37,426 bases of DNA. Source: Opitutia bacterium (GTDB taxonomy: Bacteria; Verrucomicrobiota; Verrucomicrobiia; Opitutales; Opitutaceae). A program made the translations under genes and the position numbers. The stretch lies in contig CANJCM010000047.1 in assembly GCA_947472765.1 (NCBI GenBank), positions 1 to 37,426 of the forward strand, given 5' to 3'. Below, one piece after another: positions 1 through 37,426 of this stretch. Position 1 is the first letter of the stretch. The number at the start of each line of letters is the position of its first letter. Under the pieces are notes generated by a model. The model was not told where the DNA came from. It did not search any database and worked only from the letters and a program-made list of their open reading frames with translations.

Positions 1-84
1 AGCGGCCACCGACGTCTCGTTCCTGATCATGGCATGCACCAGCTCTAGTCGCTGCTGCACCTTCGAATCTTTTTTCCACGGCAT
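1..84 (-). CDS. IS481-like transposase, N-terminal fragment cut by window edge
   Basis: Reading the minus strand from an ATG at 84, 28 codons run without a stop to the window edge. The peptide starts MPWKKDSKVQQRLELV and continues with HAMIRNETSVAA. This resembles the N-terminus of IS481-type integrases, which start MPWK and run into a helix-turn-helix that binds the element's ends. The rest of the gene, including the DDE catalytic core, would lie left of the window. Support comes from the upstream DNA (85-136), which carries repeated words as expected for an insertion-sequence end. Only 28 residues are visible, so the family call rests on motif memory, and whether the gene is intact cannot be judged. 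Confidence 0.6.
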   Translation of the reverse strand, partial: MPWKKDSKVQQRLELVHAMIRNETSVAA

Positions 85-136
85 GCGCTGACATCAAAAG
101 TGTCAGCGATGATATGGCGGTAAGTGTCAGCGATGA
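85..136 (-). mobile_element. Terminal region of an IS481-like insertion sequence
   Basis: Directly upstream of the transposase start, the 14-mer AGTGTCAGCGATGA occurs twice as a direct repeat (99-112 and 123-136). A related inverted word, CGCTGACA, lies at 87-94. Repeated short words just outside the transposase start suggest transposase-binding sites in a terminal inverted repeat. The outer boundary is probably near 136, because the sequence then changes to a chromosomal-type palindromic repeat. The matching right end and any target duplication are outside the window. Confidence 0.5.
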
Positions 137-146
137 GTGGCGGAGT

Positions 147-226
147 GCCCGAGCCACGCCCCTACAACGCATTCCCGACGGACGCGCCAATTACTCACCT
201 TGTAGGGGCGCGCCTCGTGCACGCCC
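147..226. repeat. Dispersed palindromic repeat, family A (copy 1)
   Basis: The word GTAGGGGCGCGCCTCGTG (202-219, continuing CACGCC) is preceded by an inverted partial match CCACGCCCCTAC at 155-164. Closely related inverted pairs occur at 7849-7915 and 36303-36365, so this is a dispersed intergenic family. This copy lies between an insertion-sequence end and the 3' end of the acyl-CoA synthetase gene (stop at 235-237). It could act as a bidirectional transcription barrier, but there is no T-tract. Confidence 0.65.
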
Positions 227-234
227 GCTCCGCC

Positions 235-2175
235 CTACCCGCCGTTTCGCCCCAACGCCGCGATCGCCTCGAGCGCCTGCGGATTGTCGACACTCGTCAG
301 GTCACCGGCCGGCTGTCCGAGCAACGCGCGCGCCATCGCCGCACGCAGGATTTTTCCACTCCGTGTTTTCAGCAGTGCTTCGACCACGTAGACGCGTTTC
401 GGTGCCAGCGGTTTGCCGAGCGGCTTCACGACCTGCGCCACCAGCTCGGCCTCGGTCGGCGCTGCCGCACCATTGAGAGGTTTCAGGACGACGAAGCACA
501 CCAGCGCCGTGCCCTTGATTTCGTCGGGCACACCAATGACCGCGGCTTCGCTGACCGCACGATGCAACGTCAAGGCATCCTCGACTTCCCCCGGCCCAAC
601 GCGTTTGCCCGCGACCTTGAAGGTGTCGTCGGTCCGTCCGAAGAGAAACCACTGTCCGTCCGCGTCGATCTGGGCCCAGTCGCCGTGATACCAAATCCCG
701 GAAAACCGGCTGAAGTAGGTTTCGAGGTAACGCGCGTCATCGTTGAGGAAACTCTTCGTCATCGACGGCGCCGGCTGCCGGCACACGAGATGGCCCATGG
801 TGCCCGTCGGGGCGGGTTGTCCGTCGTCGGTGTAGACCGCGACGTCCATGCCGAGACCGGGACCACCGAGCGAACACGCCTTGAGCGGCTCGAGCGGATA
901 CGGCTGGAGGTGACAGCCCACAATCTCCGTGCCGCCGGAAATGTTCATGACCGGACACCGGCGTCCGCCGACCTGCTCGAAATACCAGGTGTAGCTGGCC
1001 TCGTCCCACACTTCGCCGGTTGAGCCGAGCACGCGCAGCCGGGAAAGATCATAGGCCTGAGGCCCTTTGCCGTCGGTGGCACGGATGAGCGTCCGAATCA
1101 GCGTCGGAGAACAGCCGAGTGTCACCACGCCGAGTCGCGCGCAAATCTCCCAGATGCGATCGCTCGTCGGAAAATTAGGGGCGCCGTCGAAGAGCACGAT
1201 CGGCGTGCGAAACAGCAGGCAGCCGATGATTTCCCATGGCCCCATCATCCAGCCGATATCCGTGACCCAGAAGAACGGCTCGTCGGGCCGCGCATCGAAG
1301 GAGTGACGGATTTCCTTTCCCATTTGGGCCAGGCAGCCCGCGTGGGTGTGAACCGTGCCCTTCGGCCGGCCCGTGGTGCCGCTGGTATAAATGATCAGGC
1401 ACGGATCCTCGGCGGCGGTGCGCTCCGCGGGCTGAGGCGCGGCCGCGCTGCCGCCGCTGGCGAGAAACGCCTCCCAGTCGGCCGTATCCGTCCAGACGGT
1501 GCGCATCACCGAGTCGACCTTGGCGACCGCGGCGCGGGCGATGGCGCCAGTCTCCGCCGGCTTGCCGCGACGTCGCAGGGTGCCGCACGCGAAAAGGATT
1601 TTGGCCGAGCAGGAGTCGAGGCGTTCGCGCAGGGCATCCTCCCCGTAGCCGCAGAAGATCGGGACGAACTTCGCCCCGATCTTCATCGTCGCGAACAGCA
1701 CCACCACCGTCTGCACCTGCATCGGCGCATAGAGGCCCACGCTGTCGCCGCGTCCAATGCCGGCTCGCCGCAGCGCCGCGACACATCGATCCACCATGGC
1801 CGCCAGGTCGGCGAACGTGACCTGCTTCGTGTCCTCCGGACGGGCCGAATCCGCCTCGTAATAAAGCGCCACTTCGCCGCCGTGTCCGTCGCGCACGTGG
1901 CGGTCGACGCAGTTGTGCGTCACGTTGAGCTCGCCGTCGACAAACCAGCGCGTCCACGCAAAACCGCGACTGCTGTCGCGCACCTGCCGGTATGGCTGCG
2001 TCCACTCCAGTCCGAGATCGCGCTCCATTGCGCCCCAGAACCAGTCGATGTCCCGCACTGAAGCCGCGCGAAGTTCCGCGAGGGAGGCGCAACCGTGCTG
2101 CCGCATGAAGCGGGCGACGTTCGAGTCTTGAGTCCAGGGATGGTCGGCGGGGCGCCAGACAAACGGGGCGGTCAT
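235..2175 (-). CDS. AMP-forming acyl-CoA synthetase (acetyl/acetoacetyl-CoA synthetase type)
   Basis: A 646-residue member of the ANL adenylating superfamily. It should activate a short-chain or keto acid with ATP to an acyl-AMP and then transfer it to CoA in the cytoplasm. The N-terminal segment (about 30-95, with DIDWFW and THNCVD) resembles the acetyl-CoA-synthetase N-terminal domain. The adenylate-binding P-loop YTSGTTGRPKG is at about 263-273, and the C-terminal KTRSGKILR motif carries the catalytic lysine (about 608) that protein acetyltransferases often modify. The exact acid cannot be read; acetate, propionate and acetoacetate are candidates. The thiolase just upstream favours a ketoacid or acetyl-CoA role. 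I chose the ATG at 2175. An in-frame TTG at 2184 overlaps the thiolase stop and has GGAG five bases upstream, so it is a real alternative. Either way the two genes are probably translationally coupled. Confidence 0.88.
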   Translation of the reverse strand: MTAPFVWRPADHPWTQDSNVARFMRQHGCASLAELRAASVRDIDWFWGAMERDLGLEWTQPYRQVRDSSRGFAWTRWFVDGELNVTHNCVDRHVRDGHGGEVALYYEADSARPEDTKQVTFADLAAMVDRCVAALRRAGIGRGDSVGLYAPMQVQTVVVLFATMKIGAKFVPIFCGYGEDALRERLDSCSAKILFACGTLRRRGKPAETGAIARAAVAKVDSVMRTVWTDTADWEAFLASGGSAAAPQPAERTAAEDPCLIIYTSGTTGRPKGTVHTHAGCLAQMGKEIRHSFDARPDEPFFWVTDIGWMMGPWEIIGCLLFRTPIVLFDGAPNFPTSDRIWEICARLGVVTLGCSPTLIRTLIRATDGKGPQAYDLSRLRVLGSTGEVWDEASYTWYFEQVGGRRCPVMNISGGTEIVGCHLQPYPLEPLKACSLGGPGLGMDVAVYTDDGQPAPTGTMGHLVCRQPAPSMTKSFLNDDARYLETYFSRFSGIWYHGDWAQIDADGQWFLFGRTDDTFKVAGKRVGPGEVEDALTLHRAVSEAAVIGVPDEIKGTALVCFVVLKPLNGAAAPTEAELVAQVVKPLGKPLAPKRVYVVEALLKTRSGKILRAAMARALLGQPAGDLTSVDNPQALEAIAALGRNGG

Positions 2176-2180
2176 GAAAT

Positions 2181-3359
2181 TCAAATCAGCTCCACACAGG
2201 CCGCGAGCGCCTCGCCCCCGCCGATGCAGATCGTGGCCACGCCGCGTTTCAGTCCGCGCTCCCGCAGCGCTGCCAGCAGCGTGACGAGAATCCGGGCCCC
2301 ACTGCAGCCGATCGGGTGTCCGAGCGCGATCGCACCGCCGCGAATATTCACCTTCCCGGGCGACAGTTTCAGTTCCTGCATGAACGCGAGCGCCACGACC
2401 GCAAACGCCTCGTTAACCTCCCAGAGATCCACGTCCGCGGCCGACCAGCCGGCGCGCTCCAATGCTTTCCCGGCCGCCACAATGGGCGCGGTGGTGAACC
2501 ACAACGGCTCCTGCGCATGTCCGGCCATCGCCACAATCCGCGCCAGCGGCTTCAACCCGCGGGCCGACGCCGTCGCCCCCTGACAGAGCACGAGCGCCGC
2601 CGCGGCATCGTTGATGCTCGAGGCATTGGCGGCGGTGATTGTACCTTTGGGATCAAAGGCCGGCCGCAGCGTCGGCATCCGGTCGTAATTCACCTTCGCA
2701 GGTCCTTCATCGCGTTCCACGAATCGCACCCCGCCCTTGGCGTCGGTGATCTCGACCGGCGTGATTTCCGCGGCGAGCCGCCCGTCGGCCTGGGCCGCGT
2801 TCGCCCGCCGGAAACTTTCGGCGGCAAAGGCATCCTGTTGCGCCCGGGTGAAACCGTAACGCTGGGCGCACTGTTCGGCGCAGTTGCCCATGTGAATCTG
2901 GCCGTAGGGATCCCAGAGGCCGTCATGGATGATCGAATCGAGCATCGTCTGGTTGCCGAGCCGGAAGCCCTCGCGCCCCTTCGGCAGCAAATACGGCGCG
3001 GCGCTCATGTTCTCCATGCCACCGGCCACGACAAAGCCCGCGTCACCCAGCGACAGCGACTGGCCAGCCTGCCACACGGCCTGCAGGCCCGAACCACACA
3101 CCTTGTGAACCGTCACCGTGCGCACCGTCGGCGGCAGCCCGCCATAGATCGCCGCCTGGCGTGCGGGCGCCTGGCCGAGACCGGCCTGCAGGACATTGCC
3201 CATCAGGACATCCGTCACGTCCGACGGATCGATACGCGCTTGCGCCACCGCTCCGCGAATCGCCACAGCTCCGAGCCGGGGAGCCGGCACCCCCGCGAGG
3301 GCGCCTTGAAAGGCACCGATCGGGGTACGGGTGGCGGAGAGAATGACGACGTCGCGCAT
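2181..3359 (-). CDS. Acetyl-CoA C-acetyltransferase (thiolase)
   Basis: A 392-residue biosynthetic-type thiolase that condenses two acetyl-CoA to acetoacetyl-CoA, or runs in reverse. The nucleophilic cysteine is in VCGSG (C88). The C-terminal half has NEAF, the GHPIGCSGAR motif with H348, and C378 in CIGGG. These positions nearly match the classic Zoogloea enzyme (C89, H348, C378), and the full length fits the family. I placed the start at the ATG at 3359, giving MRDVVILSATRTPIG. The open frame extends to 3467, but that extension is arginine-rich and unlike the family. No clear Shine-Dalgarno precedes the ATG. The stop abuts the acyl-CoA synthetase, so the two probably form an operon for acetoacetate or short-chain acyl-CoA metabolism. 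AtoB and PhaA homologues cannot be told apart here. Confidence 0.93.
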   Translation of the reverse strand: MRDVVILSATRTPIGAFQGALAGVPAPRLGAVAIRGAVAQARIDPSDVTDVLMGNVLQAGLGQAPARQAAIYGGLPPTVRTVTVHKVCGSGLQAVWQAGQSLSLGDAGFVVAGGMENMSAAPYLLPKGREGFRLGNQTMLDSIIHDGLWDPYGQIHMGNCAEQCAQRYGFTRAQQDAFAAESFRRANAAQADGRLAAEITPVEITDAKGGVRFVERDEGPAKVNYDRMPTLRPAFDPKGTITAANASSINDAAAALVLCQGATASARGLKPLARIVAMAGHAQEPLWFTTAPIVAAGKALERAGWSAADVDLWEVNEAFAVVALAFMQELKLSPGKVNIRGGAIALGHPIGCSGARILVTLLAALRERGLKRGVATICIGGGEALAACVELI

Positions 3360-3744
3360 ACACCGCCGACGTAAGAGGATTTCCGCGGCAAAGCGCAGGA
3401 AAAAATCGCCGTGGCCCGCCGCTCCGCGGTCTACCTTCCCGACCCGGAGGCGTTTGTCATCTAACACCCGAATTACGAAATTGCCTTCGTAGCCCGCTGC
3501 GTGAGCAGCGGGACGGCTTTAGGCGAAACGATCAATGAGTCCCTGTCCTCACGGACAGGGCCACGCCAAACCGCTTAACTTCGGAATCCAGGTAATAATG
3601 ACAACAGCCGCGCCGCCATTTCTTGGGACGTCCTCAGCCGCCGGATCACGCACCCAAAACCGTTGGGCATGTCGCGCGTCACGGACACGCAATCGCATCG
3701 CTCCCGTCCCCAATCGAGAATCCAAAATCCAAAATCGAAAATCC
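3360..3744. repeat. Gene-free gap with two perfect hairpins and an AATCCAAAATC phrase repeat
   Basis: There is no convincing gene in this 385-base gap. It holds a perfect stem-loop at 3493-3512 (CCCGCTGC, loop GTGA, GCAGCGGG) and another at 3541-3560 (CCCTGTCC, loop TCAC, GGACAGGG). Both have 8-bp stems and 4-base loops, and the loops are complementary to each other. At 3711-3744, just past the glutaredoxin stop, lies a low-complexity phrase built from AATCCAAAATC units. The thiolase promoter must also lie here; I do not recognise convincing -35/-10 boxes. Confidence 0.6.
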
Positions 3745-4023
3745 TCAGCTGTCCTCGAGCTTGACGTTCCGGGCCTGCAGGAACGGCACGAGTTCCTCCG
3801 TGCCGAAGTCAGCAAGAATCTTTCCGTTCCAGTCGAGCGTCGGCGCCCGCGTCTGGCCGGACTTGCGCTTGAGCTCTTCAAACGCGGCGGCATCGCGGCT
3901 GACGTCGCGCAGCCGGTAGCTGACGCCGTGGCCATCGAGAAACTTCACCGCCTCCGTGCACCAGGGGCAGCCTTCTTTCGTGTAGAGGATGGGGAGGTTT
4001 TCGGCGGGAGTGGGATCGGCCAT
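3745..4023 (-). CDS. Glutaredoxin-family thiol-disulfide protein
   Basis: A 92-residue thioredoxin-fold protein with the active-site motif C19-P-W-C22 after the first beta strand (LYTKEGCPWC). A cis-proline-type segment RAPTL is at about 59-63, and a C-terminal FGTEEL helix resembles the usual glutathione-binding GGYxxL region. It would reduce protein disulfides or mixed disulfides in the cytoplasm. I preferred the ATG at 4023. A GTG at 4059 would add 12 residues with no family resemblance, and neither start has a clear ribosome-binding site. The gene ends in a phrase-like repeat and is divergent from the aldose epimerase 113 bases away. Nearby genes suggest no specific partner. Confidence 0.85.
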   Translation of the reverse strand: MADPTPAENLPILYTKEGCPWCTEAVKFLDGHGVSYRLRDVSRDAAAFEELKRKSGQTRAPTLDWNGKILADFGTEELVPFLQARNVKLEDS

Positions 4024-4136
4024 GGGAAAATGGTGCGGGCGCAACGGGCTTTGTTCCACGCCAAAGCAATCCCGGTGCGGCCACCCGATCGACCGCGACT
4101 CGCCTTCGTCCCGCCAGTCCTTTCACTGCGGGCTCC

Positions 4137-5195
4137 ATGATTCCGTTTGGCCTCACTTCGAGCGGCGAGCCCGCCCAGCTCTTCGTGCTCCAGGACCGCG
4201 ACGGCGCGGAGATCGCATTGACCGACTACGGGGCGACGCTCGTGCGCTGGCGGGCGCCGGATCGCCGTGGGCAACTCGACGATGTCGTGCTCGGGTTCAA
4301 CCGGGTCGAGGCCTATGCCGCGCATACCGCCTACTTCGGCGCCATCGTGGGTCGCTACGGCAATCGCATCGCCCACGGGCGTTTCACGCTCGATGGCCGG
4401 ACGCACGAGCTCGCCACCAACAACGCCCCCGCCGGCATTCCCTGCCATCTCCACGGCGGCCGCGCGGGCTTCGACCGGAAGATCTGGGCCAGCGAATTCC
4501 GCCCGCATCCCACGCAGCCCGCGGTCACGTTTCGACTGCGGAGCCCGGACGGCGACGAGGGTTATCCCGGCAATCTCGACGTCACCGTAACGTACACGCT
4601 GGTCGGAGCAGGCGAGTTGCAGATCGATTATCTCGCCCGCTCCGACCGTGCGACGCCGGTGAATCTCACGAACCACGTTTACTTCAACCTCGCCGGCGAG
4701 CAGACCGAAAGCATTCTCGGCCACCTCGTCACCCTGCAGGCGTCAACCTATCTGCCCGTGGACGCCGGCATGATTCCCACGGGTGAAGTCGCGCCGGTCG
4801 GGAACACGCCCTTCGACTTCCGCGCTCCCTGCCGCATCGGAGAGCGGATCGAGCATCCCAACGAACAGCTGCGGCTGGCCGCGGGCTACGACCACAACTT
4901 CATCCTCGATCCCCGAACGGATCCGCTCGCTCCCGCGGGGCTCGTGTTCGAACCGCAATCCGGCCGGCTGCTCGAGTTTCGCACCACCGAGCCGGGCGTG
5001 CAGTTCTACACCGGCAATTTCATCAACGGCTCCGAAGTGGGCAAAAGCGGACACGCGTACGGACGCCGCAGCGGTTTCTGTTTGGAGACGCAGCACTTTC
5101 CGGATTCGCCGAATCAACCCTCGTTCCCTTCGACCATTCTCCGGCCGGGGCAGACCTGGACCTCGCGCACCGTCTATCGGCTCAGCACGCGCTAG
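4137..5195 (+). CDS. galM: Aldose 1-epimerase (mutarotase)
   Basis: A 352-residue galactose-mutarotase-type protein that interconverts alpha and beta anomers of free aldoses. The expected residues are present: H106 in HLHGG, H180 in NHVYFNL and the catalytic glutamate E317 in ETQHFPDSPN. H106 and H180 are 74 residues apart, the same spacing as in the Lactococcus enzyme. Length is normal and there is no signal peptide, so it should be cytoplasmic. The ATG at 4137 has no Shine-Dalgarno. No galactose operon genes flank it, so substrate range and pathway are open; the window's other sugar genes are for acid sugars. Confidence 0.93.
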   Translation: MIPFGLTSSGEPAQLFVLQDRDGAEIALTDYGATLVRWRAPDRRGQLDDVVLGFNRVEAYAAHTAYFGAIVGRYGNRIAHGRFTLDGRTHELATNNAPAGIPCHLHGGRAGFDRKIWASEFRPHPTQPAVTFRLRSPDGDEGYPGNLDVTVTYTLVGAGELQIDYLARSDRATPVNLTNHVYFNLAGEQTESILGHLVTLQASTYLPVDAGMIPTGEVAPVGNTPFDFRAPCRIGERIEHPNEQLRLAAGYDHNFILDPRTDPLAPAGLVFEPQSGRLLEFRTTEPGVQFYTGNFINGSEVGKSGHAYGRRSGFCLETQHFPDSPNQPSFPSTILRPGQTWTSRTVYRLSTR

Positions 5196-5264
5196 ACGGT
5201 CGTCGCCGATCGGCGCTTCGGCTTGCCGTCACGGGCGCTTTCCTGACTACCTTCGCGCTCCTGC

Positions 5265-7550
5265 ATGTTTCCCCTGTTCTCCCTGTTTCGCGGCGTGGTC
5301 GGGCGCCGGCTGCGCTGGGCGCTTGGATCTTACGGCATCGTTTTCGCACTCTGCGCCGGTGAAACCCTTCTGAGCGGCTGCCGCCGGCCCGCGAACACGG
5401 CCCCAGTGACGGCGACGGCGGCGGCCGCACCTGGACGGAAGACCGAGCCGGCCGCGGCGAAGTCCGCCGACTGTCGCGCCTGCCACCAAGCCGCCTATGA
5501 CGCGTGGGCCGGATCACATCACGCCCACGCCCATCGCCCGGTGGATGCCACCACCGATGCGGTGGCATTCAAATCGCGCGAGATGAAAGTCGAAGCCGTG
5601 GACTACACCGTCGGCTGGAAGGAAGGGCACGCGGAGTTCAGCGAACGGCGCGACCCGGCGGCCCCGGTGAATGCGAGCGTTGAGTTTGTGCTCGGACACA
5701 CCCCGCTGCGGCAGTTCGTCGTTCCGGTCGGGGGCGGGCGTTATCAGATGACCGAACTCGCCTTCGATCCGGCGAAGGAGGAATGGTTCAACGTCTTCGG
5801 CTACGAGCAGCGGCAGCCGGGCGAATGGGGCCACTGGCAGGGTCGCGGCATGAACTGGAACTCGATGTGCGCCCACTGCCACCTCACCCAGTTCACCAAG
5901 AACTATCAGCCGTCGACCGACACCTACGCCTCGACCTGGAGTGAACACGGCGTCGGCTGCGCCCAGTGCCACGACCTCCCGGCGAATCATGCCCAGCCGG
6001 GAAAAGTGCGGACCGCCCTCACCGGCACGGAACTGGCGCAGACCCGCCAGCGGGCGCAGGAGACCTGTGCGCCGTGCCATGCGCGCAATGAACTGCTCAC
6101 CGGCAACGTGCGGCCGGGCGTCCCCTACCCGGATCATTATCGCCTGACTCTGCCCACTGAGCCCGGCGTGTTTTACGCCGACGGCCAGATGCGCGATGAG
6201 GACTTCAATACGACTTCGCTCCTGCTCAGCCGGATGGGCGGCAAGGCCCATGTCACCTGCCTCGATTGCCACGAGCCCCACAGCGGCCGGCCGCGGTTGC
6301 CGGTCGAGAACAACGCTCTGTGCCTCCAATGCCATGGCAGCACCTCAGTCCGCGCGGACGCGCCGCGAATTGATCCCACCGCTCATTCGCACCACGCGGC
6401 CGACAGCACGGGCAATCGCTGCGTTTCGTGCCACATGCCGACGACGACCTTCATGCAGCGGGATCCGCGGCACGACCATGGTTTCACGAAGCCTGATCCG
6501 CTGCTGACGAAGGAGCTCTCGATTCCCAATGCGTGCAGCCGCTGCCACACCGATCGCGACGTCGACTGGGCAGTGGCCGCGGCGGATCGCTGGTACGGCG
6601 CGAAGCTGGACTCGCGCCAGCGGGAACGGGCCCGGGCGGTCGCGGCGGCCCAGACACTAGCACCGGAAGCGGGACCGCGGTTGTTGAAATTATTGGAGAC
6701 GGAAGACGTGCCGGCGTGGCGCGCTTCCTTGTTGCTGCTGACCCGGCCGTACGCCGCCCAGTCACCCGCGGTCGTCGTCGCCGCGCGGCAGGCCCTCGCC
6801 CACTCGGACCCGCTCGTGCGCTCCGCCGCGGTGCAGGTGCTGGGCGGCCTCAACGAGCAGCGCGAACAGGTGCGGCCACTGCTGCGGGATGCCACGCGTC
6901 TCGTGCGACTCGACGCGGCCTGGGCCCTGTCCGATCAGCTCCCTCCCGACTCGAACGAGCGCCGCGAGTTGGACACATATCTCGCAGTGATGGCGGATCA
7001 ACCAGCGGGCCAGTTGCGGATCGCACAGGATTTCTTCAATCGCGGCCGGCTCACGGAAGCCGAGGCGAGCCTGCGGCTTGCGGCCACCTGGGATCCGAAT
7101 GCGGCCGGAATTTTTTCGACGTTGGGGACCGTGCTGAATGCCGCAGGTCGCGACGAGGACTCGGCGGCGGCGTTCTGGCGGGCAGCCCAAAAGGATCCCA
7201 CGGATGCCGGCGCGGCGTTCAGCGCGGGCCTGGCCTTTGCCGCGGCCGGCAAGCTGCCGGACTCCGAACTCGCATTGCGGGAGGCGACCCGGCGGGATCC
7301 GCGTCACGACCGGGCGTGGTACAACCTCGGACTGATCTTCGCGCAGACCGGCCGGCCGGCCGAGGCGATTCGCGCCTTGGAAACGGCGGAAACGAGTGCG
7401 CCCGCGGTGGCCGACTATCCCTATGCGAGGGCGACGATTCTACTCAACCGCGGCGATCGCGCCGGCGGCACGGCGGCCGTACGACGCACGCTGGAAATTG
7501 ATCCCGCCCACGCGGAAGCCACCGCGTTACTGAGGCGGCTCGGGAATTAG
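5265..7550 (+). CDS. Octahaem c-type cytochrome lipoprotein with HEAT/TPR-like repeats
   Basis: A 761-residue exported multihaem protein. Residues 1-39 hold a hydrophobic segment and a lipobox-like LLSGC with C39, suggesting lipid anchoring. Eight CXXCH haem-binding motifs follow, with the first cysteine at C70, C202, C232, C268, C332, C353, C386 and C424, and many extra histidines that could be distal ligands. Residues about 450-570 look HEAT-like (LVRSAAVQVLGGL, LVRLDAAWALSDQL). Residues about 585-760 form TPR-like repeats (AGIFSTLGTVLNAAGRDEDS, AWYNLGLIFAQTGRPAEA). Similar cytochrome-c554-type plus TPR proteins exist in Planctomycetes and Verrucomicrobia, mostly unassigned. It likely passes electrons in the periplasm, with the repeats binding a partner. 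No enzyme subunit is adjacent, so the reaction is unknown. There is no Shine-Dalgarno before the ATG. Confidence 0.85.
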   Translation: MFPLFSLFRGVVGRRLRWALGSYGIVFALCAGETLLSGCRRPANTAPVTATAAAAPGRKTEPAAAKSADCRACHQAAYDAWAGSHHAHAHRPVDATTDAVAFKSREMKVEAVDYTVGWKEGHAEFSERRDPAAPVNASVEFVLGHTPLRQFVVPVGGGRYQMTELAFDPAKEEWFNVFGYEQRQPGEWGHWQGRGMNWNSMCAHCHLTQFTKNYQPSTDTYASTWSEHGVGCAQCHDLPANHAQPGKVRTALTGTELAQTRQRAQETCAPCHARNELLTGNVRPGVPYPDHYRLTLPTEPGVFYADGQMRDEDFNTTSLLLSRMGGKAHVTCLDCHEPHSGRPRLPVENNALCLQCHGSTSVRADAPRIDPTAHSHHAADSTGNRCVSCHMPTTTFMQRDPRHDHGFTKPDPLLTKELSIPNACSRCHTDRDVDWAVAAADRWYGAKLDSRQRERARAVAAAQTLAPEAGPRLLKLLETEDVPAWRASLLLLTRPYAAQSPAVVVAARQALAHSDPLVRSAAVQVLGGLNEQREQVRPLLRDATRLVRLDAAWALSDQLPPDSNERRELDTYLAVMADQPAGQLRIAQDFFNRGRLTEAEASLRLAATWDPNAAGIFSTLGTVLNAAGRDEDSAAAFWRAAQKDPTDAGAAFSAGLAFAAAGKLPDSELALREATRRDPRHDRAWYNLGLIFAQTGRPAEAIRALETAETSAPAVADYPYARATILLNRGDRAGGTAAVRRTLEIDPAHAEATALLRRLGN

Positions 7551-7595
7551 GGCGAGGCGGAGCAGCCACACACCCCGGCGCTCGCCCACCTCTCT

Positions 7596-7769
7596 CGAGC
7601 CGGAACGATGCAGTGGAACGAAATCGGCGGGTGTGGGCACCCGCCCTCCATGGTAGGCGGATCGTGTTCAGACTTCCGTTCGCTCTCCTCTCAAAGAGCA
7701 GTCCATGGAGGGACGGTGCCCCCACCGTCCACGGATGCATTACGACGGACCGAACGTTCACCGAACTAT
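7596..7769 (+). repeat. Three-hairpin composite repeat, family B (copy 1)
   Basis: A perfect hairpin at 7626-7645 (GGCGGGTG, TGGG, CACCCGCC) is followed by CCCTCCATGG (7644-7653), a 49-base loop, the inverted arm CCATGGAGGG (7703-7712) and a second perfect hairpin at 7711-7730 (GGACGGTG, CCCC, CACCGTCC). The long stem and the two side hairpins could fold as a cruciform or three-stem structure. The whole unit, loop included, is closely repeated in inverted orientation at 18013-18185. Decayed copies are at 31757-31940 and 36197-36295. Function is unknown. Confidence 0.85.
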
Positions 7770-7980
7770 GTAGGGCTGGCGCTCGTCGCCAGGCCTCAGC
7801 TTCCATTCTAGAGCAGATTAAGTTGAAGTGCAGCCGATCAGACATTGCGGGCGCGCACGAGGCGCGCCCCTACATCGATTGTCATTTCGTGTAGGGGCGT
7901 GCCTCGTGCACGCCCAAATATGGCTCCGGTATTCCTTAACCCGCTCTAGAAAAGGCCCGGCGGCGAGCGCCGGCCCTACA
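7770..7980. repeat. Nested inverted-repeat element containing family A (copy 2)
   Basis: Three nested inverted pairs share one centre. The outer arms are TGTAGGGCTGGCGCTCGTCG (7770-7789) and its near-complement at 7961-7980. The middle arms are TCTAGAGCAGATTAAG (7807-7822) and its near-complement at 7935-7950. The inner arms are the 26-base family A word at 7849-7874 and 7890-7915, with 24 of 26 positions complementary. This looks like a small non-autonomous palindromic element, or several inserted into each other. Confidence 0.8.
7950..7977 (-). terminator. Possible intrinsic terminator of the giant PATR gene
   Basis: On the minus strand, about 30 bases past the giant gene's stop, the sequence GGCCGGCG, CTCG, CCGCCGGGCC forms an approximately 8-bp GC-rich stem with one bulge. 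It is followed at once by TTTTCT. Stem plus T-run fits a rho-independent terminator. The stem is also the outer arm of the nested repeat at 7770-7980, so the repeat may have been kept because it terminates transcription. Confidence 0.5.
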
Positions 7981-8007
7981 GCCGTCGAGAAGAGACCCGG
8001 CCGTTCT

Positions 8008-11000
8008 TCAAACCCGCCGGCGCCGGATGGTCCAGCCGACCACGCCGAGTCCCAGCACGAGCAGCGCGTAGGTCGACGGCTCGGGTACGACGGTCGGATC
8101 GAAGTTCAGCACCAGGCTCATATTTCCCGGTGAGCCACCGAGACTGAAGTTGAAGCCTTTTAACCCCGACGAGAACGAGTTTTCGAAGTTGCAGGTGTCG
8201 ATGGCGAACTGCGCGGATCCGGTGAAGCCCGTGATACTGGTGGCAGAGAGCACGGTCCAGGATCCGGGCTTGGTCCCATCGAAGTTCAGCGCCAGGCCGC
8301 CCTCGCCGTCGCTGCCGAGGGAGATAATCTTGAAATCGAAGGGTGCGAGGTTCGTCGCGGAAATGTTCACGGTGCCCTGCACCACGATTTGGTCCCACCC
8401 GGTCGCACTATTGGCCGCGTCACGGATTTCCCAGTTGAAGCCGCCGCCGGGCCCGAGATTGAGCGTGTTGCTCACCCCGAGGAGGCTGCCGTCGAAGGAC
8501 AGCGTCCCAACGCTGAGGCCCGGGGCCAGCACGACCTGATGCTCGCCGTCTCCGCCAATGTTGAGCGTGCCGGAGGGCTTGAACGTGCCGGTGCCGCCCA
8601 GCGCGCCGTCCTCCAGTGCGAGGCTGTTTGCCACCGTAACACCTGCATCGACCGCCAGCACGCCGCCGTGCAGCGTCACGACATTCGTGCTCGGACCGAA
8701 GGCGTTGTTGTGACCGGCGACGACCGTGGCGCCACTGATGAGCGTGGTACCGACGTAGCCCGAACTGTCGCCGTTCAAGCGGAGTTTGCTGCCGAAACCT
8801 TGAAACACGAGCGCTCCCCCCGTGCTGGCGAACTGCCCGTCATAGTGGGAATCGTCCGATTGGTAGACCGTGAGGGTCGTGCCATTGCCCAACGTGATGA
8901 GGTCGGAGGCATTATCACCGAAGAGGCCGTTGACGGTGGCACTGACCGAGAACGCGACGGACGGAGCCATCGCCGTGCCCATCCGCAGCGGGCCGGAGCC
9001 GAGTGCATTCGGGTGGGCGACGTTGATGCTGCCTTGGGCAATATAGAAGCCGCCGGAAAAGGACGAATTGTCGCCGCTGAGTGTCACCGCGAAATTGCCG
9101 GTCTTGTAAATTTCAGCGTAGCCGGAAATTGCTCCCGCCAGCGTAAAGGCGTTCGAACCTCCGAGGATCAGGTTACTATGGACAGCGAGAGCGTTGGGAA
9201 GGGTGAGACCGGAATTTGCCGCCGCGAGCACGGGCGCGTCATAATACACATCGTAATCGTAGAGTGACGAATACTCGCTGTTCACCGTCAGGGTTCCGGT
9301 GCCCAGCGCAGTATTACTCCCAAACATCAGCCGGCCGGCGGAAAGCTTCGTCCCGCCCGTGTAGGTGTTGTTACCACTCAGGGTGACGCTGGAAAGCGGG
9401 CCGTTGAAATCGATGGGCGAACGGTGCGTGACCGGAGAATACCTTTCACCGATGGCCACCGAATTCGCACCGCCGAGTGGGGTCGTCACGGTCAACTGCC
9501 CACCCTTGTAACCGGCGAAGCGATACTCGGTCTGGCCGATCGGCAGGGTGATGGCCGTGACCCCAATCGTGGCACTGGTGGCGGTCCCGAGATACACGTT
9601 CGCTCCGGAATTGAGCCCGCTCAGATCGAGTGTGCCGCCGACTGCATAGGTGCCGGTGAAGGAATCGAAGCCAATCGTCCCCGAATGGGCGTAGTTGCTG
9701 AAGCGGCCGATGAGCGACTGCGCCCCAGTCGGTCCGGCATCCTCGGTGCCGATATAACCCATGCCCGACATTAGGAGTGAACCCGTGGCCGGCATGGATC
9801 CGCTCTTGAAAATCACGGCGGAAGAGTGGACTTCCGTGCCGGAGGAACCGGAATAGGTATTGGTGCCGCCGAGCCGCAGCGTGAGCGGCGTACGGGAGTC
9901 CGACTGGACGAGCAGCGAGCGGGGACTGGTACCATCCACGAGCGACGAATTCACTTCCAGCAAGCCACCGCCGCCACCAAACCGGTAGACATCGCCCTGC
10001 GGCGTAATCGTCGCCGTCGCCGACAGAATGGCCCGGGTCGCCGAACCCAAGCGAACGCTGGATTGAAAGCCGGTGGCAGGGCCGGCTCCATCCGGATCGC
10101 CAAGGTTGATCGTGCCGTTGAAGGTGTTGGCCGGATCGGTCAGCGGCCCGTCGAAGCCAATCGCGCCCGTGGTGTTGCTCTTGTTGAACTTGCTGAGGAA
10201 GTCGTTTTGGATGTTCCCGGGAACGAATCCGATTCCGATGTAGCCATCGTTGTACGAGGTCAGGCTGCTCGAACCCGGCAGCGAGCCGGTATTCGTAAAG
10301 ATGATGTTTCCATAACCGGCGCGGGTTCCGCCACTGTAGGAGTTGGTGCCACTGAGGAAAACACTCTGGAATGCTTCGACGGTCAAACGGCCCGACCCGG
10401 TGATATCGCCGTTCAGGAACAGTGGTCCGGACGTGGGCGAGAACGCGACGCTGCTGTTCAGCTGCACCGCGCCATTGATCGTCAGGCTGCCGTGGCCGTA
10501 GATCGGGAGATAGTCGTCGGAAAACATGTTTACGACGAGGTTGTTGGCGATGACTCGCGAACCGTTGGCGACCGCGAGCGAAATCGAGGAGCCTTCCCCC
10601 TCGATCGGTTGGAGGGTCAGAGCGCCGGTCCCCAGCGCGGTATCACTGCCGAGGGTCAGCCGACCGTAATTGAGGAACGTCCCCCCGGAATACGAACTCG
10701 AGCCGGAGAGGACGGTGTCGCCCCAGAGATCGAGGCTGCCGGCGCTACCGCCGTGATCACTAATGGCTCCTTTCAGAACGATCCCGTTGTATTCAGAGTA
10801 GCCCTCGCCGAGGATGCTGAGGACGCCAAAATCGTCGAACGAGAAGTTGCCGATTTTCAATTTCCGGCCGATCGAAATGAGGTTGTGGAGCGTCAGTCCA
10901 TAAGCGTCGCTCAATTCCCGGAGCACCGGCTCCACGGCGGAGGCGGGAACCGTCAGCGGACCCGTGCCGAGCGGGCCGGAACGGATGGAGCCATTAGCGT

Positions 11001-14000
11001 TCAAGAGGGTGTTGTCGGCCAACGCGAGGTTGCCGCTGAGCAGCGTCGTGCCGCCGGTGTAGGTGCTGGCACCGAGCAATTCCACCCCGCCATCGCCCAG
11101 GATGTGCGAATCCGATCCGACTTCGACGCGCGTGACGTCCCCGGCGGCGAGTGGTGAGCTGACGGTCAAGTCGCCGCCGGCTCCGATCAACGAGAGGGTG
11201 CGATCCGCGCCCGACTGGTTCGGGGCCTGAATCCGGCCCGTCAGCGAGGCCCCGGAGGTCGTGCCGAGATAGATGCGGCCGAAAGCACTGAGATCGATCG
11301 GCCCGGACTCAATCCGGCTGCCCGGCCAGCTCGATTCATTCCCGAGGTGTGCGTCAATGGAGCCGCTAGAGTCGAAGCCAATCACGGAACTGGCCGTGTA
11401 GGCTGAAATCCGGTTGAGGAAGCTGGCAACCGTGGGAGCCTGGCTGAGTGCGAACGGCTCCGTGTATCCTACATAACCATTCGTCCCGAGTGAAATCATC
11501 CGCCCGGCGGGCAACGCGCTGGCCGAGTCGAGGATCGCGAGCGAGTTGGTGACGCTGAAGTTTCCTGTGTAGGAATTGTTTCCCATGAAGATCACCAGCA
11601 AGGCGTTGTCCGGGATGGCGCCAGACGAGGTGACCGTGGTGCTCTTGCTGCCGCCGACATCGGTCAGGTTGCTGCGGACCACGAGGGCTCCGCCGCCGTT
11701 GCCAAACGCGTAACCCGTCGCGGGCGGCGTAATCGTGCCCGAAAGGATGGCCGCAGAGATCGAGCCAATGGTGAAACCGGCCCCAAAACCCGAAAAGTCG
11801 ATCGGAGCAGAGAAATTATAGGGCCGGGGCAATCGATCCACGTCCGAGTCAAAGCCGAACGTGCCCGCAAAGGCCGTCTTGTCGGCCGGGCTGATCCGGG
11901 CAAGGAGCGCCGCCGCGGTGGGGACATCGGACAGCGACCCCACGCCCACGCTCACGTAACCCTGGTTCACGACCTTCACGGCCGCCGTGTTGGTGAGCGT
12001 GGTGGGGGAACCGAAGATCACCGCGGAATGATCCGCCGTGACGCTCGCAAGATTGCCGCCAAGCGAACCGGTCAGGAAGATGAGCCCCCGCTGCGCCGAC
12101 GCGCCGCTGTCGAAGGTCAGTGCCGTCGCCGGGGCGGCGCCGTTCAGCGCGCCGGAGATCTGCACGCCCGAGTCACCCTTGAGATGCACGGTCGTCGCAA
12201 GGTCCGCCACCGTGACCGCACCGGCGAGTTCGAGCGAGCGGCCGCCCTGGGAATCACTCACGCCGAGGGTGACGTTGTTCGCCAGCGACACCGGGTTGTA
12301 AATCTGCACGTCGCTGTCGGAGGATCCGTAGGCATTGTGCAGGTTGGCGGCGCCCAAGATCGTTCCGGACTGAAGCGTCAGCGAACCAGTGCCAATCGGG
12401 CCGCCACCAACTGAACTGCCGTCCATGTAACCACTGCCACCGAGCAGGAGGGTGCCGGCCGAAACGGTGGTGCCGCCGCTGAAATTGCCAGACGCCGCCA
12501 GCACGAGCGTTCCGCTGCCCAGCTTCATGATTCCGCCATCGGTGATATCGGAGTAGATCGTGAGCTCGCGATCCGTGGAGGCGGAGTTCCCGATGTTGAA
12601 GTTTCGCGTGCCCTCGTTGAGGTCGAGCGTGCCGCCATACGGATAACCGCCGTCGAACACATCGTACGCAGAGAGCGTCGCCCCCTGGGGATTATTGGTC
12701 GCGTTGTAGGTGAGATCGCCGGAAAGGAAGAGCGTGCCGCTGGAACCGAGAAGCACCTGATTGCTGGCGAAGCCGCTCGCCCCGATTCCGCCAAAAATCA
12801 GGCTGCCGATCGACTGCCGCGTATTGGCAACGTTCAACGTCGTGGAACCGCCGTTGGTGTCGTTGACGGTAATATCGCGTCCACCGGGAAGAGTATCGTT
12901 GCTGCCCAGTGTCAGTTTGCCGCCGTTCACGAACGTACTCCCAGTGTAGGTGTTGGCACCGAATAGGTACCAGGTTCCGAATCCGGTTTTGCGCACAGTC
13001 GTGGTATTGGTCGGCGAATTATCGCTGATGATGCCGGAGAAGGTACCCGTGCCGTTGCTGCTGCCCGAAAGGGTGAGCGTCTTGCTGCCAGCGCCGCTCG
13101 CAATAAGATCGCCGGTGAATTCAACCGAGCCACTTCCGCCGACAGCCAGCATCGCACCTCCGGTGGTACCGGCCAGCTCGATCGGTCGATCTGTTGCAGT
13201 GTAGCTGCTCCCGGAATAGCTCAGCGTGGCACCGGTCGTGCCGCTGCCGATGGCGATCCGGCCGTCTCCGCCCAAGCCATCGCCGAGCGAGGAGTTGGAA
13301 TCGATCCAGTTGAGCGAGGCGACCGCCAGAATACCGTTCTCGATTACGACCGGGCCGGAGAACGAGCTGTTGTTGGCATTCAATACGACCGAGCCGACCC
13401 CACGTTTGATGATTCCGCCGTTACCGGAAATCGTGCCGTTGAAGGTGATGCTGTCACTACGGTTGAAGATCAGCGTGCCGTCATTCGAGACAGAACCATT
13501 GATCGAACCGGAGGTGCCGCCGTTGCCGAGACTGAGGGCACCGGATGAAATCGTGGTGCCGTTGTAATTATTGCTGCCGGTCAGCGTCAGTAACCCGGCG
13601 CCCATTTGCTGCAAACCGCCGCCGCCGCTGAGGTTGGTGGCAATCGTCACGTCATCGCTGCGATTGAAGGCCAGCGTGCCGCTCGAGATCGTGATTGCGC
13701 CGGTCAGGTTGCCGGTGGTGCCGCCGTCGCCGACCTGAAGGGTGCCGCCGCTGATCGTGGTTCCGCCGGTGTGCGAGGCCGTTCCCGTGAGAACCAGCGT
13801 GCCGGTCCCAAACTTGGAGAGGGAGTTCGTGCCGGTGAGGTTGGAACTAACGGCAAATTCCGCGGCCGTGCCGGTGGAGTTGTTGATCGTGAACGAGCGG
13901 GGCGAAGATCCGAGATTGACCGTTCCGCCGAAGATTCCAGCACTCCCCGTCGGATTACCGGTGGCGTCGAACGTGAGATTACCCGTCAGGTTGAGCGTGC

Positions 14001-16740
14001 CGGCACCGATCATGATCCTGGGAGTCGAGTCGCTGACCGAACCCGCACCGCCGAAGGTCAAATTGCCCACGGTTTGGGTGTGCCCGTTCAATTCCAGCGT
14101 CCCGCCCACGCCTGACGTTGAGAGCACCTGGAGGTTGGTCGCCGAAGGCAGCGCCTGGTCGACGCCCAATTGGAGCCAGCCCTCGCTGACAATCGTGCCC
14201 CCGGTGTAAGTGTTGTTTCCGTTGAGAAGAAGCGCACCCCTGCCAGACTTCGTGAACGCCCCTGTCCCCGTCATGATGCCGCCGTAGGTCAACGTCCTCT
14301 CGGAGTTGGGACTGATCTTGCCGCCGCCGGCCTCAAGCAAAATTCCCCGATTGGCGTTGAGCGTCATCGTCAGCGTCGTGACCAAGGTGCCGCCGTTGAA
14401 CGTCAGCTTGCCGGGAGTAGCTGCCTCAGGCACGGCGCCGAGCTTCGCGTCGCTGTTGATGTAAACCGATCCGCCGTTGAGGGACGTTTTGCCGGTGTAG
14501 AGCTGGTTGAAGGAAATCTCGACGCTGCTGGCGAAAGATTTAACGAAGTCGCCGGGGCCGGAAATCACGCCGCTGAACGTCGCGTAGTCGGACGACGAAA
14601 GGTGGCTGTAGTTGATCGTCCCATTGTTGGTGATGTTGCCGCTGATGTCGCCCGAATCGGAGCCGCCGCCGATCGAAAGCGTGGCCCCCGCGAGAATCGT
14701 CGTCCCGCCGGTGTGCCCGAGCGGGTTGCCGCTCACGGAAAAATTGCGGGTCGTTCCATCACCGAAAGTGAACCCACCGGCGCCGGAACTGCCGCTTTGG
14801 ATGGCACCGCCGGTGGTCAGGGTCAGCGTGCCCGCACCAAGCGTCAGGCTGCTCGTGTTGCCCGTATTGAGCGTCGCGATCGTCTGGCTGGCCTGGACGT
14901 TCAAAGCCGCGCCTCCCCCGACCGTGACCGTCGTGCCGGCCGGAAGCACATTCGCCGCCCCCAATCGCAACGTTCCACCCGAGACCGCGGTCGACCCCGT
15001 GTAAGTGCTCGAACCGGTCAAAATCAGCGTGCCGGATCCGACCTTGGTCAGGCTGCGCGCGCCGCCGCTTTCACCAATCGTACCGGAGAGCGTCAGCGTA
15101 TCCGAAACCCCGATGCCGGTGTTGGCGGCCAGCGTGATGTTGCCGGCGAGCGAGGCGGCGCCACTCGAGGTCAGCGCCCCGGTGCTGCTGAGTCCGAATC
15201 CGGCCAGGGTTACCGGTTCCGAACCGACGCTGACGCCATTGAGTTCCAGCGCGCCTCCAGAAGTCACATTGGTCGCACCGGCCGTCGTCCCGAGGGCCGA
15301 GGCATGCGAGGCCCGGAGCGTCCCGCCACTGTCGATACTGAGCGCGCCAGAGAACGTGTTCGCGCCGCCGAGTTCCAAAACGCCATTGCCGGCCTTCACG
15401 ATCGGCCCGGTACCGGCGACGATGCCGTCGATTTTCAACGCGGTTCCGGTGGCCACCGCGAACGCACCGCCGCCGGCGTTGATGGCGATCCCTCGATTCG
15501 CTCCGACCGTCAGGTCGGCGGTCGAGGAGAGCGTGCCGCCGTTGAACGTGATGTTTCCCGCCGTCGGTGAACCCGGGTAGGCCCCCAAGTTAGCATCCTG
15601 CGCCACGGAAAGCGTACCGGTGTTAAAGACCACGCCGCCGGTGAAGGTGTTCACGCCGGAAAGCGCGACGGTCCCGGCATTGTAAATCGTCAGGGGACCA
15701 GTGCCGCTGATCACGCCACCGAACGCTAGCACCGTGCCGCCAGCCGCGCTCAGCCCGCCGCCCGAGCCTGCCAGGGTGATGCTGCGGGTCGTGCTGATCG
15801 GGAAAGTGGCCGTGGAAATCAGTACGCCACTGTTGAGCGTCACGGCACCGGTCGAGGCGCCGAGGTTGGCATCGGCGCTCACGGAAATCTGGCCGGCATT
15901 CACCGACAGCCCGCCGGTGAACGTGTTCGTCCCGCTCAGCGTGAGCGCGCCGCCGCCGCTCTTGATCAGCGGGCCGGTGCCGTCGATCACCCCACCATAA
16001 GTCAGCGTCGTACTGGGCGCCGGGCTGATCATGCCGCCGCCGGCGAGGAGCGAAATTCCGCGATTGGAATTGAGCGTGAACGAGGCGGTCGTGGACAGCG
16101 AACCGCCGTTGAAAGTCAGGCTGCCCGCCGTGGGAGTCGCCGGCGTGAATCCGAGATTGGCGTCGGCGGAGATCGACGTGACACCCGCATTGAAAGTCGT
16201 ACCGCCGGCGTAGGCGTTCGTTCCGGAGAGCGTGAGCGTGCCGGAGCCAGCCTTCGTCAGGCGGGAACTGGTGCCGGCCTCAAAAACGTGGGCGGCCACG
16301 ACCAGGTTTCCCGCGCCGACATTCCAAGTCTGGTTCGCCGCGAGCCCGATCTGCATTCCGGCTTGGAATGTCACAGGGGTCGCACCGCCACTCCCGATGG
16401 TCAGACCGCCGGCAGCCAGTCGAAGCTGCGGCGCCGGTAGCGTGGTCGACGAAAAAACATACGCCGGAAACGCGCCCGTCAGCGTCAGGGAATCCGCGGC
16501 AAAGTTGGCCGAAATGGCCACGCTTGAAACCCCGGAGCTGCCGAAGACCAGAGCGCTGCCCGTCGTGGGTGCACCGCCCCCTTCGCTCGTCCAGTTTCCC
16601 GCCGTCTCAAAGACCGAGGTAACTGCTGGGTCCGAACCCGTACTCCACGTAAACGTCGTCGGCGTGATGAGCACCGCCCGCGCACTCACCGCGATCAGGA
16701 AGAAACCGGTAATAACGCAGCGCTGGAGCCAGGCGATCAT
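8008..16740 (-). CDS. Giant PATR (autotransporter-associated beta-strand repeat) protein with PEP-CTERM anchor
   Basis: A 2910-residue secreted protein made almost wholly of glycine/serine/threonine-rich beta-strand repeats. I count roughly 18-20 repeats with cores such as LTLSGTNAYAGGTT, LSGNNTYTGGTK and LTGSNNYNG. Such repeats form a right-handed beta-helix passenger. The N-terminus MIAWLQRCVITGFFLIAVSARA is a signal peptide. The C-terminus (about 2885-2910) is a PEP-CTERM sorting signal: VPEP, a hydrophobic stretch (TYALLVLGLGVVGWTI), then RRRR. PEP-CTERM proteins are processed by exosortase and tied to the envelope or exopolysaccharide. There is no autotransporter beta-barrel, unlike classic type V proteins with these repeats. 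I chose the ATG at 16740; the frame opens to 16830, but that would bury the signal peptide. It is likely a surface or matrix protein. The ligand is unknown and no exosortase is visible. Confidence 0.9.
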   Translation of the reverse strand: MIAWLQRCVITGFFLIAVSARAVLITPTTFTWSTGSDPAVTSVFETAGNWTSEGGGAPTTGSALVFGSSGVSSVAISANFAADSLTLTGAFPAYVFSSTTLPAPQLRLAAGGLTIGSGGATPVTFQAGMQIGLAANQTWNVGAGNLVVAAHVFEAGTSSRLTKAGSGTLTLSGTNAYAGGTTFNAGVTSISADANLGFTPATPTAGSLTFNGGSLSTTASFTLNSNRGISLLAGGGMISPAPSTTLTYGGVIDGTGPLIKSGGGALTLSGTNTFTGGLSVNAGQISVSADANLGASTGAVTLNSGVLISTATFPISTTRSITLAGSGGGLSAAGGTVLAFGGVISGTGPLTIYNAGTVALSGVNTFTGGVVFNTGTLSVAQDANLGAYPGSPTAGNITFNGGTLSSTADLTVGANRGIAINAGGGAFAVATGTALKIDGIVAGTGPIVKAGNGVLELGGANTFSGALSIDSGGTLRASHASALGTTAGATNVTSGGALELNGVSVGSEPVTLAGFGLSSTGALTSSGAASLAGNITLAANTGIGVSDTLTLSGTIGESGGARSLTKVGSGTLILTGSSTYTGSTAVSGGTLRLGAANVLPAGTTVTVGGGAALNVQASQTIATLNTGNTSSLTLGAGTLTLTTGGAIQSGSSGAGGFTFGDGTTRNFSVSGNPLGHTGGTTILAGATLSIGGGSDSGDISGNITNNGTINYSHLSSSDYATFSGVISGPGDFVKSFASSVEISFNQLYTGKTSLNGGSVYINSDAKLGAVPEAATPGKLTFNGGTLVTTLTMTLNANRGILLEAGGGKISPNSERTLTYGGIMTGTGAFTKSGRGALLLNGNNTYTGGTIVSEGWLQLGVDQALPSATNLQVLSTSGVGGTLELNGHTQTVGNLTFGGAGSVSDSTPRIMIGAGTLNLTGNLTFDATGNPTGSAGIFGGTVNLGSSPRSFTINNSTGTAAEFAVSSNLTGTNSLSKFGTGTLVLTGTASHTGGTTISGGTLQVGDGGTTGNLTGAITISSGTLAFNRSDDVTIATNLSGGGGLQQMGAGLLTLTGSNNYNGTTISSGALSLGNGGTSGSINGSVSNDGTLIFNRSDSITFNGTISGNGGIIKRGVGSVVLNANNSSFSGPVVIENGILAVASLNWIDSNSSLGDGLGGDGRIAIGSGTTGATLSYSGSSYTATDRPIELAGTTGGAMLAVGGSGSVEFTGDLIASGAGSKTLTLSGSSNGTGTFSGIISDNSPTNTTTVRKTGFGTWYLFGANTYTGSTFVNGGKLTLGSNDTLPGGRDITVNDTNGGSTTLNVANTRQSIGSLIFGGIGASGFASNQVLLGSSGTLFLSGDLTYNATNNPQGATLSAYDVFDGGYPYGGTLDLNEGTRNFNIGNSASTDRELTIYSDITDGGIMKLGSGTLVLAASGNFSGGTTVSAGTLLLGGSGYMDGSSVGGGPIGTGSLTLQSGTILGAANLHNAYGSSDSDVQIYNPVSLANNVTLGVSDSQGGRSLELAGAVTVADLATTVHLKGDSGVQISGALNGAAPATALTFDSGASAQRGLIFLTGSLGGNLASVTADHSAVIFGSPTTLTNTAAVKVVNQGYVSVGVGSLSDVPTAAALLARISPADKTAFAGTFGFDSDVDRLPRPYNFSAPIDFSGFGAGFTIGSISAAILSGTITPPATGYAFGNGGGALVVRSNLTDVGGSKSTTVTSSGAIPDNALLVIFMGNNSYTGNFSVTNSLAILDSASALPAGRMISLGTNGYVGYTEPFALSQAPTVASFLNRISAYTASSVIGFDSSGSIDAHLGNESSWPGSRIESGPIDLSAFGRIYLGTTSGASLTGRIQAPNQSGADRTLSLIGAGGDLTVSSPLAAGDVTRVEVGSDSHILGDGGVELLGASTYTGGTTLLSGNLALADNTLLNANGSIRSGPLGTGPLTVPASAVEPVLRELSDAYGLTLHNLISIGRKLKIGNFSFDDFGVLSILGEGYSEYNGIVLKGAISDHGGSAGSLDLWGDTVLSGSSSYSGGTFLNYGRLTLGSDTALGTGALTLQPIEGEGSSISLAVANGSRVIANNLVVNMFSDDYLPIYGHGSLTINGAVQLNSSVAFSPTSGPLFLNGDITGSGRLTVEAFQSVFLSGTNSYSGGTRAGYGNIIFTNTGSLPGSSSLTSYNDGYIGIGFVPGNIQNDFLSKFNKSNTTGAIGFDGPLTDPANTFNGTINLGDPDGAGPATGFQSSVRLGSATRAILSATATITPQGDVYRFGGGGGLLEVNSSLVDGTSPRSLLVQSDSRTPLTLRLGGTNTYSGSSGTEVHSSAVIFKSGSMPATGSLLMSGMGYIGTEDAGPTGAQSLIGRFSNYAHSGTIGFDSFTGTYAVGGTLDLSGLNSGANVYLGTATSATIGVTAITLPIGQTEYRFAGYKGGQLTVTTPLGGANSVAIGERYSPVTHRSPIDFNGPLSSVTLSGNNTYTGGTKLSAGRLMFGSNTALGTGTLTVNSEYSSLYDYDVYYDAPVLAAANSGLTLPNALAVHSNLILGGSNAFTLAGAISGYAEIYKTGNFAVTLSGDNSSFSGGFYIAQGSINVAHPNALGSGPLRMGTAMAPSVAFSVSATVNGLFGDNASDLITLGNGTTLTVYQSDDSHYDGQFASTGGALVFQGFGSKLRLNGDSSGYVGTTLISGATVVAGHNNAFGPSTNVVTLHGGVLAVDAGVTVANSLALEDGALGGTGTFKPSGTLNIGGDGEHQVVLAPGLSVGTLSFDGSLLGVSNTLNLGPGGGFNWEIRDAANSATGWDQIVVQGTVNISATNLAPFDFKIISLGSDGEGGLALNFDGTKPGSWTVLSATSITGFTGSAQFAIDTCNFENSFSSGLKGFNFSLGGSPGNMSLVLNFDPTVVPEPSTYALLVLGLGVVGWTIRRRRV

Positions 16741-16923
16741 GGGAATGATTCTGTGCAAATTATTGGCACCGACAAGGGAAAAGCCTGATCGGACGTAGAG
16801 ATATGCCGAGGGGGAATCACGTAGACTCACGTCGGAACACGCCTCCGGCCCGGCCTCCTGGAAGCGGCCTTCTGTGTGCCCCCTGCAGTTCGGGTGGCAG
16901 CCAATTCCCCCACCCTCCGCCGC
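16741..16923. promoter_or_regulatory. Upstream region of the giant PATR gene
   Basis: This 183-base gap lies between the PATR start and the stop of the SDR gene, both on the minus strand. The PATR promoter should be here. An AT-rich patch (CCAATAATTT on the minus strand, near 16757-16766) could hold a -10 element, but I cannot pair it with a well-spaced -35 box. No Shine-Dalgarno precedes the ATG. I see no repeat of the families found elsewhere. Confidence 0.3.
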
Positions 16924-17697
16924 TTAGCGGAGGGTCACGGTGCCGCCGTCGATGTCGTAGGCCGATCCGGTGATGAACGACGCCTCGTCGGAGGCGAGGA
17001 ACGCGACCAGCGCCGCGATCTCATCCGGCCGGCCCATCCGGCCGATCGGCTGCGTCGCAGAGAGCTCCGCGAACTTCTCCTTCTCCCGGCCCGGATAATT
17101 CTTCGCAATGAACCCGTCGACGAAGGGCGTGTGCACGCGGCCCGGGCACACGCAATTGCAGCGGATCCCCTGGTCGATGAAGTCGCGGGCCACCGACAAG
17201 GTCATGGTCAGAACCGCACCCTTGCTCATGCCGTAAGCGAAGCGATCCGCGATCGCGATCTTCGACACGGTGGACGCGACGTTGACGACCGCGCCGCGAC
17301 CGGCCCGCAGCATCTTCGGCACGCCGAAATGCAGTCCGTGGTAAACCCCTTTCACATTCACGCCGTAGACCCGGTCCAAATCCGCCGCCGTCGTGGTGAC
17401 CACGTTGCCCACGTGGGCGATGCCGGCGTTGTTCACCAGGATGTCCAGTTTCTCGATCTGTTCGAACGCCACCCGCATCGACTCGGTATCCGAGACATCC
17501 GCCGCGATCACGCGGGCGGTACCGCCGGCCTCGCGAATCTGGGTCGCCGTCTGCTCACCGGCCTCGGCGCGAAACTCGAGGATCGTGACGTGCGCGCCTT
17601 CCGCCGCGAGACGGACGGCAATGGCGCGCCCGATGCCGGAGCCGGCTCCGGTCACAAGGGCATATTTGTCGGCGAGGCGTTGGACGAGGGGCGTCAT
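16924..17697 (-). CDS. SDR-family NAD(P)-dependent oxidoreductase
   Basis: A 257-residue classical short-chain dehydrogenase. The Rossmann motif TGAGSGIG is at about 16-23, NNAG at 89-92, and the catalytic set is S142, Y155 and K159 (YGMSK). An acidic residue at the end of beta-2 (E41 in ILEFRAE) favours NAD over NADP. The start at 17697 gives [17 protein letters not shown]; the longer frame to 17766 adds unrelated residues. It lies on the same strand as the acid-sugar genes, though 706 repeat-filled bases separate it from the dehydratase. Relatives include 2-keto-3-deoxy-L-fuconate dehydrogenases and other sugar dehydrogenases, so it may oxidise a sugar or sugar acid. The substrate cannot be read from sequence. 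Confidence 0.88.
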
Positions 17698-17816
17698 GCA
17701 GCGAATGTCAGCGGGACCGAATGCGGGAATCGAGCGGAAATACGGGGCGATTCGAACCTGACCCACGCCGCCCGTGGAATTTTCGATTTTGGATTAGCGG
17801 AAAGCGACGTGTCGAA

Positions 17817-18012
17817 TGTAGGGCCGGCGCCCTTCGACTAGCTCAGAGCCTTTATTTTATGCGAACGGCAGGCCCTGAGTCTGTTGAACGGCTCGCCGCC
17901 GGGCCGTTTCGCGAATGAAAGCCGTGGCCCGGCGACTAGCCGGTTCGGCAAGCTCAAGGCCAAACGGAGGAAATCCCGGGCCCTGAGCCAGTCGAAGGGC
18001 GCCGGCCCTACA
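17817..18012. repeat. Inverted-repeat element with GACTAGCTCAGAGCC arms (family C)
   Basis: The left arm at 17817-17850 (TGTAGGGCCGGCGCCC then TTCGACTAGCTCAGAGCC) is mirrored at 17978-18012 with only a few mismatches. Between the arms lie AACGGCAGGCCCTGAG-type words. The left arm is found again, inverted, at 18235-18311. The outer word TGTAGGGCCGGCG is shared with the nested element at 7770-7980, linking the families. Phrases of the TTCGACxxGCTCAG type are widespread intergenic repeats in bacteria, with no agreed function. Confidence 0.75.
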
Positions 18013-18185
18013 CCGATCAGTGGACGTTCCGTCGCACGTTAGGCATCCTTGGACGGTGGGGGCACCGTCCCTCCATGGATTGCTCTTGGAGAGGAGAGCG
18101 AACTGAAGTCTGAAAAATCCGCCTACCATGGAGGGCGGGTGCCCACACCCGCCGATTTCGTTCCACGGCATCGTTCCGGCTCCGG
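18013..18185 (-). repeat. Three-hairpin composite repeat, family B (copy 2)
   Basis: A near-full copy of the 7596-7769 element in opposite orientation. Its parts are a perfect hairpin at 18051-18070 (GGACGGTG, GGGG, CACCGTCC), stem arms CCCTCCATGG (18069-18078) and CCATGGAGGG (18126-18135), and a perfect hairpin at 18134-18153 (GGCGGGTG, CCCA, CACCCGCC). The central loop is also conserved (CAGACTT, TTCGCTCTCCTCTC and AAGAGCA on the other strand). Small indels between copies shift any reading frame. Confidence 0.85.
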
Positions 18186-18234
18186 AGGATACGCTTGCCA
18201 AAGCGCTTTCGAAAGATCCCCTCTGGAGAGGAGT

Positions 18235-18311
18235 GGCGCGCAGCCGTTCGACAGGCTCACGGCCTGCGTTCGCTTAAAGTAAAGGCTCTGAGCTAGTCGA
18301 AGAGCGCCGGG
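18235..18311. repeat. Inverted partial copy of the family C arm
   Basis: Read on the minus strand, this stretch gives CTTCGACTAGCTCAGAGCC, then TTTACTTTAAGCGAACGCAGG and GTGAGCCTGTCGAACGGC. It closely follows 17829-17895. The two copies face each other across the family B element, so the whole 17817-18311 block is a larger inverted repeat of about 500 bases. Confidence 0.7.
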
Positions 18312-18403
18312 ATGCGCGGGCTCCGACTACCCTGCCCCGCACGCCCTATGACAACGTCCGAAGGTTTCTTCCTTCTTCCTTCTACCTTCTTACTTTCCCG
18401 TCC

Positions 18404-19690
18404 TCACCAGCGGACCGCCATGAAGGTCCAGTTCGGATTCCGACGCTTCATCTCGGAAACGTCATCACGTTCCTTGATGCCGGCCCGAAGATAAGTGGCA
18501 TGGGCCTTGGCGAGCGCGTCGCGATCCAGTTCGACGCCGAGGCCTGGACCCTTCGGCAGTGTGACGCAGCCGCCCTCGATCTTCATCCGCCCGCCGACGA
18601 TGATCTCGTCGTACTGCCACGGATAGTGCGTATCGAGCGCGTAGGTGAGATTCGGCATCGCGGCCCCGAGGTGCGTCATCGCCGCGAGCGAGATACCCGC
18701 GTGATTGTTCGAATGCATCGAGACTCCGCGGCCAAAGGTCCGGCAATGCGCCGCGAGTTCCATCGACGAGCGCAGCCCGCCCCAAAAATGGTGATCGGTA
18801 AGAATGACATCCTCCGAGTGGGTCTGCGCGCTGCCGGGCAGGTCGTCGAAAGATGTGGTGCACATGTTCGTGGCGAGCGGCATCTGCAGCGCCTCGCGCA
18901 CGGCGGCCATGCCCTTCTGCGTGCGGCAAGGATCCTCGAGGTATTCGAGAATCCCCTTCATCTCGCGGCCCCACTTGATTGAGGTCTCGACGGTCCACAC
19001 GCCATTGGGATCGAAACGCAGCGGCACCTTCGGCCCGAAGGCCTCGTAGAGTGCCTTCATCGCGGCGACTTCTTGCGCGGGCTCGAACACCCCACCCTTC
19101 AGCTTGATCGATTCGAAACCGAATTCCTTCACCATCACCTGTGCTTGCGCGACGATGCCGGCGGGATCGAGCGCGGCCTTCTGCCGCGCCGCCGCCCAAC
19201 CGGTGGCCTTCGGATCGGTGCCCTCGCCAAGGGCGCCACCCGCGCCTTCGTACTTGTAGAAGAGATAAGCGGAATACGGCACGCGTTCGCGGACGATGCC
19301 ACCGAGCAGCGTCGCCACCGGGACGCCAAACGCCTTGCCGGCGAGATCGAGGCACGCGACATCGAGCGCGCTGTACACCTGCACCTTGGTGCGACTGTCC
19401 CACGGCATGTCGCCGCGTTCCGCCGAAGTCTCCGGCGAGCAACGTTCCGCCAGCGATCCGCGCAGCCGGTGCCAGTTCAACGGATCCGCACCCACCACCG
19501 TGTCACGCACCGCGGCCAGCGCCTTGTCGATCGCGACGCTGCCCGGGACTTCGGCGAGGCCGGTCAGTCCGTTGTCGGTCTTGAGCTCGACGATCGTCCG
19601 GAGGACGTAGGGCTGATGCAGCCCAACCGAATTGAGCAGGGGCGGATCGCCGAGCGCGATCGGCGTGATGAGCATTTCGGTAATCTTCAT
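18404..19690 (-). CDS. gudD: Enolase-superfamily acid-sugar dehydratase, probable glucarate dehydratase
   Basis: A 428-residue mandelate-racemase-type enzyme. Glucarate dehydratase removes water from D-glucarate to give 5-keto-4-deoxy-D-glucarate. Visible active-site elements are K196-x-K198 in IKLKGG, D227 and N229 in DPNGVW, E252 in LEDPC, N275 in TNMC, D299 in TDHHFWGG, and H326 in MHSNNH. The order and rough spacing follow E. coli GudD (K205/K207, D235, E260, N289, D313, H339). The N-terminus ITEMLITPIAL also matches that subgroup. The ATG at 19690 was chosen over an upstream in-frame start at 19720 because the family begins at MKITEM. The aldolase and semialdehyde reductase genes upstream on the same strand are the next two steps. 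Idarate or galactarate specificity is not excluded. Confidence 0.87.
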   Translation of the reverse strand: MKITEMLITPIALGDPPLLNSVGLHQPYVLRTIVELKTDNGLTGLAEVPGSVAIDKALAAVRDTVVGADPLNWHRLRGSLAERCSPETSAERGDMPWDSRTKVQVYSALDVACLDLAGKAFGVPVATLLGGIVRERVPYSAYLFYKYEGAGGALGEGTDPKATGWAAARQKAALDPAGIVAQAQVMVKEFGFESIKLKGGVFEPAQEVAAMKALYEAFGPKVPLRFDPNGVWTVETSIKWGREMKGILEYLEDPCRTQKGMAAVREALQMPLATNMCTTSFDDLPGSAQTHSEDVILTDHHFWGGLRSSMELAAHCRTFGRGVSMHSNNHAGISLAAMTHLGAAMPNLTYALDTHYPWQYDEIIVGGRMKIEGGCVTLPKGPGLGVELDRDALAKAHATYLRAGIKERDDVSEMKRRNPNWTFMAVRW

Positions 19691-19774
19691 GAAATTGGAA
19701 GTCTGGTGGCAGGGCGGCACTCCGCGCGGGGTGAAACCGCGGCCCGCCCGAACCTCACGTCGTACCTTCTAAAT

Positions 19775-19802
19775 GGATTCTTCGCTGACGCTCAGAATGA
19801 CA
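19775..19802. repeat. ATTCTTCGCT-CTCAGAATGA repeat, family D (short copy)
   Basis: GGATTCTTCGCTGACGCTCAGAATGACA lies between the dehydratase and aldolase genes. The same phrase forms both arms of the palindrome at 22804-22876. This copy is a single half. The phrase is a familiar intergenic repeat in many bacterial phyla. Confidence 0.7.
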
Positions 19803-19866
19803 AACCGCGGAAACGGCCCACCATCCCGCTCTGGATGACGAAAACCGCCACCGCACCCAAAACTTT

Positions 19867-19923
19867 GGAAGTGCGGCGCACCGCGCCGCACTTCCACGTC
19901 GGATTCGCCCGGAGGGCGAATCC
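19867..19923 (-). terminator. Two tandem perfect hairpins directly after the aldolase gene
   Basis: Immediately after the aldolase stop (19924-19926) is a perfect hairpin at 19901-19923 with a 10-bp stem (GGATTCGCCC, loop of 3, GGGCGAATCC). Next comes a second at 19867-19895 with a 13-bp stem (GGAAGTGCGGCGC, ACC, GCGCCGCACTTCC). On the minus strand the second is followed by AAAGTTTTGGG, a weak T-run. The pair could terminate transcription or protect a 3' end, setting separate levels of the aldolase and dehydratase. Placement on the stop codon favours a real role. Confidence 0.6.
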
Positions 19924-20691
19924 TTATTTGCCCTTCAGGGTCTGAACGATCGACACGAGGCCGGCGCGCACCGAGCCGCCATCGGAGCCGAGGGCGACAA
20001 AGGTGTAGCCGAACTCGCGACACATCGCCACGAGCGCCGGGTTGTGCACGAGGATACCGGCGGCCTTGCCATGCTTTACCGCCGCGTCACTGACCTTCTT
20101 GAGGGCGGCCTTGAAGTCGGCGTGATCGAGCTGATCACGAATGCCCATGTTGTAGGTCAAGTCGGTCGGCCCGACGAACAGCACGTCCGCGCCATCGACC
20201 GCCGCGATCTCGTCGATGTTGGCGACGGCTTCGGGCGTCTCGATCTGGACGACGGTCAGCAGGCTCTTGTGGGCGTTCTTGTAATAGTCCTCGAAATCGC
20301 CGCCGAAGCCCGCGCCGCGGTTGAACTTCGCGACCCCGCGCAAACCGAGCGGCGGATAACGCATCGCCTGGACCGCGGCCTTGGCCTCAGCCGCGGTGCT
20401 GACCCACGGCACCATCACGCCGTGCGCTCCCATATCGAGGGCGCGCTTGAAGCGGGGCGTCTCGTTGGCCGCGATGCGGACGATCGGCACCGCGGGCGTC
20501 GCGCTCGCGGCCTGCAACTGCGCCAGCATCGTGTCTTCGCCGCCGGGGCCATGCTCGTGATCGATCAGCAGCCAGTCGAAACCGGCGAGCCCGGCGATCT
20601 CAACGGAGACCGGCGAGCCAAGATTGATGAAGGTGCCAGCGACCCACTCACGGGCGAGGACACGGTTACGGAAGTCAGTGGACGGTTTCAT
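19924..20691 (-). CDS. garL: HpcH/HpaI-family aldolase, probable 2-dehydro-3-deoxyglucarate aldolase
   Basis: A 255-residue class II aldolase of the HpcH/HpaI family. GarL splits 5-keto-4-deoxy-D-glucarate into pyruvate and tartronate semialdehyde. The key residues are present with a constant +2 shift from E. coli HpaI: H47 in IDHEHGP, R72 in VPIVR, E151 in QIETPEA and D177 in VGPTDL, the last two being metal ligands. Length is normal. The ATG at 20691 opens MKPSTDFRNRVLARE and has no Shine-Dalgarno. The neighbouring dehydratase and reductase genes favour GarL over HpaI or 4-hydroxy-2-oxovalerate aldolase activity, but these enzymes are promiscuous. Confidence 0.87.
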   Translation of the reverse strand: MKPSTDFRNRVLAREWVAGTFINLGSPVSVEIAGLAGFDWLLIDHEHGPGGEDTMLAQLQAASATPAVPIVRIAANETPRFKRALDMGAHGVMVPWVSTAAEAKAAVQAMRYPPLGLRGVAKFNRGAGFGGDFEDYYKNAHKSLLTVVQIETPEAVANIDEIAAVDGADVLFVGPTDLTYNMGIRDQLDHADFKAALKKVSDAAVKHGKAAGILVHNPALVAMCREFGYTFVALGSDGGSVRAGLVSIVQTLKGK

Positions 20692-20696
20692 GGGAT

Positions 20697-20889
20697 GGAA
20701 TGAGTTGAGAGCTGTCGCTGAGTTGAGAGTGGAGCTGAGTTGAGAGTTGTAGCTGAGTTGAGAGTTGAGGGATGAGAGTTGAGAGACGAAACTGCCTATG
20801 GGTCTTTAAAACGGATTCAGAAGGTTTGTGGGTCGAGGGCTCTCAACTCTCAGCTCTCAACCATCAACTCTGCCGATCACCTCTCAACT
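20697..20889. repeat. GAGTTGAGAG phrase repeats in inverted blocks (family E)
   Basis: The gap between the reductase and aldolase genes is almost wholly repeat. About six loosely spaced GAGTTGAGAG units occupy 20701-20784 on the plus strand, and the inverse CTCTCAACTC recurs at 20840-20889. A unique patch of about 55 bases sits between. The transcript could fold into a long imperfect hairpin of alternating purine-rich and pyrimidine-rich arms. No gene is present. Confidence 0.8.
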
Positions 20890-20899
20890 ACGTCGCTCG

Positions 20900-21769
20900 T
20901 CAGAGCGACGTGTAGAGCCGATAGAGCGCCTGGGTGCCGCAGTCTTCCCAACCGCGGGCAGCGACCTGATCATAGAGTTTCTTGGCGCAGACCAGGCCCG
21001 GCAGTTCGAGCTTCATCTCGGCCGCGCTCTCGAGCGCGATGCGAAGATCCTTGAGGATGTGCTTCACGTAGAAGCCAGGGGCGTAGTTGTCCGCCAGGGC
21101 ACGCGGCGCGAGATTCGTCATGGCCCAGCCGCCGGCCGCGCCACCGCTGATGCTGCCGTGTACTGCGGCTGGATCGAGGCCGGCTTTCTTCGCGAAGGCC
21201 AGCGCCTCGCACCACGAGACCATGCCGACCGCGACCGCGATCTGGTTGGCCATCTTGCAAAATTGTCCCGCGCCCGGACCGCCGTGCAGCGCGATGTTCT
21301 TGCCCATGAGCTCAAACAGCGGCTTCGCGCGGGCAAACGCGTCGGCATCGCCGCCGACCATGATCACAAGCCGGGCTTCCTTCGCGCCGAGGTCACCGCC
21401 GGAAACCGGCGCGTCGAGCGAACTCAAGCCACGCGCCTTCGCGGCCGCCGCGACTTTCACGGCGAGTGCGGGACTCGACGTCGTCATGTCGATCAGCAGC
21501 GCACCGGGTTTGGCGCGTTCCACGACGCCGCCCTTGCCGAGATAAGTCGCCTCCACGTCGGTCGGAAAACCGACGATCGTGAACACTACATCCGCTTCCG
21601 CCGCGGCCGAGCCGGCGGTGTCATGCCACTTCGCACCCGCCTCGATCAGCGCCGCCGCTTTTTCCTTCGTGCGGTTGTAAACGTGCAGGGTGTGACCGGC
21701 CTTCTGGAGGTGGCCGGCCATGCTGCGACCCATGACGCCGGTGCCGATGAATGCGATGGAGAGGGACAT
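20900..21769 (-). CDS. garR: Beta-hydroxyacid dehydrogenase, probable tartronate semialdehyde reductase
   Basis: A 289-residue 3-hydroxyisobutyrate-dehydrogenase-family enzyme. GarR reduces tartronate semialdehyde to D-glycerate with NAD(P)H. The nucleotide motif GTGVMG is at 9-14, the substrate loop DAPVSGG includes S123, and the catalytic lysine is K172 in GQFCKMANQ; the E. coli GarR lysine is K171. The C-terminal helical domain ends in a normal CxxxLY-type tail. I used the ATG at 21769 (MSLSIAFIGTG); the frame extends to 21808 without family support. It stands first on the strand in front of the aldolase and dehydratase, so the group encodes three consecutive steps in reverse order. 3-hydroxyisobutyrate or succinic semialdehyde reductase remain possible. 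Confidence 0.87.
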   Translation of the reverse strand: MSLSIAFIGTGVMGRSMAGHLQKAGHTLHVYNRTKEKAAALIEAGAKWHDTAGSAAAEADVVFTIVGFPTDVEATYLGKGGVVERAKPGALLIDMTTSSPALAVKVAAAAKARGLSSLDAPVSGGDLGAKEARLVIMVGGDADAFARAKPLFELMGKNIALHGGPGAGQFCKMANQIAVAVGMVSWCEALAFAKKAGLDPAAVHGSISGGAAGGWAMTNLAPRALADNYAPGFYVKHILKDLRIALESAAEMKLELPGLVCAKKLYDQVAARGWEDCGTQALYRLYTSL

Positions 21770-21904
21770 AAAACGGAGCGTGAAAGTTGAGGGGGAAAGG
21801 CGATGCAAACGGTTCGATCCGGACCGCGCGATGAAATTTTACGGAGGGACCGATCCGCCACTCGCCAGGCCACGGAATTCTTGTTTCCGTGATCGTCTTT
21901 CACC
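21770..21904. promoter_or_regulatory. Divergent promoter region between garR-like and NIPSNAP genes
   Basis: These 135 bases separate two divergent starts, so both promoters must lie here. The plus strand contains AAATTTTACGG at about 21834-21844. I see no palindrome that would mark an operator and no confident -35/-10 pair. Confidence 0.3.
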
Positions 21905-22735
21905 ATGAAAAACTCCCGTCGCGACTTCTTGAAGACCTCACTCACCGCCTCCGCCCTCACCGCCCTCCCCGCGGGCCTCAGCGCTGCCGACACCAAGGCC
22001 GGAGCCGGCCGTGACTATTATGAATTGCGCGCTTACCGGCTGAAGCCCGGTGCCTCCAAGGCCCGGCTCGATGCCTACCTCGAGCGCGCCCTACTGCCGG
22101 CCCTCGAACAGCGCGGCATTCGGACAGTTGGCGCGTTCACCGAGCTGGAAGTCGACAAGGTCGCCGGCACCTCGAAGCCCCTCGTCGATTCGCCCGTCTG
22201 GGTCTTCATTCCGCACCCTTCGCTCGAGTCGTTCGTCAGCGTGAGCGCGGATCTCAACGCCGATCCCGCCGTGCAGAAGGCCGGCCAGGCCTACCTTGCG
22301 GTGGGCAAGGACGACCCGGTTTACACCCGGATCGATAGCTGGCTGCTCCGGGCGTTCGCCGGCATGCCGCACCTCGAGCAACCCGGTTTTTCGAAGCAGC
22401 GCATCAAGACCCGCATACTCGAAATGCGCAGCTACGAAAGCTTCAGCGAAGCCAAGGCCCTCGCGAAGATGGCCATGTTCAATGACGGCGAAATGGACGT
22501 GATGAGGAAGATTGGGATGTCGCCGATCTTCTTTGGCCAGGCGATCGCCGGTCGCGACCTGCCGCATCTCACCTACGCCACCTCCGCGCCCGACCTCGCG
22601 ACCCATCTCGCGAACTGGAAGAAGTTCAGCACTCATCCGGACTGGGTGAAGATCAAGGATCTGCCGCAGTACGCTGATACCGTCTCGAAGAATACGCCGC
22701 ACTTCCTCGTGCCGACCTCGTATTCGCAGATCTGA
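21905..22735 (+). CDS. Tat-exported NIPSNAP-family protein
   Basis: A 276-residue protein with a twin-arginine signal (SRRDFLK, R5-R6) followed by a hydrophobic stretch to AGLSAAD at about 23-29. It should be exported folded to the periplasm. Two NIPSNAP domains follow, each a ferredoxin-like alpha/beta-barrel fold: about 37-140 (YYELRAYRLKPG) and about 168-270 (KTRILEMRSYESFSE and later HLTYATSAPDLATHLANWKKF). NIPSNAP proteins with Tat signals are common in Planctomycetes and Verrucomicrobia, but their biochemical role is not settled. The gene is divergent from the reductase gene and might share its regulation. A palindromic repeat begins 48 bases after the stop. Confidence 0.88.
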   Translation: MKNSRRDFLKTSLTASALTALPAGLSAADTKAGAGRDYYELRAYRLKPGASKARLDAYLERALLPALEQRGIRTVGAFTELEVDKVAGTSKPLVDSPVWVFIPHPSLESFVSVSADLNADPAVQKAGQAYLAVGKDDPVYTRIDSWLLRAFAGMPHLEQPGFSKQRIKTRILEMRSYESFSEAKALAKMAMFNDGEMDVMRKIGMSPIFFGQAIAGRDLPHLTYATSAPDLATHLANWKKFSTHPDWVKIKDLPQYADTVSKNTPHFLVPTSYSQI

Positions 22736-23044
22736 GTTCGATTCGAGGATGCCGCGCGGGGAATGCGTGGCGGCGAGCGTGAGAGATTGTGTGCGTACTC
22801 TGTCATTCTGAGCGAAGCGAAGAATCCACGCGGTCGCTTGCCTCGCGGGCCTGGATTCTTCGCTCCGCTCAGAATGAGAAATGGGGTTTTACGACGTTAC
22901 ACACAGTCTTGTAAGCGAGAGGAGCGAACCGGATTTTTTCCGCAGATGGCGGACCGATGCACCCCGATGCCGGTCAGCCTCAGATCAATCGCCCTAGCCT
23001 GGAGGCGCGGTGTCCCCGCCGCACACTTCCACCACCGCCGACGT
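22736..23044. other. Gene-free gap with a MITE-like palindrome
   Basis: This 309-base gap lies between two convergent genes. Its centre (22783-22911) is the family D palindrome. The remaining sequence, 22736-22782 and 22912-23044, shows no motif I recognise. Open frames across it are GC-driven shadows with no family likeness. Confidence 0.6.
22783..22911. repeat. MITE-like palindrome built on the CATTCTGAGCGAAG phrase (family D)
   Basis: The inner arms, CATTCTGAGCGAAGCGAAG (22804-22822, extending to 22827) and the inverted match at 22853-22876, agree at 23 of 24 positions. Outside them, AGATTGTGTG (near 22783) is mirrored by CACACAGTCT (near 22900-22910), giving an outer terminal inverted repeat. 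The centre is a short CG-rich loop. Nested inverted repeats of about 129 bases without coding capacity fit a miniature transposable element. No target-site duplication was identified. Confidence 0.75.
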
Positions 23045-23446
23045 TCACGACGGCTGCTTGCGCTGCAGAAGATCCCAACGGTTGCCGTAGAGGTCCTCGA
23101 ACACCGCCACCGTGCCGTACGGCTCGGTGCGCGGCTCCTCGCAAAAGTGAACCCCACGCGCGAGGTAGGTCCGGTAGTCCCGCCAGAAGTCGTCCGTCTG
23201 GAGAAAAAGGAAGACGCGCCTGCCCGCCTGCCGGCCGATCTTCGCGGCATCGGCGTCTCCTCTCGGCCTGGACAGCAACAGGCTGCATCCATCCGAGCCG
23301 GGCGGCGCGATCAGGATCCAACGCTTCCCCTCGGAGACAATCGGCGTGTCTTCGATCACGCGAAACCCCAGCACCTGAGTGTAGAATGCGAGGGCTTCGT
23401 CGTAGTCGCGGACGAGGAGGGCAAGGTGGGCGATCGCCTGCTTCAT
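23045..23446 (-). CDS. VOC-family (glyoxalase/dioxygenase fold) protein
   Basis: A 133-residue single-unit vicinal-oxygen-chelate protein, with H8 in IAHLALLVRD as a likely metal ligand, the usual ALAFYTQVLGF helix-strand, and the terminal FEDLYGNRWDLLQ. This subgroup often lacks a full metal triad and includes glyoxalase-like and antibiotic-binding proteins, so no reaction is assigned. It is cytoplasmic. It is one of the very few genes here with a good ribosome-binding site: GAGG five bases before the ATG at 23446. It lies upstream of, and on the same strand as, the cytochrome/propeller gene, 108 bases away. Confidence 0.85.
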   Translation of the reverse strand: MKQAIAHLALLVRDYDEALAFYTQVLGFRVIEDTPIVSEGKRWILIAPPGSDGCSLLLSRPRGDADAAKIGRQAGRRVFLFLQTDDFWRDYRTYLARGVHFCEEPRTEPYGTVAVFEDLYGNRWDLLQRKQPS

Positions 23447-23554
23447 GAATTCCTCATCGGACGGGACTCACGCCAAGGGCTGCACCTGACTGGTGTCCCA
23501 TTGTGGCCAATTAATGACTCACCGTCCCGGGCTCCGCGCCTTTCGATCCCGTCG

Positions 23555-26170
23555 TCATTTCGTCGCGTCCGGAATTTCGTTCAGCGTGTAGGCCGCGCGG
23601 TCGTTCGCCAGCGGCTCGCCCTTCTCGGACGTGATGCCGAGATCGAAATCGAAACGGTAGACCCGGCCCTTCACCAGCGGGGGCAGGACGAGATCCACGT
23701 CCCGGCCTTCCGGGTTGAAGGTCACGCTCCGCACCGGCACCGCCGTGCGATCGAGTTCCCGCGAACCATAGGCCGAGCTGTACTCGTAGCGGTAGTGCTC
23801 AATCCGGTACAGCACCGCCTCCGCCGCGCGGCGGTTCGGCACCTGCGTGAAGCGGATCCGGAAGCCATCAGGCCGTGCGTGGATGGACTCGATTTCAAAC
23901 GGCACCTGTCCCGTGTATTCGATTGAATAAAGCGCCCCGCGGTCCGGCTGACGCATCCAGCCCGGCTCCGTCAGGCCGCCGACCCAGAGACGTCCCGTCG
24001 GATCGAAAGTCAGCGACACCGGCCCGAGCAGGCCGCGATTCCAGAACGGGAAACAGGCGCCCTGATACTGGCCTTTCACCTTCTCCAACTGCGCCCGGAT
24101 GATCGCGCCGCCTTCCATCACCTCGGCGAGGAAGAAGTGTCCGGCGAACGGGCCGAACTTCGCTCCGGTGTTGTTGTAGGTGACACCGTTGATCGACTTC
24201 GCCCACGCATAAGGAACCCACACCGCGGTCGGTCCGACGGGCTTCGATCGATGTTCGAGCTGCTTCGGATTTGGAAAGCCATAGTACCGATCCGGCACGA
24301 GCTGGGAGAGGCGGTTGCTCGCCATCCAGTTGCCCTGGTTGTCCGTGAAGAAGATGTCGCCGTCGGGACCGACCGTCCAACCGACGGGGTTGCGCATGCC
24401 AAACGCCACCTCTTCGACCTTCCCGCCGGCGGCGTCGGGCGTGATCCGGAGCGCCGATCCCGAACCCTTGATCGCCTGCGAATCCACGGCATGGCCGGCA
24501 AAGCTCACGATGTATCCGCCATTCTTATCCGGAACGAGGCCGTAACCCCAGTCGTACGACTTCGGCTCGATCAGCTGCGGGAAGGACATCACGTGCTCGA
24601 GACGCGGGCCGACGCCCTGCCCGCCCTCGGTCACAATCCGGGTCAGGTGGCGGCGGTTCTGCACGAGCAGCGACCGCCCGTCATGGTGCATCGCCAGCAC
24701 ATCCTGCAGATAGGCGCCGGTGAACTCGGTGACCTTCGCGACCGAACCCAGCTGCGGTCCGGCCTGGACCTGGAAAATTTCCCCAAGCTTGCCCGATGAA
24801 ACATACACGGTGCCCGTTACCGGGTCGGTCGTCATCGCAAACGGCAGCACCCGGTGCTCGCCCGAGGGCAGCCGGGGCAGCGGATGCTGGACGGCCCGGA
24901 AACCCGGACGCGTCAACGGACCCGGCGGACCGGCGTCCCACTCGAACGACGCGGTCTTTGTCTTCGCCGCCGCCGGAACCTCCGCCACGGACGCGAGGGC
25001 GATCGTCCATTCGATCCCGGCGCTGCGCGCGCCGTCGCCCGGCGTGAACTTCGCCCGATCGCCAGCCAGCTGGAGCTGCCCGCCCGTTTGGACGACACCG
25101 GCACGGGCCGCGCTTGTTTCCGCCGCGGCCCCCGGGGCAAAGGTGACCGCCGCGCCCGCCGGGATGCCCTCGAACGTCAGCGCGCGTTGCAACGTCGCCC
25201 CGGAATTCGACTCGGTCAGCGCCAGCACCTCCCGGGTGGAAACCGCGGCCCCGGAGGCGAAGCTCGCCCGGCTGCGAATTTCGATCCCGTCGTTCCGCCG
25301 CGCCACATCGACCAGGGTGCGACTGGTGGCGTTCTCGTCCCCGGAGGCACGCGCGAGGGCGAGCGGCCCCGCGGCGCCGGTGAAGGTCAGTGCCTTGGTT
25401 CCTTCGATTCGAAATCCCCGGATCGCCGCGCGGTCGCGCAGGATCGTCGCATCTGTCCAGACGCTGTGCGGCGCGAAAGTCCGCTCATCATAGACGAGCA
25501 CGCGGCCGTCGGCATAAATCACCCCCAGCGCCTCGAGCAGTTCACCGCCCGGGAGCCGTAGCGGGAAATAGGCCAGGCGCGGCGGCTCGCCGGTCGCGGG
25601 CCGGGGAATCGCGTCCCAGCCGGCGGCCCACTCCTTGAGTTTGGCGTTGTGCGCGGCGTTCGCGGCGGAAATCGGCGTCTCGACGATCGGGACCCGGCTG
25701 AGCACGTAGGAGACCACGAGCGCGACCTTTTCCTCACCGAGAACATCCTTCCACGGCGGCATGCCGGTATCGAGCGAGCCGTTCATCACCGTGGTGAAGA
25801 TGTCGGCGGCGCGGCTGCCATGGTCCCAGATGTTGTCGGTCAAATCGGCCCCCACCACGGCCGCGTTGCCCGCCTTGCCGCGCAGATTCTCGAGGTGACA
25901 GGCCACGCAGTTGGCGTTGAACAAAACGCGGCCGGCCTCGAGATTGCCGGGGTTGGCCGCGAGCCCGCGGATCAGCGGATCACTGATCAGCGTCGGACCG
26001 GCGCCTTTTTCCCGCACGCGAGCGACCGCGGCTTCGAGGTTGCGTTCGAAACCGGCCGGGACCGGCACGTTGGCCGGGACCTGCGCCGACAGCCCGGAGG
26101 CACCGGCGATGATGCCAGCCAGGTTTGCGAGCAGGAGCCGGAAACGAATCCAGGGAGCGAAAAGCGACAT
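23555..26170 (-). CDS. Exported cytochrome c / beta-propeller (sorbosone-dehydrogenase-like) protein
   Basis: An 871-residue periplasmic protein. After a signal peptide (MSLFAPWIRFRLLLANLAG, cleavage near GLSAQ) comes a monohaem cytochrome c domain: C88-VA-C91-H92, with M137 in DTGMPPW as the likely sixth ligand. A large C-terminal part (about 480-800) resembles the PQQ-type sorbosone/glucose dehydrogenase propeller (MRNPVGWTVGPDGDIFFTDNQGNW, WVGGLTEPGW). Such fused proteins are frequent in Planctomycetes and Verrucomicrobia and may oxidise a sugar or alcohol, passing electrons to the attached haem. The substrate is unknown. The frame is open to 26470. An alternative start at 26356 would add a second hydrophobic segment and part of an AATCGAGATTC phrase repeat, so I prefer 26170. 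Confidence 0.85.
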   Translation of the reverse strand: MSLFAPWIRFRLLLANLAGIIAGASGLSAQVPANVPVPAGFERNLEAAVARVREKGAGPTLISDPLIRGLAANPGNLEAGRVLFNANCVACHLENLRGKAGNAAVVGADLTDNIWDHGSRAADIFTTVMNGSLDTGMPPWKDVLGEEKVALVVSYVLSRVPIVETPISAANAAHNAKLKEWAAGWDAIPRPATGEPPRLAYFPLRLPGGELLEALGVIYADGRVLVYDERTFAPHSVWTDATILRDRAAIRGFRIEGTKALTFTGAAGPLALARASGDENATSRTLVDVARRNDGIEIRSRASFASGAAVSTREVLALTESNSGATLQRALTFEGIPAGAAVTFAPGAAAETSAARAGVVQTGGQLQLAGDRAKFTPGDGARSAGIEWTIALASVAEVPAAAKTKTASFEWDAGPPGPLTRPGFRAVQHPLPRLPSGEHRVLPFAMTTDPVTGTVYVSSGKLGEIFQVQAGPQLGSVAKVTEFTGAYLQDVLAMHHDGRSLLVQNRRHLTRIVTEGGQGVGPRLEHVMSFPQLIEPKSYDWGYGLVPDKNGGYIVSFAGHAVDSQAIKGSGSALRITPDAAGGKVEEVAFGMRNPVGWTVGPDGDIFFTDNQGNWMASNRLSQLVPDRYYGFPNPKQLEHRSKPVGPTAVWVPYAWAKSINGVTYNNTGAKFGPFAGHFFLAEVMEGGAIIRAQLEKVKGQYQGACFPFWNRGLLGPVSLTFDPTGRLWVGGLTEPGWMRQPDRGALYSIEYTGQVPFEIESIHARPDGFRIRFTQVPNRRAAEAVLYRIEHYRYEYSSAYGSRELDRTAVPVRSVTFNPEGRDVDLVLPPLVKGRVYRFDFDLGITSEKGEPLANDRAAYTLNEIPDATK

Positions 26171-26509
26171 GCCGGGGGGAACGGTTCGAGGGCGCGTGGC
26201 CGAGCGGACAGGACGGAGAAAGGGATCCCCGGCCGCCGGCGCAACGAGAATGGATGCCACGAGCAAGAACCAGCGGGCCAGCGGGGAAAGGCCGGGGTGC
26301 CTGTCTTTGGATCGAACAGGGAGAGAATATTCGATTTCGGAATCTCGATTTACCATGTGGCCGGCGCAGGCGCCTGCTCGACGCCCCGGGCCGCCCCGGC
26401 CCGATCGCGGTTCGACGATCGCCGTGCCGCTCCCAATCCGGCCGCCCGCTTGCCCCCGGCGGAGAAACATGAATGTTCACGCCTGCCGGTTCGTCCCAAC
26501 GGGAATCCC
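26171..26509. promoter_or_regulatory. Divergent region between cytochrome/propeller and DUF3300 genes
   Basis: This 339-base gap holds two divergent starts. A low-complexity phrase (TATTCGATTTCGGAATCTCG, from 26327) relates to the AATCGAGAATCC phrases at 3711 and 17778. On the minus strand the frame stays open and encodes a second hydrophobic stretch (ARWFLLVASILVAPAAG), so the true 5' end of the cytochrome gene is not certain. No clear promoter boxes are seen. Confidence 0.4.
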
Positions 26510-27838
26510 ATGTCACACCTCGGCCGAATTGCCCTCGCTGTTTTCCTGGCCGGCGCGACCGCGTTGCCGGGCCAGGTTTCCCCGGAGCCGCCGCGCGCCA
26601 GTGTCGCCGCCAACCGGACAGCCGAGGAACTCGACCAGTTGCTCGCCCCGATCGCGCTCTATCCGGACGCGCTCATTGCGCTGATTCTTCCGGCCACCAC
26701 CGCGCCGGCGGACATCGTCCTCGCGGCGCGGCACCTCCGCGCCAACGGCGATCTCTCGCAGGTCGAGTCGCGCTCGTGGGAGGACAGCGTCAAGTCGCTC
26801 ACGCGTTACCCGGATGTGCTTCGCTGGCTGGATGACAACCTCGACTGGACGAAGCAGGTCGGAGAAGCCTTCGTCGCCCAACCGGTGGACGTGATGAACG
26901 CAGTCCAACGGCTGCGGGCCCAAGCCCGGGCCGCGGGCACGCTCGTCGACACGCCCCAGCAGCAAGTCATCTCGGCGTCGGGCATGCTGCGGATTGTGCC
27001 GGCGCAACCGGATCGGATCTACGTGCCGGTCTATGACCCCAGCGTGATTTATCTCGAGAGTCGCACCTACGCGTTGCCGCCGCCGATCTTCTTTGGAGCC
27101 GGTTACCCCGTTGGGTCGTGGCTGGCCTACGAATGCGACTGGACGCAGCGCAAAGTCTGGGTCGGGGATCGGCATCGCCCGTGGCGCGGCCATGACTGGC
27201 GCCGTCCGGTGGTCGCGCCCGAACCGCAGCAGCCCAGATCCCGCGTGACCCAGTGGCGGGCTCCGGTGCGTCCGGCCCATCCCGCGTCCGTGTGGACCGG
27301 ACTTACCCAAGGCAGCATCGTGCAACCGAACGCTTTCACCACGACTCCCGCGGTCCCAGCCCTGCCCGCGCCACAAACCTATGGCCGCGGCCGCAATCGC
27401 GGTTCCACGTCGCCCGCTCCCGGCCAAAACCAGCAGCCGGCCAACACCGTGACGCGTCGCGAGTATCCCGGGCCGCGCAGCATCGATACCACTCCGCCGC
27501 TGCCGGTGGTGCCGCCCATCACCCGCGCCGGACAAACGGGTTGGACCAACGGCCGGTCCCGGAGTTTGCCGAACACGGTTTCGAGCCTGCCCGCAAATTC
27601 CGCCCCTCCGCTGCCGATGACCGCACCCCCGCTGCCCTCGGCCCGTACCACCTATCCTTCGTCCATCGGGCTGACGCTGCCATCGCTCCCGGAAAACATC
27701 GCTCCCGCCCTGCCGTCGGCGGCGCCATCGTTGCCCGCCGTGGTACCCACCTTCAACGACCCGCCGGGCGGTGCCGTCAACTCGCCGCCGGACCGCGCCC
27801 CTCGCTCGCGCCACACCAACCGCGGCCAGTTGGATTAA
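26510..27838 (+). CDS. DUF3300 protein with proline-rich tail
   Basis: A 442-residue exported protein. A signal peptide (GRIALAVFLAGATALPG) is followed by a DUF3300 domain at about 38-235. Family hallmarks are LLAPIALYPDALIALIL, the WEDSVKSLTRYPDVLRWLDDNLDWT segment and RLRAQARAAGTLVDTPQQQV. The tail from about 270 is proline- and serine-rich (TTPPLPVVPPI, APPLPMTAPPLPS, SAAPSLPAVVP) and ends in basic residues, suggesting an unstructured wall- or surface-spanning segment. Function of the family is unknown. The ATG at 26510 starts the signal peptide; an open frame begins as far back as 25649 but overlaps the cytochrome gene antisense. No Shine-Dalgarno is visible. Confidence 0.88.
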   Translation: MSHLGRIALAVFLAGATALPGQVSPEPPRASVAANRTAEELDQLLAPIALYPDALIALILPATTAPADIVLAARHLRANGDLSQVESRSWEDSVKSLTRYPDVLRWLDDNLDWTKQVGEAFVAQPVDVMNAVQRLRAQARAAGTLVDTPQQQVISASGMLRIVPAQPDRIYVPVYDPSVIYLESRTYALPPPIFFGAGYPVGSWLAYECDWTQRKVWVGDRHRPWRGHDWRRPVVAPEPQQPRSRVTQWRAPVRPAHPASVWTGLTQGSIVQPNAFTTTPAVPALPAPQTYGRGRNRGSTSPAPGQNQQPANTVTRREYPGPRSIDTTPPLPVVPPITRAGQTGWTNGRSRSLPNTVSSLPANSAPPLPMTAPPLPSARTTYPSSIGLTLPSLPENIAPALPSAAPSLPAVVPTFNDPPGGAVNSPPDRAPRSRHTNRGQLD

Positions 27839-27856
27839 GCGGGTGGCCGGAAGCGC

Positions 27857-28744
27857 TCAGGTCTTCTCCGCTGGCAAGGCGCTGAGGATAGCCTTCACCG
27901 CGGCCGCCAGCGGTCCGCGTTGCCAGACGACGTGCAGCCCCATCGTCGCGGACGGTTCACGCAGCGGACGAAACGCCACGCCCGGCACGCGCACCTTCGT
28001 CGAATAATCGGGGAGCAGGGCAATCGCGCCCTCCGTCACCACGGTCGAGAGCAACTCTCCCAGGCTCGGTGCCTCCTGCACGAACCGCGGTCGGAACCCG
28101 GCGCGGCGCGCGAGCCGGACAATCCATTGCCGGTGGCCCGGCAGATCGCTTTCCGGTACACCCACGAAGTGCTCCGACCTCAGTTCCTTCAACGCGATCG
28201 CCGCCTGCGCCGCCAGCGGATGCGATTCCGGCAGCGCGACCATCACCGGCACCGTGGCCACCCGGCGCACAAAAAACTCGCGCGCCAGCAATGGGCCCGC
28301 ATGCCCCAGCAGCGCCACGTCGATGCGCCCCGCGCGCAGCGCCGCCATCTGCTCGCCCGGTGAAAGATCCCGCAGCACCACCTTGATCTCCGGGTGGCTC
28401 CGCCGCACCGCCCCCAACGCCGGGTTGAGATATTCGCCGCCCGCCGAAAGCACGTAACCGACCCGCAACGTCGTCCGCTGGCCCTGGGCACAGCGGCGGG
28501 CGTCGTCCAGCGCGGCCTCGAAGCTCGTCAATGCCGGACGCATGTTGTCTTCGAGCCGGTGGCCGGCCGCCGTCAGGGCAATGCCGCTGGGACTGCGTTC
28601 GAAGAGCGGGCCGCCCAACTCGTGTTCCAACGCCTGCATCTGCCGGGTCAGCGTCGATTGCGAAACGTGCCGCCGCTCCGCCGCCCGATTCATGCTCCCG
28701 TGCTCCACGACCGCGAAGAAGGAGTGCAGCAGGTCGGTGTTCAT
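27857..28744 (-). CDS. LysR-family transcriptional regulator
   Basis: A 295-residue LTTR. The N-terminal winged helix-turn-helix covers about 1-60 (LLHSFFAVVEHGSMNRAAERRHVSQSTLTRQMQALE). A substrate-binding domain follows from about 85 (LRVGYVLSAGGEYLN and on) and should bind a small effector. It is divergent from the VOC dioxygenase-like gene with 84 bases between the starts, the usual LTTR layout, so that gene is the likely target together with autoregulation. I chose the ATG at 28744; an ATG at 28771 would add nine residues but overlaps the probable operator ATGCG-N5-CGCAT. Effector unknown, perhaps an aromatic or quinone. Confidence 0.92.
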   Translation of the reverse strand: MNTDLLHSFFAVVEHGSMNRAAERRHVSQSTLTRQMQALEHELGGPLFERSPSGIALTAAGHRLEDNMRPALTSFEAALDDARRCAQGQRTTLRVGYVLSAGGEYLNPALGAVRRSHPEIKVVLRDLSPGEQMAALRAGRIDVALLGHAGPLLAREFFVRRVATVPVMVALPESHPLAAQAAIALKELRSEHFVGVPESDLPGHRQWIVRLARRAGFRPRFVQEAPSLGELLSTVVTEGAIALLPDYSTKVRVPGVAFRPLREPSATMGLHVVWQRGPLAAAVKAILSALPAEKT

Positions 28745-28756
28745 CGGGCGGAAGCT

Positions 28757-28771
28757 ATGCGCGGAACGCAT
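28757..28771. promoter_or_regulatory. Candidate LysR-type operator (T-N11-A palindrome)
   Basis: ATGCGCGGAACGCAT is a perfect 5-bp inverted repeat around a 5-base centre. It contains T (28758) and A (28770) separated by 11 bases, the consensus LTTR core. It lies between the divergent LysR and VOC genes, 13 bases before the chosen LysR start. Position and shape fit an autoregulatory site; binding is inferred only. Confidence 0.5.
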
Positions 28772-28828
28772 GACGGCAAGTCCGCCTGCGCAGTAGCCGG
28801 CGGGCCCCGTTGCTGATAGGTTCCAAGC

Positions 28829-29326
28829 ATGTCAACCGAGACCACGTCCGCCGCCATCGATCCCCGGGTCAGGATCGGCCACATTCACCTGAAGGTCGCC
28901 CAGATCGATCGCGCCCTCGCCTTCTACTCGGGCGTGCTCGGGTTTGAGATTACCCAGCGCTACGGCCCGAACGCCGTGTTTCTCTCCGCCGGCGGTTATC
29001 ATCATCACATCGGGCTCAACACCTGGGAGAGCGCGGGCGGACGGCCGCCGGCACCTGGTTCGACCGGGCTCTACCACGTGGCGATTCTCTACCCGACGCG
29101 CGCCGCCCTCGCCGATGCGCTCCGCCGTCTGATCGCGCACCGCGTCCAGCTCGACGGCGCCTCCGATCATGGCGTGAGCGAGGCGCTCTATCTCCGCGAT
29201 CCGGACGGCAACGGCGTCGAACTCTACTACGACCGTCCGGAATCCGAATGGCCGCGGCAGCCCGACGGCGGCCTCGCGATGAACACCGGCCCGCTCGATC
29301 TCGACGACCTCCTCGCCCAGGCGTGA
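28829..29326 (+). CDS. VOC-family extradiol-dioxygenase-like protein (CatE-like)
   Basis: A 165-residue VOC protein resembling the catechol-2,3-dioxygenase/glyoxalase group. A plausible metal triad is H20 in IGHIHLKV, H83 in LYHVAIL and E131 in GNGVELYYD, with DPDGNGVELYYDRP typical of this family. It could open an aromatic ring or detoxify a quinone in the cytoplasm. The length is short for a two-module extradiol enzyme. The divergent LysR gene and the MhqO-like gene about 1 kb downstream support an aromatic or quinone role. The start at 28829 has only a weak AGG upstream. Confidence 0.87.
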   Translation: MSTETTSAAIDPRVRIGHIHLKVAQIDRALAFYSGVLGFEITQRYGPNAVFLSAGGYHHHIGLNTWESAGGRPPAPGSTGLYHVAILYPTRAALADALRRLIAHRVQLDGASDHGVSEALYLRDPDGNGVELYYDRPESEWPRQPDGGLAMNTGPLDLDDLLAQA

Positions 29327-29365
29327 ACCGGCCGACGCCACCGGAGGGAGAATCCGGCGTCCCGG

Positions 29366-30064
29366 CTATGGGGAAACCAATGCGACTTTGCCGGTATGGA
29401 GTGAGTACAGCGCCCCGACGATTATGATTCGGCCGGCCTTCTCCATCTCCGCGAGCAGCGGGCTCCGCTGGCGCAAGTCCGCCACCTTGAGTGCCACGTT
29501 CTTGGCGATGACACTCTCCACGAAATCCTTGTTCTTTGAATTGCGGTTCGCCTCGGCGTAACCGGTGACCGCGGCAACCGCCGGCTTAATCTCCTGCAAG
29601 AGGGCCGTCAGATTCCCAAGTTCGACGTGATCACAGGCACCCTTGACCGCTCCGCACGCCTCGTGCCCCAGCACCATGACCAGTTTGGCGCCGGCGACTT
29701 TCGTCGCGAACTCAATGGAGCCCAGCTGATCGACCGATTCGACGTTGCCGGCCACGCGACCGACGAAGAGGTCACCAATGCCCTGGTCAAAGACCTGTTC
29801 AACCGGAACCCGGGAATCGACGCAGGACAGGATGAATGCCTTCGGGTATTGACCGTCGGCCGTCGCGACGATCCGGGCCCGGGCGTCCCCGGGTGCGGGC
29901 CTTCCCTCGACAAAACGGCGGTTTCCTTCGATGAGTTCGGCCAGAACTCCCTTGGGCGTGAGAGCCTGTTGCTGCGCCGCAGTGGGCGGCAGGGTCGGCG
30001 CGGCGACGACGAAGGGGGCGGCGGAGAGGATGACGGCCTGGGCAAAGATGAGCAGGGATTTCAT
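29366..30064 (-). CDS. Exported beta-class carbonic anhydrase
   Basis: A 232-residue beta-carbonic anhydrase that interconverts CO2 and bicarbonate. The zinc ligands are C81, H134 and C137, with the catalytic D83-R85 dyad in CVDSRVP and the GHEACGAVKGA motif. The N-terminus MKSLLIFAQAVILSAAPFVVAA is a signal peptide, so the enzyme should be periplasmic, as in some other Gram-negative beta enzymes. No Shine-Dalgarno precedes the ATG at 30064. The genes on either side give no link to CO2 metabolism. Confidence 0.94.
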   Translation of the reverse strand: MKSLLIFAQAVILSAAPFVVAAPTLPPTAAQQQALTPKGVLAELIEGNRRFVEGRPAPGDARARIVATADGQYPKAFILSCVDSRVPVEQVFDQGIGDLFVGRVAGNVESVDQLGSIEFATKVAGAKLVMVLGHEACGAVKGACDHVELGNLTALLQEIKPAVAAVTGYAEANRNSKNKDFVESVIAKNVALKVADLRQRSPLLAEMEKAGRIIIVGALYSLHTGKVALVSP

Positions 30065-30333
30065 GGATTGTTAGAGCAGGATGACCTCGCCGGAACAGTG
30101 GGAGCGCGCGGATTGTACCGGAGGACCGCCCAGATGTTAGTAGTAACGCGCCGCGACTTTTCATTTTTCGGACAGCCCGCAATAGCTCCGCCGCAGGCGA
30201 AACTGACACTTCTCATGTCCCCCGTTGCTCGCCGCGGCGGAGTGACAGGCTGTAGACTTCAGCCCGGGCGCCACCCGGCGCGCACGACGCGATCGGCATT
30301 TCACCAGCTCTCGATCTCTTTAACCATAATCCC
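30065..30333. promoter_or_regulatory. Divergent region between carbonic anhydrase and MhqO-like genes
   Basis: This 269-base gap contains an AT-richer patch (CTTTTCATTTTTCGG at about 30157-30171) and a small stem GGCTG-N7-CAGCC at about 30249-30265. TTTAACCATAAT sits just before the ATG at 30334 and could be a -10 box for a very short leader. None of these is strong evidence, and no small gene is supported. Confidence 0.3.
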
Positions 30334-31278
30334 ATGAAACACCACATCACCGGCCTGCACCATCTCACCGCGATTGCGACGGACGCGCAGACCAACATTA
30401 ACTTTTACGCCGGGCTGCTCGGCCTCCGGCTCGTCAAGAAGACCGTCAACTTCGACGACCCGACCGCCTACCATCTTTATTACGGCGACGCCGCCGGCAC
30501 ACCCGGCACGATCCTGACCTTCTTTTATTGGCCGGGCGCATCGCGCGGCGTGATCGGCGCCGGACAGCCGAGTGCGATCACGTTTTCAGCCCCCGCCAGT
30601 TCGCTCGATTTCTGGGCGGAACGCCTGCAGCGGGCGGGCGTGACCGCGACGCGTCGCTCCCGCCTGGGCGAGGACGTGCTCGGCTTCGCGGACCCCGACG
30701 GCATTCCCGTGGAAATTGTCGGTGTCGATGAATCGCGCCTCGGCTGGACCGGTGCCGGCGTCGCGGCCGCTTACGCCATCCGCGGCCTGCACACCACCGA
30801 GCTCACGGTGCGTGACCCGGCGCCGACCGAATCGCTGTTGACCGACCACATGGGCTACACGCTCGTACAGCGGGACGGCAACCGCGCCCGTTTCGAGGCC
30901 GCGCCGGGTGGTCCGGGACGTTACGTCGACGTGATCGGCGACCGCGGCGCGCGACGGGGCACCGGCGGCGCGGGCACGATTCACCATGTGGCCTTTCGCG
31001 TCGCAGGCGACACCGGGGAACTCGACATGCAGGACCGCCTGAATGCGGCCGGCTTTCACGTGTCGGAGGTGCGGGACCGCCAGTATTTCCGCTCCATCTA
31101 TTATCGGGAACACGGCGGAGTCCTCTTCGAAATCGCGACCGACGTCCCCGGCTTCGCGGTCGACGAGCCGGCGGCGTCGCTTGGTACCGCCCTCAAACTC
31201 CCGCCGCAATTCGAGCGCGCTCGCGCCCAAATCGAAGAGCTGCTCCCTCCGCTGCAGCCGGCGCGGCTCGCATCCTGA
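30334..31278 (+). CDS. Ring-cleaving dioxygenase, MhqO/MhqE-like
   Basis: A 314-residue two-module VOC enzyme related to Bacillus MhqA/MhqE/MhqO hydroquinone-type dioxygenases. These proteins protect against catechols and quinones in the cytoplasm. The two modules begin at GLHHLTAIATDAQ (H9/H10) and AIRGLHTTELTV (about 148). A likely metal set is H10, H217 or H218 (GTIHHVAFR) and E266 (GVLFEIATD). The characteristic FYxxxLGLRLVKKTVNFDDP stretch is at about 24-43. Length fits the family. It is on the same strand as the CatE-like gene, with a carbonic anhydrase on the other strand between. Confidence 0.9.
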   Translation: MKHHITGLHHLTAIATDAQTNINFYAGLLGLRLVKKTVNFDDPTAYHLYYGDAAGTPGTILTFFYWPGASRGVIGAGQPSAITFSAPASSLDFWAERLQRAGVTATRRSRLGEDVLGFADPDGIPVEIVGVDESRLGWTGAGVAAAYAIRGLHTTELTVRDPAPTESLLTDHMGYTLVQRDGNRARFEAAPGGPGRYVDVIGDRGARRGTGGAGTIHHVAFRVAGDTGELDMQDRLNAAGFHVSEVRDRQYFRSIYYREHGGVLFEIATDVPGFAVDEPAASLGTALKLPPQFERARAQIEELLPPLQPARLAS

Positions 31279-31347
31279 ACCAGAACGGACCCGGGACGGT
31301 CCGCCGCCTCTTGACGCGCACGCCGTGTCCCTCGACGCTCCCACCTG

Positions 31348-31749
31348 ATGGCCCACGTTTTGATCATCGACGATGACGCACCCTTGCGCGCGATGCTCGC
31401 CGAGATTCTCCAAACGGCGGGCCATACGACCACGGAAGCCGCGGATGGCGTCGAAGGCGCGCAGCGCTATCGGGCGAATCCCGCCGACGTCGTACTCTGC
31501 GACATCGTGATGAAGCAGAGCGGGCTCACGTTGATCCGCATCCTGACGGAGCAGTACCCCAACGTGCGCATCATCGCGATATCGGGCGTCGACCGGGTCC
31601 GTCTCGCGCACGCGAAAGGCTGCGGCGCGATGCGGACGCTGCGGAAGCCATTTTCGCCAAGTGAACTGATCGACACGGTGACGGAAGTGCTCGCCGCGGA
31701 ACCGGGTTCACCCGCGCCGGAAAGTGCCGCCGGTCCGTCCGGCGGTTAG
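31348..31749 (+). CDS. Single-domain response regulator
   Basis: A 133-residue CheY-like receiver with no output domain. The acidic pocket is D8-D9, the phosphoacceptor is D52 (CDIVM), the switch residue is S79 and the conserved lysine is K100 (LRKPF). A short Ala/Pro/Ser-rich tail follows. Without an effector domain it should act by protein contact, for example in a phosphorelay. No histidine kinase is encoded nearby. It starts 69 bases after the dioxygenase gene and could be co-transcribed, though no functional link is clear. Confidence 0.92.
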   Translation: MAHVLIIDDDAPLRAMLAEILQTAGHTTTEAADGVEGAQRYRANPADVVLCDIVMKQSGLTLIRILTEQYPNVRIIAISGVDRVRLAHAKGCGAMRTLRKPFSPSELIDTVTEVLAAEPGSPAPESAAGPSGG

Positions 31750-31756
31750 GCGGTTA

Positions 31757-31940
31757 GGCCGGCCCTACACCGAACGGTGAACGTTCAGTCGGACATTATC
31801 CGGGCTTGGACGGTGAGGGCACCGTCCCTCCATTGATCGCTCCTTCAGAGGAGAAAAACAGATCTTAAGAAAAATTTTCCCCCGATGGAGGGCGGGTGCC
31901 ACACCCGCCGGTTTCTTTCCACTGCATCGTTCCGGCTCGA
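31757..31940 (-). repeat. Three-hairpin composite repeat, family B (copy 3, decayed)
   Basis: Same orientation as copy 2. The left hairpin 31808-31827 (GGACGGTG, AGGG, CACCGTCC) is perfect. The right hairpin 31891-31909 (GGCGGGTG, CCA, CACCCGCC) keeps its stem but has lost one loop base. The central stem is reduced to CCTCCAT/ATGGAGG, and the loop has diverged and become A-rich. The flanking words (CGGCCCTACACCGA and GCATCGTTCCGGCTC) match copy 2, showing that the element extends beyond the hairpins to about 185 bases. Confidence 0.8.
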
Positions 31941-32038
31941 GAGGGGTGCCCGTCAGCGCGGAGTGTGTTCAGGGCAGTCTTCCTCCCTTCAACGCGCCCC
32001 GGGTTGACACCTCCGTTCGGCGCTGCGCCTTTGGGCGA

Positions 32039-34642
32039 ATGTCCTCGCCCGTCGTTGCTCCCCTCGCCCCGCTGCCCGGTTCGCCGGATGCGGATGCGAT
32101 CCTCGAGCGCTTCCTCACGGCGACGGCGGCACGGGGACTCACACTCTATCCCGAGCAGGAGGAGGCGATTCTCGAGCTGTTCGCCGGGAGCAACGTCATC
32201 CTCAACACGCCCACGGGCTCCGGCAAATCGCTCGTCGCGGCCGCGTTTCATTTTCGCGCCCTGTGTGCCGGTGAACGCTCGGTCTACACCTGCCCGATCA
32301 AGGCGCTGGTGAACGAAAAATTCCTTTCGCTCTGCCGTGACTTCGGGCCCGAGAACGTCGGCATGATGACGGGGGATGCGAGCGTGAATCCGCGCGCCCC
32401 GGTGCTCTGCTGCACGGCCGAGATTCTCGCCAACATGGCCCTGCACCGCGGCGAACACAGCGACGTCCGCGCCGTGATCATGGACGAGTTCCATTACTAC
32501 GCCGACCGCGAGCGGGGTTACGCGTGGCAGGTGCCTCTGCTCGCGCTGCCCAACGCGCGCTTCCTCCTGATGTCGGCGACGCTCGGAGCGACCGACTTCT
32601 TCGAGCGGGAGCTCACGCGACTCACCGGCGCGCCGGCCCTCACCGTCCGCAGCGATCGGCGGCCGGTCCCCCTGGAGTACGAGTACTCCGAGTCGCCGCT
32701 GACCGAGCGCGTGGCCGACCTCATCGCGAACAACCGCGCGCCCATTTACCTCGTGTATTTCACGCAGCGCTCCGCGAGCGAGGCGGCGCAGGCGCTGATG
32801 AGTCTCAACGTCTGCACCAAGGCGGAGAAGGCTGCGCTCCAGGTGGAGCTCGAGCACGCCCGCTTCACCAGCCCCTATGGCCGCGAGGTCCGGCGCTGGT
32901 TGCGTCACGGCATCGGCGTGCACCACGCCGGCTTGCTCCCGAAGTATCGCATCCTCGTCGAGCAGCTCGCGCAAAAGGGATTGCTCAAGGTCATCTGCGG
33001 CACCGACACACTCGGTGTCGGGATCAACGTGCCGATTCGCACCGTCATGTTCACGCAACTCTGGAAATACGACGGCACCAAGGCCGCCATCCTGAGCGTG
33101 CGCGACTTCCGGCAAATTGCCGGCCGGGCCGGACGCAAGGGTTACGACGACACGGGCTACGTCATTGCCCAGGCGCCGGAGCACGCGATCGAGAACAAGC
33201 GCGCCGAGGAGAAGGCGGCCGGCGATGCGAAGAAGCAGAAGAAGCTCGTGAAGCAGCGGGCGCCCGAAGGCTCGATCGGCTGGGACGCGCGCACCTTCGA
33301 GCGGCTCCGCACCGCGCCGCCCGAAGAGCTCTCCTCCCACTTTGACGTCACCCATGGGATGCTGCTGCTCGTGCTCAGCCGCGACGCCGACGGCTGCCGC
33401 GCGTTGCAACGCCTGATTCGCGACTCGCACGAGACGCCACACCGCCAACGCGCGTTGCGCCGGCGGGCCTGGCAACTCTTCCGCGCGCTGGTCGAACGCA
33501 AGATCGTCGACTGGATTCCGCGCGAGGCCTCGGGTCGCAAGCTGCGCGTCAACGTCGAGCTGCAGGACGATTTCTCCCTCCATCAGGCTCTTTCCCTCTA
33601 CCTGATCGACACGCTGCCGCTGCTCGATCGCGAGTCTCCCGACTATCCGTTCGACGTGCTGACCCTCTGCGAGTCGATCGTCGAGGATCCGGACGTCATT
33701 CTTCGCCGCCAGGTCGACAAACTGAAGACCGAGAAGATGGAGGAGATGCGCGCGGCCGGCATTCAGTACGAGGAGCGGATGGAGAAACTCGAGCAGGTGG
33801 AGCATCCGAAACCGTTGCGCGAATTCCTGTACGAAAGCTTCAACGCCTTCGCCGCCGCGCATCCTTGGGTGGAGCAGGAGAACGTGCGGCCGAAGTCGAT
33901 CGCGCGGGAAATGTTCGAGCGCTACCTCTCGTTTGCCGACTACGTGAAGGACTACGGGCTGCAGCGCTCCGAGGGGGTGCTGCTGCGGCATCTTTCCCAA
34001 GTCTGGAAGGTCCTCGCGCAAACGGTCCCGGCCACGGCCAAGACCGAGCCCGTGATCGAGATGGAGGATTATTTCCGCGAACTCATCCGCGGCGTCGACT
34101 CGAGCCTGCTCGAGGAATGGGAGAAGATGATGCATCCGGATCAGGCCGCGGCGGCGGACGCGGACCCGGCGGAAAGACCCGCGCGGCCCGCGAGCTTCGA
34201 TGTCACGCGTGACGCGCCCTCGTTCCGCCGGCTAGTGCGGACGACCCTGTTCGGCTTCCTGCAGGAAATTGCGGCGCGCGATTGGGAAAGCGCGGCGGCC
34301 CGGCTCCTCAGCGGGAGCACAGCGGCGCCCGCCGAGAATGAACCACTCTCGCCGGAGGCCAAGCGGGTCGCCGCGGCGTTTGCGGCGTACTTCGATGCGC
34401 GCGGCCGCTTCCGACTCGATCCCGAAGGCCGCTCCGCAAAGCACACGCATTGGACCGAGAATGCGCCGACCGGCGAATGGACAGTTGCGCAGGTATTGAT
34501 CGATCCCGAGGGGCAGAACGACTGGGAGGCGACCTTCCGCGTTTCGCTCGCCACCTCGCGTGCCGAAAACCGCGCCGTCGTGGCCTTCGAGTCGCTGCAA
34601 CCCATCGGCGCGGCGCCGATGGCGTCGCCGCTGGGACCATAG
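32039..34642 (+). CDS. DExH-box helicase with DUF3516 C-terminus (Ski2-like)
   Basis: An 867-residue superfamily 2 helicase. Motif I (TPTGSGKS, about 58-65), motif II DEFH (149-152), motif III SAT (179-181) and motif [10 protein letters not shown] (359-366) are all present. [12 protein letters not shown] and YVIAQAPEH follow the Ski2/Mtr4-like pattern. The C-terminal half (about 380-867) fits DUF3516. ATP-driven unwinding of RNA or DNA is expected; the physiological substrate in bacteria is not established. I chose the ATG at 32039. The frame opens at 31946, but the extra N-terminus falls next to the repeat and is not family-like. Tyrosyl-tRNA synthetase follows on the same strand. Confidence 0.92.
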
Positions 34643-34916
34643 ACAGGCTGCCGGAACATGGACCATTGACCATGGCCCACGACCGTGCTGCGGCCGACCT
34701 TTGACCGACCGACTGGAACCTCGGGATCGTACAAGCCGCCTCCCTGCAATCGGCGTTGGTCGGTTGGCGCCTTGCGCGCGCCCAATGGTCCATGGTCGAT
34801 CGTCCAACGTCGCTGCACCGAAAGCGCGCCTCCAAGTCACCTAGTCGCGGCGCAACGCGCCGCGACAATCGCACTTGCCGGCACCGCGCGCCGACCGGTT
34901 AACTCCCCGTCCTGCC
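34643..34916. repeat. Gap with inverted CATGGACCATTGACCATGG phrases (family G)
   Basis: After the helicase stop, CATGGACCATTGACCATGG (34657-34675) is mirrored by CAATGGTCCATGGTCGATCG (34783-34802). Between them lie a second inverted pair of CCGACC/GGTCGG-type words (about 34693-34768) and unremarkable sequence. Phrases of the ATGGACCATTGACC type occur in many unrelated bacterial intergenic regions. No T-box or other tRNA-sensing leader for the synthetase gene is recognisable. Confidence 0.65.
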
Positions 34917-36194
34917 ATGACCCTTGTCGAAGATCTCCAATGGCGCGGTCTCCATGCTGACTGCACCGACTCCAACGCGCTCGCCGAGCGCCTGGCCAAG
35001 GGACCCATGGCGCTGTATTGCGGCTTCGATCCCACCGCGGATTCGCTGCATGTCGGCCACCTCGTCGGGCAGTTGACGCTGCGCCGCTTTCAACTTGCGG
35101 GACACCGCCCCATCGCCCTCGCCGGCGGCGCCACCGGCATGGTGGGAGATCCGTCCGGAAAATCCGCCGAGCGCAATCTGCTCACCCGCGAGCAACTCGC
35201 GCACAATGTCGCCTGCATCAAGGGCCAGCTCAGCCGGCTGCTCGACTTCACCAGCGCCACCAATCCCGCGCAGCTCGTCGACAACGCCGACTGGACGGCC
35301 TCGGTCCCGCTGCTCGATTTCCTCCGCGACATCGGAAAGCATTTTTCGCTGAACGTCATGCTCGCGAAGGATTCCGTAAAGTCGCGGCTCGGCAGCGATG
35401 CCGGAATCAGCTTCACCGAGTTCAGCTACCAGCTCCTGCAGGCGAACGATTTTTATCACCTGAGGAGCACCCTGGAATGCGAGCTCCAGATCGGCGGCTC
35501 CGATCAGTGGGGTAACATCACCGCGGGCACGGACCTCATCCGCAAGAAGCTCGGCGTCACCGCGTGGGGCTGGACGTTCCCGCTGATCACGAAGGCCGAC
35601 GGCACGAAATTCGGGAAGACCGAGGGCGGGTCCGTCTGGTTGGACCCGAAGAAGACGAGCCCGTATCGCTTCTACCAGTTCTTCATCAACACCGAGGACG
35701 CCAAGGTCTCCGAATACCTGCGCAAGTTCACCTTCCTCTCGCGGCCGGAAATCGAGGAACTCGAGGCGAAGCATGCCGCCAATCCCGGCGCCCGCGATGC
35801 CCACAAGGCGCTCGCCCGGGCCGTGACGGCGTTGGTGCACGGCGAGACCGAATGCGCGAATGCGCTCCGCGCCACCGAGATCATGTTCGGCGGGAATCTC
35901 GAGGGAATCAGCGAGGATCTCTTCCGCGACGTCGTGGGCGAAATCCCCACCAAGACCCTCGCCCGCGCCGTACTCGAAGGCGCGGGCTTGCCGCTCACCG
36001 AATTGCTCGTCCAGGCCGGACTCGCGACCTCGAAGGGCCAGGGCCGCAAGGACGTCGAGGGCGGCGGCATTTCGCTCAACAACGTGCGCGTGGGTGAAGT
36101 GGGCCGGAGTGTGACGACCGCGGATCTGTTGTTCGGCCGCTACCTGCTTTTGCGGAAGGGTAAGAAGACCTACACGGTGATCGACGTGGCGTAG
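34917..36194 (+). CDS. tyrS: Tyrosyl-tRNA synthetase
   Basis: A 425-residue class I synthetase that charges tRNA-Tyr. The HIGH-type motif is HVGH (45-48) and the KMSKS-type motif is KFGKT (231-235), as in the TyrRS-1 subgroup. YCGFDPTADSLH, the GGATGMVGDPSGKS loop and QIGGSDQWGN are diagnostic. The C-terminal S4-like RNA-binding domain covers about 355-425 (ISLNNVRVGEVGRSV). Length is normal. The ATG at 34917 is preferred over a TTG at 34875, as synthetases of this group start just before the first helix. No Shine-Dalgarno is seen. Essential housekeeping gene. Confidence 0.96.
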   Translation: MTLVEDLQWRGLHADCTDSNALAERLAKGPMALYCGFDPTADSLHVGHLVGQLTLRRFQLAGHRPIALAGGATGMVGDPSGKSAERNLLTREQLAHNVACIKGQLSRLLDFTSATNPAQLVDNADWTASVPLLDFLRDIGKHFSLNVMLAKDSVKSRLGSDAGISFTEFSYQLLQANDFYHLRSTLECELQIGGSDQWGNITAGTDLIRKKLGVTAWGWTFPLITKADGTKFGKTEGGSVWLDPKKTSPYRFYQFFINTEDAKVSEYLRKFTFLSRPEIEELEAKHAANPGARDAHKALARAVTALVHGETECANALRATEIMFGGNLEGISEDLFRDVVGEIPTKTLARAVLEGAGLPLTELLVQAGLATSKGQGRKDVEGGGISLNNVRVGEVGRSVTTADLLFGRYLLLRKGKKTYTVIDVA

Positions 36195-36196
36195 AC

Positions 36197-36295
36197 GCCA
36201 GTCCGTGCATGGCGGGCGGGTATCCCCACCCGTCAAGCCATTCGGATCCGTAAATTGGACGGTGAGGGCACCGTCCCTCCAGGGTTTCGGTTCCG
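36197..36295 (-). repeat. Family B fragment (copy 4)
   Basis: The GGACGGTG, AGGG, CACCGTCC hairpin is perfect at 36257-36276 and is followed by CTCC. The GGCGGGTG side is degenerate (GGCGGGCGGGTATCCCCACCCG, 36211-36232) and sits on the other flank compared with copies 1-3. The central stem is absent. This is a rearranged or truncated copy. Confidence 0.6.
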
Positions 36296-36302
36296 GATCG
36301 CC

Positions 36303-36365
36303 GAGCCCCGTCCCTACAAAAGCTGCAGCCCGCCCCGGTTCGTAGGGGCGCGCCTCGTGCGCGCC
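36303..36365. repeat. Family A palindromic repeat (copy 3)
   Basis: GTAGGGGCGCGCCTCGTG (36342-36359, continuing CGCGCC) is preceded by an inverted partial arm GCCCCGTCCCTAC at about 36305-36317. It ends 27 bases before the stop of the OpcA-like gene, which is convergent with tyrS. As at the window's left end, family A sits at a gene 3' end. Confidence 0.65.
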
Positions 36366-36391
36366 TTGTCCGGGCATTCGCGCCGCAACAC

Positions 36392-37384
36392 TCAGAAAAA
36401 CATCGCCTCGCTCAGCGCCATGTCGGGCGCGAGCAGGCTGACGGCTGCCGCCAGCCGCGTGCGACCCGCGCCGAAGTCCGCGGTGAACAGCGCGGCGCCG
36501 GTCTTGAGATCACCGTGCCACTGAAACACCCGATCGGTCCGGGCATACTCGAAACGAACCGCGAGGCTGCCTTCCGGTCCGGGCGCGTGCGACTTCACGA
36601 CGCCGGAAATTTTCTGGCCATCCGCGCCGCAGGCCGTGAGTCGCCGTTTCAGCCAGGCGAGCGTCACACGGGCTTCCGCGGGCAATGAGCCATCGTGCGA
36701 CACCGTAACGCCGCGGAGATCCCCGACGAGCGAGTCGGGCGCATAGGCGGCCAGGAATTGGCCGATCGTCTGCCGGACCGGCAACAGCCGCGAGTAAACG
36801 AGGTCACGCACGTTGTTCGGCTTCGGCCACGGAAAAGTCAGGGCGTCGTCGGGCGCGATGGCACTGTCGATCAGCACGCGTTTCGCCCGGCTGAGAAGAT
36901 ATTGGTAGTCGGCCAGCCGAACACTGGCGGAGAAACGATGAGCCCAGTAATAGAGCGGGAGGTCCGTCGAGAGGCAGATCGAGACCTGATTCTCGAGAAA
37001 CGGCCGGGCGCTGCGCGAATAGCTGAGCATCACGAACTCGACGCAGCGTTTGTCGGCCTTGGATTTGCCGAGGAAGCATTCGCCGTAAACCTTCGCGCGA
37101 ATCTCGGTCGGCGCGGGCTCGATGTGCCGCGGGCACAGCACCACGATGCGACTCGGGTAGCGCTGGGAAAACCGCTTCACGACCTCGAACTGTTGCGCCG
37201 CATCTGCCGCAGTCGTGTTCAGGCCGAGGTGCAGGACAAAGTTCACCTGCGTGGCACGCGCGTCCTCGGCCTCCGGCGCGGGCCGGCCATCGGCGGCATT
37301 ACCCGCCCACATGTCGCGCAAGCCCTTGCTGACGGCGTCGACCGGCACCTCGACTCCGGGCAGGGCGTCAAAAATCGCAGGCAT
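36392..37384 (-). CDS. OpcA-like glucose-6-phosphate dehydrogenase assembly protein
   Basis: A 330-residue protein resembling OpcA. In cyanobacteria and actinobacteria OpcA binds and activates glucose-6-phosphate dehydrogenase, the entry enzyme of the oxidative pentose phosphate pathway. Suggestive stretches are RIVVLCP (about residues 78-84), VYGECFLGKSKADKRCVEFV, LSTDLPLYYWAHR (about 139-151) and the C-terminal WLKRRL region. The ATG at 37384 (MPAIFDALPGVEV) was chosen over a GTG at 37411. A TGA ending another frame lies 11 bases upstream, consistent with an operon whose first gene would be zwf. The gene is convergent with tyrS. The family call is good but based on motif memory. Confidence 0.82.
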   Translation of the reverse strand: MPAIFDALPGVEVPVDAVSKGLRDMWAGNAADGRPAPEAEDARATQVNFVLHLGLNTTAADAAQQFEVVKRFSQRYPSRIVVLCPRHIEPAPTEIRAKVYGECFLGKSKADKRCVEFVMLSYSRSARPFLENQVSICLSTDLPLYYWAHRFSASVRLADYQYLLSRAKRVLIDSAIAPDDALTFPWPKPNNVRDLVYSRLLPVRQTIGQFLAAYAPDSLVGDLRGVTVSHDGSLPAEARVTLAWLKRRLTACGADGQKISGVVKSHAPGPEGSLAVRFEYARTDRVFQWHGDLKTGAALFTADFGAGRTRLAAAVSLLAPDMALSEAMFF

Positions 37385-37395
37385 GCGGTGGCAGC

Positions 37396-37426
37396 TCAGG
37401 GTTGGCGCCACACCTGGCCGGCGGAC
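37396..37426 (-). CDS. Possible 3' end of zwf (glucose-6-phosphate dehydrogenase), cut by window edge
   Basis: On the minus strand, one frame of the last 31 bases reads SAGQVWRQP and then stops (TGA at 37398-37396), 11 bases before the OpcA-like start. A short Trp-Arg tail of this kind is compatible with glucose-6-phosphate dehydrogenases, and zwf commonly precedes opcA. Nine residues cannot prove it; the call rests mainly on gene context. Confidence 0.35.
   Translation of the reverse strand, partial: SAGQVWRQP

Follow-up and report, generated by a model that had tools for sequence, protein, structure and literature searches.

A predicted lipid-anchored octahaem cytochrome from an Opitutia bacterium with an OcwA/MccA-like haem domain, a helical repeat tail and a candidate site at haem 2

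A gene in a 37,426-nucleotide contig of an Opitutia bacterium (GCA_947472765.1, CANJCM010000047.1; this whole stretch is called the window below) encodes an octahaem c-type cytochrome with a long tail of helical repeats. The fold of its haem domain is already known, and the whole protein is, as far as could be seen, a new combination. We regard as evenly balanced the proposal that it is a haem wire of the OcwA/MccA kind, lipid-anchored and fused to HEAT-TPR repeats, with a working candidate site at haem 2.

Octahaem cytochromes and their relatives are responsible for key steps in the nitrogen, sulfur and metal cycles, and it is the active-site haem that defines each characterised branch. The branch described here is universal in the sampled genus, common in the phylum and present on symbiosis-related rhizobial plasmids, and it is annotated either after its repeats or as a generic cytochrome. 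If haem 2 is a working site, genome annotation is missing an entire class of reactions, respiratory or detoxifying; if it is not, the family illustrates how such a scaffold can be turned into a mere wire that carries a docking arm. The conserved pocket by haem 2 is a specific place to look for the chemistry of a family that is apparently uncharacterised.

Architecture of the protein and its gene locus

An earlier note on this DNA had read the open reading frame (ORF) at 5265-7550 as an eight-haem lipoprotein with helical repeats, and it was right in both place and content (Table 1). At the N terminus, the lipobox LSGC at residues 36-39 comes after a basic segment and a hydrophobic one. Of the 21 sequences of alignment A1, 16 have a cysteine at the lipobox position or one column off. 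Because a loose lipobox test passes just 57 of 112 family rows, the predicted lipid anchor is a trait of some family members only.

A chance origin of the eight CXXCH motifs was rejected: 20,000 shuffles of the window protein gave a mean of 0.0145 motifs and a maximum of 1. Beyond residue 39, the 16 haem cysteines are the only cysteines of the protein. None lies between residues 272 and 332, that is, between haem 4 and haem 5, and cysteine is absent from the same interval in 98 of 103 family rows.

Table 1. Features of the octahaem cytochrome gene and protein in the window (positions are those of the window)
Feature	Residues	Position	Strand	Basis
Octahaem c-type cytochrome gene with HEAT/TPR tail, 761 aa		5265..7550	+	ORF; ATG start, TAG stop
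Predicted signal peptide and lipobox LSGC	1-39	5265..5381	+	Sequence; Cys kept in 16/21 sequences (alignment A1)
Haem 1 motif CRACH	70-74	5472..5486	+	CXXCH scan
Beta-rich insert, haem 1 to haem 2	about 90-176	5532..5792	+	Structure models
Haem 2 motif CAHCH, candidate active-site haem	202-206	5868..5882	+	CXXCH scan; correspondence with OcwA haem 2
Haem 3 motif CAQCH	232-236	5958..5972	+	CXXCH scan
Haem 4 motif CAPCH	268-272	6066..6080	+	CXXCH scan
Family motif DGQxxxE-x9-SxM, proposed distal pocket of haem 2	306-324	6180..6236	+	Conservation
Haem 5 motif CLDCH (OcwA haem 6)	332-336	6258..6272	+	CXXCH scan, profile alignment
Haem 6 motif CLQCH (OcwA haem 7)	353-357	6321..6335	+	CXXCH scan, profile alignment
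Haem 7 motif CVSCH, then Met-Pro (OcwA haem 8)	386-392	6420..6434	+	CXXCH scan, profile alignment
Haem 8 motif CSRCH (OcwA haem 9)	424-428	6534..6548	+	CXXCH scan, profile alignment
HEAT-like helical repeats	about 451-576	6615..6992	+	HEAT_2 under cut-off; model helices
TPR repeats	about 580-760	7002..7544	+	Pfam TPR above cut-off; model matches solved TPR proteins

Helical repeats follow the haem domain over about 310 residues, and the full-length AlphaFold model has an uninterrupted succession of helices from residue 433 to residue 760. The tail had been described as HEAT and TPR-like repeats. The TPR part of that description is secure, since TPR_16, TPR_2, TPR_17, TPR_11, TPR_1 and TPR_8 all exceed their Pfam cut-offs at about 585-755, and the full-length model matches TPR proteins of solved structure with Z scores of up to 21.8. 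The HEAT part holds less well: the region is made of paired helices in the model, but both HEAT_2 (508-558; 25.5 bits versus 27.7) and HEAT (17.9 versus 23.5) remain under their Pfam cut-offs. The tail extends at least 240 residues beyond haem 8 in 108 of 112 family rows, and the four shorter rows end at contig ends. Taken together, these features support the earlier view of a multihaem redox protein that is probably lipid-anchored and exposed to the periplasm, and whose tail of repeats is suited to docking other proteins.

It is conceivable that the TPR tail acts as a built-in maturation chaperone that recruits a haem lyase, as the separate proteins NrfG, CcmI and SirG do for NrfA and SirA. 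The accessible text of PMC12285233 describes binding of the NrfG and CcmI TPRs to the NrfA C terminus, that of PMC6976685 describes SirA as served by CcmI and SirG, and a weak match to TPR_CcmH_CycH is present in the tail (28.5 bits versus a Pfam cut-off of 42). However, general TPR models score far higher than this one, the HEAT part is left without explanation, and eight standard CXXCH sites should have no need of a special lyase; we consider a chaperone function very improbable.

Upstream of the octahaem gene, galM lies on the same strand across a gap of 69 bp. This arrangement recurs in 10 of the 17 genus genomes in which the locus was examined, and galM was beside the octahaem relatives of other genera at none of the loci checked. 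Its adjacency being confined to the genus, we took it as lineage synteny and rejected galM as an operon partner. Downstream, an ORF of 2,940 aa is encoded on the opposite strand, with its 3' end 457 bp away; by eye, it resembles an autotransporter. A glutaredoxin-like ORF, also named by eye, lies on the other strand at 3745-4059 (-), ~1.2 kb upstream of the octahaem gene. No respiratory oxidoreductase or cytochrome-assembly gene adjoins the octahaem gene in the window, which bears out what the earlier note had said of its surroundings, and no sulfatase lies beside it there. A viral origin of the gene was considered and set aside, as viral contigs gave two pattern matches, neither of them a relative.

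Fold relatives and the candidate site at haem 2

Because a fold search with the full-length model gave TPR proteins only, the haem domain was folded alone with 87 relatives, which produced a model without haems (pLDDT 93.2, pTM 0.89). In VIA-align, this model matched OcwA with a Z score of 21.7 (327 aligned, 3.2 A), 6qvm with 13.9 and MccA with 10.2 and 9.6, all well over the unrelated rows (6.0 or below); NrfA followed with 6.8 and 6.6 and octahaem nitrite reductase with 6.0 and below. In Foldseek, OcwA alone was found at E <0.001, and MccA reached 0.054. A profile built from the 87 relatives gave a similar picture, matching OcwA over the entire haem domain in two stretches (E 1e-26), followed by 6qvm (1.4e-19), 6r2q (4e-12), c554 (3e-9), NrfA (2e-6) and MccA (0.0047). 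The c554 match corresponds to the first-haem region, positions 4-50, and the Pfam C554 model exceeds its cut-off in the window protein, so that the comparison with c554 and hydroxylamine oxidoreductase (HAO)-like folds suggested at the outset was apt. HAO and octahaem tetrathionate reductase (OTR) are not among the fold matches listed by Foldseek and VIA-align, and HAO is also not among the profile matches listed. On the basis of the model, the haem domain is placed in the OcwA/MccA/c554/NrfA structural superfamily, with c554 included by sequence only.

Family models did not assign the window protein to a named enzyme. PF02335 gave 11.2 bits versus a cut-off of 24.1, the NrfA model TIGR03152 gave 14.3 versus 692.5, and the OTR model TIGR04315 had no match at E up to 1; some orthologues within the genus surpass the PF02335 cut-off, for example, that of genome G003 with 26.1 bits. 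The window protein lacks features by which NrfA, MccA and OcwA are defined and does not match the OTR model, and we found no named enzyme that shares the conserved motif of the family. Clear orthology to a characterised enzyme, the finding that the earlier note had named as speaking against its proposal, did not emerge from the family-model and profile searches.

The structural relatives permit the haems to be compared one by one. According to the accessible text of PMC6703420, OcwA haems 1-4 superpose on c554, haems 5-9 superpose on NrfA, and haems 1-4 together with 6-9 superpose on MccA, with which OcwA also has an additional beta-sheet domain in common. The active site is haem 2 in c554, OcwA and MccA, and HAO is described as being without an OcwA-type haem 2 (PMC6703420). 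In our profile alignment, the eight motifs of the window protein align with OcwA haems 1-4 and 6-9, and the alignment passes over the OcwA motif CLKCH, haem 5 by count; a counterpart of the OcwA-type haem 2 is present. Alignment and fold, the latter from haem-free models, are both consistent with the haem order of MccA, and in that order haem 2 is the candidate active site.

The surroundings of haem 2 differ from those in OcwA, in which the two open haems have His-His pairs (PMC6703420) and for which a high-spin EPR signal near g 6 has been reported. The OcwA pair above haem 2, HH281/282, aligns with R323-M324 of the window protein (the numbering offset of 29 is itself inferred), and the pair is not kept. 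R323-M324 falls within the family motif, which we followed in alignment A2, a set of 87 relatives chosen by BLAST and by the presence of eight CXXCH motifs, so that motif number is partly selected in this set. G307, E312 and S322 are invariant in A2 (87/87), residue 324 is Met in 83 rows, Cys in 3 and Lys in 1, and the exact motif G-[QR]-x3-E-x9-S-x-[MC] is found in 81 rows. The A2 rows were used instead of a count of 102/103, which is biased, its rows having been chosen with a filter that contained part of the motif. The three cysteines at position 324 belong to long-branched paralogues (L018, L020 and L021).

Histidines outside the CXXCH motifs are also conserved. Of the 87 A2 rows, H86 is kept in 87, H190 in 79, H291 in 72 and H339 in 83, and H374, H377 and H405 are kept in 87, 84 and 87, respectively. 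H242, whose A2 column is misaligned, is present in 86 of the 98 rows of a second alignment; a histidine lies six residues past the haem 3 histidine in 63 of 87 rows; in other rows it is shifted one or two positions further on, and in an Akkermansiaceae/Haloferula group it is replaced. Judging from these alignments, the conserved histidines could serve nearly every haem, with H190 a possible extra ligand, and K212 (92/98 rows) is a candidate OTR-like Lys ligand. H374, although invariant, aligns with the OcwA residue that covers haem 5, a haem absent here.

M324 could itself ligate haem 2 and close it. Under such an arrangement, the protein would serve electron transfer alone: haem 2 would be closed by Met324 (by Cys in one paralogue group), all haems would be six-coordinate, and electrons would be relayed between partners held by the solenoid. 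Methionine and cysteine, which between them occupy position 324 in nearly every A2 row, are both sulfur donors; up to eight conserved non-motif histidines are almost enough to close all haems; and OcwA haem 9, with its His-Met ligation, provides a precedent (PMC6703420). On the other hand, haem 2 is open in the three characterised structural relatives (PMC6703420), and the invariant E312 and S322 beside M324 resemble a pocket more than a simple ligand site. We judge a closed haem 2 unlikely, if still deserving serious attention.

For a wire with a working haem 2, the reading that we prefer, the following mechanism can be proposed. The eight haems would be closely packed into a wire in the MccA order, equivalent to OcwA haems 1-4 and 6-9. 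Electrons would enter from other periplasmic multihaem cytochromes and then move along the wire, a direction that we infer. Haem 2 would be the reactive site, with the conserved E312, S322 and M324 bordering its far side, and a small or surface-bound oxidant would be reduced there. The solenoid, which would replace most of the C-terminal helix bundle of NrfA and OcwA, may hold a partner or a substrate protein. The earlier suggestion of a new hub is not directly supported: the protein has the fold of OcwA and MccA, one candidate substrate site and a family already in public records.

Spread of the family and its genomic context

The octahaem gene is present in 27 of 27 genomes of its genus; in the 26 other than the host, the orthologues are near full length and 61-72% identical, with one broken by a contig end. 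Across the phylum, the haem profile has matches at E <=1e-50 in 91 of 387 sampled Verrucomicrobiota genomes, and a scan of one genome per species confirmed at least 566 relatives among the 591 pattern matches listed. The 80 relatives retained include Planctomycetota, Myxococcota, Bacteroidota, Balneolota, Pseudomonadota and one Chlamydiae MAG. Plasmids contributed 150 records, mainly from Rhizobium (64) and Sinorhizobium (60), of which 121 cover at least 80% of the query. Laboratory strains of Sinorhizobium have a relative, as do the cultured verrucomicrobia Haloferula luteola and Cerasicoccus maritimus. Among genome loci, which were not selected on motif number, 75 of 80 have eight CXXCH motifs; four of the remaining five lie at contig ends and one (L094) is apparently frame-broken.

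A quick tree of 91 haem domains placed the window protein inside a verrucomicrobial group, beside a neighbour from its genus (G004; support, 96). Separate from this verrucomicrobial group are a further 28 rows, which come from many phyla and group together, and the three long-branched paralogues. In public records, the family bears the names "tetratricopeptide repeat protein," "multiheme c-type cytochrome" and "cytochrome c3 family protein." Our search of mostly open-access literature found, among the papers listed, no description of an octahaem fusion to HEAT/TPR repeats. The accessible part of PMC7829351 mentions, in a tree, octahaem proteins from Proteobacteria and Bacteroidetes to which no function is assigned; these may be the same family, given the shared haem number and overlapping phyla.

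More tentatively, and on balance with some doubt, we propose that the family forms a distinct, unnamed class of octahaem reductases that spans at least Verrucomicrobiota, Planctomycetota, Pseudomonadota, Bacteroidota and relatives. In this putative class, haem 2 would have a Glu-Ser-Met (or Cys) pocket unlike that of known enzymes, and the solenoid, having replaced most of the C-terminal helix bundle, would dock the haem wire onto a partner protein or a substrate bound to a protein.

We sought recurrent neighbours of the octahaem gene. A first cluster analysis was set aside, since its output consisted largely of same-genus synteny, antisense ORFs and generic sulfatases. The verrucomicrobial count was then based on 84 mechanically chosen nearest ORFs from 48 loci, with 6 of the 54 loci left out where the motif filter did not pick up the octahaem gene; no Pfam family occurred more than twice among these 84 ORFs. 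Eleven of the 150 plasmid records were opened (hand-picked, several of them near-copies and two without annotation), and in these the relatives are repeatedly near an arylsulfatase and a HAD hydrolase. In the non-verrucomicrobial clade, a sulfatase with at least 35% identity to the cassette sulfatases is in the flank of 13 of 28 rows, and 10 of these have the HAD hydrolase as well; these counts are inflated by rhizobial near-copies and by the choice of loci, three of the query sets having come from loci among the 28 rows themselves. The sulfatase-bearing loci are from rhizobia, Roseibium, Alloyangia, Pseudoalteromonas, Vibrio and relatives of Rhodocyclales. In S. meliloti, SMa1683 is presumably the neighbour of the octahaem relative. 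The accessible text of PMC2912261 reports this arylsulfatase as 5-fold down in a tolC mutant.

These loci could indicate that the cytochrome is a redox accessory of sulfated-compound metabolism, working with the periplasmic arylsulfatase and the HAD hydrolase. Several observations weaken the case. Besides the selection of the plasmid records, 14 of the 28 rows are without a sulfatase (some of them on short contigs), the sulfatase of L114 is of a different subfamily, and the genes at L098, L099 and L120 are several kilobases distant. Sulfatase matches at Verrucomicrobiota loci have just 25-37% identity and are scattered, and the window gene and the nearest-neighbour count offer no association of this kind. 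We hold a role in sulfated-compound metabolism to be quite improbable, and the sulfatase-HAD link is a lead for the non-verrucomicrobial clade, not for the window gene. It does show that the description of the protein as self-contained and without a partner applies to the window locus only, since an arylsulfatase, often accompanied by a HAD hydrolase, is found close to many proteobacterial relatives.

"Self-contained" is also qualified by the host genome, which encodes other multihaem cytochromes that could potentially exchange electrons with the octahaem protein: a DmsE-family decahaem cytochrome above its cut-off (L138), a seven-motif MtrA-like cytochrome (L136) under its cut-off and a c7/QrcA-like cytochrome, also under its cut-off. 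Elsewhere, the genome has genes for two Cytochrom_C_asm proteins. None of these multihaem cytochrome or assembly genes is linked to the octahaem gene. The MtrA-like gene lies 11 bp ahead of a 679-aa ORF that by eye resembles a beta barrel, and MtrA-like matches are found at E <1e-60 in 23 of 27 genus genomes (any match, 25/27). With these genes and with cell-surface reductases as its nearest folds, the octahaem protein might receive electrons from an MtrA/MtrB-like conduit and act as the terminal reductase in extracellular electron transfer, the role proposed for OcwA and the Carboxydothermus cytochrome. We find this improbable, as the conduit-like genes are unlinked to the octahaem gene, the 679-aa ORF matched no Pfam or NCBIfam family and no solved structure, and the relatives include rhizobia and Flavobacterium, which are not familiar as metal respirers.

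NrfHA was rejected as a partner. Strong NrfA matches (E <1e-120) occur in just 3 of the 27 genus genomes, and NapC/NrfH matches lie next to them in the same three; the other matches were short, weak or the octahaem protein itself. Since the octahaem gene is in all 27, it is not an NrfA accessory.

Comparison with known systems

Cytochrome c554 (PDB 1bvb) is similar to the window protein in the first-haem region and is otherwise unlike it, being small and soluble with four haems. NrfA and octahaem nitrite reductase give a weaker fold match and have CxxCHMP in common with it. The active-site haem motif of NrfA is CXXCK, with CXXCH variants of NrfA also mentioned in the accessible text of PMC12285233; CXXCK is absent from the window protein, all eight motifs of which are CXXCH, with no further haem Cys pair.

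The undecahaem S-layer cytochrome of Carboxydothermus ferrireducens (6qvm), which is OmhA as read from the accessible part of PMC7829351, matches the window haem domain in both fold and profile. It is a Gram-positive surface protein with eleven haems, and no HEAT-TPR tail was seen in the match.

The octahaem sulfite reductase MccA/SirA (PDB 4rkm) has eight haems, in an order with which that of the window protein is consistent, an extra beta domain and a fold match with a Z score of 10.2. To our knowledge, MccA has no solenoid. MccA-type enzymes have an atypical haem motif, CX15CH or CX12NKGCH, according to the accessible text of PMC6976685; this motif is absent from the window protein, which has eight CXXCH motifs and no spare Cys pair.

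The closest likeness in fold and profile is to OcwA, the nonahaem cell-wall terminal reductase of Thermincola potens (PDB 6i5b). Both proteins have a beta insert after haem 1, and both have CxxCHMP, at haem 8 in OcwA and at haem 7 in the window protein. OcwA has a ninth haem, haem 5, which the window protein lacks, and it ends in a helix bundle, whereas the window protein ends in HEAT-TPR repeats.

Histidine variants in the octahaem-TPR family

H374 is invariant, and its alignment partner is the residue lying over the haem that the family lacks (haem 5 of OcwA, the closest fold relative). The paralogues from three genomes of the genus, which are long-branched in the tree, carry Cys in place of M324, part of the proposed distal pocket of haem 2, and are devoid of H339. 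In the members whose records bear the title Akkermansiaceae or Akkermansia, two histidines are absent, H377 and the one that follows haem 3, with cysteines close to each of these positions; co-variation or a disulfide is possible.

Features and loci
Feature	Locus	Coordinates	Strand
H374 codon	window	6384-6386	
2,940-aa ORF	window	8008-16830	-
Octahaem paralogues	L018	8577-11003	
	L020	8794-11280	
	L021	8963-11299	
Akkermansiaceae/Akkermansia members	L089, L091, L075		
Arylsulfatase/HAD association, plasmid loci	L113, L115, L116, L117, L119, L121		
Arylsulfatase/HAD association, looser	L118, L120, L123, L098, L099, L111		
MtrA/DmsE-like cytochrome (seven CXXCH) and 679-aa ORF	L136 (G000:C68)	2360-5190	

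Genes near the octahaem-TPR genes

The large downstream ORF in the window is rich in Gly/Ser/Thr repeats and ends in VPEPSTYALL...RRRRV; judged by eye from the sequence, this tail appears PEP-CTERM-like and the product resembles a large secreted, autotransporter-like protein. In Pseudomonadota, an arylsulfatase and a HAD hydrolase recur near the octahaem-TPR gene, at some loci together with a predicted outer-membrane "transporter."

A putative porin-cytochrome locus

Elsewhere in the host genome, the 679-aa ORF directly 3' of the MtrA/DmsE-like cytochrome gene looks like an outer-membrane beta barrel, and the opposite strand encodes a DsrO-like Fe-S protein and a second multihaem cytochrome. 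This gene set could represent a porin-cytochrome conduit in the genus.
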